Assembly (NCBI GenBank): GCA_022826665.1
Contig: JAJDUK010000047.1
Location: 1 to 64,000, forward strand
Length of the DNA: 64,000 bases
Source of the DNA: Alphaproteobacteria bacterium
GTDB taxonomy: Bacteria; Pseudomonadota; Alphaproteobacteria; UBA828
Direction of reading: 5' to 3'
Shown: positions 1 through 64,000 of the stretch, piece by piece
How the letters are laid out: each line of letters starts with the position of its first letter
Numbering within the stretch: position 1 is the stretch's first letter
Translations under genes and position numbers: made by a program
Notes under the pieces: generated by a model
The model's input: the letters and a program-made list of their open reading frames with translations, nothing else
Databases searched by the model: none
Told to the model about the DNA's origin: nothing

Positions 1-39
1 CCTGAGGCCGAGTTCGGACAACTCGGGGAGCGGTGTCAT
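1..39 (-). CDS. 5' end of an unidentified gene, cut by the window edge
   Basis: An ATG at 37-39 read leftward is preceded by a GGAGG ribosome-binding sequence at good spacing and opens a frame starting MTPLPELSELGLR before the window ends. Thirteen residues are too few to assign a family. A 10-bp perfect inverted repeat sits directly upstream (50-78), so an autoregulated regulator is possible, but that is inference only. It could also simply be the next gene downstream of the luciferase-fold oxidoreductase at 121-1068. Confidence 0.35.
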   Translation of the reverse strand, partial: MTPLPELSELGLR

Positions 40-49
40 CGGGGCCTCC

Positions 50-78
50 GTTCTGACAGCCGAATACACTGTCAGAAC
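50..78. promoter_or_regulatory. Perfect 10-bp inverted repeat, probable operator
   Basis: GTTCTGACAG at 50-59 is repeated as its exact reverse complement at 69-78, with a 9-bp spacer. It lies just upstream of the ribosome-binding site of the leftward partial gene and downstream of the stop at 121. The size, symmetry and position suit the operator of a dimeric helix-turn-helix repressor such as TetR or MarR. No T-run follows, so a terminator is less likely. Confidence 0.5.
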
Positions 79-120
79 AATACCCGAAAACGACCGCAGA
101 CCACACACTTCGTTCAAATC

Positions 121-1068
121 TCACAATCTCGACGTACACCCGGCCGCTTCCAGCGCCTTGATCTTTTCAATGTGGGCCTCGGCCGGGCCGATCAGGCAGA
201 AGGATTCGGTGATGGCGTCGGTGACGTAGTGCACGTTGTCGGAGCCCGCGACCGCGTGCTTCTGATAGTCGTAACCCTCGTCCGCGCCGCGCCCTTGGCG
301 CGCGGCGATGAACGCGGTCAGGCTCTCCGGCACCAGGTCCGTATCCGCACCGTGGCGCTCCACGATGTCGGCGACATGGTTGCCGACCACGGCGGGGAAC
401 CAGCTGGTTTGGGCGATGGCGGTCTCCCGGTCGCCGATCCAGGCCGGCGCGCAGGAGAGCACGCGGTATCCGGCCGCATCGAGGCCGGCCGCCTTGCGCG
501 CCGCGAGTGCTTGGCTAGCCATCCACTGGCAGAGCCCCGGATCGGCCAGCTGGATCACCAGCCCGTCCCCGTGCGTGCCGGCGGCGGCGAGCGCACGCGG
601 CCCGTAGGCCGCGATCCAGACGGGCAACTCGTAGGGATCGGCCCAGTCGAGCTGAACCGTCCCCCTGGCGCCGTCGTACTCGCACGCCTCGCCCCGCAAC
701 ATGGTGCGGAGCGCATCGCAGTATTCAGTGAGCGTCTGGACTGTCGCGGGCCGGTGCCCCATGACGCGCACCGAGCTGTCGCCCCGGCCCACCGCCACGT
801 CGACCCGGCCGTCGCCAAGCTGAACCAGCCGCGCGAAGATGCTGGCGGCGACCGACCAGTCGCGCACCCTGGGGTTGGTGACCAGCGGGCCCACCCGAAT
901 ACGGCGCGTGTGATCGAGGCAGACTGCCATCTGGGTGTAGACGTCGGACCACAGGATGTGCGAATCCGCGAACCACATGTAGTCGAAGCCGGCGGCCTCG
1001 GCTTGATGGGCAAGCGCGACCGTGCGGCGCACGTCGAGGTCGCCCTTGATACTGATGCCCAGTTCCAT
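121..1068 (-). CDS. LLM-class (luciferase-like) flavin/F420-type oxidoreductase, short C-terminus
   Basis: A 315-residue luciferase-like TIM-barrel oxidoreductase. The N-terminus MELGISIKGD, the segment HTRRIRVGPLVTNP, the GRGDSS motif and the PVWIAAYGP stretch match the family annotated as F420-dependent or LLM-class oxidoreductases. The ATG at 1068 is chosen because GGGGAGGG lies 5-6 bases upstream and family members begin with this motif; the longer frame adds 26 arginine-rich residues. The protein ends at LEAAGCTSRL, where relatives usually continue another 20-30 residues into a final strand and helix, so the C-terminus looks truncated. Cofactor (FMN or F420) and substrate cannot be told from sequence. 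It is divergent from the second luciferase-fold gene at 1224. Confidence 0.8.
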   Translation of the reverse strand: MELGISIKGDLDVRRTVALAHQAEAAGFDYMWFADSHILWSDVYTQMAVCLDHTRRIRVGPLVTNPRVRDWSVAASIFARLVQLGDGRVDVAVGRGDSSVRVMGHRPATVQTLTEYCDALRTMLRGEACEYDGARGTVQLDWADPYELPVWIAAYGPRALAAAGTHGDGLVIQLADPGLCQWMASQALAARKAAGLDAAGYRVLSCAPAWIGDRETAIAQTSWFPAVVGNHVADIVERHGADTDLVPESLTAFIAARQGRGADEGYDYQKHAVAGSDNVHYVTDAITESFCLIGPAEAHIEKIKALEAAGCTSRL

Positions 1069-1223
1069 GATGCCCTCCCCGGCCAAGCCGGCAGGATGGC
1101 ACAGTCGCGGTCGGCCCGCCACGCGCCGGGCCGGCACGTCTGCCAAACGCCCGCCCGCCGTGCTAAACCCCCGTGCCAGGGGCGCCCGGCGCCGCCTCCC
1201 GGTCCCAGCGAGCGACGGCGAGC

Positions 1224-2558
1224 ATGAGCAAGCGGCAGATGGTCCTGGTAGGCTTCCTCCAGGCGCAGAACTGCTCCAACTACCCGGCGTCCTGGCGTCA
1301 CCCGGAGTCCGCCACGGATTTCCTCACCGCCGATTACTACCAGCGCATCGCGCGCATCCTGGAGGCCGGCAAGTTCCATCTCGCCTTCTTCGACGACCGC
1401 CTCGCGCTGCCGGACATTTACGGCGGCGACCATGCCGAGGCGGTGCGCAACGGGGTGCGGGTGGTCAAGATGGACCCGATCCCGATCCTCACCCTGATGG
1501 GGGCGGCGACCACGCGGCTCGGGCTGGGCGCGACCTGCTCGACCACCTACTACCAGCCGTTCCACGTGGCCCGCATGTTCTCCACCCTCGATCACATGAG
1601 CGGCGGCCGGGCGGCCTGGAACGTGGTCACGTCGCTCAACGATTCCGAGGCCGCGAACTACGGCGCGGACAGGGTGATCGAGCACAACGAGCGCTACGAC
1701 CGCGCCGACGAGTTCATGGAGGTGGTGCTCGGCCACTGGGACGCGTGGGACGAGGACGCCATCGTCCTCGACAAGGAGCGGAACGTCTTCGCCGACCCGG
1801 CGGGCGTGCATCGGCTCGACCACGCGGGCCGCTTTCTGCGCTCGCGCGGGCCGTTCACCGTGCCGCGCACGCCGCAAGGGCGGCCCATCGTGATCCAGGC
1901 CGGGCAGAGCGGGCGCGGGCGGCAGTTCGCAGCCCGTTGGGCCGACGTGATCTTCGCCATCTATCCCACCCTGGAGTTCGGCCGGAAGGCCTACGCGGCG
2001 ACCCGCGATGCCGCGGTTGCAGCCGGCCGCGAGCCGGACTCCTGCCGCGTGGCGCCGGCGGCCTACGTCACGGTCGCGGAGAGCCAGGCGGAGGCGGAGG
2101 AGAAGGCCGCCTTCATCGCCGGCCTCGCCCAGCCCATCGACACGCTGGCGCTGCTCTCGGAGGCGCTCAACTACGACTTCGCGACCAAGCCCGCTGGCGA
2201 GCCCTTCACCGACGAGGAGATGGCGTCCATCAGCGGCCTGCAGGCGATCCGCGATCGGGTCGTGACGTTGAGCGGCAATCCGCACCCGACGGTCGAGGAC
2301 TTCGTGACCTACAGCCGGCGCGGCACGGTGAACGAGATGCCCCATTTCGTGGGCACGCCAGCGGCGGTCGCCGATCAGATGGCGGCATGGTTCGAGGGCG
2401 GGGCCTGCGACGGCTTCGTCCTCGCCGCGACCCACATGCCGGGCGCCTACGAGGATGTCGCACGCCTCGTGGTGCCCGAGCTACAGCGGCGCGGCATCTA
2501 CCACGAGGACTATGCCGGGCCGACGCTTAGGGAGAATTTGGGCCTGCTCCCGGCCTGA
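1224..2558 (+). CDS. NtaA/SnaA/DszA-type FMNH2-dependent monooxygenase
   Basis: A 444-residue luciferase-fold monooxygenase of the nitrilotriacetate / dibenzothiophene-sulfone monooxygenase family. Family landmarks are the early SWRHPES segment, HLAFFDDRLALPD, the GLGATCSTTYYQPFHVAR strand, GGRAAWNVVTS, and a late IQAGQSGRGRQFAARWAD phosphate-binding stretch. Such enzymes oxidise amines, sulfones or sulfonates with FMNH2 from a separate reductase; none is encoded nearby. The ATG at 1224 gives the usual N-terminus (MSKRQMVLVGF); the frame opens earlier but that extension is low-complexity. The ribosome-binding site is weak. It diverges from the LLM gene across about 155 bp. Confidence 0.85.
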   Translation: MSKRQMVLVGFLQAQNCSNYPASWRHPESATDFLTADYYQRIARILEAGKFHLAFFDDRLALPDIYGGDHAEAVRNGVRVVKMDPIPILTLMGAATTRLGLGATCSTTYYQPFHVARMFSTLDHMSGGRAAWNVVTSLNDSEAANYGADRVIEHNERYDRADEFMEVVLGHWDAWDEDAIVLDKERNVFADPAGVHRLDHAGRFLRSRGPFTVPRTPQGRPIVIQAGQSGRGRQFAARWADVIFAIYPTLEFGRKAYAATRDAAVAAGREPDSCRVAPAAYVTVAESQAEAEEKAAFIAGLAQPIDTLALLSEALNYDFATKPAGEPFTDEEMASISGLQAIRDRVVTLSGNPHPTVEDFVTYSRRGTVNEMPHFVGTPAAVADQMAAWFEGGACDGFVLAATHMPGAYEDVARLVVPELQRRGIYHEDYAGPTLRENLGLLPA

Positions 2559-2640
2559 CCGCATCTCCGCGCGGGTTGCACTATCGTGAGCGGGTCCAAC
2601 GGATTTAGACTGCTCGCTTGCGGACTATAGGGAGACTCTT

Positions 2641-3447
2641 ATGAGCACGAAGCTGCGCTACCTCCATCACCCCGCGTCCCAGCCGTGCCGCTCGGCGCGT
2701 CAGTTCATGGTCGAGAACGACATCGAGTTCGAGGACGAGGTCGTCGACATCACCACGAACATCAACGAGACCCAAGAGTTCAGGGACACCTACAACCCCA
2801 CCGGGCAGGTTCCGATCCTCGTCGATGGCGACTTCACCGTGTGGGAGAACGTGGCCATCGGGCGCTACTTGAACGAGAAGTTCGAATGCCCCAGCCACTG
2901 GTTTGGGCGGACCCTGCGCGAGCGCTCGCTGATCAACCAGTACGTGCAGTGGTACGCGTACACGCTGCGCCTCGGCGGCGGTGCGTTCCACTGGACCATC
3001 TTCGCCCCGTTCATCTACGGCGAGGACAAGGACTTCACTGCCGAGCGCCGGAAGGGCTACCACGTTCTCTATGAATCGCTGGCGGTCATGGAGGACTACT
3101 GGCTCAAGGACCGCGACTACGTGTGCGGCGACGAGGTCAGCTATGCCGATCTTGCCGGATTTCACGAGATGGTTTCCCACCACGCCGGCAAGATTATTCC
3201 CGACAAGGTTTGGGACAAGCACCCTCGCGTCACGGCGTGGTTCGAGAGGATGTCCGAGCGCCCGGCCAGCAAGGCAGTGAGCGAGTGGCAATACAACGCC
3301 GTCGGCGCAATTCTCGCAGGCGAGCTCAAGGTCGAGTTCAGCCGCAGGACCGCCGTGCTGAAGGGCACCGAGGCCTACGGCGGCCACAACCACGGCATCC
3401 CGCACCTGGGCGAGGACGAAGACTACATCGCGCAGGTCGAGGCTTAG
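2641..3447 (+). CDS. Glutathione S-transferase family protein, theta-like
   Basis: A 268-residue GST. The thioredoxin-like N-terminal domain contains HHPASQPCRSARQF, where the Ser of the SQPCRS motif is the expected glutathione-activating residue of theta-class enzymes. NPTGQVPILVDG carries the cis-proline and WENVAIGRYL the glutathione-contacting region. An all-helical C-terminal domain with CGDEVSYADLAGF follows. GGGAG lies just upstream of the ATG. It sits between two oxidative genes on the same strand, so it may conjugate or remove glutathione from an electrophilic intermediate; that role is inferred. About 40 residues follow the usual GST domain end and end acidic. Confidence 0.85.
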   Translation: MSTKLRYLHHPASQPCRSARQFMVENDIEFEDEVVDITTNINETQEFRDTYNPTGQVPILVDGDFTVWENVAIGRYLNEKFECPSHWFGRTLRERSLINQYVQWYAYTLRLGGGAFHWTIFAPFIYGEDKDFTAERRKGYHVLYESLAVMEDYWLKDRDYVCGDEVSYADLAGFHEMVSHHAGKIIPDKVWDKHPRVTAWFERMSERPASKAVSEWQYNAVGAILAGELKVEFSRRTAVLKGTEAYGGHNHGIPHLGEDEDYIAQVEA

Positions 3448-3477
3448 GCCGCAACCACGCGTTATATTGAGAGACAA

Positions 3478-3544
3478 GGGGGCGCCCGCCTCGTCGGCAG
3501 GGCTTTATCCAAAGTCCGCTGCCGACCAGCGTCGGAGCGCCCCC
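3478..3544. terminator. Long nested inverted repeat after the GST gene
   Basis: GGGGGCGC (3478-3485) pairs with GCGCCCCC (3537-3544). Inside it GTCGGCAG (3493-3500) pairs with CTGCCGAC (3519-3526), and a CTTT/AAAG pair closes the tip. The RNA would fold into one long interrupted hairpin of about 67 nt between the GST stop and the CmcJ-like start. There is no U-run, so it may be a terminator, an attenuating leader, or a REP-like palindrome. Confidence 0.45.
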
Positions 3545-3561
3545 ATGTGCCCAGGGAACGT

Positions 3562-4563
3562 ATGCCCATGAATCTGGCGGTCAAAGCCCAGGCCGACGCG
3601 GTGCGTACCGGAGAGTTCACCTACCTGGCGTCTTCGGTAGAGAGCTCGCTCTACGGCAACGGCAAGGTGTTCATGCGCCGGGACAGCGACGGCAACGACA
3701 GCCCGTGGGAAGGCACCGATCTGGAGAAGCGACAGATGGCGGTTCGTGACGCGCGCTGTCTGACAGGGGCGCAGCGCCACACGCTCGATGCCAATGGTTT
3801 CGAACTGGTCGAACGCCCCATGGAGAGTCCGGCTATCGACTTCTTCGACCATGACCAGATCGTGCGCCGCTATTACCCACACTGCGCCGCTGCCGTTCAA
3901 GACGAGACGGGCGCCCGTATTGTCGCCGCCTTCGACCACAATATCCGCTCGGTCTCCGGCAATCGCAGCGGGCGCCGCATCGAGGGCGGGCAGCAGGTGC
4001 AGCCGCCGATCCACATGGTGCACGGCGACTACACGTTGACCAGCGGACCGCGCCGCCTACGCGATCTGGCAAAGGCGCCGACCGGCAACGACACCTATCG
4101 CACGGCGCTGGCCCAGGGAGAGTCGCTCCTTGATGAGACGGATGTGGCGCGCGCTCTGGGGGAAGGCCGCTTTGCCATCATCAACCTCTGGCGCAACATC
4201 GCCCCGGAGCCCGTGGCGACCGAACCGCTCGGACTCTGCGATGCAGCCACCGTGCATCCCGACGATCTCGTGGTCTTCGAGGTCTTCTACAGCGACCGCA
4301 CCGGCGAGAATTACCTCGCGAAGCACGCCGAGAATCATCGTTGGTATTGCTATCCCGCGCTCACCCGCGACGAAGCGCTGCTGATCAAACAATGGGATTC
4401 TGCCGGCGGGATGGCGCGCTCACAGGGCGCACACGCCGATTCCGAGAGCCCGGACACGCCCTGCACCTTCAGCTTCCACAGCGCCTTCGCCGACCCGACG
4501 ACGGCGTCGGATGCCCCCGATCGCTGGAGCATCGAGGTGCGCTGCGTCGCGCTTTACGGTTAG
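3562..4563 (+). CDS. CmcJ/NvfI-family oxidoreductase (methyltransferase/hydroxylase-annotated family)
   Basis: A 333-residue protein of the CmcJ/NvfI (AsaB-like) family, whose relatives act in cephamycin and fungal natural-product oxidation. Recognisable landmarks are PPIHMVHGDYT, INLWRNI, LGLCDA, ENHRWYCYPALTRDEALLIKQWDS and FSFHSAFADP. The histidines in VHGDYT and FHSAF are conserved in the family and may bind metal. The exact reaction of bacterial members is mostly unknown. The ATG at 3562 is preferred because AGGGAA precedes it by 4-5 bases; GTG at 3547 and ATG at 3568 are alternatives. It follows the GST gene and the hairpin at 3478-3544. Confidence 0.75.
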   Translation: MPMNLAVKAQADAVRTGEFTYLASSVESSLYGNGKVFMRRDSDGNDSPWEGTDLEKRQMAVRDARCLTGAQRHTLDANGFELVERPMESPAIDFFDHDQIVRRYYPHCAAAVQDETGARIVAAFDHNIRSVSGNRSGRRIEGGQQVQPPIHMVHGDYTLTSGPRRLRDLAKAPTGNDTYRTALAQGESLLDETDVARALGEGRFAIINLWRNIAPEPVATEPLGLCDAATVHPDDLVVFEVFYSDRTGENYLAKHAENHRWYCYPALTRDEALLIKQWDSAGGMARSQGAHADSESPDTPCTFSFHSAFADPTTASDAPDRWSIEVRCVALYG

Positions 4564-4619
4564 TTGCTCTCCGTATCCGGCCGGTCCCGGTTAGACCCGG
4601 ATCGAGCTATGATCGCCCG

Positions 4620-6086
4620 ATGGATGTGAAGGACGGTGCCGCGCATTTGCGCGCGCTCGACAAGGACCGGGAAGTCTATCTCGACGGTGAGTTGATCACG
4701 CGCGTCGCCGACCATCCGGCTTTCGCCTCCGCCTGTCGCTCGGCCGCCGCCCTCTACGACTTCCAGGCCGCCGCCGAAAACGTCGAGCGCATGACCTTCG
4801 AGACCGAGACCGGCCGCCGCGCGAACCGCGCCTGGCAGATGCCGCGCAGCTACACTGAGCTGGTCGCCAGGCGCGAAGCGCTCACCGCCTGGGCCGAGCT
4901 TCATGCGGGCTTCCTCGGCCGCTCGCCCGATCACCTCGCCTCCTCCATCGCGGGCCAGGCGATCGGGATCGAGGTCTTCGAGCGCCACGGCGCGCGCCAC
5001 GCTCAGGCGCTCCGCGACTACTACGCCTACGCACGCGACAACGACCTTTACCTCACCTACGTCATCATCAACCCGCAGGGCGACCGCTCCAAGGCGTGGG
5101 GCGAGCAGGAAAGCGAAGAGATGACCATGCGGGCCGTCGACGAGGACGCGGAGGGCGTGACCGTGCGCGGCGCCAAGATGCTCGGCACGGGCTCGGTCAT
5201 GGCCGAGGAGATTCTGGTTGCGAACCTGCAACCGTTGCAGCCGGGGGAGGAGCGCTTCGCCATCTCCTTCGCGCTGCCGCTCGATACCCGTGGCCTCAAG
5301 GTGCTCTCGCGCAAGAGCTACGAGGCAAGCGCCGTTAGCGCCTGGGACAATCCGCTCTCCCACCGCTTCGACGAGAACGATTCCGTCGTCTATTTCGATG
5401 ACGTGAAGGTGCCGTGGGAGCGGATCTTCGTCTTCGGCGACACGGACATGTGCCGGGCGCAGTTCCACGACACGCCGGGGCACGTCTTCCAGAACTACCA
5501 GTCGCAGATCCGCCTGGTGGTGAAGCTCAAATTCCTGCTGGCGGTTGCGCGCCGCATCGCCGAGACCATCGGCACCGCCAAGATGCCGCCGGTAATGGGG
5601 CAACTCGGCGAGATGGCCTCCGAGGTCGCGGCCGTGGAAGGGCTGCTCTACGGCATGGAGAGCGCGGGCGGCATGATCGGCGAGCACTACGTGCCCAATG
5701 CGAGCATGATGTATGCAGCCCAGGTCCAGACCCAGGCCCTCTACCCCCGCCTGATCGACGGGGTTCGCTCTCTCGCGGGCGGCAGCCTGATCATGCTGCC
5801 GTCGTCGGCGGCGGACCTGGAGAACTCGGACATCGCGCCCCTGATCGAGCGCACCCAGGTTTCCTCGCGACCCGGCGAGGGTGCTGCCGAGCGGATGGCG
5901 CTGATGAAGCTTGCCTGGGACGCGGTGGGCTCCGAGTTCGCCGGCCGCCACACCCAGTACGAGATGTTCTACGCGGGCGCCAAGTTCGTCACCACCGCGC
6001 ACTGCTTCAGGCGCTACGACTGGGCCGGCGCCGATCGCATCCTGGAGGGGCTGATGGCCGGCAACGAGGGCCCCGGCGCGCCGTGA
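4620..6086 (+). CDS. HpaB-family (4-hydroxyphenylacetate 3-monooxygenase-like) flavin hydroxylase
   Basis: A 488-residue member of the two-component flavin hydroxylase family that includes HpaB, chlorophenol and pyrrole-2-carboxylate monooxygenases. Evidence includes the N-terminal SYTELVARREALTAWAELH segment, LYLTYVIINPQGDRSKAW, the GAKMLGTGSVMAEEILVAN strand, YFDDVKVPWERIF and the helical C-terminus with SLAGGSLIMLPSS. Such enzymes use FADH2 supplied by a reductase, which is not nearby. ATG at 4620 gives a family-typical start; the open frame runs 93 codons further upstream through the preceding gene. Its stop overlaps the next start by 4 bp (GTGA), so it is very probably co-translated with the enamidase-like gene. 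Confidence 0.85.
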   Translation: MDVKDGAAHLRALDKDREVYLDGELITRVADHPAFASACRSAAALYDFQAAAENVERMTFETETGRRANRAWQMPRSYTELVARREALTAWAELHAGFLGRSPDHLASSIAGQAIGIEVFERHGARHAQALRDYYAYARDNDLYLTYVIINPQGDRSKAWGEQESEEMTMRAVDEDAEGVTVRGAKMLGTGSVMAEEILVANLQPLQPGEERFAISFALPLDTRGLKVLSRKSYEASAVSAWDNPLSHRFDENDSVVYFDDVKVPWERIFVFGDTDMCRAQFHDTPGHVFQNYQSQIRLVVKLKFLLAVARRIAETIGTAKMPPVMGQLGEMASEVAAVEGLLYGMESAGGMIGEHYVPNASMMYAAQVQTQALYPRLIDGVRSLAGGSLIMLPSSAADLENSDIAPLIERTQVSSRPGEGAAERMALMKLAWDAVGSEFAGRHTQYEMFYAGAKFVTTAHCFRRYDWAGADRILEGLMAGNEGPGAP

Positions 6087-7270
6087 GGGTCGGCGTCGTC
6101 AATCTCGGCGCCATCGTCTCCGGCGACTGGCGCGAGCCCTTCGTCGAAGGCGATGCCCTCGTCGCGGCCGACGGCATCCTGGAAGCCGTCGGCCAGGTGC
6201 CGCCTGCCGCCCTCGACGCTTGCGAGATCGTGATCGACGCGGGCGGGGCGACCGCGATTCCGGGGCTGATCGATTCCCAGGTCCACGTCACCTTCGGCGA
6301 CTTCACGCCGCGCCAGAACACAGTGGGCTACCTCACGAGCTACGTCCACGGCGGCACCACCACGGCGATCTCCGCCTCCGAGGTGCACGTGCCGGGCCGG
6401 CCGAAGGACCCCGCCGGGGTCAAGGCGCTGGCGGTCGCGGCCTTCAAGTGCTTCGAGCACTACCGGCCGGGGGGCATGCGCGTGCACGGCGGCTCCATCA
6501 TCCTGGAGCCGGGGCTGACCCGCGCGGATTTCGACGACGTGCACCGGGACGGCGTCTGGCTCGCCAAGGCCGGCTTCGGCGCGGTGGAGACGGCGCGGGA
6601 CTACGTGGCGCTGGTACGCCACGCCAGGGACGCCGGCCTGCTCACGACGCTACACACCGGCGGCGCCTCGATCCCCGGCTCCTTCCCCATCACCGGCGCG
6701 GACCTGATTGCCATCGACCCCACGGTCTCCTTCCACATCAACGGCGGTCCGGTCGCCATCGAGGACCGCTACTTCGAGCAGGTGGCGGCGGAGACCGGGA
6801 TCGCCATGCAGGTTTGCACCGCCGGCAACCTGCGCACCACGCTGCTTTGCGCCGAGATGGCGCGCAAGCATGACGCCTTCGACCGATTCTTGATTGCGAC
6901 CGATACGCCGACCGGCAGCGGCGTCATGCCGCTCGGCATGATCTACACCATGGTCCACATCGCATCGCTCGCGGGCTTCGATCCGACCTGGATGATCGCC
7001 GCCTCCACGGGGAACGTGGCCGAGATCTACGGGCTGAACAGCGGTTTCTTGCGGCCGGGGCGGGATGCGGACGTGGTCATCGTGGACGCCCCGCTCGGCG
7101 CCACCAAGCCGGATGCGCTGACGACCATGAGCAACGGCGACCCGGTCGCCATCGGCGCCGTGATCACCGATGGCATCCCCCGCTTCGTCGGCCGCAGCCG
7201 TAACACCCCGCCGACCACGCGGAAGGTCGCCGTCGCCCGCTGCGAGGTCCCGGCCTTCGATCCGTCGTAG
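6083..7270 (+). CDS. Enamidase-like amidohydrolase
   Basis: A 395-residue amidohydrolase-superfamily protein resembling, as far as I remember that sequence, enamidase from the anaerobic nicotinate pathway, which opens 6-oxo-tetrahydronicotinate by enamide hydrolysis. Shared features are NLGAIVSGD near the start, VPGRPKDPAGVKALA, MRVHGGSIILEPGLT, HTGGASIPGS, SFHINGGP, ATDTPTGSG and SRNTPP near the end. The usual first metal motif HxH reads Gln66-Val-His68 here (CAG codon), so one ligand is changed. It starts on GTG inside the HpaB-like stop (GTGA overlap). Together the pair suggests hydroxylation followed by ring or amide opening of an N-heterocycle; the substrate is unknown. Confidence 0.75.
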   Translation: MRVGVVNLGAIVSGDWREPFVEGDALVAADGILEAVGQVPPAALDACEIVIDAGGATAIPGLIDSQVHVTFGDFTPRQNTVGYLTSYVHGGTTTAISASEVHVPGRPKDPAGVKALAVAAFKCFEHYRPGGMRVHGGSIILEPGLTRADFDDVHRDGVWLAKAGFGAVETARDYVALVRHARDAGLLTTLHTGGASIPGSFPITGADLIAIDPTVSFHINGGPVAIEDRYFEQVAAETGIAMQVCTAGNLRTTLLCAEMARKHDAFDRFLIATDTPTGSGVMPLGMIYTMVHIASLAGFDPTWMIAASTGNVAEIYGLNSGFLRPGRDADVVIVDAPLGATKPDALTTMSNGDPVAIGAVITDGIPRFVGRSRNTPPTTRKVAVARCEVPAFDPS

Positions 7271-7369
7271 GCGCTCGCGCTGCGTCTGCGCGCGTTATCG
7301 TTAGTCTTGCCGGTAGCGACGTACGATGACATGGTGGCAGAACTTGAGTAGGCCAATTGGGGAGGTGCC

Positions 7370-7903
7370 ATGACCGAGTTTCGCCTTAACTGGGATAAGG
7401 CGCTCGAAGCGATCGTCTGGTTGGCGCACAGACAGCCAGACATAGATTTCTTTCACATTTCGAAAGTCCTCTATTACGCGGACAAAGCACACATTTTGCG
7501 CTACGGCCGACCGGTGACTGGCGATGTTTACATCGCCATGGCTCATGGCCCGGTGCCGTCCGGCGTCTACGATCTCCTGAAGATTGATCCGTTCTTGCCT
7601 GACGAACTGCTGAAAAAACTTGACGATGCGGTGGAGATCGACCCCCCGCACGTGCGCGCACGCCGCTTGGCGAACGAAGACGTTCTCTCTGGAAGCGATA
7701 TCGAGGTGCTGGAACAGGCTTGGGGGCGATACGCCAGTTTGCCATTCGGAGAGTTGAGCAAGCTATCCCACCAGGAGCGCGCTTATGTCGAGGCAAGCCC
7801 TAATGGCGCTATGGACGTAGAACTACTGGTGGATGAAGACGACCCCGACAGAGACGATCTCATGAAGGAAATCCGGGAAAAGGCTGCGTACGGAGTGCTG
7901 TAA
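7370..7903 (+). CDS. Panacea-domain (DUF4065, SocA-like) antitoxin
   Basis: A 177-residue Panacea-domain protein. The N-terminal helical segment DKALEAIVWLAH, ISKVLYYADKAHILRYGRPVTGD and the YIAMAHGPVPSGVYDLL motif are typical of this family, which includes Caulobacter SocA and many antitoxins. GGGGAGG lies just upstream of ATG. Its TAA shares a base with the ATG of the next gene (TAATG), the layout of a type II toxin-antitoxin pair. Base composition around it is lower in GC than neighbouring genes, consistent with horizontal acquisition. Confidence 0.8.
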   Translation: MTEFRLNWDKALEAIVWLAHRQPDIDFFHISKVLYYADKAHILRYGRPVTGDVYIAMAHGPVPSGVYDLLKIDPFLPDELLKKLDDAVEIDPPHVRARRLANEDVLSGSDIEVLEQAWGRYASLPFGELSKLSHQERAYVEASPNGAMDVELLVDEDDPDRDDLMKEIREKAAYGVL

Positions 7904-8271
7904 TGCCGCTATTCAGCGGCGATGTGTTATACGTTTGGTGCGACCGAATCTCCCCTCCTCACGACAAGTATTGCATTTGCGTGTCGCCGGAGGACCGTTG
8001 GTTCTTGTTCATCAACACCAAGCCGCCTCGAGCCAGGGAGGCTGCGGTTCTTATTCGCTCCTACGAGCTCGATTGCCTGGATCATAATTCCTACGTGGAC
8101 ACGTCATTCGTCTACATGTTGTCGGAGGACGAAATCGCTTCCGCGCTCGCGCGCAGAAACAGGCACAAGGGGCCGCTTAGCAACATGCTGAAGCTGCGAA
8201 TCAAAACGAACGTGCGCAACCATAACCTGTTACGGAAACAGCTTCGCGACGCGATTATGTACCGGCTTTAG
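7903..8271 (+). CDS. Probable toxin partner of the Panacea antitoxin
   Basis: A 122-residue basic protein translated from an ATG that overlaps the antitoxin stop by one base. It begins PLFSGDVLYVWCDRISPP followed by KYCICVSPEDRWFLFINT, a beta-rich layout reminiscent of PemK/MazF-like SH3-fold proteins, then a helical, Lys/Arg-rich C-terminus with NRHKGPLSN. I do not recognise a family with certainty. Position and size make it the toxin of the module; the mode of action is not visible. Confidence 0.6.
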   Translation: MPLFSGDVLYVWCDRISPPHDKYCICVSPEDRWFLFINTKPPRAREAAVLIRSYELDCLDHNSYVDTSFVYMLSEDEIASALARRNRHKGPLSNMLKLRIKTNVRNHNLLRKQLRDAIMYRL

Positions 8272-8357
8272 GCTGACGCAGCCGCTGCTCGGAGCGAATC
8301 CGGCGGGAGTGGGGCTCGGTAATCCGGGAAGTCGTGACCCGGAGGCGATGGGTATAT

Positions 8358-9017
8358 TCAGTCGATCTCGTCTTCGGGCACGATCCAGGGTTCCTGGAGC
8401 GCCGCGTCGCGCCATTCGACGAACGCCGGCAGTGTCAGCACGGCGCGGCTGTAGGCAGCGCAGGTCGTGTCGAGGTCGACGCCGTAGGTATCCAATCGGG
8501 TGACGATCGGCGCATACATGGCGTCGGCCGCGCAGAAGGCGCCGAACAGGAACTCGCCGCCGGCGCCGTAGCGGCTGCGGCAATCGCACCATATCTCGCA
8601 GATGCGGACGATGTCTTCGTCGACGCCCGGCCCGCGGCCCTTCCCCTTGAGGTCGAGGCGGCGCAGGTTCATGGGCATGTGGTTGCGCAGCGCTGTGAAG
8701 CCCGCGTGCATCTCATTGGCGATGGCGCGGGCCGTGGCGCGCGCATCGCGGTCCTCGGGCCAGAACCCCGCGTCCGGGAACAGCTCGTTGGCGTACTCGA
8801 TGATCGCGAGGGTCTCCCAGATCGTGTGCTCGCCGTGCTGGAGAACGGGGACGCGCCCGGACGGCGAGACGGCGGCAATGGCCTCCTTCCAGTTCTCGTC
8901 GAACAGCAGGAGCAGCCGCTCGTCGAAGGGGATTCCGGCGTGGCGCAGCGCAAGCCAGGGCCTGAGCGACCAGGACGAGTAGTTCTTGTTGCCGATGATC
9001 AGGGTGAATTCACTCAT
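8358..9017 (-). CDS. Glutathione S-transferase family protein
   Basis: A 219-residue GST. The N-terminal thioredoxin fold reads IIGNKNYSSWSLRPWLALR, where Tyr/Ser of NYSSWS lie at the active-site position, followed by SPSGRVPVLQHGEHTIWETLAIIEY with the cis-proline and glutathione-binding Glu/Thr. The C-terminal helical domain includes ANEMHAGFTALRNHMPMN and FLFGAFCAADAMYAP, where the GAFCAADAMYAP N-capping motif is typical of a bacterial subgroup. It faces the toxin gene convergently and is not obviously part of an operon. Function is probably detoxification or maleylacetoacetate-isomerase-like chemistry; undetermined. Confidence 0.85.
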   Translation of the reverse strand: MSEFTLIIGNKNYSSWSLRPWLALRHAGIPFDERLLLLFDENWKEAIAAVSPSGRVPVLQHGEHTIWETLAIIEYANELFPDAGFWPEDRDARATARAIANEMHAGFTALRNHMPMNLRRLDLKGKGRGPGVDEDIVRICEIWCDCRSRYGAGGEFLFGAFCAADAMYAPIVTRLDTYGVDLDTTCAAYSRAVLTLPAFVEWRDAALQEPWIVPEDEID

Positions 9018-9097
9018 AACGATGCGCGCTCATTCTCCGCTTTGCGTTGTGCGGCCGGACTATAACGCCGCGCTAAGCGCCGGCAACGTCCGGCGGT

Positions 9098-9511
9098 CTA
9101 ACGGGTCGCGTCGACGGTTTGGACGTGGCCGGCGGCGGCGTAGGAGAGGATGGCGAAATCGGCCGTGAGCAGCGGCGCGCCGCATTGGCGGGCGGTCGCG
9201 ATGATGAGGCGATCGGCGGGATCGGCACGAAACGCCCCGGGCAGCCGCACGCTGTCGGCGGCGATCTCAGGCTCGATGGGCAGCAGCCGGATGCCGGGCA
9301 GGGCGAGCACCGTCCTGATCCACGCGCCGACCTCCTGCGCGAGGTGGAGGCGGCCCCGCTCCGCCAGCAAGGCAATTTCCCACGGCGTGATTGCGGAGAT
9401 GCAGATGTCGTCTGACTGCCCCGCTGCGGCGATGGCAGCGCGCGCTTCGGGCCCCAGCCGCCGTTCGTCGTTCATGGCCCAGAGCAGCACGTGCGTGTCG
9501 AGTACGATCAC
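9098..9511 (-). CDS. PIN-domain ribonuclease toxin (VapC-like)
   Basis: A 137-residue PIN-domain protein. The acidic metal-binding set is visible: Asp5 in LDTHVLLW, Glu in TPWEIALL, Asp in DPADRLIIATA and Asp in TADFAI. This subgroup (LDTHVLLW start) pairs with Phd/YefM-like antitoxins. Its ATG overlaps the antitoxin stop by 4 bp. Expected activity is endoribonucleolytic cleavage of tRNA or other RNA. Confidence 0.88.
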   Translation of the reverse strand: MIVLDTHVLLWAMNDERRLGPEARAAIAAAGQSDDICISAITPWEIALLAERGRLHLAQEVGAWIRTVLALPGIRLLPIEPEIAADSVRLPGAFRADPADRLIIATARQCGAPLLTADFAILSYAAAGHVQTVDATR

Positions 9512-9750
9512 TGCGCGGCGTTCCAGTCGGCGGAATCGAGTGCCGGCAAGAAGGGATCGTCGTAGGCCAGCACCGATCCCTTTATGGCGCCGATGATCGA
9601 TCGATCCTCGCCTTCGGGCCGCACCGGCGCGAGCACAGCGACCGGCCGGCCGCGATTGGTGATGGTCACCGGCTCGCCGTCTTCGCCCATCTCATTGATA
9701 ATACGGAGACATTTCGCCTGAAATTCAGACGCCGCAATCGTCTTTCCCAT
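9508..9750 (-). CDS. Phd/YefM-type antitoxin
   Basis: An 80-residue antitoxin. The N-terminal IAASEFQAKCLRIINEM followed by GEPVTITNRGRPVAVLAPV is the Phd/YefM DNA-binding fold. The C-terminal portion (from about residue 50) would wrap the toxin. It is the first gene of the pair and its stop overlaps the toxin ATG. Autoregulation is likely through the palindrome directly upstream (9768-9794). Confidence 0.88.
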   Translation of the reverse strand: MGKTIAASEFQAKCLRIINEMGEDGEPVTITNRGRPVAVLAPVRPEGEDRSIIGAIKGSVLAYDDPFLPALDSADWNAAQ

Positions 9751-9767
9751 GATTTCTGCCTGAAAAA

Positions 9768-9794
9768 CATACGTACATATGATATATACGTATG
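9768..9794. promoter_or_regulatory. Palindromic operator upstream of the Phd/VapC module
   Basis: CATACGTA (9768-9775) and TACGTATG (9787-9794) form a perfect 8-bp inverted repeat around an AT-rich 11-bp spacer, 18 bp upstream of the antitoxin start. The region is much lower in GC than its surroundings. It fits the autoregulatory operator and promoter of a type II toxin-antitoxin pair. Confidence 0.65.
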
Positions 9795-9839
9795 ATCAAA
9801 GAACGTCAATCCGGCGAGGCCGGTCTGATCCCGAAGGGC

Positions 9840-10544
9840 TCAGTCGCCGGAATCGTCCTCGTCGGCGCCGCTCATCAGCTGGGAGAAGCGCACCGGCAGG
9901 ATTTCCTCGGTCTCGAACCGCCCGTCCCCGTCCTTGGTAACGAGCAGCAAACGCTGATCATCCTCCAGGCCGGCAGGAATCACCATACGCCCGCCGGGCT
10001 TGAGCTGTTGCAAGAGCGCCGGCGGGATCAGGTCGGGCGCCGCAGTCGCGATGATGCGGTCGTAGGGCGCGTGGTCGGGCCAGCCCAGGCTGCCGTCGCC
10101 GATGCGGAACTGGACGTTGCCGTAGCCTTGCTCGTCGAGCCGGCGGCGGCCGCTCTGGGCCAGCTCCTCGATCAGTTCGACCGTATAGACCTCGGCCGCG
10201 AGCTCCGCCAGCAGCGCCGCCTGATAGCCGAGCCCGGTGCCGATTTCGAGCACTCGGTGCTCCGCGCCGATCTCCAGCAGGTCGGTCATCAGCGCGACAA
10301 TGTAGGGCTGCGAGATGGTCTTGCCGCAGCCGATGGGGAGCGGCGAGTCGAGGTAGGCGTAAAGCGTCATCTCGACCGGCACGAAGGCGTGGCGCGGAAC
10401 CCGCCCGATCGCCTCCATGACATCGCCCGCAATCGCGGCACGGCCGGTCTTGCCGCTGACATGGTCGGCGTGAAGCGCCACCTGTTCGACCATGGTACGG
10501 CGCAGGATCGCGAATTGGTCTTCGTTGGTATTCGCCGCCGTCAT
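9840..10544 (-). CDS. pcm: Protein-L-isoaspartate O-methyltransferase
   Basis: A 234-residue Pcm. It contains GCGKTISQPYIVALMTDLL, the SAM-binding motif HRVLEIGTGLGYQAALLAEL, VYTVELIEELA and NVQFRIGDGSLGWPDHAPYDRIIATAAPDLIPPALLQQL in short order, all family hallmarks. The enzyme methylates isoaspartyl residues in damaged proteins in the cytosol. The ATG at 10544 has AGGA about 10 bases upstream; the frame runs open much further but upstream residues are non-homologous and cross the start of the divergent acyltransferase. It ends acidic (DEDDSGD). Confidence 0.93.
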   Translation of the reverse strand: MTAANTNEDQFAILRRTMVEQVALHADHVSGKTGRAAIAGDVMEAIGRVPRHAFVPVEMTLYAYLDSPLPIGCGKTISQPYIVALMTDLLEIGAEHRVLEIGTGLGYQAALLAELAAEVYTVELIEELAQSGRRRLDEQGYGNVQFRIGDGSLGWPDHAPYDRIIATAAPDLIPPALLQQLKPGGRMVIPAGLEDDQRLLLVTKDGDGRFETEEILPVRFSQLMSGADEDDSGD

Positions 10545-10764
10545 GGCTCGTTCCTGCGCCTCGGCGTACGCGTGCTCGCGGGCACCGCGCCCGCCCGTCG
10601 CCCCGAAGGGGCGCCACAGAGTGTCACCCCGATTGCTGCTATAAGTAACGCATCTGCGCGACAGCCGCGAGCCCACCGGTGACGATCCTCTGCCCCGTCC
10701 GCCCTTGCGCGGGGAGACCGCCCCGCTCTGATGCAACCCGCCCAGTCGGGCGTCCGGCCCGCGC

Positions 10765-12186
10765 ATGACCGGCTCGCTCGCGCTGCCGCTCTGGATTCTC
10801 GCGGTGGTCGGTGCACTCGCGCTTTGGGCCGCGCTCGACCGGATCCTGATGCCGAGCGCGCGCTGGTTCCTGCGCCGCCGCCTCAACCGCATGATCGAGG
10901 AGGTCAACACGCGACTGGAGTTGCAGATCCCGGCGTTCCAGCAGACCAAGCGGCGGGTGCTGATCGACCAGCTTGCCTACGACCCGCACGTGATGGAGGC
11001 GATCGAGGCCGAGGCCGAGGCCACCGGCACACCGCGCGAGGTGCTAAGCAGGCAGGTGGAGCGCTACGCCCGCGAAATCGTGCCCTCCTTCAACGCCTAC
11101 GCCTACTTCCGCATCGGCTATCACCTCGCGCGACGGGCGGTGGAAAGCCTCTACCGCGTGCGTCTCGGCTATTCCGACGACGAGGCCCTGGCCCGTATCG
11201 AGCCCGGCGCCAGCGTTGTCTTCGTGATGAACCACCGCAGCAACATGGACTACGTGATCGTCGCCTACATGGCGGCCCATCGCTCCGCGCTCAGCTACGC
11301 CGTCGGCGAGTGGGCGCGGGTCTGGCCGCTCAGGATGCTGGTGCGCTCGCTTGGCGCCTACTTCGTGCGCCGGGGTTCGGGCAGCCGCCTCTACCGCCAG
11401 GTGCTCGCCCGCTACGTGCAGGCTGCGACCGCCGGCGGCGTGGTCCAGGCGGTCTATCCGGAAGGCGGCCTCAGCCGCGACGGCCGCCTGCGCAAGCCCA
11501 AGCTCGGGCTCATCAACTATATGGTCTCGTCCTTCGACCCGGAGGGGACGCGCGATCTGGTCTTCGTCCCCGTTGGCATCAACTACGACCGGGTACTGGA
11601 GGACCGCATGCTGGTCCGCGCACCGGGCCCCGGCGAGCCCCGGCGCAGCCGGGCACGCGTGCTCGCCACCGCGTTCCGCTTCGCCGCGCACAACGTGAGT
11701 CTGATGATCCGGCGGCGCTGGTACCGTTTCGGCTACGCCTGCGTGAACTTCGCCGCACCAATCTCCATGCGGGACTACGCCAAGGCGAACGGGCTCGACT
11801 TCCGCACGCTGGAGCTGGAGGAACGCCACCAGGCCGTCGAAAAACTCGGCGGCGAGCTATTGCAAGCGATCGCAGCAGCGATTCCGGTGCTTCCGGTGTC
11901 CCTAGTGGCGACGGTGTTCGTGCGTGCGGACGGGGCCCTTGATTTGCTGGAAATCAAGGGGCGCACCCAGGCGCTGATCGACCGGCTGGAGCGCGAGGGC
12001 GCCTACGTCCACATCCCGCGCGCCGATCGCGACTACGCCGTTACCGTGGGGCTCCGCATGCTGACGCTCCGCCACTTCGTCACCGAGGCGGACGGGCTCT
12101 ATAGCGCGAACGAAGGCGAGCGCGACATGCTGCGCTACTACGCCAACGCGATCGAGCACTTCCTGTCCGACGCGCCGGACGACTGA
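10765..12186 (+). CDS. Glycerol-3-phosphate/1-acyl-glycerol-phosphate acyltransferase (PlsB/PlsC superfamily)
   Basis: A 473-residue membrane-associated acyltransferase. A hydrophobic N-terminal segment (residues 5-25) would anchor it to the inner membrane. The acyltransferase blocks are clear: NHRSNMD (HX4D catalytic motif), FVRRGSGSRLY, VYPEGGLSRDGRL and VFVPVGINYDRV. It is longer than PlsC (about 250) but much shorter than E. coli PlsB (about 807), matching the shorter PlsB-like proteins of alphaproteobacteria. The role would be acylation of glycerol 3-phosphate in phospholipid synthesis. It diverges from pcm. Confidence 0.85.
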   Translation: MTGSLALPLWILAVVGALALWAALDRILMPSARWFLRRRLNRMIEEVNTRLELQIPAFQQTKRRVLIDQLAYDPHVMEAIEAEAEATGTPREVLSRQVERYAREIVPSFNAYAYFRIGYHLARRAVESLYRVRLGYSDDEALARIEPGASVVFVMNHRSNMDYVIVAYMAAHRSALSYAVGEWARVWPLRMLVRSLGAYFVRRGSGSRLYRQVLARYVQAATAGGVVQAVYPEGGLSRDGRLRKPKLGLINYMVSSFDPEGTRDLVFVPVGINYDRVLEDRMLVRAPGPGEPRRSRARVLATAFRFAAHNVSLMIRRRWYRFGYACVNFAAPISMRDYAKANGLDFRTLELEERHQAVEKLGGELLQAIAAAIPVLPVSLVATVFVRADGALDLLEIKGRTQALIDRLEREGAYVHIPRADRDYAVTVGLRMLTLRHFVTEADGLYSANEGERDMLRYYANAIEHFLSDAPDD

Positions 12187-12201
12187 CCGGAGGAGAGAGG
12201 T

Positions 12202-12229
12202 CGCGCCGGCGCCAGAAGCGGCCGGCGCG
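12202..12229. terminator. Bidirectional terminator-like hairpin
   Basis: CGCGCCGGC (12202-12210) and GCCGGCGCG (12221-12229) form a perfect 9-bp GC stem with a 10-nt loop, placed between the convergent ends of the acyltransferase and the DUF1330 gene. There is no T-run on either side. Confidence 0.55.
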
Positions 12230-12242
12230 ATGGATTACTCGG

Positions 12243-12536
12243 TTACTCCACGCCCTCGACGAAGTAGACGCTGCTGTTGGAAGCCCTGAAACGCATCGGC
12301 AGCACCGCCTGGTATTCGGGGCAGTTGTACCACTCCTTCGCCTTTTCCATGCTCTCGAAGCGGATGATCACGATTCTGGGCGGCTTCGACATGCCGTCCA
12401 TGTGGGCGACGTTGGTGGTGGCGGCGACCAGCTCCCCGCCGTAGGCCGCGACCGAGGGGCCCGCCTTCTCGGCGTACTCGTCCATGAGAGCCTGGTCGGT
12501 CACTTGCGATTCGGAAATCAGATAGGCAGCAGGCAT
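12243..12536 (-). CDS. DUF1330 family protein
   Basis: A 97-residue ferredoxin-like fold protein of the DUF1330 family: AAYLISESQVTDQALMDEY at the start, then KPPRIVIIRFESMEKAKEWYNCPEYQAVLPMR, whose Trp-Tyr and EYQ pattern are family signatures, and a final YFVEGVE. Biochemical function is unknown. It lies 36 bp downstream of the large OYE-type oxidoreductase on the same strand, so it may share its transcript. Confidence 0.85.
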   Translation of the reverse strand: MPAAYLISESQVTDQALMDEYAEKAGPSVAAYGGELVAATTNVAHMDGMSKPPRIVIIRFESMEKAKEWYNCPEYQAVLPMRFRASNSSVYFVEGVE

Positions 12537-12572
12537 GAAAGGTCTCCTTGGGTTGTGTCGTTTCGGGGAGGA

Positions 12573-14600
12573 TTAGAGCTTGCGGGCCTGGCGGTGGCCT
12601 TCGTAGACCGCCTCGTAGGCGGTGCGGGGCGCGGTTGCGTCACCGATGGTCTCGACCGAGACCCCGCGCGCGGCGACCGCGTTATGCAGCGCGTTCTCGG
12701 AGCGCCGGCCAGTCGCCATGACGATCCAGTCGGCCTCGATCGTCCGCTCCGCCTCTTCGTGGTGGACGTTGTAGAGCGTCACCTTGTCGCCCTCGATGCG
12801 GCGGACGAAGTGATCGACGCAAACCGTCACCCCGGTCTGGTAGAGCTTGGGCAGGATCCAGTCGAGATAGACGTCGAGGATGGTTTCCATGCCCACCATG
12901 GGCCAGCGGGTGACCAGCGTCACCTCGTCGGCCCCACCCTCCTTGCAGGCGACGGCGGTGAGCGGTGCCACCACGTCGCAGAGGTCGTCCAGCACCATCA
13001 CCTTGCCGCGCGGCCGGGCCTGGCCCTGGGCGACCGTATCCCAGCCGACGCAGTTGCCGGTCTCCCAGCCGGGGAGCCCCTCGCTGGTCCAGCCCTGGAA
13101 ACCGTCGACCGCGACTGAAGACCCCGTGGCCACCACCACGTGATCGGGCTTCACCGTCTCCAGCGCTTGGTCCAGATCCTCCTCCGTCACCGGCGCGCCG
13201 GTGACGATGCGGGTGCCATTCTTCTCCGCCTGCGCCGCGAGCCAGCGGCCGATCTCGCCGTATTCGGCCCGGGTCGGCAGCAGCGACTGCACCCGCACGT
13301 GGCCGCCGGTCTCGCCCTCGGCCTCGTAGAGCGTCACGTTGTGGCCGCGGGCAGAGGCGACGCGCGCGTATTCCAGTCCGGCCGGGCCGCCGCCGATGAC
13401 CAGCACCGACTTGGGCTCCGCCACCTTGACCAGCGTGCCCTCGCCCCACTTTCCCTCGCGGCCCACGGTGGGGTTGTAGATGCACTGCACGCGGCCGCCC
13501 CGGCTCACGCTCTTCCAGCAGAAGTTGGCAGCGACGCATGCACGAATGTCGTCGGTGCGGCCCTCCTGCGCCTTCTTGGCCCAGTGGGGGTCGGTGAAGA
13601 GCTGGCGGGCGAGGCAGATGGCATCGCCGTCGCCGGCTTCCAGCAGCCGCTCGGCCACGTCCGGCGTGGTGATACGGCCCACCAGCAGCACCGGCTTGGA
13701 TGAGATCTCGCGGATCTTGCGGGCGTAGCCGCGCTCCCAGCCTGCCTCGAACTCCATCGGCGTGTGGATGAAGGCGTGATGCACGCCGGCCGAGACGTTG
13801 ACGTAGTCGATGTCCGCCCGCTTCTCGATCTCGGCGACGATGTCCCGCACCTCGTCGATTTCCAAGTCGCCCGGCCAGAACGAGGTCGAGTTGATGCGGT
13901 AGCCGACGAACCTGTCGTCGCCGGCGGCAGCGCGCATCCGCTTCAATGCCTCGAGGGGAAAGCGCAGGCGGTTGTCCAGCGAGCCGCCCCAGCGGTCGGT
14001 GCGCTTGTTGTAGAGCGGCGAGATGAACTGCCAGGGCAGGTAACCGTGGCTGAGATGGAGTTCGACCCCGTCGAGCCCCGCCGCGAACGCACGGACCGCA
14101 GCGCTGCCGAAGGCCTCCAGCAGCTCCTCGATCTCGTCCTCGTCAAGCTCCTTGGGCGTGGACGCGCCGGGGAACTCGCCCAGGGGCACCTGGCTCGGCG
14201 AGACGGAGTACCAGGTCTCATCGGGGTCGTAGGTGGCCTCCTGCTTGAAGGTGGGGAAGCCCCGCACGCCCGAGTGCCAGAGCTGGATCGCGAGCCTGCA
14301 GCCTTCGGCATGGACCGCGTCCGCGATTTTCGACAGCGGCTCGATCTGCCGGTCGTCGAAGAGCTGCGGCATGAGCAATGGCGCCATGAGCGAGCTCCGG
14401 TGGACATGGGTCCCGCCGATGATGATGAGGCCGACCCCTCCCTCGGCGCGCTCCCGGTAGTAATGGGTCGCCATGTCGATGAAGAGCCCGTTCCACGGGT
14501 CGGAGACCCAGCTCGGGCAGGTTGGCGGGAACACCACGCGGTTCTTGATCGTGGTGTTACGGATCTTCCATTCCGAGAAAAGCCGTGGATAGGTGGCCAT
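12573..14600 (-). CDS. Old-yellow-enzyme/TMADH-type FMN-FAD oxidoreductase
   Basis: A 675-residue two-part enzyme. Residues 1-350 form an FMN TIM barrel (KNRVVFPP, LAIQLWHSGVRG, LHLSHGYLPWQFISPLYNKRTDRWGGSLDNR, VGRI). Residues 385-675 form a FAD/NAD(P)-binding half with VLVIGGGPAGLEYARVAS. This is the layout of trimethylamine dehydrogenase, dimethylamine dehydrogenase and 2,4-dienoyl-CoA reductase. The region that normally holds four 4Fe-4S cysteines reads C355-V-A-A358-N-F-C361 and C373, so one ligand position is alanine. ATG 14600 (not the longer frame) gives the family-typical MATYPRLFSEWKI, after a GGGGGG stretch. Substrate unknown. Confidence 0.85.
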   Translation of the reverse strand: MATYPRLFSEWKIRNTTIKNRVVFPPTCPSWVSDPWNGLFIDMATHYYRERAEGGVGLIIIGGTHVHRSSLMAPLLMPQLFDDRQIEPLSKIADAVHAEGCRLAIQLWHSGVRGFPTFKQEATYDPDETWYSVSPSQVPLGEFPGASTPKELDEDEIEELLEAFGSAAVRAFAAGLDGVELHLSHGYLPWQFISPLYNKRTDRWGGSLDNRLRFPLEALKRMRAAAGDDRFVGYRINSTSFWPGDLEIDEVRDIVAEIEKRADIDYVNVSAGVHHAFIHTPMEFEAGWERGYARKIREISSKPVLLVGRITTPDVAERLLEAGDGDAICLARQLFTDPHWAKKAQEGRTDDIRACVAANFCWKSVSRGGRVQCIYNPTVGREGKWGEGTLVKVAEPKSVLVIGGGPAGLEYARVASARGHNVTLYEAEGETGGHVRVQSLLPTRAEYGEIGRWLAAQAEKNGTRIVTGAPVTEEDLDQALETVKPDHVVVATGSSVAVDGFQGWTSEGLPGWETGNCVGWDTVAQGQARPRGKVMVLDDLCDVVAPLTAVACKEGGADEVTLVTRWPMVGMETILDVYLDWILPKLYQTGVTVCVDHFVRRIEGDKVTLYNVHHEEAERTIEADWIVMATGRRSENALHNAVAARGVSVETIGDATAPRTAYEAVYEGHRQARKL

Positions 14601-14735
14601 GTCGCATTCCCCCCTGTCGCGGGCACCCCGCCGGCCGGGCGCCCTGTGCATAGCCGGTTGGGTCCATTACACTCGGCTTGGCGTGGGAATACCAGTTTCG
14701 CGGCCTCGGGCCTGCTCAAACACGGGAGGGCGGCG

Positions 14736-16151
14736 ATGTCCGACACCTATCGCGCAGTGATCCCCTACGAATCCCTCGATCCGCTGACCATAGGCTCGGC
14801 CGACGATCCAGCCATGGTCTATCGGGAGACCCTGACCCTCGACATTCCAGAGGCGAACCTGCTGGCGGCGCTCTACCCGGACGAGCCCGCGCCCGTCGCG
14901 AACGCCACCGAGGCCTGCGCCGCCGCGCTGGAGGCACCGCATTCGGGGCCTCGGTTCTCGGAGATGATCGGGCCGGACAAGAGCCTCGCCATCATCATCG
15001 ACAACCAGTTTCGCCCGACGCCCACCTCCAAACTGCTGCCGGCGGTGCTCGATGCCGTCGAGGCCCACGGCGTCAAGGACGCGCGCGTGGTCTGCGCCAA
15101 CGGCAAGGTCTTCCCCATGTCGGAACGCGATACCGAGCTCAAGCTCGGCAGGGAGAACCTGGCGCGCATGGAGCGGCTCGGCATCCCCTTCTTCCAGAAC
15201 GAGCCGCGCGATCCCGAGCAGTACGTCTTCATCGGCATGACCACGGGTGGCACGCCGGTCTGGCTGCACAAGGAGGTCGCGAAGTCCGACGTGACGCTCT
15301 CCATGGGCCAGGCGCAGTCCAACCACTGGGGCGCCGGCGGGGGTGGCAAGCTGATCCTGCCGGGCGTGGTCTCGGACGAGACCATTGAATCGAACCACTG
15401 CGCCTTCGTGATGTCGCCCAAGACCCATTACGGCGCCTTGGCCGGGCCGATGCGGACCGATATCGACGAGGCCGCCACCATGTGCAGGCTCTCGGCGACG
15501 CTCAACAGCGTGCTGGATACCAGGGGCCGGCTCTGTTTCATCAACTTCGGCGCGCACCCGGACGCGCACCGCGAGGCGATCCGCTACTTCAACGGCATCT
15601 ACGCCTATGACCGCCCCGCCGATGGGCCGGCCGACATCGCCATCTGCGGCGTCTTCGCGCCGACCGATCATCTGTTCTTCCACACCGGCTGGGGCTGCAT
15701 GTCCTCCGACCTGCTGGTGAAGGACGGCGGCACGCTGATCTATTGCAGCCCGTCCCCCGGCGTGAGCACGCATCTCGGTGACTTCCCGGGCCTCGCACTC
15801 ATGGACCTGATGAAGCCCTACATGCCACCCTCGCCCGCGAACCTGGAGCGCGTCTACCGCGACATCCACAGCCGCACCATCGAGATGTGGGCGGGCTGCA
15901 TCTGGGTGCCGATCTACGAGGTCATGGTGCGCAAGCACCTCCACGTGGTCACGCTGGAGGAGAATCTGGAGATGGCGGCCGATATCGGGATCGAGGCCGG
16001 CACCTCGCTGGAGGACGCCTTCGCCGCCGCGATGGCCCGCCACGGGCCGGACGCCAAGGTCGCGGTGCTGCCTTTCGCGCGCTACCAGCTACCACGCGAT
16101 GCGATCCGCATGCCGGCTGAGGTCGAGCCCATGGCGCAGGCGGCGGAGTAG
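14736..16151 (+). CDS. LarA-like (DUF2088) lactate racemase homologue
   Basis: A 471-residue member of the nickel-pincer racemase family. Visible are IDNQFRPTPTSKLLP, the glycine-rich GAGGGGKLILPG with Lys205 at the position that binds the nickel-pincer cofactor covalently in LarA, and ESNH with His221. The histidine of the GTHR-type motif of lactate racemase appears to be Lys124 (ANGKVFP), so lactate is not a safe substrate; many LarA homologues act on other 2-hydroxyacids. No larB, larC or larE lies in this window. GGGAGGG precedes the ATG. It diverges from the OYE-type gene. Confidence 0.75.
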   Translation: MSDTYRAVIPYESLDPLTIGSADDPAMVYRETLTLDIPEANLLAALYPDEPAPVANATEACAAALEAPHSGPRFSEMIGPDKSLAIIIDNQFRPTPTSKLLPAVLDAVEAHGVKDARVVCANGKVFPMSERDTELKLGRENLARMERLGIPFFQNEPRDPEQYVFIGMTTGGTPVWLHKEVAKSDVTLSMGQAQSNHWGAGGGGKLILPGVVSDETIESNHCAFVMSPKTHYGALAGPMRTDIDEAATMCRLSATLNSVLDTRGRLCFINFGAHPDAHREAIRYFNGIYAYDRPADGPADIAICGVFAPTDHLFFHTGWGCMSSDLLVKDGGTLIYCSPSPGVSTHLGDFPGLALMDLMKPYMPPSPANLERVYRDIHSRTIEMWAGCIWVPIYEVMVRKHLHVVTLEENLEMAADIGIEAGTSLEDAFAAAMARHGPDAKVAVLPFARYQLPRDAIRMPAEVEPMAQAAE

Positions 16152-16161
16152 GCTCGGCCGC

Positions 16162-16476
16162 ATGTCCTCCTCGGGCGCCTCGGACGCGCCGATCACGGGA
16201 TCGACGACCGTGGTCGAGTTGCTGGAGCGATTCCCCGGCGGCGAAGCAGCTGACTTGATGGCGCGGCTCGCCTGGCCCTGCGCCCATTGCTCGGGCGCGC
16301 TGCACGAGCCCATCAGCATGGCCGCCAAGCGCCACGCCAACCGCGCTGGCCCCGTGGTTCGCGCCTTCCAGGCGCTTGCGCACGGCGGCCCGAGCGAGGC
16401 CGAGATCGCCGAGGCCGCGGCCAAGCACGAGAAGCGCGCCGACCCGGCGGCGCTCTGGGCCCGCTACACCCGCTAG
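16162..16476 (+). CDS. Small DUF1858-like protein with a CxxC motif
   Basis: A 104-residue protein beginning 10 bp after the LarA-like stop. PITGSTTVVELLERFP followed by LAWPCAHCSGALHEPIS resembles the DUF1858 disulfide domain (TVAELLERFP...CxxC). The Cys pair could bind metal or do thiol chemistry. The rest is Ala-rich helix (HANRAGPVVRAFQALA). It is probably translated with the LarA-like gene; whether it serves that enzyme is not known. Confidence 0.6.
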   Translation: MSSSGASDAPITGSTTVVELLERFPGGEAADLMARLAWPCAHCSGALHEPISMAAKRHANRAGPVVRAFQALAHGGPSEAEIAEAAAKHEKRADPAALWARYTR

Positions 16477-16583
16477 CCCGCGCCCGGCGGGCGCACGACG
16501 CTCGCATGCGCTTACTCATCACAACTAATTCATCCAAATTAGCTTGGTGGTCCGCTCCCTCTCCTGTACGGTCAGCAGACTGT

Positions 16584-16833
16584 GCCCCTGGAAGCACAGG
16601 TGGATAGTTGCGCCGCTTGAGACGAGCGAGGGGAGTGTCGAAAAGCGGAGGTAAGGTCGCACTGCACCGTCGCAAGACGGACTCGTTTCAGCGCTAGGAG
16701 CCGGTCGATCCCTCTAACGGCTAAGGCCCCAAGGCGCGAGGGCCCTGACGTGGGCTGCGGTGACTTGCGTCTGATGGCGGTACCCTTGACGACGCCTGGA
16801 AGACCCACGCCGGTTCAAGTCCGGTCAGGGGCA
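16584..16833 (+). ncRNA. Unassigned structured RNA candidate with tRNA-like ends
   Basis: GCCCCTG at 16584-16590 is perfectly complementary to CAGGGGC at 16826-16832, which is followed by an A like a discriminator base. Just before it, 16809-16825 is a textbook T-arm: 5-bp stem around TTCAAGT. Near the 5' end, AGCACAGGTGGATAG resembles a D-arm. The roughly 190 nt between hold stable hairpins: CCGTC-GCAA-GACGG (16667-16680, GNRA loop), AGCCG/CGGCT (16699-16722), GGCCC/GGGCC (16725-16744), CCGCTT/AAGCGG (16613-16648), GTGGG/CCCAC (16750-16808). No anticodon arm, tmRNA tag, RNase P core or group I P7 signature was found, and position 8 is not U. It may be a tRNA relic, an unusual intron-split tRNA, or a new RNA. 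Confidence 0.4.
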
Positions 16834-17028
16834 TTCACCCTTTCCACGCGATGATTTCGCCCCGCTTGCGGGCGGACGGTTGATCTCCGCCGCGGCCCAC
16901 CACGCATTGGGCGCGGCGATGCGGTGGTCGAAGCCGACCATCTCCACTTCGCTGCCAATCACGCGCTGTCGGCCGTCCCACACGGCTGCTGTTGCGCGTC
17001 CCAAGCGAGGCAAGCGGCCGTCTACCAC
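16825..17028 (-). pseudogene. Short orphan reading frame, possible gene remnant
   Basis: Read leftward, a frame of 67 codons from GTG at 17028 (open to about 17077 without a start codon) encodes a protein-like segment including GSEVEMVGFDHRIAAPNAWW and ends inside the T-arm element. I do not recognise the family. The lack of a good start and ribosome-binding site and the cut-off look suggest a C-terminal fragment. With the RNA candidate it fills the non-coding stretch 16477-17166; the rest is AT-rich promoter-like sequence before the methyltransferase gene. Confidence 0.2.
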
Positions 17029-17166
17029 AGGGCCAAATGGGATGCAGTAAGACTTGCGGATTCCTCCAGGTTATTCTCCTGTCTGAGACCATAGTATAAC
17101 GATGCCCTATACACTATATTAATAACCAGATATACTCAACTAAATTCTGAAAAAGGCAATCATTCT

Positions 17167-17877
17167 ATGCTGCAATGTAATGTGTGCGGTAACTCCACGT
17201 TTGGAAAGGGTCCTGGAGGACGGATGAGCCGAGGCGGCAAGCGACCCGCATGCGCATGCTGCGGGTCGTTGGAGCGGCATCGGACGGTTCGCGCCGTCTG
17301 GCAGCCGCTGGTCGGGGCGGAGCTACGCCGCCTCAAAGCGATTCAGTTCAGTCTCGATCCGTCCGTAAACAAGGATTGGTTCGACTACTTGGAAGTCTCG
17401 ATCTATGAAAAGAGAAACTCTCTTGACCTGGAGGACATATACCGCTTGGGCGGAAGTTATGACATTGTCATATGCAATCATGTTCTGGAGCATATCGAAG
17501 ATGATCGTCGCGCGTTTCGGGAAATTATGCGCGTTCTAACGCCCTCGGGACTCTTCCAATTCACGGTGCCGCTTCCTTGTACACGCGCCGTCACGGAGGA
17601 GTGGGGTTATCCGGACCGTCCCCACGGGCACTACCGGTTATATGGGAGAGACGTGATCGATCGTTTCGCCAAGGCCAGGCCGGGAACACGGTTCCTGTGC
17701 GTTCCATGCGGCGATCCCGTTACCGGAGAACCGGATTTCGTGTACTTCGCATTTCCCAAAGAGCGCCGGCTGAACGGGATTCACCGGGTGCTCGGTCAGG
17801 CGTTCCCGTCGCTGACGGTGGACGGGCACGGTGGGTCGAGTGCTTCGGCCGGGGTCCGTCACGCCGCAGATCGCTGA
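17167..17877 (+). CDS. Class I SAM-dependent methyltransferase with N-terminal zinc ribbon
   Basis: A 236-residue protein. Residues 1-35 carry a probable zinc ribbon (C4-x2-C7 and C29-x2-C32). The Methyltransf_11-type part shows YDIVICNHVLEHIEDDRRAFREIMRVLTPSGLFQFTVPL (motif II/III). The glycine-rich SAM motif I is poorly recognisable, so SAM binding is likely but not certain. It is the first gene of the polysaccharide cluster, preceded by an unusually AT-rich stretch (17085-17160) that probably holds the promoter. A role in methylating a sugar or glycan end is inferred from context. Confidence 0.7.
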   Translation: MLQCNVCGNSTFGKGPGGRMSRGGKRPACACCGSLERHRTVRAVWQPLVGAELRRLKAIQFSLDPSVNKDWFDYLEVSIYEKRNSLDLEDIYRLGGSYDIVICNHVLEHIEDDRRAFREIMRVLTPSGLFQFTVPLPCTRAVTEEWGYPDRPHGHYRLYGRDVIDRFAKARPGTRFLCVPCGDPVTGEPDFVYFAFPKERRLNGIHRVLGQAFPSLTVDGHGGSSASAGVRHAADR

Positions 17878-18727
17878 ACGCTTGCAGTGTGGGCCCGCGG
17901 GGCGGATCGCCGCGGTGCAGCGGGATCGTATCGAAGCGCCGTCTCAGGCGACTTTGGCCGTGCTCGATCTCGCCGAAGGCGCGCGAGCGCATCATCTCTG
18001 GCACCTGCTCGCTTGGCAGGACATCCGTCGGCTCTACCGGCGATCGGTCCTGGGGCCCTTCTGGCTCACCGTCAGCATGGGCGCGCTGGTAGGCGCGCTG
18101 GGAAGCCTCTACGGCATGCTGTTCGAGGTGGAGAGCGCGGACTACGTGCCATTCCTTGCGCTCGGCTTCATCGTCTGGACGCTGATCTCCGGCGTCATCA
18201 CCGACGGCTGCAAGGCCTTCATCACGGCGGAAGGCATCATCAAGCACGTGGGCTTGCCGCTCTCGATCCACGTGTATCGGCTGCTTTGGCGCCACCTCAT
18301 CATCCTCTTTCATAATGCCGCGGTGTTCGTCGTTGTGGCCGCGGTCTTTGCCGTCTGGCCGGGCTGGACGGGCCTTCTCGCCCTGCCCGGCCTCCTGCTG
18401 CTCTGCTTGAACGGCATCTGGGCGGGCCTGCTGCTGGGCATCGTCTCGGCCCGATTCCGAGACGTGCCGCCGATCGTGACGAGCGTTGTGCGGATCTGCT
18501 TCTTCGTGACCCCGATCATCTGGATGCCGGAGCTCTTGCCGGCGCGCACCCTGGTGCTGGACGCCAACCCCTTCTTCCACCTGGTGGAGGTGGTGCGGGC
18601 GCCGCTGCTGGGTCAGATGCCGGGGCCGGCTTCCTGGATCGCGGTTCTGGTCATGACGGCCGCAGGCTGGCTCGTGACCTTCGCGTTCTTCCGCCGTTAC
18701 CGGCGGCGGATCGCCTACTGGGTCTGA
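17831..18727 (+). CDS. ABC-2 type polysaccharide export permease (Wzm/KpsM-like)
   Basis: A protein of up to 298 residues with about six membrane segments after residue 70. The segment LAWQDIRRLYRRSVLGPFWLTVSMG is the hallmark entry of O-antigen/capsule exporter permeases, and FFVTPIIWMPELLPARTLVLDANPFFHLVEVVRAPLLG is the conserved C-terminal region. The frame opens at GTG 17831, overlapping the methyltransferase by 47 bp; GTG 17915 is an alternative, so the start is uncertain. It forms an inner-membrane exporter with the ATPase encoded 5 bp downstream. Confidence 0.88.
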   Translation: MGRVLRPGSVTPQIAERLQCGPAGRIAAVQRDRIEAPSQATLAVLDLAEGARAHHLWHLLAWQDIRRLYRRSVLGPFWLTVSMGALVGALGSLYGMLFEVESADYVPFLALGFIVWTLISGVITDGCKAFITAEGIIKHVGLPLSIHVYRLLWRHLIILFHNAAVFVVVAAVFAVWPGWTGLLALPGLLLLCLNGIWAGLLLGIVSARFRDVPPIVTSVVRICFFVTPIIWMPELLPARTLVLDANPFFHLVEVVRAPLLGQMPGPASWIAVLVMTAAGWLVTFAFFRRYRRRIAYWV

Positions 18728-18732
18728 GCGCC

Positions 18733-19479
18733 GTGGTCAGCCTCCGAATCGAAGCGGTCACAGTCGACTTTCCCGTCTACAGCGCCGGCGCGCGGTCTCT
18801 GAAGAAACGCTTGCTTCATCGCGGCACCGGCGGGCGCATCGTGCATGGTGCCGCCAATCGGATGCGAGTGCGCGCTCTTGAGGATGTGAGTCTCGCCATG
18901 AAGCGAGGCGATCGGATCGGTCTTGTCGGCTCCAACGGCGCGGGCAAGACGACGCTGCTGCGCGTGCTCGCCGGCGCATACGAGCCCACGCAGGGTCGCA
19001 TCGAGCGACGCGGACGGACTGCATCGCTGCTCAACGTCTCCCTCGGCATCGATTCCGAAGCGACAGGCTACGAGAACATCATGACCCGGGGGCTCCTCCT
19101 GGGCCTTCGGCCGGATCAAGTCCGCGTGCGCGTGGATGAGATCGCCGCATTTACCGAGCTCGGCGAGTATCTCGCGATGCCGGTGCACACGTATTCGGCG
19201 GGCATGCGGCTGCGGCTCGCCTTTGCGGTGTGCACCAGCTTCGATCCCGAAATCCTGCTCATGGACGAGTGGTTGGGCATTGGCGACCGCGCGTTCGTTG
19301 AAAAGGCGAAACACCGGCTCGAACAGTTCGTGGAACGTGCGGGCATATTAGTGCTCGCTTCGCAGAACACCTCCCTGCTGCAGCGGATTTGTTCCAGAGG
19401 CGTTTTGCTCGACGAGGGAAGGGTCACGTGTTTCGGATCGATCGATGAAGTGCTGCGCATGTATCGGGAGACCGCCTGA
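18733..19479 (+). CDS. ABC polysaccharide export ATPase (Wzt/KpsT-like, short form)
   Basis: A 248-residue ATPase with Walker A GSNGAGKTT, signature YSAGMRLRLAFA and Walker B ILLMDEWL. The pre-Walker MRVRALEDVSLAMKRGDRIGLVGSNG and TGYENIMTRGLLLGL stretches are typical of Wzt/TagH/KpsT. It ends soon after the nucleotide-binding domain, so it lacks the C-terminal carbohydrate-binding domain that long Wzt proteins use for chain-end recognition. It starts on GTG 5 bp after the permease stop. The pair should export a lipid-linked glycan. Confidence 0.9.
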   Translation: MVSLRIEAVTVDFPVYSAGARSLKKRLLHRGTGGRIVHGAANRMRVRALEDVSLAMKRGDRIGLVGSNGAGKTTLLRVLAGAYEPTQGRIERRGRTASLLNVSLGIDSEATGYENIMTRGLLLGLRPDQVRVRVDEIAAFTELGEYLAMPVHTYSAGMRLRLAFAVCTSFDPEILLMDEWLGIGDRAFVEKAKHRLEQFVERAGILVLASQNTSLLQRICSRGVLLDEGRVTCFGSIDEVLRMYRETA

Positions 19480-19544
19480 TTGTAATGTTCTAAATTACCA
19501 CGACTAATCGGACATATTATGCAATATTCCCAACTTAATATCTA

Positions 19545-19588
19545 TTGACTATGCACTCAAATATCGTACACTATCCGCGGTATATAAT
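19545..19588 (+). promoter_or_regulatory. Probable sigma-70-type promoter before the glycosyltransferase gene
   Basis: In the AT-rich 137-bp gap after the export ATPase, TTGACT (19545-19550) stands 16 bp before TACACT (19567-19572). A perfect TATAAT lies at 19583-19588, though with no clear -35 at the right distance. The contrast with the GC-rich surroundings supports promoter function. Confidence 0.45.
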
Positions 19589-19616
19589 GTTTCTCCAGTC
19601 CTCGGAATAATATGCC

Positions 19617-22600
19617 GTGAGTCCCCCAAGAAACGTTGAACACACCCTGGATGAGACTGGCTCCAGACTCGCACTTCTTGTATTCGAAGCGCATCGATCC
19701 GGAGTCGACGCTATTAGTGCTGCGCGGTCAGGAGGGCGGAACGAAGGACAGGTGACGTGCGATAGCCACGAAGAGACGATCCATGCCCTTCGAGCGACAA
19801 TCGAGGCTCGAGAGGCGACCATAAGAGCCCGTGATGCCGCCATACGCGACCTTCTGAGTTCCACCAGTTGGAAAGCCACCGCTCCGCTTCGCACCGTGTC
19901 CCGCACCTCCAGAAGGTGTCGGCGCGCACTTCGCAGAGCCTCCAGACACCTATATCGCCAGGGCAAGGGGCGATTCTCGCGTGTCACAAGTTCCATGCGT
20001 TTCGCTCTCGCAGAATCATCCGCAAGAGTTCAGGCGAAGCGAAGCACCCGGCCGATTGAAATCTCGAACTCTATTTCGGAGATCATTCGCGAAAGCAGAA
20101 TACAGCATGTCGAAGGAACGTCCCGAAATACTCAACGACGACCTGACAGGAAAGCCCTCAAGATAACGGTCATCGCGTGGGACTTGGCACACAATCCCTT
20201 GGGACGCGCGTACCTGCTAGCGGATGTGTTGCGACACGAATACGACGTTGAGCTCATTGGGGCGACCTTCCCCGACTTCGGCAACGACATTTGGAAACCG
20301 CTACGCGGTTGTAGTCGCGTCAAGATCAAGCACGTATCGGGCGCCTATTTCCCAGAATATTTCAGGACCATGAAAGCGATGGCCGAACACGTTGAGGGAG
20401 ACGTCCTTTACGTGTCCAAGCCTAGGCTTCCCAGTTTGGAGTTGGCGATTCTAGCCAAGCTGGAGAGAAATAGGCCAATTATTCTTGACATAGACGACCA
20501 TGAGCTCAGCTTCTTCGGTACTCGGGAGCCCCTAAGTCTAGAGGAGTTGAGAGCCGAGCGAGGCATTCTGGATGTCGACGTGCCTTTCGGAGAGGCCTGG
20601 ACCCGCCACTGTGAAACGCTGATTCCGCTCGTTGACCAAATCACCGTGTCGAATGAAACGCTCAAGGGAAGGTACGGAGGCATCGTTCTGCGCCACGTTC
20701 GGGACGAGTGCGAATTCGACCCGACCATATATCCTCGCGAGGAGATTCGGCGTGAGCTTGGCTTCGTACCGGAAGACAGAGTCATTCTGTTTGCGGGAAC
20801 CCCACGCAAGCACAAGGGGCTTTCGCGGCTTATCGCCGCGCTGAGAGAGCTGGATCGACCGACGTACAAGCTCCTGGTTGTCGGTTCACCCGCTGATGGT
20901 GCCGTGACCAGACTGCTGCGGCGCGTCGACCCGAGCCGCGCAACGCTGGTTCCGGACGTACCGTACTCGGAACTGCCCGGCTATCTCTGCGCCGCCGACC
21001 TCGTTCCTCTGCTTCAAGACGAGACTGAACCTACGTCGGCATTTCAAATGCCCGCCAAATTCACCGATGCACTCGCCATGGGCATCCCCATCGTCGCGAG
21101 CAATGTCCCGCCCTTGGCCGATGCCGCGAACGACGGCCTTGTGGAGTTGCTGGGAAACGCAACGCCGGCGCAAAAAATCGACGAAATCTTCTCCAACTAC
21201 GCAATCCGAAAGGAACAAGCCATCGAGAACCGTGCCGAGTTTCTTAGAGAGTACAGCTATTCGGGCAATCTTGCGAAGCTCACGCAGTTGGTCGAGGCGT
21301 GCGCGGGCCAGCTAAAGCCCGTGCCGGATGCCTTCTGCGATCTCGTCGAGTATCAGGAGAGTATCTATTCCCAGACCGGAAGGACGTACAGAAACGCACC
21401 CAAAGTCATCTTACCCAGCAAAGTCACGAATACTCCTTCCGTTGCGACCACAGCATTGGCGCAGCGCAAGACTGAGAGAGCGCGACTGCGCGCGCAGCGA
21501 TCGTACGTCGACGACAAATTGGATGTGGTCTTTTTTTGGAAGCAAAACGACAGCGGGATTTACGGCAGGCGTCAGGACATGTTCGTCAAGTACCTGGCGC
21601 GCGACCCAAGGATCAGCCGCATCTTCCACTTCGACGCTCCGATGAATTTCTTTCGCTCTACGGGCCTGGCGGCCAGAGCGGATTCCATGGGGCGATGCAG
21701 CCATTCACGACTGGTTGGACGGCAGACGCTGAACAGGAGGCTCGGGCTCGCCAACAGGGGCAAGGTCAGATTCGACACCTTCATCCACGTCTCAAACCGC
21801 CGCGGTCCGAGGGTGCTCAAGCATATTTTTCCGGGGAAAGACGACTATCTCGAATTCCTAAGCCGCCTCTTCAAACGTCATGAGATCGGGCAACGGCGGA
21901 CCGTTCTCTGGGTGTGTCCCGTTAACTTTCATCTTTTAAACATACAGGATCGGTTGCAAGCAGACCTCGTGGTCGCGGATGTCATCGATGACGAGCGAAA
22001 ATGGCCGGTGAGCGAGGCATATAGAGATAAGCTGAGCCGCAATTATGAAGAGGTATTGGGGCTTAGCGATCTCGTCCTGACCAACTGTGAGAGTGTTTTC
22101 CAGAGCATGAGCGCCCTATCCGACAGCATCCATCTGCTGCCGAATGCCGTGGAGCTCCTGGAAGAGGAGGCGAGACACTGGCCTAAGCCGCGCGAGCTCA
22201 CGCGTTTCTCGGGGCCGGTGATCGGATACGTCGGCAACTTGGATATTGCGCGTATCGATCTGGACCTGCTCAGGAACGTGGTGAGTGAGCGTCCCAAATG
22301 GAATTTTGTCTTTGTCGGCTCCATGCATAAGGGTGATGAGATCAGAGAGTTGGAGATATACGGCAATGTTCATTTCTTGGGAGTTCGTGTCTACGAGCAA
22401 GCGCTGCGCTATATCCGGCATTTCGATGTGGCCATTATACCGCATTTGGATAACGAACTGACGAGAAGCATGAATCCCCTTAAGTTGTACGTTTATTTTT
22501 CCCTCTTGATGCCTGTTGTGTCGACAGAGATACAGAATATCGGAGATTTCAACGAGTTCGTTCGCGTGGCCCGCTCGCCACAAGAGTTCGTGCGCACAAT

Positions 22601-22733
22601 CGACGAATGTCTCTACAAGGACCCTCTCGCGACCGATCTGCCGCGTCTTCGAGAGTTACTGAAGGAGAATTCATGGCCTGAGCGCGTGAAGTACGTGCTT
22701 GAGTTGATCGAGCAGGAATTCGCAGTGTGCTAG
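19617..22733 (+). CDS. Large two-domain glycosyltransferase (two GT-B/GT4-like modules)
   Basis: A 1038-residue protein from GTG 19617. Residues 45-110 form a charged coiled-coil with a SSTSWKATAPLR motif, which recurs in multi-domain glycosyltransferases. Residues about 180-560 form one GT-B module (AWDLAHNPLGRAYLLADVLR, VILFAGTPRKHKGLSRLI, FQMPAKFTDALAMGIPIVASNVPP). After a linker, residues about 625-1035 form a second (LDVVFFWKQNDSGIYGRRQDM, GPVIGYVGNLDIARIDLDLL, ARSMNPLKLY-like EX7E region). Both probably transfer sugars from nucleotide donors during glycan assembly. Base composition is less GC-rich than the rml genes. The exact start is uncertain. Confidence 0.8.
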   Translation: MSPPRNVEHTLDETGSRLALLVFEAHRSGVDAISAARSGGRNEGQVTCDSHEETIHALRATIEAREATIRARDAAIRDLLSSTSWKATAPLRTVSRTSRRCRRALRRASRHLYRQGKGRFSRVTSSMRFALAESSARVQAKRSTRPIEISNSISEIIRESRIQHVEGTSRNTQRRPDRKALKITVIAWDLAHNPLGRAYLLADVLRHEYDVELIGATFPDFGNDIWKPLRGCSRVKIKHVSGAYFPEYFRTMKAMAEHVEGDVLYVSKPRLPSLELAILAKLERNRPIILDIDDHELSFFGTREPLSLEELRAERGILDVDVPFGEAWTRHCETLIPLVDQITVSNETLKGRYGGIVLRHVRDECEFDPTIYPREEIRRELGFVPEDRVILFAGTPRKHKGLSRLIAALRELDRPTYKLLVVGSPADGAVTRLLRRVDPSRATLVPDVPYSELPGYLCAADLVPLLQDETEPTSAFQMPAKFTDALAMGIPIVASNVPPLADAANDGLVELLGNATPAQKIDEIFSNYAIRKEQAIENRAEFLREYSYSGNLAKLTQLVEACAGQLKPVPDAFCDLVEYQESIYSQTGRTYRNAPKVILPSKVTNTPSVATTALAQRKTERARLRAQRSYVDDKLDVVFFWKQNDSGIYGRRQDMFVKYLARDPRISRIFHFDAPMNFFRSTGLAARADSMGRCSHSRLVGRQTLNRRLGLANRGKVRFDTFIHVSNRRGPRVLKHIFPGKDDYLEFLSRLFKRHEIGQRRTVLWVCPVNFHLLNIQDRLQADLVVADVIDDERKWPVSEAYRDKLSRNYEEVLGLSDLVLTNCESVFQSMSALSDSIHLLPNAVELLEEEARHWPKPRELTRFSGPVIGYVGNLDIARIDLDLLRNVVSERPKWNFVFVGSMHKGDEIRELEIYGNVHFLGVRVYEQALRYIRHFDVAIIPHLDNELTRSMNPLKLYVYFSLLMPVVSTEIQNIGDFNEFVRVARSPQEFVRTIDECLYKDPLATDLPRLRELLKENSWPERVKYVLELIEQEFAVC

Positions 22734-22752
22734 AAGTTTGGAGTGCATAGCA

Positions 22753-23307
22753 GTGAATATCGCCAATGTATCGTTATCTGAAGTAAAGATCATGAACCTA
22801 AAGAAGAACAAAGACAGTCGAGGTTTTCTATCGGAGGTGTACACCAGAAGAGCGTTTGAAGCGGAGGGGGACGAAATCGACTTCGTGCAAGACAACCATT
22901 CGTTTTCCGTCAAGAAGGGAACGGTGCGAGGATTGCACTTTCAGACGCCACCGGTTGCTCAGTATAAGCTAGTCCGTGTTGTGCGGGGATCGATGTTCGA
23001 TGTCGTGGTTGATTTGCGACGGTCGTCATTCAGCTATGGCCGGCACGTGAGTGTTGTTCTTTCGGCTGCAGCATGGAACCAAGTTCTCGTTCCCATCGGT
23101 TTTGCCCACGGGTTCATGACGTTGGAAGACGACACAGAGGTTGCCTACAAGGTAAGCGATTACTATTCGCCGGATCACGACAAGGGCCTTCTGTGGAACG
23201 ATCCGGTCCTGGGTATCCAATGGCCAGTTCCCGCGAAGGAAGCCCTGCTCTCCGAAAGGGACCGGGCACACCCAAGACTAGCGGAACTCGAGAGTCCGTT
23301 CGCATAG
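22753..23307 (+). CDS. rmlC: dTDP-4-dehydrorhamnose 3,5-epimerase
   Basis: A 184-residue RmlC cupin. Family landmarks are KDSRGFLSEVY, FVQDNHSFS, GTVRGLHFQTPP with the catalytic-region His, KLVRVVRGSMFDVVVDLR, GFAHGFMTLEDDTEVAYKVSDYYSPDHDKGLLWNDP. GTG at 22753 is preferred because GGAG lies 9 bases upstream; TTG at 22738 would add five residues. It epimerises C3 and C5 of the 4-keto sugar in dTDP-L-rhamnose synthesis. It is the first of four rml genes. Confidence 0.93.
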   Translation: MNIANVSLSEVKIMNLKKNKDSRGFLSEVYTRRAFEAEGDEIDFVQDNHSFSVKKGTVRGLHFQTPPVAQYKLVRVVRGSMFDVVVDLRRSSFSYGRHVSVVLSAAAWNQVLVPIGFAHGFMTLEDDTEVAYKVSDYYSPDHDKGLLWNDPVLGIQWPVPAKEALLSERDRAHPRLAELESPFA

Positions 23308-23349
23308 CGCGAACGGACGCTAACCAAGCGCGGCGGAATTGGAGGAGGC

Positions 23350-24411
23350 GTGGAACGAGTACTGGTCACCGGCGGGGCCGGATTCATCGGCTCCTGCGTG
23401 GTGCGGCGGTTGGTGGAAGCCGGCAAAGAGGTCGTGACCCTGGACCTGCTGACCTATGCGGGTCACGCCGAGACCATCGGTGCGACGCTGGATGCGCCGA
23501 ACCACCGCTTGGAGCACGCCGATATCCGCGACCGCCGCGCGGTACGTCGGGTCTTTGCCGTGGCGCGACCGCATGCGGTGATCCATCTCGCCGCCGAATC
23601 CCACGTGGACCGCTCGATCGACAGTCCCATGGACTTTGTCACCACCAACGTGCAGGGGACGGTAACGTTGCTTGAAGCAGCAACCGATTACTGGAGCGGT
23701 CTGGACGGCGCGGCGCGACAACGCTTCCGCTTCCTGCACGTGTCAACCGATGAGGTCTACGGCTCGCTAGGCGCCGAGGGCGCGTTTACCGAGACGACGC
23801 CGTACCTGCCGAACTCGCCCTACGCGGCGAGCAAGGCGGCCTCCGACCATTTCGCAAGGGCATGGCACCGGACCTTCGGTCTGCCGGTGCTGATCAGTCA
23901 CTGCTCCAACAACTATGGCCCCTATCAGTTGCCGGAGAAGTTGGTCCCCGTCGTCATCCTGGCCGCCCTGGAGGGAAGACCGATCCCCGTTTACGGCGAC
24001 GGCGCGAACATTCGCGACTGGCTCTTCGTCGAAGACCATGTGCGCGCCTTGGAGCTGATCCTGGAGAGAGGAACGCCCGGCGACGTTTACAACATCGGCG
24101 CGGATGCAGAGATGGCCAACTTGGACCTCGTGCGGGCCCTTTGCGCTCGGATGGACGCGCTGATGCCCGGAAGCCCCCATCGTCCTCACGCCGATCTCAT
24201 TGAGTTCGTCGCAGACCGCCCAGGACATGACCGCCGCTACGCCATCGCTTCCAGCCGCGTGCGCCGGGAATTGGGATGGCAGCCCACCGTCGATCTGCAC
24301 GAAGGCTTGGATCTCACCGTGCGCTGGTATGTGGAAAACCGCTGGTGGTGGCAAGGGATCCGCGACGGGGGCTTCGAAGACCGCCGGCGTCAGGGATTGC
24401 GGTTCGGGTGA
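23350..24411 (+). CDS. rmlB: dTDP-glucose 4,6-dehydratase
   Basis: A 353-residue extended SDR. GGAGFIGSCVVRRL is the NAD-binding motif, HLAAESHVDRSID the substrate loop, HVSTDEVYGSLG contains the Thr-Asp-Glu catalytic set, and YAASKAASDHFARA the Tyr-x3-Lys pair. It starts on GTG with GGAGGAGG immediately upstream. Second step of dTDP-rhamnose formation; it lies 42 bp after rmlC. Confidence 0.95.
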   Translation: MERVLVTGGAGFIGSCVVRRLVEAGKEVVTLDLLTYAGHAETIGATLDAPNHRLEHADIRDRRAVRRVFAVARPHAVIHLAAESHVDRSIDSPMDFVTTNVQGTVTLLEAATDYWSGLDGAARQRFRFLHVSTDEVYGSLGAEGAFTETTPYLPNSPYAASKAASDHFARAWHRTFGLPVLISHCSNNYGPYQLPEKLVPVVILAALEGRPIPVYGDGANIRDWLFVEDHVRALELILERGTPGDVYNIGADAEMANLDLVRALCARMDALMPGSPHRPHADLIEFVADRPGHDRRYAIASSRVRRELGWQPTVDLHEGLDLTVRWYVENRWWWQGIRDGGFEDRRRQGLRFG

Positions 24412-24420
24412 CCTGAAACG

Positions 24421-25308
24421 ATGCGTTCAAGAGTGCTGCTGCTCGGGCCCTATGGTCAGCTCGGGCACGACGTTCGTCACGTGCACGCGCAATCGGGAGA
24501 GCCCTTCGACCTCGTTCCCATCCCGCGCGAGACGCTGGATCTGGCCGCAGCGGGGTCGATCGATCGTCTCCTCGGCAGCCTGCGCTTCGACGCTCTGGTC
24601 AATTGTGCGGCCTACACCCAGGTGGACTTGGCCGAGGTCGACGCCACCGGCGCGTTCGCGGTCAATACGCACGCGGTGCAAGCGATGGCGCGGGTCTGCG
24701 ACGCCAAGCGAGCGCGGCTCCTTCATATCAGCTCCGATTACGTGTTCGGTGGCGACGCGGCGCGGCAGCGCCCGCTCCGGGAGGACGATCCCGCCGCGCC
24801 GGTCAATGTCTACGGTGCCTCCAAGGCGATGGGGGAGAGGCGCGCGCGCCTCGAAGCCGACGATGTCGTCATCCTGCGCACCGCTTCCCTGTTCGGAGTG
24901 GCCGGAACGGGAGGCAAGGGCGACAACGTCGTGGAGACCATGATTCGCACCGCCCAAGAGAAGGAGACTCTCCGCGTCGTTGATGACCAGAGGATGTCCC
25001 CAACCGCGACTGTTGATGTCGCCCGCGTCGCGGTGCGGATGTTGAAGGACGGTTGCGCGCCCGGGACCTATCACGTCGTCAACGCCGACTCGGCGACCTG
25101 GTTCGAGTTCGCGTGCGAGATCGTCCGTCGTGCGGGGTTAGCAGCGGATGTTACGCCTTGCGCCTCCGAGGAATACCCGGTGCGTGCGCCTCGTCCGCGC
25201 TACAGCGTGCTCGACAATGCCAAGGTCTCGGCGGCATTCGGCGCCATGCCGGCCTGGCAGGAGGCGTTGGAACGCTACCTACGCACGACGCAGCGGTTGG
25301 TGCGGTAG
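24421..25308 (+). CDS. rmlD: dTDP-4-dehydrorhamnose reductase
   Basis: A 295-residue SDR with [13 protein letters not shown] as nucleotide-binding loop, [25 protein letters not shown], and [12 protein letters not shown] with the Tyr-x3-Lys catalytic pair. It performs the final NAD(P)H reduction to dTDP-L-rhamnose. It follows rmlB by 9 bp in the same transcript. Confidence 0.93.
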
Positions 25309-25376
25309 GCGCGCAGAGCCGAGATAGGAACCGCCGTGGGATGCAAGAAACCGAAATCGTGGCGATAGGAAACAGG

Positions 25377-26291
25377 ATGAAAGGCATCATCCTCGCCGGG
25401 GGCGACGGCACGCGGCTCTTCCCGATCACCAGTGTGGTCAGCAAGCAGCTCCTGCCCGTCTACGACAAGCCGATGATCTACTACCCTCTCAGCGTCCTGA
25501 TGCTGGCGGGAATCCGAGACATCCTGGTGATCACGACGCCGCAGCAGAGCCAGAACTTCCGTAATCTGCTGGGCGACGGCAGCCAGTGGGGCCTCGCGCT
25601 GCGTCATGCCGTGCAGCCAAGCCCCGACGGGCTCGCTCAAGCCTTCCTCATCGGCAAGGCCTTCATCGGGAACGATACGTGTGCTCTCGCGCTCGGCGAC
25701 AATATCTTTTACGGCCACGGATTGGAGAGGATGCTTCGCCGCGCCGCCTACCGGCAAAAGGGCGCTACGGTTTTCGCGTACCCGGTTCACGATCCGGAGC
25801 GTTACGGCGTCGTCGCCTTCGACGCGAGCGGTCGCGCGACCGCCATCGAGGAGAAGCCCCAGAAACCACGCTCCCGATGGGCGGTTACCGGGCTCTATTT
25901 CTACGACAACGACGTCGTCCGGATCGCCGAAGAGATCGAACCGAGCGCCCGCGGCGAGCTGGAGATTACCGACGTCAACCGGCGCTATCTCGATCGCGGC
26001 GATTTGCGGGTCGAGCAGTTGGGCCGGGGATTCACCTGGTTCGACACCGGGACGCACGACAGCCTGGTGGAGGCGTCGAGCTTCGTCCACACCATCGGGA
26101 AGCGCCAGAACCAGTGCATCGGCGTTCCGGAGGAGATCGCGTACCAAAACGGCTGGATCGACCACACGGAGCTCGTCGCGCTCGGCCATCGCCTGCGCCG
26201 GAGCGGCTACGGCCAACACCTGCTGCGGCTCGCGGGCGAGCTCGACGGGAGCGACGCCGCTGTCCCAGAACCGTACTCCAACGCTCGATGA
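25377..26291 (+). CDS. rmlA: Glucose-1-phosphate thymidylyltransferase
   Basis: A 304-residue nucleotidyltransferase. [18 protein letters not shown] is the nucleotide-binding loop, [46 protein letters not shown] and [12 protein letters not shown] are all RmlA-specific. ATG 25377 has AGGAAAC upstream; an ATG at 25341 would add 12 residues. It catalyses the first step of the pathway. Its stop overlaps the next start (ATGA). Confidence 0.95.
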
Positions 26292-27283
26292 CGAACCGGA
26301 GCCGAACTCCGCAAGGGGCCGCCGCTCTCGGTCATGACGATCCGCCCGGCGAGGTCAGCGTCATCATGGTCTCGTACAGGACCGGGCCCGTGCTCGCGCT
26401 TGCCGTCGACGCAGTGCTTGCGCCCGATCAGGAGGGGGTGACCGAACTCATCCTCGTCGACAACGGCAATTCGCCGGGGGTGACGACGGCTCTCGCCCGC
26501 CGGATGGCGACGGAGCCGCGCCTTCGCCTCATCAGCGGTCATGGCAACGTGGGCTACGCGCGCGGCTGCAACCTCGGCGCGCGAGAGGCGCAGGGACGCC
26601 ACCTGCTGTTACTGAACCCGGACTGCTGCCTCAGGCCCGGCGCGGTTCCGGCGCTGCTGACGGAAGCTGCCGTGCTCGGCGACGATTGGATGCTGGGCTG
26701 CAGTGTGCGCAATCCCGACGGCACCGACCAGCGTGGGTCTCGGCGGGCGTTGCTCACCCCGCTCACCGCGCTGGTCGAGGCATTCCGGCTCGACAGGCTC
26801 TCTCCCACGCTGTTTCAGCGACATCGGCTTAGCCAACACGAGACCGCGCTTCCCGAGGGTACGGCCCGCGTGCCCGCCATCAGCGGCGCCTGCATGATGC
26901 TGCCGACCACCACCTATCGCGCTGCCGGCGGCCTGGACGAGGGCTACTTTCTGCACGTCGAAGATCTCGACCTCTGCCTGCGCCTGCACCGTGCCGGGAT
27001 CCCCACCTACTTTGCACCCCACGTGGAGGCGGTCCATCACGCGAGCACCAGCCGCACGCACCCGATTCTGATCGAGTGGTACAAGGCCCGCGGCTTTCTC
27101 CGCTACTTCGGGCTGCACTACGGCAGGCTCCGTTGGCTGCCCGTTCTGGTGCCGCTGTCGGCCGCGATCTTCGGCCGTTTGGGTCTCCGGGCCATGTTGA
27201 CGCTTTGCCGTCCTGCCGAGTGGCACACCGGGAGTCATCGTTCGCCTCGCTTATTCCGCCAAGCGCCCCGGATCGGGGCCTGA
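26288..27283 (+). CDS. Family 2 glycosyltransferase (WbbL/rhamnosyltransferase-like)
   Basis: A 331-residue GT2 protein starting in the 4-bp ATGA overlap with rml[14 protein letters not shown] begins the GT-A fold, [11 protein letters not shown] carries the first donor-binding Asp, [16 protein letters not shown] and [10 protein letters not shown] the DxD-like region, and [23 protein letters not shown] the catalytic-base motif (ED). This arrangement is seen in rhamnosyltransferases such as WbbL. Co-translation with rmlA supports a dTDP-rhamnose donor; the acceptor is unknown. A C-terminal hydrophobic segment may touch the membrane. Confidence 0.85.
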
Positions 27284-27360
27284 CGGGACGCGGTCGTGGT
27301 AAGAACTCCGGGCTAAGGGATTGACTGATCGATCGGTGCCTGGAAGCGCGGGGGAGTGCG

Positions 27361-28089
27361 ATGAACGACCGGATCGTCCTGATTACCAACGTGGAGCATT
27401 TCGTGGGCCGGCCGGTCGCCGCCGAGCTCACCGCTCAGGGGGCGACGGTGGTCTGCCACGACAAGAGCTTCGCGGATGACGCCGCAGCGGCTGAATTCGA
27501 AGCGGCCAATCCGGGGCTTACCGTCGTCCGGGCGCAAACGCCGGCGGAGATCGTCGCGGCCTCAACCGAAGCCTGCGGGCGCATCGACGTGGTCGTCTGC
27601 AATGACGCGGGCGCGGCGGTCCGCGCGCCCATCGAGCAGGCGCGTCCAGAGGACATGCGCTCCGCGCTGGAGGAGATGGTGGTCTTTCCCTTCGAGATGG
27701 CGAGTGCCGTCGTGCCTCAGATGAAGGCCCGCAAGCGGGGCAAGATCCTGTTCATCACCTCGGCGACGCCGCTCAGGGGACTGCCGAACTACTCGATGTA
27801 CGTGTCTGCGCGCGGTGCCACCAACGCGCTCACCGTGTCGCTCGCGCAGGAGCTCGGCCGCGACAACATTCAGGTCAACGCGATCGCGCCCAACTACGTC
27901 GAGAGCCCGACCTATTTCCCGCCCGATCTGGTCGAGGATCCCGAAACCCTGGCCAAGATGACCCGAAACATCCCCCTGAAACGTCTCGGAAAGCCCGAGG
28001 AGGTCGCTGCTCTGGTGGCCTTCTATGCCTCGGACAAGAGCGATTTCATCACCGGCCACGTCATGCCGTTCGCCGGCGGCTGGGCTTGA
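27361..28089 (+). CDS. Halohydrin dehalogenase (SDR-related)
   Basis: A 242-residue SDR-fold protein with the signatures of halohydrin dehalogenases rather than true SDRs. The nucleotide loop is replaced by T9-x4-F14-x-G16 (TNVEHFVG), the halide-site motif of the family. The catalytic set is Ser134, Tyr147 and Arg151 (S-x12-Y-x3-R) instead of Tyr-x3-Lys, offset by two from HheC's Ser132/Tyr145/Arg149. HDKSF, SNDAG-like CNDAG and APNYVESPTYFPP also match. The family converts vicinal haloalcohols to epoxides, releasing halide, and opens epoxides with nucleophiles; no NAD(P) is needed. GGGGGAG precedes the ATG. The physiological substrate is unknown. Confidence 0.88.
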   Translation: MNDRIVLITNVEHFVGRPVAAELTAQGATVVCHDKSFADDAAAAEFEAANPGLTVVRAQTPAEIVAASTEACGRIDVVVCNDAGAAVRAPIEQARPEDMRSALEEMVVFPFEMASAVVPQMKARKRGKILFITSATPLRGLPNYSMYVSARGATNALTVSLAQELGRDNIQVNAIAPNYVESPTYFPPDLVEDPETLAKMTRNIPLKRLGKPEEVAALVAFYASDKSDFITGHVMPFAGGWA

Positions 28090-28302
28090 GGACACCGCGA
28101 GCCGCAGCGTCGAGGACGCTTTGACTGCCTCGGCCCATGCTATGTTGAAGACGCACCGGACGAGGAGGGGGCACATTCCGAGATTCGCGATCCCCTAACG
28201 CCTGGTTGGCCGCCGTCGTTGGATACGGCCCAAGAGCCGGCACAATCCAACGTCAGCGGCGGGCCACCGAACGGGAGCAAGCCACGAGCGAGGGCATGCA
28301 CC

Positions 28303-29529
28303 ATGAGCGACTACACCGTGAAGACGTTGCCCGATGTCGCGCTGACCGATCACTTGCGCTCGGTTCTCGACCGGCTCGACGCATCGACCGCCGACATCGA
28401 AACCTGCATCACGCTGCCGCGAGAGGTCTACACCTCGGAGGTCTGGTTCGAATTCGAAAAGCGCGCCGTGTGGGACCCCGAGTGGGTGTGCCTCGGCCAC
28501 ATCGGACAGATACCGGAGGTTGGCGATTACTTCTCAATCACCATCAACGACGACCCCTTGCTAGTGTTGCGGGACGAGACGGGCGAGGTCCGCGTCATGA
28601 CGGCGGTGTGCCAGCACCGCGGCCACATCCTCGGCGAGCACGCCGGAAACACGAAGGTATTCACTTGTCCCCATCACGGCTGGTCCTACGATCTCAGCGG
28701 CGCTCTGATCAGTGCACCAATGATGGACGCGCACGCCTCGCTGGATGAACTGCGCCGGACCAGCTGCCTGCCGACGCTGCGCTCGGACATCTGGAACGGC
28801 TTCGTTTTCATCAACATGGATGGCAACGCGCCGCCGCTTAATTCGCGGCTCAAGCGGCTGTCGGAGGAAATTGCCAACCACCACCTTGGCGACATGGGAG
28901 CCACGCCCACCTGCGACTTCTCCGGCTATCCGTGGAACTGGAAGTCCATGCAGGAGAATGCGGTCGAACCGCATCACACGTGGTTCGTGCACAAGGGGCC
29001 GCACGACTTCGCGCCGTCTCGGCTGGCCACGTTTGTCGAATGGGACGACGACGATGACGGGGCGGTCTATCACCCCACGGGATTTCTCTATAAGGACGGC
29101 GGCTTCACCGCCGGGTTTCAATCTCTTTTTCCGATCATCGAAACGCTGACCGACAACGAGCGTCAGCGGGTGATGTTCGCGAGCATCATGCCCAACCTCT
29201 TCATCGGCACGGTGCCCGACGGCTGCCTCTACTACATGATCCTGCCTGACGGGGCCAACAGCCTGACCCTGCGGGTGGGATACCTGTTTCCGCATTCGAC
29301 CCTGGCCTTGGACAACTTCGACGTGACCTTCAAAGCCGTCGTCGACGGCATCGTCATCTATAACGACCAGGATACCGACGCCAACACCGCCGTTCACAAG
29401 GGTTTGCGGTCGCGTTTCGCCAATCGCGGGCGCTATGCGCCGCTGGAGGGAACCCTGCCGCAGATCAACCGCTGGCTGGTCAAGCGCTACAAGGCATACG
29501 CGGCGCAACTGGACGCGGGATCGTCCTGA
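28303..29529 (+). CDS. Rieske non-heme iron ring-hydroxylating oxygenase, alpha subunit
   Basis: A 408-residue oxygenase component. The Rieske 2Fe-2S ligands are C103-x-H105 and C122-x2-H125. The mononuclear iron site is in ENAVEPHHTWFVH, giving H225-x4-H230 with Glu222 in place of the usual bridging Asp. Length and layout match the aromatic/quaternary-amine oxygenases that work as alpha-only homo-oligomers with a separate reductase, absent here. ATG 28303 is chosen; an upstream start would add 28 residues with no Rieske homology. It lies 213 bp after the dehalogenase and may be part of the same catabolic unit. Confidence 0.87.
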   Translation: MSDYTVKTLPDVALTDHLRSVLDRLDASTADIETCITLPREVYTSEVWFEFEKRAVWDPEWVCLGHIGQIPEVGDYFSITINDDPLLVLRDETGEVRVMTAVCQHRGHILGEHAGNTKVFTCPHHGWSYDLSGALISAPMMDAHASLDELRRTSCLPTLRSDIWNGFVFINMDGNAPPLNSRLKRLSEEIANHHLGDMGATPTCDFSGYPWNWKSMQENAVEPHHTWFVHKGPHDFAPSRLATFVEWDDDDDGAVYHPTGFLYKDGGFTAGFQSLFPIIETLTDNERQRVMFASIMPNLFIGTVPDGCLYYMILPDGANSLTLRVGYLFPHSTLALDNFDVTFKAVVDGIVIYNDQDTDANTAVHKGLRSRFANRGRYAPLEGTLPQINRWLVKRYKAYAAQLDAGSS

Positions 29530-29539
29530 CGCTGTCCCC

Positions 29540-30196
29540 CTACGCCGGAATATCCTTGGCGCGGTTTTCCAGTGCCGCGATGGCGTCGGCGGCGGTCACG
29601 GCCCGGCCGGCGTTGGTCAGCGCCCGCATGAGCGCGAGCGCCGCGTCATGGCCCTGTGCGCTGGTGCCGGCCACGCAGTCCTCTAGCACGTGCACCCTGT
29701 AATCGCGCTGATAGGCGTCTCCCGTCGTCCACAGCACGCAGACATCGCTGCAGACGCCGGCGATCAGGAGCGTGTCGACGCCCAGGCAACGCAGGTTCAT
29801 GTCGAGCTCGGTGCCGAGGAAGATGCTGAAGCGCCGCTTGAGAACGCGGATGTCGCCAGGCTCGGGCGCCAGTTCGTCGACGATCTCGAAGCCCTTCGTG
29901 CCTTCGATGCAGGGCGGTGCCGGCGCCTCTCCCGGCGCGGCGCGGGGATGCTTGCCGGTGACCCAGCCGCTCCGCCCATCCCAGAGGAGGCGCCCGCCGT
30001 CGAGCCCGTCGGCGCGGTGCACCTCCTGGCTGAACACGATCGGCACCCGCGCTTTGCGGGCCGCCGCGATCACTCGGCCGATCCGGGTCACCATACGCTC
30101 CGCCCCGATCGCATAGGAGCCGACATCGTCGTCGACGAAGTCGTTCTGCATGTCGACCACGGCGAGCGCTGGTTGTCCGATCTCCAGTCCGTCCAT
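29540..30196 (-). CDS. Isochorismatase-family cysteine hydrolase
   Basis: A 218-residue isochorismatase-fold protein. The catalytic triad is visible as Asp15 (VVDMQNDF), Lys120 (VLKRRFSIF) and Cys153 (GVCSDVCV). The family includes nicotinamidase, N-carbamoylsarcosine amidohydrolase and biuret/ureidoacrylate hydrolases, so amide or carbamoyl hydrolysis is likely. ATG 30196 has GGAGGA about nine bases upstream; the open frame continues to 30343 without homology. It is convergent with the Rieske gene and diverges from the amidase gene. Confidence 0.87.
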   Translation of the reverse strand: MDGLEIGQPALAVVDMQNDFVDDDVGSYAIGAERMVTRIGRVIAAARKARVPIVFSQEVHRADGLDGGRLLWDGRSGWVTGKHPRAAPGEAPAPPCIEGTKGFEIVDELAPEPGDIRVLKRRFSIFLGTELDMNLRCLGVDTLLIAGVCSDVCVLWTTGDAYQRDYRVHVLEDCVAGTSAQGHDAALALMRALTNAGRAVTAADAIAALENRAKDIPA

Positions 30197-30440
30197 CCGT
30201 GCGTCCTCCGATCCTTTCAGCCCCGTTGGTCGGGCGGGGCGGCGCTTGTCTATTGTAGCGCATAAGTAATTTGCGCCTTTGTTGCGGGCCACCGCAGCGG
30301 CCGGTAGAGTGCCGTTCCGGCCGCAAGACGCGACCAAAAGCAATTGAGATAACGTCCGTCACTTATTGGAGGCGGATGTTCGCAAACAAACACTCTTGCG
30401 GAATTGGGGTTCGGCTTTCGCGACGATGGGAGGCGGAGCA

Positions 30441-31790
30441 ATGGCCATCGGCAACTCTGTCAAGGAGACCGAGCGCTATCTCGATGTGATCGAGCGCTTC
30501 AATCCGGAAATCAATGCGGTCCTCACCAAGACCCCGGAGATGGCGCTCGAAATGGCCCACAAGGCCGACAAGGCTGCCGATGAAGGCGAGTGGCTCGGGC
30601 TCCTGCACGGCGTGCCGATGCTGGTTAAGGACTGCCTCAACGTCGCTGGCACCCGGACCACGTTCGGCTCCGGAATGTATCGGGACAACATCGCCAACTC
30701 GGATTCCGAAGTCGTCCGACGGATCCGGAATTCGGGCCCGGTGTTTCTCGGCAAGACCAATCTGCCCGAGTTCTGCTACGGCGCGACGACCCACAACGTT
30801 CACTACGGCAACTGCCTGAATCCCTGGGATACGACGCGGATACCCGGCGGCTCGAGCGGAGGCACCGCGGCGGCACTGGCATCGGGCATGTGCCGCATTG
30901 CGTTCGGATCCGACACCGGCGGCTCGGTCCGGGGGCCGTCTGCCCTCTGCGGCATCTCGGGCATTCGTCCGACCGTCGGCCGCATCCCCAACACCAACGC
31001 TCTGGCGCTCACGATCCACGCCGACACGATCGGCATGATGGCGCGGACGGTGCCGGACGTCGCGCGAGGCTTTGCCACGATCGCCGGTCACGACCCCGAA
31101 GACTCACTGAGCGAAGACGTGCCCCTCGAAAACTTTTTGCCGACGCTGCGGGACGGCATCGAGAATACCAGGGTCGGGATTCCCACCTCCTTCTACTTCG
31201 AGAATTGCCAACCGGACGTCGTTGCGCGCGTCATGGAGGCCTCGAAAGTCATCGAAGCCTGCGGAGCCACGCTGGTGGATGTCGAGATCGAGGGCGCCGA
31301 AGAGGCGCGGGTCGCCGCGGGTCCCACCATATTGGCGATCGACATGGCGGACATGCATCGCGACGGCCTGAAGAACTATCCGGAGGAATACGGCGATGAG
31401 GTCTTGAGGCGCCTGCGCGCCGGCGAGCCGTTCAAGGGAACCGATTACGCAAACGCGCTGAGAATTCTGATCCGGTGGAAGCACCAATTCAAACGCATCT
31501 TTCAAGAGGTCGACATGCTGCTGACGCCGACGACGCCGATCGTTGCGCCGAAGTGGACCGACGCGGAGGACCTGCAGAAATCGACCCACTCCATTCTGCG
31601 CAACTGTTTTGGCTTCAGTTACGCGGGCGTGCCCTGCCTCAGCGTTCCCGTCGGTCTCGATTCTCAAGGCATGCCGGTCGGCATGCAGCTAACGGCGAAA
31701 TGGTTCGAGGAGCCGCTGCTGTTTCGCGCTGGCGTCGCTTATCAGGAGCGCACCGAGTTTCACAAGTTGAGGCCGAAGCTTTCGGCCTAG
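30441..31790 (+). CDS. Amidase signature family enzyme
   Basis: A 449-residue amidase with the Ser-cisSer-Lys triad: Lys63 (LVKDCLN), Ser139 in GGSSGG and Ser162 in GSDTGGSVRGPS. LHGVPMLVKDCLNVAGTRTTFGSG and CLNPWDTTRIPGGSSGGTAAALASG are classic. ATG 30441 has GGGAGG nine bases upstream; TTG 30366 and ATG 30426 are in-frame alternatives. Many homologues have more N-terminal sequence. It converges on the cyclic-imide-hydrolase-like genes, so it could hydrolyse the half-amides they would make; this link is inferred. Confidence 0.87.
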   Translation: MAIGNSVKETERYLDVIERFNPEINAVLTKTPEMALEMAHKADKAADEGEWLGLLHGVPMLVKDCLNVAGTRTTFGSGMYRDNIANSDSEVVRRIRNSGPVFLGKTNLPEFCYGATTHNVHYGNCLNPWDTTRIPGGSSGGTAAALASGMCRIAFGSDTGGSVRGPSALCGISGIRPTVGRIPNTNALALTIHADTIGMMARTVPDVARGFATIAGHDPEDSLSEDVPLENFLPTLRDGIENTRVGIPTSFYFENCQPDVVARVMEASKVIEACGATLVDVEIEGAEEARVAAGPTILAIDMADMHRDGLKNYPEEYGDEVLRRLRAGEPFKGTDYANALRILIRWKHQFKRIFQEVDMLLTPTTPIVAPKWTDAEDLQKSTHSILRNCFGFSYAGVPCLSVPVGLDSQGMPVGMQLTAKWFEEPLLFRAGVAYQERTEFHKLRPKLSA

Positions 31791-31794
31791 AGCT

Positions 31795-31828
31795 CGTCCG
31801 TCGCAGACGGACGCGGGCTAAAGCCCGC
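31795..31828. terminator. Double hairpin between convergent genes
   Basis: CGTCCGTC-GCA-GACGGACG (31795-31813) is followed at once by GCGGGC-TAAA-GCCCGC (31813-31828) and TTTCCCC. The second stem overlaps the stop of the leftward deacetylase-fold gene and could end transcription from both directions. Confidence 0.7.
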
Positions 31829-32732
31829 TTTCCCCACCGACCGTGTTGTTGGATCCGAACGGCACGCGCCTGCGAAAGTCCGCAGCCATCTCCGCGTGAG
31901 TGACCATCCTGGCACCCTGATGTCTCAGAATATGGTCGGCGAGGCGTTCCAGCGCCAACATGACGTGGGGCTTCGACGCGGCGTCGGGATGCATCCCTAG
32001 TGGGTACACAGCGTAGTCGTGATTGCGGTAAATCCAGTCGAAGAAGTCGATCCAGATTTGGCCGATCTGCTGACCCGTTACCCAACCGTGGCTGTTGGGC
32101 GCGGTCTTCACGAACATTGTTGGAGGGGCATCGTCTAAGTGCCAACTAAGGGGAATTTCGACGATGTCGACTTCCTTCCCCGGCACCCACAGCTTCATCC
32201 AGTCCACGGCATCTCTCGTATAGTCGATCTTCGTCCAGCTATCTCCGGTCCTCAAGTAGTACGGAAAACAGTCCTCCTCCATCATGCTGTACTCGTGTGA
32301 AAAGCCGCGCTCGAGCAGCAAATCCACGGTGATGGAAGAGAATTCGGCCCAGGGTGTCGCGTAACCCCGTGGCCTTTTGCCGGTCAACGCCTGGCAAAGC
32401 TCGATACTCTTGTCGAGCACATCCCTCTCCTGCTGGGCGCTCATCGCGATCGGGTTCTCGTGTGAATAGCCGTGGACGCCGATCTCGTGGCCGTCCTTCG
32501 CGATCATCTCGGCCGCTTTGGGGAAGCTCTCCATCGAGTGTCCGGTAATGTGCCAGGTGGTCGTGATGTCGTAGCGGCGGAAGAATTCCAGCAAGCGGGG
32601 GACGCCACGCTTCGCCGCGAAGACGCCGCGCGAAATGTCGCAGGGTGAGTCGGCGCCGCCGAACGAGCCGAGCCAAAGGGACACGGCGTCGAAGTGCGGA
32701 TTGAAGCAAACCTGGATGTCCTTTTCTGCCAT
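31818..32732 (-). CDS. NodB-fold cyclic-imide-hydrolase-like protein, copy 2
   Basis: A 304-residue polysaccharide-deacetylase-superfamily protein. The likely metal triad is Asp15, His87 and His91 (HGYSHE). The long central region SMMEEDCFPYYLRTGDSWTKIDYT, VEIPLSWHLDDAPPTMF and FDWIYRNHDYAVYPLGMHPDA resembles the subgroup of cyclic imide hydrolases and PuuE-type allantoinases rather than chitin or peptidoglycan deacetylases. ATG 32732 gives MAEKDIQVCFNPHFD, the same start as its neighbour. It is about 90% identical by eye to the gene at 32815. It is the last gene of the importer operon. Confidence 0.78.
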   Translation of the reverse strand: MAEKDIQVCFNPHFDAVSLWLGSFGGADSPCDISRGVFAAKRGVPRLLEFFRRYDITTTWHITGHSMESFPKAAEMIAKDGHEIGVHGYSHENPIAMSAQQERDVLDKSIELCQALTGKRPRGYATPWAEFSSITVDLLLERGFSHEYSMMEEDCFPYYLRTGDSWTKIDYTRDAVDWMKLWVPGKEVDIVEIPLSWHLDDAPPTMFVKTAPNSHGWVTGQQIGQIWIDFFDWIYRNHDYAVYPLGMHPDAASKPHVMLALERLADHILRHQGARMVTHAEMAADFRRRVPFGSNNTVGGESGL

Positions 32733-32814
32733 CTTGCTGTCCTCCCGAAGCACCCCACGGATTGAACCGGTCGGCCAGCGCCGCGCGGATTACAATTCTG
32801 GTGAGGGCTCCGCG

Positions 32815-33729
32815 CTACAGCCCGGCTTCCCCGCCGACCGTGTTGCTTGATCCGAACGGCACGCGCTTGCGAAAGTCTGCCGCCATCTCCGCGTGGGTGA
32901 CCATCCTGACGCCCTGATGTCTCAGGATGTGGTCGACGAGCCGCTCTATCGCCAACATGACGTGAGGCTTGGCCGCGGCATCGGGATGGAGCGCCAGAGG
33001 GTAGATCGCGTAGTCGTGGTTGCGGTAAATCCAGTCGAAGTAATCGAGCCAGATCTGGCCGATCTCCTGCCCCGTGATCCAGCCGTGGCTGTTAGGCGCG
33101 GTCTTCACGAACATCGTGGGCGGTGCATCGTCCAGATGCCAACTGAGGGGAATTTCGACAATATCGACTTCCTTCCCCGGCACCCAGGGCTTCATCCAAT
33201 CGGCGGCATCTCTCGTATAGTCGATCTTGGTCCAGCTATCTCCGGTCCGCAGGTAATACGGAAAACAGTCCTCCTCCATCATGCTGAACTCGTGCGAAAA
33301 GCCGCACTCCAGCAGCAGGTCCACGGTGATGGGGGTGAATTCCGCCCACGGTGTCGCATAGCCCCTTGGCCTTTGGCCGGTCAGCGCCTGGCAAAGCGCG
33401 ATACTCTTTTCGAGAACGTCCCTCTCCTGCTGGGGGCTCATGGCGAGCGGGTTTTCGTGTGAGTAGCCGTGCACGCCGATTTCGTGGCCGTCTTTCGCGA
33501 TCATCTCGGCCGCTTTGGGGAAGCTCTCGATCGAGTGCCCGGTAATGTGCCACGTCGTCGTGATGTTGTAGCGCCGGAAGAATTCCAAGAGCCGCGGAAC
33601 ACCGCGCTTCGCCGCAAAGACGCCGCGCGAAATGTCGCAGGGCGAATCAGCGCCGCCGAACGAGCCAAGCCAAAGGGATACGGCGTCGAAGTGGGGGTTG
33701 AAACAAACCTGGATGTCTTTTTCTGCCAT
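32815..33729 (-). CDS. NodB-fold cyclic-imide-hydrolase-like protein, copy 1
   Basis: A 304-residue protein, exactly the same length as copy 2 and close to it throughout, with the same Asp15/His87/His91 set. Substitutions are scattered (for example Met66 to Ile, Leu to Pro in AADWMKPWV), so the duplication is not brand new, and similarity stops at the gene borders. Both genes lie directly behind a sugar-type ABC importer (21 bp after the permease), suggesting the importer's substrate, or a derivative, is hydrolysed by these enzymes. Cyclic imides, hydantoins or ureides are candidates by family. Confidence 0.78.
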   Translation of the reverse strand: MAEKDIQVCFNPHFDAVSLWLGSFGGADSPCDISRGVFAAKRGVPRLLEFFRRYNITTTWHITGHSIESFPKAAEMIAKDGHEIGVHGYSHENPLAMSPQQERDVLEKSIALCQALTGQRPRGYATPWAEFTPITVDLLLECGFSHEFSMMEEDCFPYYLRTGDSWTKIDYTRDAADWMKPWVPGKEVDIVEIPLSWHLDDAPPTMFVKTAPNSHGWITGQEIGQIWLDYFDWIYRNHDYAIYPLALHPDAAAKPHVMLAIERLVDHILRHQGVRMVTHAEMAADFRKRVPFGSSNTVGGEAGL

Positions 33730-33750
33730 CTTTCAGTTCTCCTTTGGCGA

Positions 33751-34776
33751 TCATTCGCCGGCCGCCGTCTGCCCGTCGTCTCCGGCGCGCCGGGTACGCC
33801 AGATGCGTCGGCGCACGTTGAGTCCTCCAGTTCTGCTCAACTGGGCGAGCGACACGGCAATGATGAGTGCGCCGCCGTAAAAGAAGCTCTGCACAAACGT
33901 GGGCAGTCCGAGGATGGCGAGCCCCGTAATGCCGGTGACGAGGAAGTACACGGAGAGAAACGCGCCCCACGGATTGAATTGACCGGGCATGATCGTGGTG
34001 GAGCCGAGAAAGGCCGCCGCGAACGCCGGCAGCAGCATCGTCAGCGCCGACGTGGGGTCGACGCCGCCGGCCGCGCCCGCATACATGATGCCCGCAACGG
34101 CGGCCAACACGCTGCAAGACACGAACGACAGCGTCCGAACCCGCCCCACCGCGATGCCATTGAGTTTCGAGACTTCCCTCGATTTACCCACAAACAAATG
34201 CTGGCGCCCAATGGGCGTAAATTCAAAGACGAGCCAGACAACCAAGCAAATTCCGACCGCAATGTAGAAGCTGAACGGAAGACCACCGATGTCGCGATTT
34301 GTTATCAGGACCACCAGCCAGTCGGACAAGCCGGTATAGGAGTTCGAATTACTGATCCATAAGACAATGCCGGCCAATATAGTCCCCATGCCCAGCGTCA
34401 TGATGAAACTGTCGATGCCGACGAGGATGCAGAAGAAAGCGTTGACCAGCCCGACCGTGATTGCCATGCCAATGGCAATCCCGATCGCCGGCCCGATATC
34501 CATGCCGTATCTAATGTTAAGAACACCGACGATATTGCTCGACAGTGTCATCACGGCGGCCACCGACAGGTCATAGTCGCCGCCCCTGAGCGTGACCACC
34601 GTCGCGATGGTGAGCACAACGATCGGTGCCGCAGAAGCCAGAATTGAGGTCATCGTTCTCGGAACGAGAAACGCGTTGGGGGCCATGATGCCAAAAAAGA
34701 TGATGATTGCGATAAAGCACAGCGGCACGGAGAGCCGCCGCAGGAGTTGACCGTAATCGAGACGCGTCAGCTCCAC
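33751..34776 (-). CDS. Sugar-type (RbsC/XylH-like) ABC importer permease
   Basis: A 341-residue inner-membrane protein with about ten hydrophobic segments. GGDYDLSVAAVMTLSSNIVG is the conserved BPD_transp_2 motif, and the GIDSFIMTLGMGTILAGIVLW and FVGKSREVSKLNGI stretches fit the ribose/xylose permease family. It follows the ATPase gene by 40 bp. One gene serves for both permease subunits, as in RbsC. Confidence 0.9.
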   Translation of the reverse strand: MELTRLDYGQLLRRLSVPLCFIAIIIFFGIMAPNAFLVPRTMTSILASAAPIVVLTIATVVTLRGGDYDLSVAAVMTLSSNIVGVLNIRYGMDIGPAIGIAIGMAITVGLVNAFFCILVGIDSFIMTLGMGTILAGIVLWISNSNSYTGLSDWLVVLITNRDIGGLPFSFYIAVGICLVVWLVFEFTPIGRQHLFVGKSREVSKLNGIAVGRVRTLSFVSCSVLAAVAGIMYAGAAGGVDPTSALTMLLPAFAAAFLGSTTIMPGQFNPWGAFLSVYFLVTGITGLAILGLPTFVQSFFYGGALIIAVSLAQLSRTGGLNVRRRIWRTRRAGDDGQTAAGE

Positions 34777-34816
34777 AGTCGCACCATCGCACGCAGGGTG
34801 GCTTGGCCTGCCACGC

Positions 34817-36409
34817 TCAAACCCTCGCTTCGACCGGCCGGTTCATCGAGGCCAGGCGCGAGCCCCATTCATAGCAGGCCTCGCCGATGGAGCGCTTGTT
34901 GACTTCTGCTCCGCTCAGCTCGGCCTGTATGAAGCCTCCACCGAAGACAAGCACCCGGTCGCAAATTTCGGCCAACTGCTCCCAATCCGAGCTCGCAATG
35001 AGGACGGTGCCGCCTGCCCTCGCGAACTGGTCGAGCAACTCCAGAATGTCCTCGTGGGCCGCGATGTCGACCGCCTGCGTGGGCTCGTCGAGCAGGAGCA
35101 CGCGCTTGCCCGCCGCGAGCCACTTTGCGACCAGCACCTTCTGGCGATTGCCGCCGCTCAGCGTCTTGAGCAAGGCGTTCATGGCCGGCGTGATGATGCC
35201 GTACCGAGCAACCGTGTCCCGGGCCGCCGCGCCCAGCTTCGGCCGCGAGACCCACGGATTGAGGCCTGCGCGCGGCTTGAGAAGCTGGACCGTGAGATTG
35301 TCCGTTACCGAGAGCTCGAGCGCCACGCCGGCCTTGTCTCGCTCGAGGGGCACCAGGCCCACCCCCATCCTGACCGCGTTCTCGGGACTATGGCGCTTGA
35401 GGTTGGCACTTTCGCCTTCGACCGTGATCTCACCGGATGCGTTCTCCTTGAGCCCGAAGAGCGCTTGATTGACATCGGCATAGCCGGAGCCGACGAGCCC
35501 GGCGAAGCCCACGATTTCGCCCGCCCTCGCCTCGAACGAAACGCCATCGAGTCCGGACGCGCTCAGACCGGTCGCGCTCAGGCGAGGCTCCCCGGCCGAA
35601 CGTGCTTCTCTCGGTCCGGCCTTGTCGAGACTATGCCCCACGATCATTCGTACGATCTCGGAGGGCTCCGTCGACGCCGTCTCGACCCTTCCGGCCACTT
35701 CGCCGTCGCGCAGGACCGTCGCGACGGTGGTGACTTCCATGATCTCGTCCAGGTCGTGGGAGACGAGCATCAACGCATGGCCGGCCTCGGCAAGCGAGGC
35801 GAAGGTGCGGTAGAGATCGCGCTTCTCGTCCAGGCTCATGGCCGCGGTCGGCTCATCGAGAATGAGCACGCGGCGGCCGTCGGAATCGATGCGACGGCCA
35901 CCGGAGTCGGATCCGGATACCTCCCTGACGGCCCTCGCAATCGCGACCAACGCCCGGTCTCCCAAACTGAGGGTCGAGACCGGATCTTCCGGTCGGCTGT
36001 CGATCGAATAGCGCTCCAGGACCTCTCTGGTCGCGCGGGCCATCTGCTTCCGCGACTGCTTTCGCCTTCCCGAAGCGATCTCAGAGACGAAGAGGTTCTC
36101 CAGAATCGAAATTTCGGGGATAAGGGCCTTGTCCTGATGAACGAAGCTCAGACCGAGGCCGCGCGCTTCCCCAGGCTTGAGCGGGAAGCTGAGCGGCGAA
36201 CCCCACAGCGTCGCAGCCGCACCGGAGTCCGGCTCATGGTAGCCCGAGAGTATCTTGATAAGGGTCGACTTGCCCGACCCGTTCGCGCCGAGCAAGCCGT
36301 GAATTTGGCCAGGGATGAGGTCTAAACCAACGTCCTTCAGAACCGTGTTGTTTCCAAAGGTCTTGGATAGACTCTCAATCCCCAGCGCGACTTCAGAAGC
36401 CGACGTCAC
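34817..36409 (-). CDS. Sugar-type ABC importer ATPase with two nucleotide-binding domains (RbsA/MglA-like)
   Basis: A 530-residue double ATPase. The first domain has Walker A GANGSGKST, signature-like LSLGDRALVAIARA and Walker B VLILDEPTAAM. The second has a degenerate Walker A region (GFAGLVGSGYADV), signature LSGGNRQKVLVAKWLA and LLLDEPTQAVD. This asymmetry is normal for RbsA/MglA proteins. It energises the importer with the permease downstream and the binding protein upstream. Confidence 0.92.
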   Translation of the reverse strand: MTSASEVALGIESLSKTFGNNTVLKDVGLDLIPGQIHGLLGANGSGKSTLIKILSGYHEPDSGAAATLWGSPLSFPLKPGEARGLGLSFVHQDKALIPEISILENLFVSEIASGRRKQSRKQMARATREVLERYSIDSRPEDPVSTLSLGDRALVAIARAVREVSGSDSGGRRIDSDGRRVLILDEPTAAMSLDEKRDLYRTFASLAEAGHALMLVSHDLDEIMEVTTVATVLRDGEVAGRVETASTEPSEIVRMIVGHSLDKAGPREARSAGEPRLSATGLSASGLDGVSFEARAGEIVGFAGLVGSGYADVNQALFGLKENASGEITVEGESANLKRHSPENAVRMGVGLVPLERDKAGVALELSVTDNLTVQLLKPRAGLNPWVSRPKLGAAARDTVARYGIITPAMNALLKTLSGGNRQKVLVAKWLAAGKRVLLLDEPTQAVDIAAHEDILELLDQFARAGGTVLIASSDWEQLAEICDRVLVFGGGFIQAELSGAEVNKRSIGEACYEWGSRLASMNRPVEARV

Positions 36410-36450
36410 GACCGATGTTCGCGGTCGAGCGTCCCACTAAAACCCGAGGC

Positions 36451-37599
36451 CTATTCCTCGAGCCCCCAAAGCTTGAAGAACCCTTGCCTGACCTTGTCGC
36501 CATAGCCGACCGAGTAGGCTGCGGGGGTGCCGGCTTCGGTCACGTTCGACGAATCCCAGATGCGCATCGGTATCTTCCGATCGACCGGGGGATTCTCTTC
36601 GCCGAGAAGAAGCCGAGCGGCCAGGTCAAGGAGCGACAGTCCGATGTGTTCGTTGCTCTCGCCCACATCCATCAGCACGTAGTCACCCTTGGCAATCTCA
36701 TCGAGGACCGATGGCGTGCCGGCGTAAGTGACGACGTGTACCGTGCCGGGATCCGCCAGTTGCCTGAGCACCGGCACGATGTAGGGCGTCTCCGGGTCAT
36801 AGAGCGGCAGGATGTAGTTGAGCTCCGGATCGGCCAGCATCGCGCCCCGCACCGCGGCAGGCACCGTGGTCGCCCATTGCGCTACGGTCGCGTTCGCAAT
36901 CGAAACTTCACAGTTCGGGCAGTACTTTTCCAGCCCGTCCACGATCGCCTTGGTCTGAACCGGCGAACCGGTGATTTCATCCGACTTGATGATCAGCACA
37001 TGCGCGTTGCCCTCGGAATGCAACGCGGTGTACGCCGCCTGCAGGAGGCCGCAAATCTCGTAGGGCGCCCCCACCGTCGCCTCGACATTGGCTGAGATAC
37101 CCTGCGTGAGCCCGGACGCATGAGAATCCATCACCTTGATGCCGGCGGCCTTGGCTTCCGCGAGTTGCGGGCCCAGGAGCCGCGGATCCGAGCCTCCCGT
37201 CAGGTCGATGACCGCAGCACCATCTGTGATGGCTTGCGCGATCCCCCGCTGATGTTCGGCCAGCGATCCCTGATTCTGCCAATCCTTGAACTGGAAGCCG
37301 ATGATCGGCTCCAGCTTGCGAATGCTGGAGTAGATGCCCTCGGTGAACGGGTTGGCACTGGTCACCGAGATGCCATAGATCAACTTGCCACCGAGCGCCG
37401 CCTTGATGTCGATCGGGTCTCCCGGAGCCACGAAGTCCGGCTCGCCCCGGTAACTGGCAATCAACTCTTCGAGTTCGGCTCTGAGTTCCGGCGTCAGGCT
37501 GGATTCTTCCGCCGTGCCACTCGACGAAAACCCAACCAACGCCACGGATGCCGCGAGCAGACCGACGGCGGCTATCCTCTTTGGTTTAAGAAAGTTCAT
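36451..37599 (-). CDS. Periplasmic substrate-binding protein of the sugar-type importer
   Basis: A 382-residue Peripla_BP_4-type protein. The first 30 residues (basic MNFLKPKR, then a hydrophobic run ending SSSGTAEES) form a signal peptide. IYGISVTSANPFTEGIYSSI, HQRGIAQAITDGAAVIDLTGGSDP and QTKAIVDGLEKYC follow the ribose/autoinducer-binding fold. ATG 37599 has GGGGAGG upstream. It is the first gene of a five-gene leftward operon (binding protein, ATPase, permease, two hydrolases). Despite the sugar-type family, the downstream hydrolases suggest a nitrogenous ligand. Confidence 0.88.
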   Translation of the reverse strand: MNFLKPKRIAAVGLLAASVALVGFSSSGTAEESSLTPELRAELEELIASYRGEPDFVAPGDPIDIKAALGGKLIYGISVTSANPFTEGIYSSIRKLEPIIGFQFKDWQNQGSLAEHQRGIAQAITDGAAVIDLTGGSDPRLLGPQLAEAKAAGIKVMDSHASGLTQGISANVEATVGAPYEICGLLQAAYTALHSEGNAHVLIIKSDEITGSPVQTKAIVDGLEKYCPNCEVSIANATVAQWATTVPAAVRGAMLADPELNYILPLYDPETPYIVPVLRQLADPGTVHVVTYAGTPSVLDEIAKGDYVLMDVGESNEHIGLSLLDLAARLLLGEENPPVDRKIPMRIWDSSNVTEAGTPAAYSVGYGDKVRQGFFKLWGLEE

Positions 37600-37941
37600 T
37601 GTTAGCCTCCCCATGATTTTCTAGTTAGTTTTTTGCGGCAATGAGAATTAGTTCCCACGCCTTTGCCGCGACCCGAGCCTACAATTCCCACGGGATGACA
37701 AGTTGCCATTCTCAAGCGCGCATCGCATTCGATGCAGATCAGCGGCACACTACTAGGCTTAGCAGATGGGGTGGAGGCCCACAAGACGAAAGGCTGGGGG
37801 ACGTCGGGGAGCGAACAGGCGATGCGCCCTCATGGCAAATCGCAAATGGGCGCATCAGTGAGGCAAGGCTGACTCCTCCGGCCGTACCGAGAGCTTTCCA
37901 GCCTCGGGACAGCGCGCCCGCTGCCGCAGCCGATCTTGGCG
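37600..37941. promoter_or_regulatory. Gap upstream of the importer operon
   Basis: A 342-bp region without a convincing gene between the binding-protein start and the stop of the FAD oxidoreductase, both read leftward. It is AT-richer near 37615-37650 and probably holds the operon promoter and leader. Predicted frames in it lack family resemblance. No palindromic operator of note was found. Confidence 0.4.
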
Positions 37942-39051
37942 TCAGACCTCCGTCCGTACGGCGTCCGCCGCGAGCGGCGCAAGCCGCGCCGGACTGAAAG
38001 GCGCGAGGTCCACGCGGCTGCTTGCACCATCGGCGATCAGCCCGGCCACCGCCTCGCCCGTGGCCGGGGCGTTCAGCATCCCCCACACGCTGTGCGCGGT
38101 CGCCACATAAGCGCCCTCAATGCCGGGGACGGCGCCGATGAGCGGCAAGCCGTCCTCCACGACGGGGCGATAGCAGGCCTGCTCCGCCAGCACCTCCGCG
38201 TCGCCGAGTGCCGGCGCGACCTGCGACGTCATGGAACGGAGGCGAGCCGTGCCGCCTTCTTCCGGCACCACGGCGGCTGGGTCCACCGGCAACGGTGCCT
38301 CGCTGGAGAGGCCACAGACATAGGTAGTGCCGTCGGGCCGGGGATAGACCTCCGGCGAGGCGAAGTCGCCCGTCGCAGTCTCGAGCTCCACGAAGAGCGC
38401 GTGGGGCACCGGCTCGGGCGTGTAACGGAAGATCACGCTGTGGCCCTTCAGGCCGTAGATCGCCGGCAGCGGAAGCCAGCGGCTCGCCAGCACCGACCAC
38501 GGGCCCATGGCGATGACGACCGCATCACCTGCGACCTCCTGTCCATCCACCACGACGCCGCGCACGCCGCCGCCCTCGCCGAACACGAGGCCACTGACCG
38601 AGCCCGTGAGCAGGCGCGCGCCCGCTCCGATCGCCGCGCGCATCATGGCCTTGGTGAAGTCCGCCGGGTTGACCTGGGCCGTCGTTTCGCTGGTGCCGAG
38701 CCGGCGGTGGACGGCCGAATCCTGCGCCAGCCAGCCGGGCCCGTCGAGCCGCCGGAAGGAGCCCACGTCCCGGCGCGCGCTGGCAACCACGCCGAGCGTG
38801 TCGAGTCTGCGGTAGCCCCACTCGTCGTCGATCGTCTCGGCAAGCTCGGCGTGCAAGGCGAAGCTGCGCCGTGCCAGCGGCTCGACCGGCGAGCCGTCGC
38901 ACCAGTCGAGCGCGAGGAACCCGCCCGACTTGCCTGAGGCCGCGTTGGCGATGCCGGTGCGCTCGATCACCACGGGCTCGATGCCGCGCTGGCCGAGGAA
39001 GTAGGCGATCGACGTGCCGATCACGCCGCCGCCGCAAATCAACACGCGCAT
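37942..39051 (-). CDS. FAD-dependent amino-acid/amine oxidoreductase (DAO family)
   Basis: A 369-residue DAO-fold protein. The dinucleotide loop MRVLICGGGVIGTSIAYFLGQRG is at the N-terminus, SGKSGGFLALDW binds the isoalloxazine region, and YRPVVEDGLPLIGAVPGIEGAYVATAHSVWGMLNAPATGEAVAGLI is the conserved C-terminal FAD contact. Relatives include glycine oxidase, D-amino-acid dehydrogenase DadA and sarcosine oxidase. ATG 39051 is preferred; earlier in-frame starts add a few residues. It is divergent from the SnoaL-like gene and the dgcNA pair, so a D-amino-acid substrate is plausible but unproven. Confidence 0.82.
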   Translation of the reverse strand: MRVLICGGGVIGTSIAYFLGQRGIEPVVIERTGIANAASGKSGGFLALDWCDGSPVEPLARRSFALHAELAETIDDEWGYRRLDTLGVVASARRDVGSFRRLDGPGWLAQDSAVHRRLGTSETTAQVNPADFTKAMMRAAIGAGARLLTGSVSGLVFGEGGGVRGVVVDGQEVAGDAVVIAMGPWSVLASRWLPLPAIYGLKGHSVIFRYTPEPVPHALFVELETATGDFASPEVYPRPDGTTYVCGLSSEAPLPVDPAAVVPEEGGTARLRSMTSQVAPALGDAEVLAEQACYRPVVEDGLPLIGAVPGIEGAYVATAHSVWGMLNAPATGEAVAGLIADGASSRVDLAPFSPARLAPLAADAVRTEV

Positions 39052-39209
39052 CTGCGCCCCGCGACGGCCGGCCATCGCCACCAACTAGACATTACGGCTT
39101 CCTCATTGGGCCTGAAGCATCAAACCCTGCGCTGGCCCTGCTGCGGTTGCAACAGCCAACTTGTCCGCTACAGTCGGCGCCCTTTTGACCCACGGATGGA
39201 CGGACGCCC

Positions 39210-39593
39210 ATGCTCAACCGCGAGGAACTGATCGCCTTGGTCGAGGACGCCTACTTCTCCAACGTCGATAACAAGAACCTGGAGCCTGCGGTCGCGTGCT
39301 TTGCGGATGATGCCGAGCTTCGCATCCAGTCGGCGCACGTGAGTCATGCCGGGCACGATCAGATCAGGCGCATGTTCAGCGACTTCATGGCCGCGACCAA
39401 GATCATCTACCACGGCGATTTCAGCCATGTGGTGGACGTGGAGAACCAGTGGATCGCCTCGCAGTTCGTCGCCCGCAACGACTATGACGACGGCCGCCAC
39501 GTGGAGATGCGCAACTGCAACTTCTTCCAGATCGAAGACGACCGCTTCAAGCGCGTGACCATCTACATGACCGACGAGAACCCGCTGGTCTAA
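39210..39593 (+). CDS. SnoaL-like / NTF2-fold protein
   Basis: A 127-residue cone-shaped NTF2-like protein: EELIALVEDAYFSNVDNKNLEPAVACFADDAELRIQ is the typical opening helix and hinge, and RNCNFFQIEDDRFKRVTIYMTD the closing strands. Such proteins act as small isomerases, cyclases or binding proteins; the activity here is unknown. It is 77 bp upstream of dgcN on the same strand and could share its promoter. Confidence 0.75.
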   Translation: MLNREELIALVEDAYFSNVDNKNLEPAVACFADDAELRIQSAHVSHAGHDQIRRMFSDFMAATKIIYHGDFSHVVDVENQWIASQFVARNDYDDGRHVEMRNCNFFQIEDDRFKRVTIYMTDENPLV

Positions 39594-39670
39594 TCGCGCT
39601 TCAGTCCCCCTTCCTTGCGACGTCCGGCGCTATTCGCCAGACTCGCGGCCGGCACAGGTGAGGAACAGGC

Positions 39671-40681
39671 ATGAGCGACCGCCCGCAGATCGACCCGCCC
39701 TACCTGCTCTTCCTCGGCGACGCGCGCGACGCGCTCGCCGCCAAGACCGCGCGCGGGGTGTTCGTCTTTCGGCCGGAATGGTGCCTCGGCCAGCTCAGGC
39801 TGCCGGGCTGCAAACCCCGCCTCGATCTGCCCGAGATGACGGTCGAGGAAGCCGCCGCCAAGGGCGCGAAGTGCCTCATCGTCGGCGTCGCCAATGCGGG
39901 CGGCGTGGTCTCAGACAGCTGGACCGCCACCCTCGTGGCAGCACTCGAAGCGGGCCTCGACGTGGCGAGTGGGCTTCATGTGCGGCTTAGCGACCTGCCG
40001 GCGGTGCGCGATGCGGCCGAGGCCAACGGCCGGCATCTCTTCGACGTGCGCCATCCGTCGCAGGAGTTCAAGGTGGGCACGGGCATCCGCAGGGCCGGCA
40101 AGCGCCTGCTTACGGTGGGCACCGACGCCTCGGTCGGCAAGATGTACGCCACGCTCGCGCTGGAGGCCGAATGGCGCCGGCGCGGCGTCCCCTGCACCTT
40201 CCGCGCGACCGGGCAGACCGGCATCTTCGTCGCCGGCCGCGGAGTCTCCGTCGATGCGGTGGTGGCCGACTTCATCTCCGGCGCCACCGAGTGGCTCACC
40301 CCCGAGAACGACCCGGATCACTGGGACCTGGTCGAGGGGCAGGGTTCGCTCCACCACCCCTCCTACGCGGGGGTGACGCTGGGCCTGATCCATGGCGCCC
40401 AGCCTGACGCCATCGTGGTCTGCCACGAGCCGACACGGACCAACATGCGGGGTCTGCCGGACTGGCCGCTGCCCGAGCTCGACGCCTGCATCGAGGCCAA
40501 CCTTCAGGCGGCGCGCCTCACCAATCCCGACGTGGTCTGCGCCGGTATCTGCGTCAACACCGAGGCGCTGGCAGAGGCGGAGGCGGAGGCGCTGCTGGCT
40601 GAGTTGGGCACCGCCCACGGCTTGCCCTGCGTCGATCCGATCCGCACCGGCGTGGGCCCGATCGCTGACCGCGTGATCTAG
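39671..40681 (+). CDS. dgcN: D-glutamate N-acetyltransferase DgcN (DUF1611)
   Basis: A 336-residue DUF1611 protein matching DgcN. PYLLFLGDARDALAAKTARGV, CLIVGVANAGGVVSD, KRLLTVGTDASVGKMYATLALE (P-loop-like), FRATGQTGIFVAG, VVADFISGA and LVEGQGSLHHPSYAGVTLGLIHG are typical. DgcN acetylates D-glutamate, which DgcA then racemises, in the described D-glutamate catabolic route. It lies 12 bp before the dgcA-like gene, and the pairing strongly supports both calls. Confidence 0.88.
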   Translation: MSDRPQIDPPYLLFLGDARDALAAKTARGVFVFRPEWCLGQLRLPGCKPRLDLPEMTVEEAAAKGAKCLIVGVANAGGVVSDSWTATLVAALEAGLDVASGLHVRLSDLPAVRDAAEANGRHLFDVRHPSQEFKVGTGIRRAGKRLLTVGTDASVGKMYATLALEAEWRRRGVPCTFRATGQTGIFVAGRGVSVDAVVADFISGATEWLTPENDPDHWDLVEGQGSLHHPSYAGVTLGLIHGAQPDAIVVCHEPTRTNMRGLPDWPLPELDACIEANLQAARLTNPDVVCAGICVNTEALAEAEAEALLAELGTAHGLPCVDPIRTGVGPIADRVI

Positions 40682-40693
40682 GAGATTACGCCG

Positions 40694-41677
40694 GTGAGCC
40701 GGCGTCTCACCGTTCGCCTCGAAACCTGGCCGCTCGCGAGCGCCTTTCGCATCTCCCGTGGCGCAAAGACCGAAGCCCACGTCGTCGTCGCCGAGATCGC
40801 CGACGGCCCGCACACCGGCCGGGGCGAGGCGGTCCCCTACCCACGCTATGACGAAACGCCCGAAGGGACGCACGCCGGGATCGAGGGTCTGCGCGAGGCA
40901 GTCGAAGAAGGGCTGACTCGGGAGGGTCTGCTGGAGGCGCTGCCGCCGGGCGCCGCCCGCAATGCGCTGGACTGCGCGCTATGGGACCTGGAGGCAAAGC
41001 AAGCCGACCGTCCGGCCTGGGCGCTGGCGGGCCTGGAGGCGCCGCAGCCTTGCATCACCGCCGTGACGCTCAGCCTCGACACGCCGGAGAAGATGGGCGA
41101 GGCCGCCGCCCGCCACGCCGCGCTCCCCCTGCTCAAGCTCAAGGTCACCGGCAAGGGCGACCTCGCGCGCATCGAGACGGTCCGTGCGAACGCGCCGGGC
41201 GCCCGTCTGATCGTGGATGCGAACGAGGGCTGGACCGTGCCGATGCTGGAGGAATTCCTGCCGGCCTTCGCCGCCCTCGGGGTCGAGATGGTGGAGCAGC
41301 CGCTGCCGGCGGCGGACGACGGCGCGCTCGAAGGCCGGCAATTCGCGATCCCGCTCTGCGCCGACGAGAGCTGCCACACGCGGGAGGACCTGACGCGGCT
41401 CGCCGGCCGCTACCCGATGGTCAACATCAAGCTGGACAAGACCGGCGGGCTCACGGAAGCGCTCGCGCTGGCGACGGAGGCGCGGGCCATGGGGTTCGAC
41501 ATCATGGTGGGCAGCATGGTCGGCACTTCGCTCGGCATGGCGCCTGCGTCACTGCTCGCGAGCTTTGCCGACTACGTCGATCTCGACGGCCCGCTGTTGC
41601 TGGCCCGCGACCGCTCGCCGGGACTGAGCTACGACGGCGCGGTCATGGCACCGCCGGAGCCTGCACTCTGGGGGTAG
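40694..41677 (+). CDS. dgcA: N-acetyl-D-glutamate racemase DgcA (enolase superfamily)
   Basis: A 327-residue MLE-subgroup enolase-superfamily protein, formerly often called dipeptide epimerase. The lysine pair is in LLKLKVTG (KxK), metal ligands in VDANEGW, MVEQPL and CADES, and the opposite catalytic Lys in NIKLDKTGG. It starts on GTG with GGAG upstream, 12 bp after dgcN. Dipeptide epimerase is the alternative, but the dgcN neighbour favours N-acetyl-D-glutamate racemase. Confidence 0.86.
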   Translation: MSRRLTVRLETWPLASAFRISRGAKTEAHVVVAEIADGPHTGRGEAVPYPRYDETPEGTHAGIEGLREAVEEGLTREGLLEALPPGAARNALDCALWDLEAKQADRPAWALAGLEAPQPCITAVTLSLDTPEKMGEAAARHAALPLLKLKVTGKGDLARIETVRANAPGARLIVDANEGWTVPMLEEFLPAFAALGVEMVEQPLPAADDGALEGRQFAIPLCADESCHTREDLTRLAGRYPMVNIKLDKTGGLTEALALATEARAMGFDIMVGSMVGTSLGMAPASLLASFADYVDLDGPLLLARDRSPGLSYDGAVMAPPEPALWG

Positions 41678-41690
41678 CCCGCCCAAATTT

Positions 41691-41715
41691 CTTTACCAAT
41701 TGAGATATAGTAAAG
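41691..41715. promoter_or_regulatory. Probable operator/promoter of the AbrB-PIN module
   Basis: CTTTAC (41691-41696) and GTAAAG (41710-41715) form a 6-bp inverted repeat in an AT-rich gap, with TATAGT (41706-41711) inside it as a possible -10 box. It is 50 bp upstream of the antitoxin start, where autoregulation is expected. Confidence 0.45.
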
Positions 41716-41764
41716 ATTGAAATACGGTTTGTCTGAATTGGCCGTGCAAAAATAGGACGACCTC

Positions 41765-41992
41765 ATGCCGCGCGTGAGCGCGAAGCGTCAGATTACGCTC
41801 CCCATCGATCAGTGCAGAGAAGTCGGGATCGGGCCGGGGGACGAGTACCGCAGCTACGTCGCCGATGGCCGCATCACCATCGTGCGGAAGACCGCTGGCG
41901 CGGCCAAGGGTTTCTTGCGCCATGTAGCCGGCGATCCCGCCGTCAGCGACGAGGAATCCCTGCAGGACGCGCTTGACGAGCCAAAGTCTTGA
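41765..41992 (+). CDS. AbrB/MazE-type antitoxin
   Basis: A 75-residue swapped-hairpin protein: MPRVSAKRQITLPIDQCREVGIGPGDEYRSYVADGRITIVRK is the AbrB/VapB DNA-binding domain (SAKRQITLP). The acidic C-terminal tail would bind the toxin. Its TGA overlaps the TTG start of the PIN gene by 4 bp. Confidence 0.85.
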   Translation: MPRVSAKRQITLPIDQCREVGIGPGDEYRSYVADGRITIVRKTAGAAKGFLRHVAGDPAVSDEESLQDALDEPKS

Positions 41993-42423
41993 TCGCCGTC
42001 GACACCAATGTCTTGCTCCGCTATCTGCTGCACGACGATGAGGCCCAGGCGGCGCGGGCGGACGCTGTTTTCGATGCTGCCGAAACCGTTCTGATCACGG
42101 ACGTCGTACTTGTGGAAGCCGTCTGGACGCTCGCCGGCCGCAAGTATCGACTGGCCAAGGCCGAGCTGGTGGCGGTCCTCGAACGGCTGTTCAGCGAGCC
42201 GAATATCCGTTTCGAGGACAATCAGACCGTGTGGCGCGCTTTGCAGGCGTACAAGAGCGCCGCGCCAGTGGGCGAGACCGGATCGGCAAAGGGTGCCGGC
42301 TTCGCCGATGCGTTGATCGTGTTCAAGGCTCTGCGTGCCGCATCGGACTCCGCCGAGACGTTGAACGGCGTCTACACTTTCGACGCAGCCCTGGGGCAGC
42401 TACCGCACACTGTATCGCTCTAG
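41989..42423 (+). CDS. PIN-domain toxin (VapC-like)
   Basis: A 144-residue PIN protein with Asp5 in AVDTNVLLRYLLHDD, Glu in VLVEAVWTL, Asp in GFADALIVFKA and Asp in YTFDAAL as metal ligands. It starts on TTG inside the antitoxin stop (TTGA). Predicted RNase; the second VapC-type toxin in the window, of a different subgroup from the one at 9098. Confidence 0.87.
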   Translation: MIAVDTNVLLRYLLHDDEAQAARADAVFDAAETVLITDVVLVEAVWTLAGRKYRLAKAELVAVLERLFSEPNIRFEDNQTVWRALQAYKSAAPVGETGSAKGAGFADALIVFKALRAASDSAETLNGVYTFDAALGQLPHTVSL

Positions 42424-42444
42424 CCCCCACTTCTTATCGGGGCT
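42422..42444. terminator. Hairpin after the PIN toxin gene
   Basis: AGCCCC (42422-42427) pairs with GGGGCT (42439-42444) around an 11-nt loop, directly overlapping the toxin stop. No long T-run follows, so termination is probable but not certain. Confidence 0.45.
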
Positions 42445-42531
42445 GTAGCCTTGTTTCCGCGCACCCGATCTGAAATTCTGGCGGGGTGATGGAAAGGCCC
42501 GATCAGCACCGGGCCGCGCAGCGAGGAGGCG

Positions 42532-43185
42532 ATGGGCCGCCTGTTGGACCTCGGGGAGCGGGTGGAGCTCGTCTCCATGGACCCGCACTTCCACGACATC
42601 AGCATCTCCCTCTACCGCGAGACCGGGGAAGGCGGCGCCTCGGGCTATCTCGCGCACAGCTACAGCGGGAAGGACGGCGTCGCCGAACGACTAGACTTCG
42701 TGATGCGGGCGATGGCTGTGATGGGCGGCATGGTGCCGGCGCCGGGCCAGCCGGGGCGCCTCGCTTTCGCGTGCGGCGAAGAACACCGGGCGGCGGTGAA
42801 GCGGCTCTTCCTCGAAGCCTGCAAGAAGGCGCCAGGTTCCAAGGTCGCGGCGCTGCCCATGAGCATCTACGACAGGAAAAACGACTTCACCATCGACGCC
42901 ACTGCCACAGGCAGCGGGGGCTACCGGCTTGCCGTCGCAGGCGGTGAGGGCGATGACAAAGTGGCGCGGCGCGTGGACGGCGTGACCAGGGGGCTGATCA
43001 AGCTCGCCGAGATGGAGCCCGGCGCCGAGCTAGGCGAGGCCCGCTTCGCCTGCGGCACAACCCACGACGAGCTGGTGGGCCTCCTGCTCGGCCGGGCGCT
43101 CAACGTCCGCGCCGCCATGCGCGAGGCGGAGGCTGCGGCGGCGCGGGGCGTCCTCGCCGCGCCGAGCGCACAACAACAGACCTGA
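42532..43185 (+). CDS. Unidentified protein of the corrinoid cluster
   Basis: A 217-residue protein I do not recognise. It has internal similarity: MGRLLDLGERVELVSMDPHFHDISISLYRE at the start, two repeated patterns (LAFACGEEHRAAVKRLFLEAC and EARFACGTTHDELVGLLLGRAL), each with an FACGxxH motif, and an alanine-rich tail. The paired Cys-x3-His motifs could bind metal. GAGGAGG precedes ATG. It begins the corrinoid operon, 18 bp before the URO-D-type methyltransferase, and is likely an accessory of that system. Confidence 0.55.
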   Translation: MGRLLDLGERVELVSMDPHFHDISISLYRETGEGGASGYLAHSYSGKDGVAERLDFVMRAMAVMGGMVPAPGQPGRLAFACGEEHRAAVKRLFLEACKKAPGSKVAALPMSIYDRKNDFTIDATATGSGGYRLAVAGGEGDDKVARRVDGVTRGLIKLAEMEPGAELGEARFACGTTHDELVGLLLGRALNVRAAMREAEAAAARGVLAAPSAQQQT

Positions 43186-43203
43186 GGGTCGGGAGCGGAA
43201 GCG

Positions 43204-44247
43204 ATGACGGCAGTACCCTCGATGACTAGCCGCGAGCGGGTGCTTGCGGCGCTGAAACGCAAGCCGGTGGATCGCACGCCCGTGTGCAACCCCACCTCGG
43301 TCGCGACGGTGGAGCTGATGGACCTGGTGGACGCGAACTTTCCGTTCGCGAACCGCGACCCGGAGCTGATGGCGCGGCTCGCCGCCACCAGCTACACCGA
43401 GCTCGGCTTCGACAGCATCATGCCGGTCTTCTCGATCATCCAGGAATCGTCGGCGCTCGGCTGTAAGATGCAGTGGGAGCAGAAGGACAACTGGCCGACC
43501 GTGCGCATGCGCGAGCCGATCTGGGAGGACGTCGACGACATCCGCATTCCCAACGACTTCCTCCTGCACCCGGACATGGCTTGCGTGATCGAGGGGATCC
43601 GCATGCTGCGCCGCGAGTTCGGCGACGAGGTCGCGATCATCGGCAAGACCATGGGGCCGTGGACCCTCGGCTATCACTGCTTCGGGGTGGAGCCCTTCCT
43701 GCTCATGTCGCTCGACGATCCGGGCAAGACCAAGCTCGCGCTCGACCGCATGAAGGAGGCGACGATCGTCTTCGGGCTGGCACAGATCGAGGCGGGCGCA
43801 GATGCGCTCACCGTCCCCGATCACGCCACCGGCGATCTGGTGAGCGCCGACTACTACAAGCGCTTCCTCAGGGACCTTCACATCGAGTTCGTGGAGCGCC
43901 TTCCGGTGCCGCTTATCCTCCACATCTGCGGGCGCACCGTGGACCGCATGGGCTATATCGCAGAGACCGGGATCGCCGCCTTCCACTTCGATTCCAAGAA
44001 CGCACCGTCCGAGTCCATGGCGGCGATGGACGACAGGGTGTCGCTGGTCGGCAACATCAACAACCCCGAGACGCTGTTCGCCAAAGGGCCGGAGGACGTG
44101 CGCAAAGAGGTCTACGCCAATCTCGACGCCGGCGTGCAGGGAGTCGGGCCGGAATGCGCCATCCCGCTCCAGACCTCGGTCGAAAACCTGCGCGAGATTC
44201 CGCTGGCGGTGCGCGACTGGCATGCCGAGCATGGTCGCTCGCACTAA
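43204..44247 (+). CDS. URO-D-family corrinoid methyltransferase (MtaA/CmuA/MtvB-like)
   Basis: A 347-residue uroporphyrinogen-decarboxylase-fold methyltransferase. The zinc-binding set of MtaA-type enzymes is present: His240-x-Cys242 (LHICGRT) and Cys318 (GPECAIPL). MTSRERVLAALKRKPVDRTPV is the standard family start. Such proteins move methyl groups between a substrate (methoxy-aromatic, chloromethane, coenzyme M) and a corrinoid protein. It is not HemE because the zinc motif is retained and the gene lies beside a corrinoid protein. It is probably the substrate:corrinoid step (MT-I). Confidence 0.83.
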   Translation: MTAVPSMTSRERVLAALKRKPVDRTPVCNPTSVATVELMDLVDANFPFANRDPELMARLAATSYTELGFDSIMPVFSIIQESSALGCKMQWEQKDNWPTVRMREPIWEDVDDIRIPNDFLLHPDMACVIEGIRMLRREFGDEVAIIGKTMGPWTLGYHCFGVEPFLLMSLDDPGKTKLALDRMKEATIVFGLAQIEAGADALTVPDHATGDLVSADYYKRFLRDLHIEFVERLPVPLILHICGRTVDRMGYIAETGIAAFHFDSKNAPSESMAAMDDRVSLVGNINNPETLFAKGPEDVRKEVYANLDAGVQGVGPECAIPLQTSVENLREIPLAVRDWHAEHGRSH

Positions 44248-44287
44248 GGCCCTGTGACACCCTGTCCGTTTCACCACTGAGTCCCCG

Positions 44288-45037
44288 ATGGCTGAGCTTG
44301 CCGACATCGCCAACGCGGTGATCCGCGACGAGATCGAGGAGTTTCTCGAGCGCCCGGACGAGATCGAGCGCAACGTCGCGCTGTTCGCGCGCGTGCGGCC
44401 CGAGATGCAGGACATCGCTGCCGCGTTGATCGAGGGCGACAATCACACGGTGGACGCGCTCACCGCCAAGGCCCTGGAGGAGGGCACCGAGGCGCTGGAG
44501 ATCATGGACGACGGTTTGATCGCTGGCATGGGCATCGTCGGCATCAAGTTCCGCGAGAATTTCATCTTTGTGCCCGAGGTGCTGGCGTGCGCGCGTGCGA
44601 TGAAGGCGGGCATGGCCCATATCGAGCCGATCCTGTCGGCCTCGGGCGTCGAGCCCATCGGCACCGTGATCATGGGCACGGTCAAGGGCGACCTCCACGA
44701 CATCGGCAAGAACCTCTGCATCATGATGCTTTCCGGCGCGGGCTTCGACGTGGTCGACCTCGGCGTGGACACGTCGGAAGACGAGTTCATCGCCGCGTTG
44801 GAGGAACACGGGGCGCCGATCATGGGCATGTCCGCGCTGCTGACCACGACGATGCCGAACATGGGCAAGACCATCGAGGCGCTGATCGATGCCGACATCC
44901 GCGATGACGTGATGGTAATGGTGGGGGGCGCGCCGGTGACCCAGGAGTTCGCCGACGACATGGGCGCCGACGGCTATGGCAAGGACGCGCTCTCCTGCGT
45001 GGCGCTCGCCAAGAAGCTGATGGAAGAGCGCGGTTAG
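44288..45037 (+). CDS. Methyl-transfer corrinoid protein (MtbC/MtaC-like)
   Basis: A 249-residue B12-binding protein. Residues about 40-120 form the helical cap domain. GDLHDIG carries His137, the lower cobalt ligand, in the DxHxxG motif. GFDVVDLGVDTSEDEF, GMSALLTTTMPNM and MVMVGGAPV complete the Rossmann B12 fold. It has about 35 residues more at the N-terminus than typical MtaC. It shuttles the methyl group on cobalt between the two methyltransferases encoded on either side. Confidence 0.9.
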   Translation: MAELADIANAVIRDEIEEFLERPDEIERNVALFARVRPEMQDIAAALIEGDNHTVDALTAKALEEGTEALEIMDDGLIAGMGIVGIKFRENFIFVPEVLACARAMKAGMAHIEPILSASGVEPIGTVIMGTVKGDLHDIGKNLCIMMLSGAGFDVVDLGVDTSEDEFIAALEEHGAPIMGMSALLTTTMPNMGKTIEALIDADIRDDVMVMVGGAPVTQEFADDMGADGYGKDALSCVALAKKLMEERG

Positions 45038-45045
45038 GCCGGCCG

Positions 45046-47040
45046 TTGCCGAAGATCAGCCAAGAGGACTATCAGCAGCGACTGGATCGGCTCACCGAGA
45101 TCTTTGCGGATATCGTGAGCCACGCCGACGAGCAAGCCGCGCACCGCTGCCCCTACCGCGACGCGCGCGACCGGTGCACTGCGGCGTTCTCGTGCGGCAA
45201 CCAGATTCCCGCCGTGGAGAGGGGCGAGCCCGCCACCTGCGGCCACGACGGCACCTTCGACTACAGCCTGGCGTGGGAAACGGATCCGGCCACCCGCGAA
45301 CGCGCGAAGACGAAGCTCAGCGCGATCAAGCGAGCCGCCGCCGCGCGGCGGGAGGGTGAGACGCTACCGACGGGGCCCGGCACCGTCTCCCACGACGGCA
45401 AGACCCAGCCGCTCGCCATCGGCATGACGCTCTTCGACTGCGCCGACGAGCTTGCCGTCGAGGTGCCGACCTCATGCCAGCGCAATGGCCGCTGCCACGA
45501 GTGCGTGGTCGAGGTGAGCGCGGGTGAGGCCGCGCTTTGCGCCCGCACCGAGGCCGAGGGATTCCTGCGCGCCCCTTACCGCCTCGCCTGCCAGGCGATT
45601 GTCGAGCGCGACGACATCGACGTGGCGTTCGCGCCGCTCCGCCGCCGTCCGCGCATCCTGGTGCGTGCCCATGCTGATGCCGCGGCCGCGCCCAAGGTGT
45701 TGGACCCCCTCGTCACCCGGCGAGGCGACGATGTGCTCTACAACGGCGAGGTGATCGACCGGTATCGGGGACACGTGCTCGGGCTCGCGGTCGATCTCGG
45801 CACCACGACGGTGGTGCTGGATTTCGTCGATCTGGAGACCGGAAAGAGCGTGCACAGTGCCGCCTTCGAGAACCCGCAGGCCTTCGGCGGCAGCGACGTG
45901 ATGCACCGCATCTCCTACGACCGCGACGACAAGGCAGGCGAACTGCAGAAGGCCGCAGCGTCGGCCATCAACCGCGCCATCGTTGACGGCTGCGCTAGGC
46001 TCGGCACCAACCGCCAGGCGATCTACGAGATCGTGGTCGCCGCCAACTCCACCATGCGCGACATCCTGTTCAAGCTGGATGTGCAGGGGATCGGCCAGAA
46101 ACCCTACAAGTCCTCCATCGAGCACGCCTTCCTCGCCGGCGAGCGCGCGAATACCGCGCTCAGCGCCCGCGCGCTGCGGCTGGGCCTGCGCGCCAACCGC
46201 GCCGCCCGCGTCTACGGCCTGCCGCTCATCGCGAGCCATGTGGGGGGCGATGCGGCAGCCGCCCTCGTGGCGCTGGAGGAGGGCTTCGCCGACGCCGAGA
46301 CCGCGATGCTGGTGGACATGGGCACCAACACCGAGGTCGTGGTGAAGCACCGGGGGCGGATGCTCGCCGCCTCGTGCCCGGCGGGGCCGGCGTTCGAGGG
46401 CGGGCTGGTGCGCTACGGCATGCCGGCCTGCGACGGTGCGATCGAAGCGGTCCGCCTCAGCGAAGACGGCGAAGCCGCCTACGAGACCATCGGCGGCAAG
46501 GAACCGCTGGGCCTCTGCGGCTCTGGTTTGATCGATTTGCTGGCGGAACTTCGGCGGAGTGACGTGCTCACCGCCAAGGGCGTCTTCACCGCGGACCGCA
46601 AGCAGAGGGAGATGACCGTGGTGCCCGAGCAGGGGATCACCTTCTCCAAGGAGGACGCCAGCAATCTTGGTCAGGCCAAGGCCGCCAACTACTGCGGTCA
46701 GTACATCGTCATGCGCGCGCTGGGTGTCGATCCCGCCGATGTCGAGTGCCTCTATCTCGCCGGCGGCTTCGCCAACTACGTGCACGTGCGCAACGCCCAG
46801 TCCATCGGCCTGCTGGCGCCGGTGCCGGAGGAACGCGTCGTCAAGGCCGGCAACGCGGCAGCGCGCGGCGCCCGGGCGATCCTGCTCTCGGCCACCCGGC
46901 GGCACGCGCTGGAGCGCGAGGTCCAGGCCATCGAGCATATCGAGCTGGAGACCACGCCCGACTTCTTCGACCTCTTCGTGGATGGCTGCCAGTTCAAGCC
47001 GATGCCAACACACCTCGTGCCGGAAGGAACCGCCGCATGA
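45046..47040 (+). CDS. Corrinoid-protein reductive activator (RACo-type ferredoxin-ASKHA)
   Basis: A 664-residue activator. A 2Fe-2S ferredoxin domain has Cys144-x5-Cys150-x2-Cys153 and Cys182. It is followed by the DUF4445 ASKHA ATPase region with LAVDLGTTTVVLDFVD, ETAMLVDMGTNTEVVVK, GLCGSGLIDLLAELR and LYLAGGFANYVHVRNAQSIGL. Such proteins use ATP to re-reduce cob(II)alamin when the corrinoid protein is inactivated. An added N-terminal region with Cys35, Cys44, Cys50 and Cys65 is unusual and may hold another metal centre. It starts on TTG and overlaps the next gene (ATGA). Confidence 0.87.
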   Translation: MPKISQEDYQQRLDRLTEIFADIVSHADEQAAHRCPYRDARDRCTAAFSCGNQIPAVERGEPATCGHDGTFDYSLAWETDPATRERAKTKLSAIKRAAAARREGETLPTGPGTVSHDGKTQPLAIGMTLFDCADELAVEVPTSCQRNGRCHECVVEVSAGEAALCARTEAEGFLRAPYRLACQAIVERDDIDVAFAPLRRRPRILVRAHADAAAAPKVLDPLVTRRGDDVLYNGEVIDRYRGHVLGLAVDLGTTTVVLDFVDLETGKSVHSAAFENPQAFGGSDVMHRISYDRDDKAGELQKAAASAINRAIVDGCARLGTNRQAIYEIVVAANSTMRDILFKLDVQGIGQKPYKSSIEHAFLAGERANTALSARALRLGLRANRAARVYGLPLIASHVGGDAAAALVALEEGFADAETAMLVDMGTNTEVVVKHRGRMLAASCPAGPAFEGGLVRYGMPACDGAIEAVRLSEDGEAAYETIGGKEPLGLCGSGLIDLLAELRRSDVLTAKGVFTADRKQREMTVVPEQGITFSKEDASNLGQAKAANYCGQYIVMRALGVDPADVECLYLAGGFANYVHVRNAQSIGLLAPVPEERVVKAGNAAARGARAILLSATRRHALEREVQAIEHIELETTPDFFDLFVDGCQFKPMPTHLVPEGTAA

Positions 47041-48065
47041 CCACTCCGCCGCTCATCGTCATCGGCGAGAACATCCATTGCACCCGCGTCGCGCTCCGCA
47101 AGGGCAAGCGCATCGCCGAACGCGACGGTGCCGAGGCGATCCTCTACGAGAGTGCAGAGGGCGAAGAACGCGCGCTGCCGGTCACGGCGGAGGCGAAGCG
47201 GACCAAGGACTACGAAGAGGGGCGGGTCAAGCACGTTCAGGTCGCGATCGAGATCGCGATGGAGACGGCCGCGGGCGATCCGGCCGAGGGCCTGCGCTAT
47301 ATCGAGGCGCAGGTCCGCCATCAGGAGCGCGCGGGCGCGGCCTTCCTCGACCTCAATGTCGACGAGATCGCGCCCAAGCTCGCCGTGCAAACCGGCGCCA
47401 TGGCCTGGCTCGCCGCCACGGTGCAAGGGCTCACGGACCTCCCGCTTTCCGTCGACTCCTCCAGCGTCGACGTGATCCGCGCCGGGCTCGAAGCGATCGC
47501 GCCGGCAAAGGTGCGCCCGATGCTCAACTCCGCCTCGCTGGAGCGGCTGGACGCGCTCGACCTCGCGCGCGAGCACGACTGCCGCGTGGTGGTGACCGCC
47601 GCCGGCGAGAAGGGAATGCCGGATGGTGCGGACGAGCGGGTGGCGAACGCCTCCCGCATGGTCGAGGCGGCCCTGGGGCGGGGCTTCGCCGTCGGCGATC
47701 TCTACATCGACCCGCTGGTCTTCCCGATCTCGGTCGACTCCCGCTTCGGCAACCACTGCTTCGACGCGATCCGCGCCTTGCGCGGCCGCTTCGGCGACGA
47801 GGTCCATATCACCGGCGGCATGAGCAACGTCTCGTTCGGGCTGCCGGCCCGCAAGAGCCTCAACGATATGTTCGTCCTGCTCGCGGTGGAGGCCGGCGCC
47901 GACAGCGGCATCCTCGACCCGGTGGCGAGCCCGCCGGAGACGATCCTCGCCATCGACCGCACGGACCCGAACTACAAGCTCGCCGAGGACGTGTTGATGG
48001 GGCGAGACGAGCACTGCATGGAATATATCCGCGCCTGGCGAAAGAGCAGGCGCAAGGCCAAGTGA
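47037..48065 (+). CDS. Methyltetrahydrofolate-type methyltransferase (pterin-binding)
   Basis: A 342-residue DHPS/pterin-binding barrel. IVIGENIHCTR, RYIEAQVRHQERAGAAFLDLNVDEI, LPLSVDSSSVDVIRAGLEAI, RPMLNSASLERLD and GMSNVSFGLPARKSLN are hallmarks of MetH/AcsE/MtvA-type domains (the NVSFGLP loop). It would take the methyl from the corrinoid protein to tetrahydrofolate (MT-II). Its ATG lies in the stop of the activator gene. It completes the four-component set. Confidence 0.87.
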   Translation: MTTPPLIVIGENIHCTRVALRKGKRIAERDGAEAILYESAEGEERALPVTAEAKRTKDYEEGRVKHVQVAIEIAMETAAGDPAEGLRYIEAQVRHQERAGAAFLDLNVDEIAPKLAVQTGAMAWLAATVQGLTDLPLSVDSSSVDVIRAGLEAIAPAKVRPMLNSASLERLDALDLAREHDCRVVVTAAGEKGMPDGADERVANASRMVEAALGRGFAVGDLYIDPLVFPISVDSRFGNHCFDAIRALRGRFGDEVHITGGMSNVSFGLPARKSLNDMFVLLAVEAGADSGILDPVASPPETILAIDRTDPNYKLAEDVLMGRDEHCMEYIRAWRKSRRKAK

Positions 48066-48078
48066 AAAAGAGACACTC

Positions 48079-48480
48079 ATGACCGAGACCGAACGGCCCC
48101 CGCAGATCGAGCCCGCACTCCGCACACTGGCCATGCCCGCCGACGCCAACCCCAACGGCGACATCTTCGGCGGCTGGGTGCTGGCGCAGATGGACCTCGC
48201 CGGCGGCGTCGTGGCGGCGCGGCGCGCCGGCGGGCGCATGGCCACGGTGGCGGTGGAGGCCATGCGCTTCCACGCGCCCATCGCCGTCGGCGACCTCGTG
48301 ACCTGCTACGCCCGGGTGACGAAGACCGGAACGACCTCGATCACCGTCGACATCGAGACCTGGGCGCGCCGGCGACGCGGCACCGAGGAGGTGAGAGTGA
48401 CCGAGGGCACCTTCATCTATGTCGCCATCGACGACAACGGCCGTCCCCGCCCTCTGCCGGAAGAACCGCCGGAGCAGTGA
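48079..48480 (+). CDS. yciA: Acyl-CoA thioesterase, YciA-like
   Basis: A 133-residue hot-dog thioesterase. NPNGDIFGGWVLAQMDLAGGVVAARRAGGR is the conserved catalytic region with Asn and Asp, and VEAMRFHAPIAVGDLVTCYARV the following strand. It hydrolyses acyl-CoAs in the cytosol. It is 13 bp downstream of the methyltransferase but is probably an unrelated housekeeping gene. Confidence 0.9.
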   Translation: MTETERPPQIEPALRTLAMPADANPNGDIFGGWVLAQMDLAGGVVAARRAGGRMATVAVEAMRFHAPIAVGDLVTCYARVTKTGTTSITVDIETWARRRRGTEEVRVTEGTFIYVAIDDNGRPRPLPEEPPEQ

Positions 48481-48501
48481 CGGCAGCGGCGCTCCAGCCG
48501 G

Positions 48502-50037
48502 TCAGGAGCGGGCGCTGACGGTGGGGTCGTTGGCCGGATCGAGGCCGCGGATGACGGTGCAGGGCATCGGCGCGGCGCGGAGCACCTTGCACGCCCGGCT
48601 GGCGTCGTCCTTGTAGAGCCCGAGAAAGCGCGCCCGATAGAGGGTGCTGCGTCCGTCTGCGAGAGGCACCAGGGTCGCCGTCGCATCGCTGAGGAGCGGA
48701 GCGCGCACCGATGCTCGGCGCATGGCGATCTCCGCTGCAGTGACCGACTCGTAGGCGCCCACCTGGATGGCCCAGGGGCCGCCCACCGCCGGTGCTGCTG
48801 CTGCGAACGTCTTTGCCGGAGACGGCGCTGGGGTCTCGACCGCCGGCTGCGCGGCCGCAGGCGCTGCGACCTCGGACGGCTCGGCACCGGGCTTCAGCGG
48901 CGGGGGCTGGGGAGGCGGCGGGACCGTAGCGACCTCGATCGGTGTCCCCGGTGCGCGCGGGGCCGGCGGCGGGTCCTCGGCGGTCTCAATTGGCTCGGGC
49001 GGCGGCGCCGCGTCGCCTTCGACCAGATCGGGCGGCTCGGCCGCGGCAACCATGATGGCCGCCGGCTTGAAGCGCGGCGCCGGCGCGGCGAGTCCGGAGC
49101 CTCCCGGTGGGCGCGGAATGCCCGCGTAACGCACGCGGCCGCGTTTGGCGTCGTTCTCGGCGATGCGCGTGAAGCCGAGGTCGAGGAGGTTGGACATGTG
49201 GGCATTGCGTGAGCGCGCCGTCTTGCCGCCGAAGACCACGGCGATGACCCGTCGGCCGTCCCGCTCCGCCGAGGCCACGAGGTTGAAGCCCGAGGCGCGG
49301 ATATAGCCGGTCTTGATGCCGTCCATGCCGCGATAACGGCTGAGCAGCCGATTGGGCGAGCGATGCTCGCGTCCGCGATAGCGGAAGCGCCTGTCGTCGA
49401 AATAGTGGTAGCGATCCGGGAAGTCGCGCATGAGCGCCTGGGCGAGGCGGGCCATGTCCCGCGCCGTGCTGCGCTGCTTTCGGTTCGGCAGGCCGGATGC
49501 ATTGCGGAAAGTGGTTCGGGACATGCCGAGCGCCTTGGCCTTCCTGGTCATCTTCCTGGCGAACTCGACCTCCGTGCCACCCAGCGCCTCGGCGACCACC
49601 ACGGCGATATCGTTCGCCGACTTGACGACCAGCGCCTTGATCGCGTCCTCGACACGGATCGTCGAACCGGCCCGCAGCCCGAGCTTGGAGGGCGACTGCC
49701 CCGCCGCCCGCTTCGAGACCTTCAGCTTCGAATCAAGGCTGAGCTTCCCGTTGTCGACCGCCTCGAAGAGCAGATAGAGGGTCATCATCTTGGTAAGCGA
49801 GGCTGGATACCGCCTTATATCGGCGTTGCGTGAGCGCAGAACCTCGCCGGTTTCTGCGTCGATGACGATGGAGGCGTAGCGCGCGTGCGCTTCTTCGGCG
49901 GCGAAGACCTGCGATATGACGAGGATGCAGAGCGCGAGTGCGAGACTGAGGACGATCGAGCCCGGACGCAAAGTTCTTCTTCTTCGCCGTGTTCCCACGC
50001 CCGCCCCGCCGCTGCCGCCAGCGAATCGACTGAACAC
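48502..50037 (-). CDS. D-alanyl-D-alanine carboxypeptidase with C-terminal SPOR domain
   Basis: A 511-residue S11 peptidase. After a basic N-terminus, a hydrophobic segment (residues 25-47) exports it. The active-site motifs are Ser80-L-T-Lys83, Ser140-A-Asn142 and Lys242-T-Gly244. A long Pro/Ala-rich linker (about 320-425) leads to a SPOR-like domain (WAIQVGAYESVTAAEIA) at the C-terminus, an architecture common in alphaproteobacteria. It trims peptidoglycan pentapeptides; SPOR would target denuded glycan at division sites. It starts on GTG. Confidence 0.9.
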   Translation of the reverse strand: MFSRFAGGSGGAGVGTRRRRRTLRPGSIVLSLALALCILVISQVFAAEEAHARYASIVIDAETGEVLRSRNADIRRYPASLTKMMTLYLLFEAVDNGKLSLDSKLKVSKRAAGQSPSKLGLRAGSTIRVEDAIKALVVKSANDIAVVVAEALGGTEVEFARKMTRKAKALGMSRTTFRNASGLPNRKQRSTARDMARLAQALMRDFPDRYHYFDDRRFRYRGREHRSPNRLLSRYRGMDGIKTGYIRASGFNLVASAERDGRRVIAVVFGGKTARSRNAHMSNLLDLGFTRIAENDAKRGRVRYAGIPRPPGGSGLAAPAPRFKPAAIMVAAAEPPDLVEGDAAPPPEPIETAEDPPPAPRAPGTPIEVATVPPPPQPPPLKPGAEPSEVAAPAAAQPAVETPAPSPAKTFAAAAPAVGGPWAIQVGAYESVTAAEIAMRRASVRAPLLSDATATLVPLADGRSTLYRARFLGLYKDDASRACKVLRAAPMPCTVIRGLDPANDPTVSARS

Positions 50038-50159
50038 TCTTTATGGGTTGTCGGTAGTACGCCCGTCAAGCACGAGCTGTGGAAAAGGGTCTGGAAGTGC
50101 TTGATTCAGCGCAATCTCTGCCTGGCCTGGAGGCCTGCGTATGCTGTGGACAACGCGGA

Positions 50160-51554
50160 TTAGAAGTCGGGCGGCTCGACCCCGCTCGCCCGTAGCTGAG
50201 CGGCGAGATCCATCTTCATGCACTCCAGCGCTGCGGCGTCTTCCGCCTCGCAGCGCACCACCAGCATGGGCTGGGTGTTCGATGCGCGCAGCAGCCACCA
50301 GCCGTCCGGGCTCTCGGCCCTCACGCCGTCGATGGCGGTGAACGTCGCACCCGCAGCCGCGAGCCGGTTTCCAATATCGTCGGCGACCCGGAACTTGCGC
50401 TCGTCCGGACAGGGAAAGCGGACCTCGGGCGTGCTCACCGGTTGCGGCAGTTCGGCCCGCAAGGCTGCGAGCGAGCGCCCCTCGCCGGCGACCAGCTTGA
50501 GCAGGCGGAGAGCGGCGTAGAGCGCATCGTCGAAGCCGTAGTAGCGGTCGGCGAAGAAAATGTGGCCGCTCATCTCGCCTGCGAGCGGCGCGCCGCACTC
50601 GGCCATCTTCGCCTTGATCGGCGCATGGCCCGTGCGCCACATCAGCGGCGTGCCGCCCAGGCGGGCGATCTCGTCGAAGAGGACCCGGCTCGCCTTGACG
50701 TCGCCGATGACGGTCGAGCAGGGCCGTTCGCGCAGCACCTCGCGCGCGAGCAGGGCCACCAGCTGATCGCCCCAGAGGATTGCGCCGGCTCCGTCCACGA
50801 CCCCAATGCGGTCGCCGTCGCCATCGAAGGCAATACCGAGATCGCAGCGCTCGGCCCGCACCGTCTCGATCAGCTGCGCCAGGTTCTCGGGCACCGTGGG
50901 GTCCGGGTGGTGGGCGGGGAAGGTCCCGTCGACCGCATCGTTCAGCAGGATGTGACGGCCCGAGAGGCCGCTCACCAGCGCGCCGAGCACCGCGCCGGCG
51001 GCCCCGTTGCCGGCATCCCACGCGACGACGAATGGTTGTTCCACTGCCTCGGTGAGAAGACGGGCGATGTAGGCGTCGCGGACGTCGTCATCCTCCGTCG
51101 CCCTGCCGGCGCCCTCGGCAAACGTGCCGTCCTGCACGATGAGCGCCAGCGCCTCGATGTCGGCGCCATGAAACGGCCCTCCGCCCAGCACCATCTTGAC
51201 ACCGTTGTAGGCCGGCGGGTTGTGCGAGCCCGTAATCATCATCCCGCCGTCGCACCGGCGGTCGTGGACGGCGAAATAGAGCATCGGCGTCGGGCCCGCG
51301 CCGATGCGAAGAACGTCGGCGCCAGCAGCGCTCAACCCCTCGACGAGATGGGCTTCCAGCTCCGGCGAGCTCAGCCGGCCATCGCGTCCCACACAGATCT
51401 TCGGTGGCTGATCGATGGTTGCACGGTGTCGCGCGATAGTGGCGAAACCCCGGCCGACGGCTGCCATGTCGGCCCCGCTCAGCGTCTCGCCGACGATGCC
51501 CCTGATGTCGTAGGCGCCGAGGATCGCCGGGTCGAGCGTATGCTCCGCGCTCAT
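50160..51554 (-). CDS. Phosphomannomutase/phosphoglucomutase
   Basis: A 464-residue alpha-D-phosphohexomutase. The phosphoserine is Ser110 in MMITGSHNPPAYNG, the magnesium loop is GIAFDGDGDRIGVVD, the sugar-binding loop GEMSGHIFF, and the phosphate loop RASNTQPMLVVR. The family (AlgC/ManB) interconverts hexose 6- and 1-phosphates. Its start overlaps the ugd stop by 4 bp, so the two are co-translated, and it feeds nucleotide-sugar synthesis. Confidence 0.92.
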   Translation of the reverse strand: MSAEHTLDPAILGAYDIRGIVGETLSGADMAAVGRGFATIARHRATIDQPPKICVGRDGRLSSPELEAHLVEGLSAAGADVLRIGAGPTPMLYFAVHDRRCDGGMMITGSHNPPAYNGVKMVLGGGPFHGADIEALALIVQDGTFAEGAGRATEDDDVRDAYIARLLTEAVEQPFVVAWDAGNGAAGAVLGALVSGLSGRHILLNDAVDGTFPAHHPDPTVPENLAQLIETVRAERCDLGIAFDGDGDRIGVVDGAGAILWGDQLVALLAREVLRERPCSTVIGDVKASRVLFDEIARLGGTPLMWRTGHAPIKAKMAECGAPLAGEMSGHIFFADRYYGFDDALYAALRLLKLVAGEGRSLAALRAELPQPVSTPEVRFPCPDERKFRVADDIGNRLAAAGATFTAIDGVRAESPDGWWLLRASNTQPMLVVRCEAEDAAALECMKMDLAAQLRASGVEPPDF

Positions 51555-52867
51555 GGGGAGACCGCAGGCCGGCCAATGCTCACGTAGCGAAGGCCGGCGA
51601 ACGCCATCTCAGCCGGCTCGTAGATGTTGCGGAGATCAATGACCAGCGGGGTTCGCAACTGGCTCCGCGCGCGCTCCAGGTCGAGCGCCCTGAACTCGTT
51701 CCACTCCGTGAGGATGACCAGCGCGTCCGCGCCCGCCATGGCCTCGTAGGAGTCGTTGCACCACACCACGCCGTCGAGCAGAGCGCGCGCTTCCGCCATG
51801 CCGGCGGGATCGAAGGCGCGCAGTGTCGCCCCTCGCTCCATGAGCCCCGGCAGGATCACGAGGCTCGGGCTCTCGCGCACATCGTCCGTGTTGGGCTTGA
51901 AGGTGACGCCGAGCACGGCGATGGTCTTGCCCGCGACAGAGCCACCGCAGGCCTGCACGATCTTGTCCACCATCGCCGCCTTCCGCGCGGCGTTCGTGCG
52001 CAGCACCGCGTCGACGATGGCGCTGGGCGCGCCGGCTTCCTCGGCGATACGGGCGAAGGCCGCCGCATCTTTGGGGAAGCAGGAGCCGCCGAAGCCGGGG
52101 CCGGCGTGCAGAAAGTACCGCCCGATGCGGCCGTCGAGGCCGATCCCCTTGGCCACGTCCTGCACGTCCGCGCCGAGGCGCTCGCAGAGGTCGGCGATCT
52201 CGTTGATGAAGGTGATCTTGGTCGCAAGGAAGCAGTTGGCGGCGTACTTGATGAGCTCCGCCGCCTCTAGCGTGGTGAAGAGCACCGGCGTCTCGATCAG
52301 GAAGAGCGGCCTGTAGAGCGCCCGCATGACCGCCTGCGCACGTTCGGACTCGACCCCGACGACGACCCGGTCGGGGCGCATGAAGTCGCCGATTGCCGAG
52401 CCTTCGCGCAGGAACTCCGGGTTCGAGACCACATCGAACGCGGCGTCCGGCCGACGCTCCCGGATGATGCGCGCAATCTCGCGCCCGGTACCGACGGGCA
52501 CGGTCGATTTCGTCGCGACGACGGCGTAGCCGTCGAGAGCGTCCGCGACCTGCCCGGCCGCCTCGAACACAAACGAGAGATCGGCGTGGCCGTCACCTCG
52601 CCGGCTGGGTGTGCCGACCGCCAGCATCACCACGTCGGCCGCCGATACGGCATCCGCAATATCTTCGGTGAAGGAGAGCCGCCCGGAGGCGACATTGGCG
52701 GCAAGCAGCGCCTCCAGCCCCGGCTCGTAGATCGGCACGCGCCCCGCACGGAGCGCCGCAATCCTCTCCGGCTCGGCATCGACGCAGGTGACGGTGAAGC
52801 CGAATTCCGAGAAACAGGTGGCCGACACCAGCCCGACATAACCGGCCCCGATCATCGCAACGCGCAT
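51551..52867 (-). CDS. ugd: UDP-glucose 6-dehydrogenase
   Basis: A 438-residue Ugd. MRVAMIGAGYVGLVSATCFSE is the NAD-binding loop, and Cys263 in GPGFGGSCFPKD is the catalytic cysteine. KSTVPVGTGREI, NPEFLREGSAIGDF and GVTFKPNTDDVRESPS are family motifs. It converts UDP-glucose to UDP-glucuronate. It lies between galU and the phosphohexomutase gene, a common alphaproteobacterial order. Confidence 0.95.
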   Translation of the reverse strand: MRVAMIGAGYVGLVSATCFSEFGFTVTCVDAEPERIAALRAGRVPIYEPGLEALLAANVASGRLSFTEDIADAVSAADVVMLAVGTPSRRGDGHADLSFVFEAAGQVADALDGYAVVATKSTVPVGTGREIARIIRERRPDAAFDVVSNPEFLREGSAIGDFMRPDRVVVGVESERAQAVMRALYRPLFLIETPVLFTTLEAAELIKYAANCFLATKITFINEIADLCERLGADVQDVAKGIGLDGRIGRYFLHAGPGFGGSCFPKDAAAFARIAEEAGAPSAIVDAVLRTNAARKAAMVDKIVQACGGSVAGKTIAVLGVTFKPNTDDVRESPSLVILPGLMERGATLRAFDPAGMAEARALLDGVVWCNDSYEAMAGADALVILTEWNEFRALDLERARSQLRTPLVIDLRNIYEPAEMAFAGLRYVSIGRPAVSP

Positions 52868-52907
52868 GGCGATGCTCCCCGAAAACGCTCCCGCGCGAAG
52901 GGCCGCC

Positions 52908-53789
52908 CTACGGGGAGGGCGTCACCTCTCGCAGGAATGACAACAGCTCCTGCCTCAGTTCGGGCCGTTCCATGGCGCAGGCGATGGTCGCCTGAATGGC
53001 CCCCATCGGGCTGCCGCAATCGAAGCGACGGCCGTTGAAACGGACGCCGTGAAACTGCTCCTCCCGCGCCATCACAGCCATGGCGTCGGTCAGCTGAATC
53101 TCACCGCCTGCACCCGGCGTCTGCGCGGCAAGCCGCGCGAAGATGCCCGGTTGCAGAATGTAGCGGCCGATGAGCGCGAGCCGCGACGGCGCGCGCGCGG
53201 GGTCGGGCTTTTCCACCATACCCGCAAGCGGGAGGGCTCCGTCTTCGCCTTCGGCCGCGACCTGGACGATCCCGTATCGGCCGGTCTCGCGCTGCGGCAC
53301 CTCGGCAAGCGCCACGACGCTGCCGCCGGTCCGGCCGTGGATCCCGACGAGCTCGGCAAGACACGGAGGGTCGCCGAAGAGCAACTCGTCGGGCAGCAGC
53401 ACCGCAAACGGCTCGTCGCCCACCAGATCGCGCGCGCAGAGGACCGCGTGACCCAGGCCCAGCGGCTCCTCCTGACGCGCAAAGGCGTCGGAGCCAGGTG
53501 CCAGCACCGCGCCCGCGGTCGCCGCCAGAGCAGCATTATCGCCGCGCGCAGCGAGATAAGCGGCGAGCGCTTCGTCATGCCCAAAATGGTCCCTGATTGT
53601 CGCCTCGCCCCGGCCCGTGACGAAGATAAATTCTTCGACCCCCGCAGCCCGTGCCTCCTCGACCGCATACTGGATGAGCGGCTTGTCGACCACCGGAAGC
53701 AACACCTTGGGCACCGCCTTGCTCGCAGGCAGGAAGCGCGTGCCCATGCCGGCGACGGGGAGCACAGCCTTTCTCACCGATATCGCCAT
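52908..53789 (-). CDS. galU: UTP-glucose-1-phosphate uridylyltransferase
   Basis: A 293-residue GalU. RKAVLPVAGMGTRFLPASKAVPKVLLPVVDKPLIQYAVEEA, FAVLLPDELLF, GMVEKPDP, IGRYILQP and GGEIQLTDAM are diagnostic. ATG 53789 gives the usual start; the frame runs on upstream. It produces UDP-glucose for Ugd encoded 40 bp downstream. Confidence 0.95.
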   Translation of the reverse strand: MAISVRKAVLPVAGMGTRFLPASKAVPKVLLPVVDKPLIQYAVEEARAAGVEEFIFVTGRGEATIRDHFGHDEALAAYLAARGDNAALAATAGAVLAPGSDAFARQEEPLGLGHAVLCARDLVGDEPFAVLLPDELLFGDPPCLAELVGIHGRTGGSVVALAEVPQRETGRYGIVQVAAEGEDGALPLAGMVEKPDPARAPSRLALIGRYILQPGIFARLAAQTPGAGGEIQLTDAMAVMAREEQFHGVRFNGRRFDCGSPMGAIQATIACAMERPELRQELLSFLREVTPSP

Positions 53790-53885
53790 TCCAAGGGCCT
53801 CGCCACGCTGACCGGGGGCGGTTGGGGACGGAGGTGTGCCACGGCGGCCGCGGCGCGGCAAGCCAGGCTGCGAGTCTCCGGCGCC

Positions 53886-54638
53886 TCAGCCGCCCAGCAG
53901 CAGCTCCTTCGCCTGGTTGATCTTCGCGGCGAGGTAGTTGGAGCCGCCGTGATCGGGGTGGAGCTTGCGCATGAGCGTGCGGTGCGCCTCCTTGATCTCC
54001 TCCGCCCCGGCCCCAGGCTGGAGGCCGAGGATCTCGTAGGCCTCCTCGCGGGTCATCGGCGTGCGGGCGCCAGCGGCCCTCTTGCGCCCCCAGCCCTGCC
54101 CCGTGCCGGTGCCGGCACCGGCGCTCTGCTCCTGCTCCGCCCGCGCCTCGGCGCGCTCGCGCCAATCGGCGCCGAGAATCCGATCCATGTAGGCTTCGAG
54201 CAGCCGTCGGCCCTCGTCGTCCCGCAAGCTGCACTCTTGGAACAACTCGAGAAGCTGCGGCTCCGAAAGCTCGTCGAGGCGGGCCCCGGCATAGCGGCCC
54301 TGAAGCACTGTACCCTCCATCTCGCCGCTGTCATGGTCCAGCGTCATGCGCAGATAGGGGGTCTCGACATCCGATTTCTGACCGGCCGTGGGATGCGGGT
54401 TCATCCGGCCCGCGGCAAAGCGGCTCATGAGCCAGGGCAGCCCGGTGATCGCGAGCGGCAGGAAGGCCAGATTCGCCTTGCCGGTCACGGCGAGGAAGAT
54501 CGTAGCCGCCGCGCCGGCCGCGATGAAGCCCCACTTGACCCACTTCGCGAGGCTCGAGGGATTGGCCGTGGCGAACCAGCGGCTGAGAAACACGACCAGC
54601 ACCAGGAGCGCAATCCCGAGGAGGACGTAGGTGATCAT
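53886..54638 (-). CDS. Membrane-anchored J-domain protein (Tim14/TimB-like)
   Basis: A 250-residue protein with two N-terminal membrane segments (residues 1-20 and 35-55), a middle region with [16 protein letters not shown], and a C-terminal J domain of the short Tim14/Pam18 type: [49 protein letters not shown] with the HPD tripeptide. Such J domains stimulate DnaK; in mitochondria the relative acts at the protein import motor. This architecture is typical of alphaproteobacteria and supports the taxonomic call. Confidence 0.85.
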
Positions 54639-54689
54639 CGGAGGGCGGGGTCTAGCGAGCCGGGCGGCGGAAGCGCAGGAGGGGCAGGC

Positions 54690-55400
54690 TCATTTGATTT
54701 GATGAGCGATCTGCAACACCGCCTCGCCGCGCTGGCGGCTGTAGTCCTTGAGCGCCTTGCGCCCGCCGGCGGCGTAGACCGCGACCGCGCCCAAGAGCTC
54801 CTTGAGCTGGCGCGCGCTCGACGCATCGAAGCGCAGATAGGCGCCGTTGGTGAGCCGCGCGATCTGGCGAAAGGCCAAAGACGCCGACGGGTCCGGCCCC
54901 TCGTGGAACATGAAGGCGGGAACCCCGCGCAAGCCGAGTTCGCCTGCGATAGCGCAGAGCTCGTCCACGTTCTCTTCCATGGCATCGCCGACGAAGACCA
55001 GCGCGTGGACCTTCTGGACCTGAGTCTCGTCCAGGGCGTGGCGCAGAACCTTGCGTATCTGGGTGTGGCCGCCCAGGCAGCGGACGGCGGTCATGACGCG
55101 CACCAGCGCCCGCGAATCCCGCACCCACTTGCTCGCCTTGCATTCGCCGAAGCCGCGGTAATAGACCAGCTGGACGGAGAGCCCGCCGAGCGAGGCCGTG
55201 GCGTCGAACATCTCTCCCTGGATCTGGCACGCCCGATCCCAGGTCGGCTCCCGGCTTGCCGTCGCGTCCATCGCAAACATCAGGCGCCCGGTCTCTCCCT
55301 CCTTGACCGGCGCGGGGGCCGCCGCGACCCGACGCAGGAAGGCATCGACGTCAGCGCCGTCGTTTCGGCCCTTCGTCGGCAGCTTTCGGTCACGGGTCAT
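54690..55400 (-). CDS. VWA-domain protein
   Basis: A 236-residue protein dominated by a von Willebrand A fold: MFAMDATASREPTW (a MIDAS-like D-x-T-x-S), GGHTQIRKVLRHAL and HALVFVGDAMEENVDEL. The MIDAS sequence DATAS departs slightly from DxSxS. It is predicted cytosolic with no signal peptide. It follows, on the same strand, a nucleoside hydrolase and precedes the J protein. Function unknown. Confidence 0.8.
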   Translation of the reverse strand: MTRDRKLPTKGRNDGADVDAFLRRVAAAPAPVKEGETGRLMFAMDATASREPTWDRACQIQGEMFDATASLGGLSVQLVYYRGFGECKASKWVRDSRALVRVMTAVRCLGGHTQIRKVLRHALDETQVQKVHALVFVGDAMEENVDELCAIAGELGLRGVPAFMFHEGPDPSASLAFRQIARLTNGAYLRFDASSARQLKELLGAVAVYAAGGRKALKDYSRQRGEAVLQIAHQIK

Positions 55401-55415
55401 CGCAGGTTCCCCCTC

Positions 55416-56363
55416 CTATATGGGGGCGACCGGCAGCCGTGCCAGGCGCTCGGTCAGCATAGCGAAGAAGCCGTCGGCGTCGACCCGCTGCAGCACGTGG
55501 GCGTTGGCGGCAGCGCCGGTGCGGCCGTGCAGATCGCACACGGTCCGCCCGAAGCAGTGGCCGTCGCCCAACTCCACATCGACCCGCATATCGCGGCCCT
55601 CGAAGAGATCCGGCGCCAGAAGATAGGCGATCACGCAGGGATCGTGCATGGGCGCGCCGTGATGATACGCCTCGATGTTCTTCGCACCATACAGGTCGAG
55701 CATGCCGCAGACCGCAGCAGCCGGCGCCGTGCCCAGCGCGCGGATCGCCTCCAGCCTGGGCGGCGTCGCGATTGCCTGATGGGTAACGTCGAGCCCGATC
55801 ATGGTGAGCGGCACGCCGGCCTCGAACACGACGTGCGCCGCGTGGGGGTCGGCGTGGATGTTGAACTCGGCCGCGGGCGTGACGTTGCCGAGCCCAATCG
55901 CGCCCCCCATGGTCACGATTTCGCGCACGTTCGCCAGCATCGCGGGGTTCTTGACGATGGCGAGCGCGACATTGGTGAGGGGCCCAAGCGTCGCCAGCGT
56001 GATGGGCTCCTTCGCCGTCGTCAGCGTCTCGACCAGAAAGTCCACCGCATAGGCCGCCTCGGCGGGGCGGCTCGGCTCCGGCAGGTCGGCGCCGTCGATC
56101 CCCGTCGGCCCATGGATGTACTCAGCGGTCTCGGGCTCGCGCACCATGGGCCTTGAGCACCCGGCATAGACCGGCACCTCGGGTCGGCCGGCGAGGTCCC
56201 TGATTCGGCGCGCGTTGCTCTCGGTCCGGGCGAGCGGCACGTTGCCCGCGACGGCGGTGATGCCGAGCAGGTCGAACTCCTCGGGGGACGCGAAGGCGAG
56301 CAGCAGGGCGACGGCGTCGTCCTGGCCCGGATCGCAGTCGATGATCAGCGGTCGCGCGCTCAT
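55416..56363 (-). CDS. Nucleoside hydrolase (IunH family)
   Basis: A 315-residue nucleoside hydrolase. IIDCDPGQDDAVALLLA is the calcium-binding DxDPGxDDA motif, VPVYAGCSRPM, LGPLTNVALA, MGGAIGLGNVTPAAEFNIHADPHAA and the His-containing MHDPCVIAYLL are conserved. It releases ribose from nucleosides. The Lys/His of related pyrimidine-specific enzymes cannot be judged here. It lies 15 bp upstream of the VWA gene. Confidence 0.92.
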   Translation of the reverse strand: MSARPLIIDCDPGQDDAVALLLAFASPEEFDLLGITAVAGNVPLARTESNARRIRDLAGRPEVPVYAGCSRPMVREPETAEYIHGPTGIDGADLPEPSRPAEAAYAVDFLVETLTTAKEPITLATLGPLTNVALAIVKNPAMLANVREIVTMGGAIGLGNVTPAAEFNIHADPHAAHVVFEAGVPLTMIGLDVTHQAIATPPRLEAIRALGTAPAAAVCGMLDLYGAKNIEAYHHGAPMHDPCVIAYLLAPDLFEGRDMRVDVELGDGHCFGRTVCDLHGRTGAAANAHVLQRVDADGFFAMLTERLARLPVAPI

Positions 56364-56493
56364 GACAGCCCGGAATCATACCTAGCGTCGCTAGCGGCGG
56401 ATAGTGCCTGCGAAGGAGAGTGTGCGTCGGTTTCCGCGTGGCCGCGCAACATCCATCCACGCAGCGGCGATCGGGATGGCGGTTCCGACGTGG

Positions 56494-57795
56494 CTAATCC
56501 CGGGGATCGCGCTGGTAGCGAGCAGCAGCGCCGGCGTCGTCGGTGCCGGAGGGCCCGTCGTCGCCATCGCTCCCGCGATCCGGCGCAGTACCGCCGGCGC
56601 GCTGCGGATCGGCTGTATCGCGTGGACCCAAATCGAACCGATGCCCCTGGGTGTGGCGACTCCCGCAGTCGGCGCCACCCCACCAAGCATCGGCCGCCTC
56701 GCGCACGGCGCCCCAATCCAGCTCGAAGCCCAATCCCGGACCGTCGAGAACAGGAAGCCTGCCGTCCTGCAACGTGAGGTCGGGTCGGCTGACGATGTCC
56801 CAGGCCAGAAAATTGTTCATGTACTGGTTGCCATCGTCCAGGTTGGGAGTCATCGCCGCCGCGTGGATCGCCGCCACGGTGGTTATCCCCGTCTCGTGCA
56901 GTCCGTGGATGCAAACGTCGACGTTGGCCGCCTCGGCGACGTGGGCCACCTTGCAGAAGCGCAGCAGGCCCCCGGTCTCGTGCAGGCCGACGACGATCAA
57001 ATCGGCAGCGCGCAGGCGGCAGACGTCGAAGGCGTCGCCCAGCGCGATGACACCCTGGTCCGCCGCGATCGAGATCGGGCTCGCGGCCCGGACCCGTGCC
57101 AAGGCCTCGACGCTCTCCGCATCGATAGGCTGCTCCACGATTTCGATGTCGAACCGGGACAGCCTTCGCATCATGCGAGAGGCCCGGACGGGGTGCCAAC
57201 GCCCGCTCGGGTCGAGACGTAGGCGTTTGTCGGGTCCGATGGCGGCCCGGACCCGGGCGACGACCTCAGTGTCCAGATCGTCGCCCCGTCCGGCCTCGAC
57301 GAAGATCACTTCGTGGCCCGAGGCCGCGAGTCGCGCCGCCTCGCCGGCGATTTCCTCGGCGGTTTCCCCTTGCGGGAAGCCGAAGTAGCGCACCTCGTCG
57401 CGAACCGCGCCGCCTAGCAGAGCGTAAACGGGGCGGTTCACAGCCTTGCCCATGGCGTCCCACAGCGCCATCTCTAGCCCCGCGAGCGCCTTGCCCGCGA
57501 ATTTGGAGGCCCTGCAAGACTCCTCGCGACCGAACAGAGCGTTGTAGGCCTCGTCAATCAGGCGGACGTTCTCGAAAGGACTTCGGCCGACGCAAAAGTC
57601 CGCCGCGAGCGAGATATGGGCGCGGATCGCTTCGACCGACGGCGTTGCAATCGACTCGCCATAGCCGATCACGCCCTCGTCGGTGTGGACCTCGACCAGG
57701 ATTACCTCCGCGCCGTGGGTGACGCCCTGGGACCAGTGAAAGGGTTGCTCGTAGGGGATCCAGAGGGGTGTCGTGACAACCTCGTTAATCTTCAT
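56494..57795 (-). CDS. Mandelate racemase/muconate lactonizing-type enolase-superfamily protein
   Basis: A 433-residue protein; residues 1-370 are the enolase superfamily. Metal-binding positions are suggested in RLDPSGRW, IEIVEQPI and IAADQGVI, and CIHGLHETG may hold a catalytic His. The second-strand lysines (KxK) expected in many racemases are not evident (HEVIFVEAG), so it may be a dehydratase-like or atypical member. The last 65 residues after AWWGGAD are Gly/Asp/Arg-rich with no family match, as if the normal stop had been lost by a frameshift. It is separated from the nucleoside hydrolase by 130 bp. Confidence 0.75.
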   Translation of the reverse strand: MKINEVVTTPLWIPYEQPFHWSQGVTHGAEVILVEVHTDEGVIGYGESIATPSVEAIRAHISLAADFCVGRSPFENVRLIDEAYNALFGREESCRASKFAGKALAGLEMALWDAMGKAVNRPVYALLGGAVRDEVRYFGFPQGETAEEIAGEAARLAASGHEVIFVEAGRGDDLDTEVVARVRAAIGPDKRLRLDPSGRWHPVRASRMMRRLSRFDIEIVEQPIDAESVEALARVRAASPISIAADQGVIALGDAFDVCRLRAADLIVVGLHETGGLLRFCKVAHVAEAANVDVCIHGLHETGITTVAAIHAAAMTPNLDDGNQYMNNFLAWDIVSRPDLTLQDGRLPVLDGPGLGFELDWGAVREAADAWWGGADCGSRHTQGHRFDLGPRDTADPQRAGGTAPDRGSDGDDGPSGTDDAGAAARYQRDPRD

Positions 57796-58414
57796 GCCCT
57801 CTCCTCCGGCGCTAGGCGCCGTCGGTGGTCCTAAACCGATTTAAGGAGCTAAGCACCGCGTCTGATCCTCATGAAGTGAGGGGGAGTGAGCCCACATCAT
57901 CCAAATTATGGTTTTGGGAGGTCTCGAACTGAGCACTTGAAGACCACGACATGCCTGCGCCGGGCCAGCTCGACTGTGGCAAGCCTTGCGTCGTCGAGCA
58001 TCGCATCGTGCAACCACGCCTGGATGCGATCGAACGGGTCTCTTTCGCTCGTGATGAGCTTGCGACCCTTGTTGTCCCGGTTGCTCCTCGGGCGAAGATC
58101 CTCGCTCCATGGGTTCCGGCAAAGACCGTACCTTTGAGGGACTCAAGCGTCAGTTCTGGCCATCCTCACCAGACCTCCGTGGCAACGGGTGCCGCTAGGC
58201 GGGCAGCATTTGCCGAAGAGACGAGCCCCATCGGGTGGTCTATCTCGAATACTAGTTAACCGGTCCAAATAATGCCATATCTGAGATGACTATATGATCG
58301 ATATAGAAATTGATATGTCTGTAGTGGCAGTTAAAGTGCCTTCTGGCGGGCGCGTGAGCGGCCTTATTGGCGGTGGCGCCGGCCGGGCGCCGGCACGATG
58401 TGCTATCGTGGGCC
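57796..58414. other. Intergenic region with a gene fragment
   Basis: A 619-bp stretch without a complete gene. On the minus strand 57906-58142 stays open for 79 codons and contains the natural-looking segment SERDPFDRIQAWLHDAMLDD, ending LPKP-stop, but has no start codon; it is probably a C-terminal fragment of an unidentified protein. The part 58255-58330 is AT-rich and may hold the promoter of the MFS gene. Short plus-strand frames here look like shadows. Confidence 0.4.
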
Positions 58415-59608
58415 ATGACCCGCTCCGGCGCCCGCGACGTGGCGCTCCTCGCCATCTGCCAGGCGCTCTTCCTCACCTCGATGTCCGCGGTGGTGGCTGC
58501 AGCCGCCCTGATCGGGCACCAGCTCGCCGATACCAAGGTGCTGGCGACGCTCCCCATCGGCATCCAGTTCGTGATGACGATGGTGGCGACGGTGCCGGCA
58601 TCGCTCCTCATGAAGCGCATCGGGCGGCGCGACGGCTTCACCGTGGGCGCCACCATCGGGCTTGCCGGCGCGCTCCTGGGCCTCTGGGCGATCATGGAGG
58701 CGAGCTTCACGCTCTTCTGTGTCGGCCTCGCGCTGATCGGCGCAGCCAACGGCTTCGCCCAGTACTATCGCTTCGCCGCGGCGGACGCAGCGAGCGAGGC
58801 CTTCAGGAGCCGGGCAATATCGCTGGTACTGGCGGGCGGCGTGATCGCCTCCATAGGCCCCCTGCTCGCCGACTGGTCCAAGGACCTCTTCGCGCCGATC
58901 GCGTTCGCGGGCGTGTTCGCCACCATGGCCGCGCTTTACGTGGCCACGCTCGTGGTCCTTCGTTTCATCACCATTCCGCCGCCGGACGAGGAGGAGCGCA
59001 GCACTTCGGGCCGGCCGCTGCTTACGATCATGCGCCAGCCGACATTCATCATCGCCGTGCTGGGCTCCCTCGTCGGCTATGCGATGATGTCGCTGCTGAT
59101 GACCGCGACGCCGCTCGCCATGAAGTACTGCGGCTTCGGCTTCTCCGACTCGGCGCAGACGATCCAGTGGCACGTGCTCGGCATGTTCGCGCCCGCCTTC
59201 GTCACCGGCCACCTGATCAAGCGCTTCGGCACGAAGACGATCATGGCCTGCGGCGCGCTGCTGATCGGGCTCTGCGCCGCTTCCAACCTCCATGGCGTCA
59301 CGCTGCTCAACTTCCATGTCGCCCTGGTCCTGCTGGGTGTCGGCTGGAATTTCCTCTTCACCGGCGGCACGACGCTCATAACCGAGATTCACAGCCCGGC
59401 GGAGAAGGCGAAGACGCAAGCGGCCCACGACTTCACCGTGTTCACCGGCGTTGCGGCGGCGGCGCTGCTCTCCGGCGCGCTGCACGAGGCTGTGGGCTGG
59501 CAGACGATGAACTACGCGGTGCTGCCGTTCCTCGCCGCGGTGCTGATCGGGCTCGCCTGGCTCGGGCTCAGCGGGCGAAGGGCCACCGCTTCGTCGGCAG
59601 CCGAATAG
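58415..59608 (+). CDS. MFS transporter
   Basis: A 397-residue membrane protein with about 12 hydrophobic segments. The loop MKRIGRRDGF between helices 2 and 3 is the MFS signature region, and HLIKRFGTKT the equivalent in the second half. GLALIGAANGFAQYYRF is typical of a small group of drug/metabolite MFS proteins in proteobacteria. ATG 58415 is chosen; the frame opens 16 codons earlier. Substrate unknown. Confidence 0.88.
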   Translation: MTRSGARDVALLAICQALFLTSMSAVVAAAALIGHQLADTKVLATLPIGIQFVMTMVATVPASLLMKRIGRRDGFTVGATIGLAGALLGLWAIMEASFTLFCVGLALIGAANGFAQYYRFAAADAASEAFRSRAISLVLAGGVIASIGPLLADWSKDLFAPIAFAGVFATMAALYVATLVVLRFITIPPPDEEERSTSGRPLLTIMRQPTFIIAVLGSLVGYAMMSLLMTATPLAMKYCGFGFSDSAQTIQWHVLGMFAPAFVTGHLIKRFGTKTIMACGALLIGLCAASNLHGVTLLNFHVALVLLGVGWNFLFTGGTTLITEIHSPAEKAKTQAAHDFTVFTGVAAAALLSGALHEAVGWQTMNYAVLPFLAAVLIGLAWLGLSGRRATASSAAE

Positions 59609-59655
59609 CGGCGAAAACCGGCCGTTAGTTGAAAATATTCTTTCTGTTCATATAG

Positions 59656-59961
59656 TTACACAGAATTGGCTTCGATTTGTAAATCCTCGTTTCCGCCGCC
59701 GATCCGAGGCAGGAAGCAGACCTCGCTCTCGGGCGAGACAGCTGCGAACAGGTCGTCTTGGTGGATGTGGCCATCGACCGCGACGGCCATGCCCTCCTCC
59801 AACTCGCGCCCGATGCCCGCGTAGCGCGCCTCGAGCGCGCGGATCACGCCGCGGATGTCGGTCGCCTCGACCTCAAGCTCGGTGACCCCGCCCGTGTAGC
59901 GGGCGAGGCTTGAGGGCAAAACGACCCGCGCCAACGGGTTAGGAGCCGCCGTTGGCACCAC
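59656..59961 (-). CDS. MoaD/ThiS-family ubiquitin-like protein
   Basis: A protein of up to 101 residues with beta-grasp features: ARVVLPSSLARYTGG at the start, a central helix with IRGVIRALEARYAG, and VSPESEVCFLPRIGGG near the end. MoaD and ThiS normally stop at Gly-Gly; here 11 residues follow the glycines, so it may not be a thiocarboxylate carrier without processing. GTG 59961 overlaps the preceding molybdenum subunit by 23 bp; a later TTG is possible. Last gene of the molybdenum hydroxylase operon. Confidence 0.7.
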   Translation of the reverse strand: MVPTAAPNPLARVVLPSSLARYTGGVTELEVEATDIRGVIRALEARYAGIGRELEEGMAVAVDGHIHQDDLFAAVSPESEVCFLPRIGGGNEDLQIEANSV

Positions 59962-62242
59962 CGTTGTCGAGCGCTTCGAGCAGGCGCGGCGGCGACATCG
60001 GCAGGTCGGTCATGCGTATGCCGGTCGCGTTCTCGATCGCGTTGGCCACCGCCGCCATCGGCGGCACGATCGGCGTCTCGCCGACACCCCGCACGCCGTA
60101 CGGGTGGTTCGGGTTCGGCACTTCGACGATGACCGCATCGATCATCGGCAGGTCCGAGGCCACCGGCATGCGGTAGTCGAGGAAGCCCGGGTTCTCGAGC
60201 CGGCCGTCCTTGTCGTAGATGTATTCCTCGTTGAGCGCCCAGCCGATGCCCTGGGCGGCACCGCCCTGGATCTGGCCCTCGACGTAGCTCGGATGGACCG
60301 CCTTGCCGGCGTCCTGCACGGCGGTGTAGCGCAGCACGGTGACGCGCCCGGTCTCGCGGTCGACCTCCACGTCGCACACGTGGGTGCCGAAGCCGGGGCC
60401 GGCGCCTTGCGCGTTGATGGAGGCGGTCGCTGCGATCGGGCCGCCGGTCTTGCCGGCCTGGGCCGCGATCTCAGCCATGCTCATAGGCTCGAAATCACCG
60501 GCATTGCTGCCCGAGGGCTTGGCGTAGCCGTCTTCCCACTCGACCGCCTCGACCGGGATGTCCCAGATCTTGGCGGCACGCTCGCGCAACTGCTCGACGA
60601 CCTTGCCCGCCGCGTCGATTGCCGCCATGCCGGTGGCGAAGGTGACGCGGCTGCCGCCAGTGAGGAAGGTGTAGCCGATGGAGTCGGTGTCGGCGACCAG
60701 CGGGCGCACCTTCTCCGGCGGAATGCCGAGGGCTTCTGCCGCCTGGAGCTGGATCGAGGCGCGCGAGCCGCCGATGTCGGGGTTGCCCTCGATCACGGTC
60801 GCCGTGCCGTCCTCGTTGACGTTGATGGTGGCGCAGGATTCGCCGCCGATGTTGAACCAGAAGCCGGTGGCGATGCCGCGCCCCTGGTTGGGGCCGAGCG
60901 GGATGCTGTAGTGCTCACTGTTGCGCGCGGCCTCCAGGGTCTCGATGCAACCGACGGGGCCGAACTTGGGCCCGTAGAGCGCGCGGGTGCCCTCCTTCGC
61001 CGCGTTCATGAGGCGGAACTCGGCCGGGTCGATACCGAGCTTCTTCGCGATCTCGTCGACCACCCCTTCGGCGGCGAACTCGGAGATCGGCGCCCCCGGC
61101 GCGCGGTAGGCGGCGACCTTGGGCCGGTTCACCACCACGTCGTAGCCCTCGACCTCGGCGTTTTCGATGTCGTAGGGCGCGAAGACGCACATGCAGCCGG
61201 GCTGGATCGGCGAGCCGGGGAAGGCGCCCGCCTGATAGGCAAGCCACGCCTTGGCGGCGGTGATCTTGCCGTCTTTGGTGGCGCCCATCTTGATCGTCAT
61301 GGCGCCGCCCGAGGTCGGACCGCTGGCGCGGAACACCTCCTCGCGCGACATCACGATCTTGACCGGCCGGCCGGCAAGCTGCGACAGCCGGAGCGCGACT
61401 GGCTCCAGATAGACCACGGTCTTGCCGCCGAAGCCGCCACCGATCTCCGACGGCGTCACACGAATGTTGCCGATGTCGATGCCGAGCAGGTTGGCGCAGT
61501 AGGCGCGGACGGTGAACTGCCCCTGAGTGCAGCACCAGACCTCGCACTGGCCGTCCTCGCCGGCGCTGGCAACCACCGCGTGGGGCTCGATGTAGCCCTG
61601 ATGCACCGGCTTGGTGGTGAAAGTACGTTCCACGACGATGTCAGCCTCGGCGAATCCCTTGTCCAGATCGCCGCTCTGGAAGTGCACCTTCTTGAAGACG
61701 TTCGACGGCGTCTCCGGCGTGGGCTCCACGCCCTGGGTGAACATGTCGTCATGGAGCACGGGCGCGTCCGCCTGCATCGCCTCGCGCACGTCAATCACGT
61801 GCGGCAGCACCTCGTAGTCCACCTCGATCAGGTCGAGCGCCTGCTTGGCGATGGCCGCCGTGGTCGCCGCTACCGCGGCAACGGCGTGGCCGTCGTAGAG
61901 CGCCTTCTCCCGCGCCATCACGTTCTGCGACATGTCGCGGTAGTTGACTTGCACCTCGCCTGCCGGCACCCACTGGGAGGGCACCTCGGGCATCTCGTCG
62001 CGGGTGACGACCGCTTTCACGCCGGGGAGTGCGCGGGCCTTGGACGCGTCGATGCAGCGGATGCGCGCGTGCGCATGGGGGCTGCGCAGCACCCGGCCCA
62101 CCAGCATGCCCGGCAGCGAGAGGTCCGCGCCGAACTTGGCCCTGCCGGTCACCTTGTCAACGCCATCGGGGCGCCACGGCCGCGTGCCGACGTACTTGAG
62201 CGAGCCGTTGCCGTTACCGATCTCCTGCTTGGCGGTTGCCAT
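59939..62242 (-). CDS. Xanthine-dehydrogenase-family molybdenum-binding large subunit
   Basis: A 767-residue large subunit. VDKVTGRAKFGADLSLPGMLVGRVLRSPHAHARI opens the family, EIGGGFGGK binds molybdopterin, AYRAPGAP is the active-site loop, and GVGETPIVPP holds the catalytic Glu. The loop sequence differs from aerobic CO dehydrogenase (AYRCSFR) and from xanthine dehydrogenase, so this is another hydroxylase of N-heterocycles, aldehydes or aromatics. It is the third of M-S-L genes in a row. Confidence 0.92.
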   Translation of the reverse strand: MATAKQEIGNGNGSLKYVGTRPWRPDGVDKVTGRAKFGADLSLPGMLVGRVLRSPHAHARIRCIDASKARALPGVKAVVTRDEMPEVPSQWVPAGEVQVNYRDMSQNVMAREKALYDGHAVAAVAATTAAIAKQALDLIEVDYEVLPHVIDVREAMQADAPVLHDDMFTQGVEPTPETPSNVFKKVHFQSGDLDKGFAEADIVVERTFTTKPVHQGYIEPHAVVASAGEDGQCEVWCCTQGQFTVRAYCANLLGIDIGNIRVTPSEIGGGFGGKTVVYLEPVALRLSQLAGRPVKIVMSREEVFRASGPTSGGAMTIKMGATKDGKITAAKAWLAYQAGAFPGSPIQPGCMCVFAPYDIENAEVEGYDVVVNRPKVAAYRAPGAPISEFAAEGVVDEIAKKLGIDPAEFRLMNAAKEGTRALYGPKFGPVGCIETLEAARNSEHYSIPLGPNQGRGIATGFWFNIGGESCATINVNEDGTATVIEGNPDIGGSRASIQLQAAEALGIPPEKVRPLVADTDSIGYTFLTGGSRVTFATGMAAIDAAGKVVEQLRERAAKIWDIPVEAVEWEDGYAKPSGSNAGDFEPMSMAEIAAQAGKTGGPIAATASINAQGAGPGFGTHVCDVEVDRETGRVTVLRYTAVQDAGKAVHPSYVEGQIQGGAAQGIGWALNEEYIYDKDGRLENPGFLDYRMPVASDLPMIDAVIVEVPNPNHPYGVRGVGETPIVPPMAAVANAIENATGIRMTDLPMSPPRLLEALDNGGANGGS

Positions 62243-62245
62243 GAG

Positions 62246-62722
62246 CTATTCTCCCCTCAGCTCCGCCGCCGTCGTCATCACGGCGCGGATGATCTTGTCG
62301 TAGCCGGTACAGCGACAGAGATTGCCAGCCAGCCAGTAGCGGGCTTCCGTCTCGGTCGGGTCCGGGTTCTCTTCGAGCAGCGCCTTGGCGGCGACGAGGA
62401 AGCCCGGCGTGCAGATGCCGCATTGCAGCGCGGCATCCTCCAGGAACTGGCGCTGCAGCGGATGCAGCGTGTCGCCATCGGCCATGCCCTCGATGGTGCC
62501 GATTTCGCGCCCCTCGGCCTCGGTGCCAAGCATCAGGCAGGCGCAAACCAGGGTACCGTCCACGGTCACGCTGCAGGCACCGCAGTCGCCGGTGGCGCAG
62601 CCTTCCTTGGTGCCGGTGAGCTCCAGCTCGTCGCGGAGCACGTCGAGCAGGGTCTGCTCGCCTGAGCAGAGGAACTCGGTCGGCTCGCCGTTGACGCTGG
62701 TGGTTACATGATACTTGGCCAT
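62246..62722 (-). CDS. 2Fe-2S small subunit of the molybdenum hydroxylase
   Basis: A 158-residue iron-sulfur subunit with the plant-type cluster in Cys42, Cys47, Cys50 and Cys60/62 and the second cluster in Cys101, Cys104, Cys136 and Cys138 (CGICTPGF and CRCTGY). It passes electrons from molybdenum to FAD. Its ATG overlaps the FAD-subunit stop by one base (TGATG), and the large-subunit gene starts 3 bp after it. Confidence 0.95.
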   Translation of the reverse strand: MAKYHVTTSVNGEPTEFLCSGEQTLLDVLRDELELTGTKEGCATGDCGACSVTVDGTLVCACLMLGTEAEGREIGTIEGMADGDTLHPLQRQFLEDAALQCGICTPGFLVAAKALLEENPDPTETEARYWLAGNLCRCTGYDKIIRAVMTTAAELRGE

Positions 62723-63594
62723 CAGCCGTTGCTCCTCGCTCGCTCCAGGGCGATGAGCGCGGCCCGCCTGGCCAGAACTCCCGCCACCTTGACCCGGTAT
62801 GCGATGGTCCCGCGCTTGTCGTCGATAGGATTGCAGGCGGCGCTCGCGGCGGCCGCAAGGTTGGCGAGCGCGTCGTCATCCACCTTCGTGCCGATCAGCG
62901 CCTTGGCGCCGTCTTCGACCAGCAGCGGCGTGGGCGCGACCGCGCCGAGGCCGAGCCTCGCGTGGGTGCAGACGCCCGCCTCGTCGAGCGTGAGCGCGAC
63001 GCCGGCGCCGACCACGGCAATATCCATCTCGGTACGCGGGATGAAGCGCAGGTAGGCATCGCCCGAACGGGGCGGCGGCTTCGGCATGACGAAGGAAACC
63101 ACGATTTCGCCCGGACCGAGGCAGAGTTGGCCGGGCCCCGTGATCACGTCCTCCACCGGGACTGAGCGGGCGCCGTTCGGGCCCGCGACCTCGCAGACCG
63201 CACCGGCGGCGATCAGTGCCGGCACGCTGTCGGCGGCGGGCGAGCCGTTGCAGAGGTTGCCGCCAAGCGAGGCGCGCCCCTGAATCTGGGTCGAGCCGAT
63301 CAGCTCAAGCGCCTCTACCACGCCCGGCCACGCGGACGTCACAGCCTTGTTTTTGCCAAGAGTTGCGCCGGAGACCGCGGCGCCGACGCGGATGTCATCG
63401 CCGTTCACCGTCACGTCCATGAGCGCCGGGATACGCTTCAAATCGACGATGAGGCCGGGCCGGACAAAATCGGTGCGCAGCTGAACCAGGAGGTCGGTGC
63501 CGCCGGCGAGCGGCATGGCCTCGCCGTCGGCATCGGCGAGGAGCCGGACGGCGTCCTCGACCGTCTCGGGCGCCTCGAATCGTAGACTGCTCAT
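62722..63594 (-). CDS. FAD-binding medium subunit of the molybdenum hydroxylase
   Basis: A 290-residue FAD subunit (CoxM family). PLAGGTDLLVQLRTDFVRP is the first FAD loop, STQIQGRASLGGNLCNGSPAAD the second. It is the first gene of the operon and accepts electrons from the small subunit. The acceptor beyond FAD is not evident. Confidence 0.93.
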   Translation of the reverse strand: MSSLRFEAPETVEDAVRLLADADGEAMPLAGGTDLLVQLRTDFVRPGLIVDLKRIPALMDVTVNGDDIRVGAAVSGATLGKNKAVTSAWPGVVEALELIGSTQIQGRASLGGNLCNGSPAADSVPALIAAGAVCEVAGPNGARSVPVEDVITGPGQLCLGPGEIVVSFVMPKPPPRSGDAYLRFIPRTEMDIAVVGAGVALTLDEAGVCTHARLGLGAVAPTPLLVEDGAKALIGTKVDDDALANLAAAASAACNPIDDKRGTIAYRVKVAGVLARRAALIALERARSNG

Positions 63595-63687
63595 GTGCGG
63601 GGTGTTCCTCCTGTTGCCGCGGCACCTAGTGGGCGCCCTCTTTTACCCGAAAAGGCGCGGCGGTTCACAGGGACAAAATGGCCGCTG

Positions 63688-63715
63688 CAGTCGGCCCGCG
63701 CCAGTCGGCCCGCGC
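63688..63715. repeat. Tandem 14-bp repeat
   Basis: CAGTCGGCCCGCGC occurs twice in direct, abutting copies (63688-63701 and 63702-63715) in the intergenic region between the molybdenum hydroxylase operon and the mutase gene. It could be a double protein-binding site or a replication slippage product. Confidence 0.6.
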
Positions 63716-63802
63716 CTTGCGGCCGGCGGCCCCCGCCGTCTACCCTTGCGCGAAGGACACATGACCAAGGACGGGCACCTGGGAGAGTGGGAGCCCAGCC
63801 GC

Positions 63803-64000
63803 ATGACTGATTCTACCGAAAAGACCGTCGCCGACTGGGAAGCCTTGGCTGCGGCTGAGCTCAAGGGCAGAGACCCGGCCGCGCTCGCCTGGGAGACGCC
63901 CGAAGGCATCACGGTCAAGCCGCTCTACACCGCGGCCGACCTGGAGGCGCTGGAGGACCAGCCGGGGCTGCCGGGCTTCGCCCCTTACACCCGGGGCGTG
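63803..64000 (+). CDS. Methylmalonyl-CoA mutase large subunit, 5' end
   Basis: An ATG after GGGAGAG opens a frame running off the window end (66 codons). DWEALAAAELKGRDPAALAWETPEGITVKPLYTAADLEAL and PGLPGFAPYTRG are the conserved N-terminal substrate-binding motif of methylmalonyl-CoA mutase (and close isobutyryl-type mutases). The family needs adenosylcobalamin and converts methylmalonyl-CoA to succinyl-CoA. The B12-binding domain lies beyond the window. Confidence 0.88.
   Translation, partial: MTDSTEKTVADWEALAAAELKGRDPAALAWETPEGITVKPLYTAADLEALEDQPGLPGFAPYTRGV

Follow-up and report, generated by a model that had tools for sequence, protein, structure and literature searches.

A 250-nt element with tRNA-like ends in an alphaproteobacterial genome, and a family of giant tRNA-like RNAs in phage tRNA arrays

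The intergenic 250-nt element at 16584-16833 of contig JAJDUK010000047.1 (Alphaproteobacteria bacterium, UBA828; assembly GCA_022826665.1; the window is the whole 64,000-nt stretch that we analysed) has ends that resemble those of a tRNA and an interior that resembles nothing we could name. We put at about 50% the probability that the element is degenerate, tRNA-derived DNA that was acquired horizontally and lies in a variable spacer beside a polysaccharide gene cluster. A tRNA 5' end (acceptor strand and D-arm) and a tRNA 3' end (T-arm and acceptor strand) would then stand apart with ~180 nt of unrelated or decayed DNA between them; the element may have arrived on a mobile element or in a tRNA array and would have no present function. 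RNase P could still recognise its acceptor/T-stack if it were transcribed. Several observations favor such a remnant: its absence from all the relatives, phages, and plasmids searched, a spacer of 676 rather than 217 bp with a gene remnant at 16887-16978, a 3' end as in a foreign tRNA-Leu(CAA) while the element's own genome has all five leucine isoacceptors and a tRNA-Leu(CAA) with a different acceptor, the occurrence in another genome (G077) of such a 3' end away from its gene, and other odd, low-scoring tRNA-like matches in the genome. It is also single-copy, folds no better than shuffled sequence, shows neither a promoter-like nor a terminator-like site, and carries no insert that we could recognise as conserved. 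Outside the window, phage tRNA arrays carry a clear, conserved, and apparently unnamed family of giant tRNA-like RNAs, which is the more interesting object; the element itself, as a tRNA-derived scrap, is of minor interest.

Results

tRNA-like ends around an insert that folds at chance level

The two ends of the element are complementary, TGCCCCTG pairing with CAGGGGCA (Table 1). GCCCCTG at 16584-16590 is perfectly complementary to CAGGGGC at 16826-16832, the 7 nt of pairing that the original prediction had described, and T16583 with A16833 brings the match to 8 nt; among dinucleotide shuffles of the upstream 277 nt, an 8-nt complement arises in ~1% and a 7-nt complement in ~5%. The consensus T-arm said to abut the 3' strand is exact at 16809-16825, and acceptor stem and T-arm are both canonical tRNA features. 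No CCA is encoded at the 3' end, where TTC comes next, and the 24-nt 3' end has no second match in the window at up to 3 mismatches. The D-arm-like sequence reported after the 5' strand also stands, its tRNA D-arm score being reached by just 3 of 299 random 23-mers from the window. This 5' half resembles D-arms of the Thr/Arg type rather than the Leu type, so the element is not simply one broken tRNA-Leu.

The original prediction saw no anticodon arm, but a hairpin with a 4-bp stem and a 7-nt loop does occupy that place (16613-16629). On structure alone, D and anticodon arms occur at the right place in 17% of shuffles, and the loop, TGAGACG, has G at position 33 instead of U33, so the hairpin is not a decoding one. 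Taken together, the acceptor complement and D-arm statistics indicate that the tRNA-like ends are probably real, whereas the inner hairpins, described earlier as stable, are evidence of nothing: the element has the fold energy that chance would give (z -0.11, with 90 of 200 shuffles folding equally well), and the insert folded alone gives z +1.0 relative to shuffles. The hairpin with a GCAA tetraloop (16667-16680) is present but unremarkable. Our searches found no similarity of the insert to tRNAs, Rfam families, or the phage giant tRNA-like family, and its comparison with 355 tRNAs, meant to reveal hidden decayed tRNAs, did no better than shuffles (178/200). In a simple sigma-70 scan, neither promoter-like nor terminator-like sites turned up at the element.

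Table 1. Features of the element and its surroundings, in window coordinates.
Feature	Position	Strand	Remarks
Upstream gene pair, DUF1858-like/LarA-like	ends 16476		names read from translations
676-bp spacer	16487..17162	.	217 bp in G001 (L081) and G005 (L080); element lies within the extra DNA
5' acceptor-like strand TGCCCCTG	16583..16590	+	exact complement of 16826-16833; chance ~1%
D-arm-like hairpin GCA-CAGGTGGATAGT-TGC	16594..16611	+	stem of 3 bp only; similar to tRNA D-arms
Anticodon-position hairpin CCGCT-TGAGACG-AGCGA	16613..16629	+	4/5 pairs; not above chance by itself
Insert of ~180 nt in place of tRNA variable loop	16630..16808	+	
Hairpin CCGTC-GCAA-GACGG	16667..16680	+	picked out by the original prediction
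T-arm GCCGG-TTCAAGT-CCGGT	16809..16825	+	exact; abuts the 3' acceptor-like strand
3' acceptor-like strand CAGGGGC and discriminator A	16826..16833	+	
Decayed remnant, like the 3' end of a small monooxygenase-like gene	16887..16978	-	
Downstream methyltransferase gene	from 17167		opens the polysaccharide cluster; name read from translation

Searches against known RNA classes

Of the earlier proposals, the best fit to the ends is a tRNA with an unusual insertion. The element is no canonical tRNA: it lacks a decoding anticodon arm, 0 tRNA genes are called at it by a tRNA covariance model or ARAGORN, and it is absent from the tRNA matches in its own genome. A further reading is that an intron, self-splicing or other, interrupts a tRNA gene. 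The length of the insert suits small tRNA introns, and ARAGORN calls tRNAs once the middle is cut out in silico, yet these calls are not discriminating (190, against 9-387 when shuffled middles are cut in the same way). Moreover, ARAGORN finds no tRNA when introns up to 3000 nt are allowed, Rfam picks up neither a group I nor a group II intron signal with E allowed up to 10, and no consistent anticodon stem spans the insert, all of which make an intron very unlikely.

Another proposal, a degenerate tmRNA relative, would account for tRNA-like ends that lack a decoding anticodon. Against it, Rfam 15 has no hit to the element with gathering cutoffs and no relevant one, tmRNA clan included, when E values up to 10 are allowed, ARAGORN -m reports no tmRNA there, and the genome's own alpha-tmRNA, a class whose gene is permuted, lies elsewhere (226 bits); we find a tmRNA origin scarcely credible.

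A variable spacer without the element in relatives

The element is in none of 21 other genomes of the order. Among 141 relatives there was no match beyond the T-arm, a 398-genome sample of the phylum gave short chance matches only, and BLAST against phages and plasmids gave no match. A T-arm-anchored pattern run on 385 genomes of the class matched only in this genome and in G077, and window-derived patterns in further scans had a single match, a coding-like coincidence. Lack of conservation, the outcome named beforehand as counting against a new RNA, is thus what the order, relative, and phylum searches found, and conservation and covariation, the test of a functional structured RNA, found no relatives on which to operate.

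Two genomes of the same genus, G001 and G005, align with the window at ~92% up to 16486 and resume at 17163. The decayed remnant beside the element matches L083, L084, and L086 over 46-92 bp at 73-83% identity, and the gene that it resembles, presumably monooxygenase-like from its translation, lies near this site in G004 and G006, also of the same genus. Extra DNA relative to two same-genus genomes, together with an adjoining gene remnant, points to acquired, decaying DNA. In G004 a putative Phd/PIN toxin-antitoxin pair lies in this gap as well, which marks the site as a variable spot. The ORFs around the element, read by eye, include no integrase.

The 3' end and the tRNAs of the genome

The last 24 nt of the element exactly reproduce the 3' end of a tRNA-Leu(CAA) gene from another genome of its class (G059, L002); the BLAST match is 22/22 bases. 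The element's own genome has a broad tRNA set with all five leucine isoacceptors, and its tRNA-Leu(CAA), with acceptor GCGGGCG, belongs to a different sequence type. Across this genome the element is single-copy, and its 3' end has one match at 0 mismatches and three others with 3 mismatches, 2 of the 3 being unrelated tRNA genes.

Integration at tRNA 3' ends is common, and the only tRNA-derived part of the element could be a T-arm/acceptor fragment that a mobile element left behind on integrating or excising, with the 5' complement and D-arm likeness arising by coincidence. G077 (L074, C71:34000-46000; L003) offers a parallel: a lone 3' end of the same tRNA-Leu(CAA) type lies downstream of the intact gene at a distance of ~5.5 kb, and between the two copies are ABC transporter and SDR genes. 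It is possibly an old island scar and, by analogy, may illustrate how such tRNA 3' ends come to lie alone. However, the acceptor complement and D-arm have a joint chance on the order of 1e-4, uncorrected for post-hoc choice, a test for an att scar found no second copy of the 3' end and no target tRNA in the same genome, and no integrase was seen either around the element or between the G077 copies. We therefore consider a purely 3' origin unlikely.

In the genome that carries the element, L068:193-282(-) (G000:C54:692-781) is a class II, serine-tRNA-like sequence with the anticodon CCG (Arg) and A73; the order's other genomes match it at no more than 86%, as relatives of ordinary Ser-type tRNAs, and it is possibly a mistranslating or foreign tRNA. 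Four odd, low-scoring tRNA-like matches in the same genome (L070, L071, L072, and L073, on G000 contigs C46, C100, C57, and C75) are possibly foreign or decayed tRNAs. In Frigoribacterium, L109:7663-7898 consists of tandem tRNA-like units of ~62-80 nt with acceptor and T-arm and no recognisable anticodon arm. In two Omnitrophota MAGs (L097:454-711 and L104:1885-2125), similar inserts (AAAGGGGTGTGGGGAAAA...CCTTTGGGGA) come after tRNA genes, and beyond each insert the tRNA 3' end appears again, an arrangement suggestive of a small mobile element that targets tRNA 3' ends.

Giant tRNA-like RNAs in phage tRNA arrays

A scan for tRNA ends with the same acceptor as the element and the same spacing yielded L103:7133-7370(+), among 18 tRNAs, and L110:7552-7790(-), among 23, both in phage-like tRNA arrays and with a common core. 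Patterns built on this core matched up to 38 viral contigs (a few by chance or in part), as well as cultured Streptomyces phages and Streptomyces linear plasmids. The family (L103, L110, L129-L141, L143, L145, most of L164-L188, and L158-L162) has at least 37 distinct members, ~150-280 nt in length, of which almost all lie in phage tRNA arrays, and further tRNA genes were found at 24 of the 26 loci scanned. Matches to the family pattern at L142, L144, L146, and L147 were dropped, none being a full element and two (L142 and L147) looking protein-coding.

Members consist of an acceptor, a D-arm, an anticodon-position hairpin whose loop is mostly AAAACGGA, a variable-arm domain whose helix encloses GGTTGCGGATGCACCG and TAGGGAAGCGCGTT, a T-arm, and sometimes CCA. 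The 7-bp acceptor stem is paired in 37/37 distinct members, and a single position can show as many as six pair types; the full pairing is partly built in, since the 5' strand was picked as the best complement. Anticodon-position stems of at least 4 bp occur in 30/33 members, against 31% when the flanks are shuffled; for variable-arm stems of at least 6 bp the figures are 25/33 and 27%. Acceptor stems vary freely while pairing is kept, and the anticodon-position loop cannot decode. Large RNAs with tRNA ends and no decoding anticodon, of the kind that the original prediction imagined, therefore do exist elsewhere.

L103, the one member run against Rfam 15, had no match. The cultured Streptomyces phage records that we opened (Comrade, Alone3, and Kela) annotate no RNA feature at the family member, Karp and others also match the family, and a search of the journal literature turned up no paper naming it. 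The tRNA-like ends may allow the RNA to be processed and stabilised along with its array neighbours, leaving the variable-arm domain to do the work. An anti-defence role has been proposed for tRNA arrays (PMC12803027).

Does the element belong to the phage family?

A covariance model (R1) built from 16 members scores family members at 36-144 bits, and members left out of the building at 36-131 bits. On the window it has no match at E up to 10; with filters off it gives 9.4 bits, from the ends and T-arm only. Within the insert, GGTCGCACTGCACCG at 16655-16669 matches 13/15 positions of the family's first core motif, a score reached in 27 of 1500 shuffles (~2%). The second core motif is absent, the combined score is reached in 150/400 shuffles, and the insert aligns to the family no better than shuffles do. 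An AGACG/CGTCT loop pairing and a GTGTCG/CGACGC stem, which by eye mimic the family, were dropped, since on a rough estimate searches of this size should yield both by chance. Of the tRNA-scaffold architecture, the ends and D-arm are there and the anticodon-position hairpin is at chance level. Given the failed model, alignment, and motif tests, membership in the family is not supported; a common architecture is possible.

That architecture and the 13/15 motif match are what would favor a functional tRNA-scaffolded RNA built like the phage family: the acceptor, T, and D modules would let the RNA be processed and kept stable, and the payload would be a large domain in the variable region. The results of R1 and of the second-motif and alignment comparisons, the ~2% frequency of the motif score in shuffles, the absence of relatives, and the chance-level folding energy all speak against it. 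Because the acceptor pairing and D-arm survive, we keep a functional reading at low probability. Rather doubtful is the more specific idea that the element is a chromosomal, strongly diverged member of a wider tRNA-scaffolded class that includes the phage family, with tRNA acceptor, D, and T modules framing a giant, structured variable-region domain; if the element were shown to be both conserved and expressed, RNAs of this kind would extend beyond phages and phage-like plasmids.

Discussion

A degenerate, acquired tRNA-derived sequence is the explanation that we give the most weight, and three features do not sit easily with it. First, the 8-bp acceptor pairing and the D-arm are still intact, each expected at ~1% by chance, and random decay would tend to lose both. 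Second, the 5' half is Thr/Arg-like rather than Leu-like in its D-arm. Third, neither an integrase nor a partner att copy was seen nearby. The original observation is confirmed in part and its interpretation supported in part, the reading of the element as a new tRNA-mimicking RNA being unproven.

Set beside known systems, the element shares with a canonical tRNA the acceptor, the T-arm, and a D-arm-like sequence at the right place, and differs by the ~180-nt insert in place of a variable loop, the lack of a decoding anticodon arm, and the lack of an encoded CCA. By its 3' end, the nearest tRNA is the tRNA-Leu(CAA) of the GCCCCTG-acceptor type (G059), from which it departs in a D-arm that is not Leu-like. 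Like tmRNA, including the permuted alphaproteobacterial form (RF01849), it has tRNA-like ends without an ordinary anticodon arm, but it has no tmRNA similarity, its parts are not in permuted order, and the genome has an alpha-tmRNA of its own. Scars of integrative elements resemble it as lone tRNA 3' ends away from a tRNA gene, as in G077, and the element differs from them in its complementary 5' strand, its D-arm-like sequence, and the lack of a second copy. The phage giant tRNA-like RNAs, whose length range of ~150-280 nt takes in that of the element, have an acceptor, D-arm, non-decoding anticodon-position hairpin, large variable region, and T-arm, an architecture that the element may share; unlike it, they lie in tRNA arrays and carry at significance the AAAACGGA loop, the GGTTGCGGATGCACCG and TAGGGAAGCGCGTT motifs, and R1 scores of 36-144 bits.
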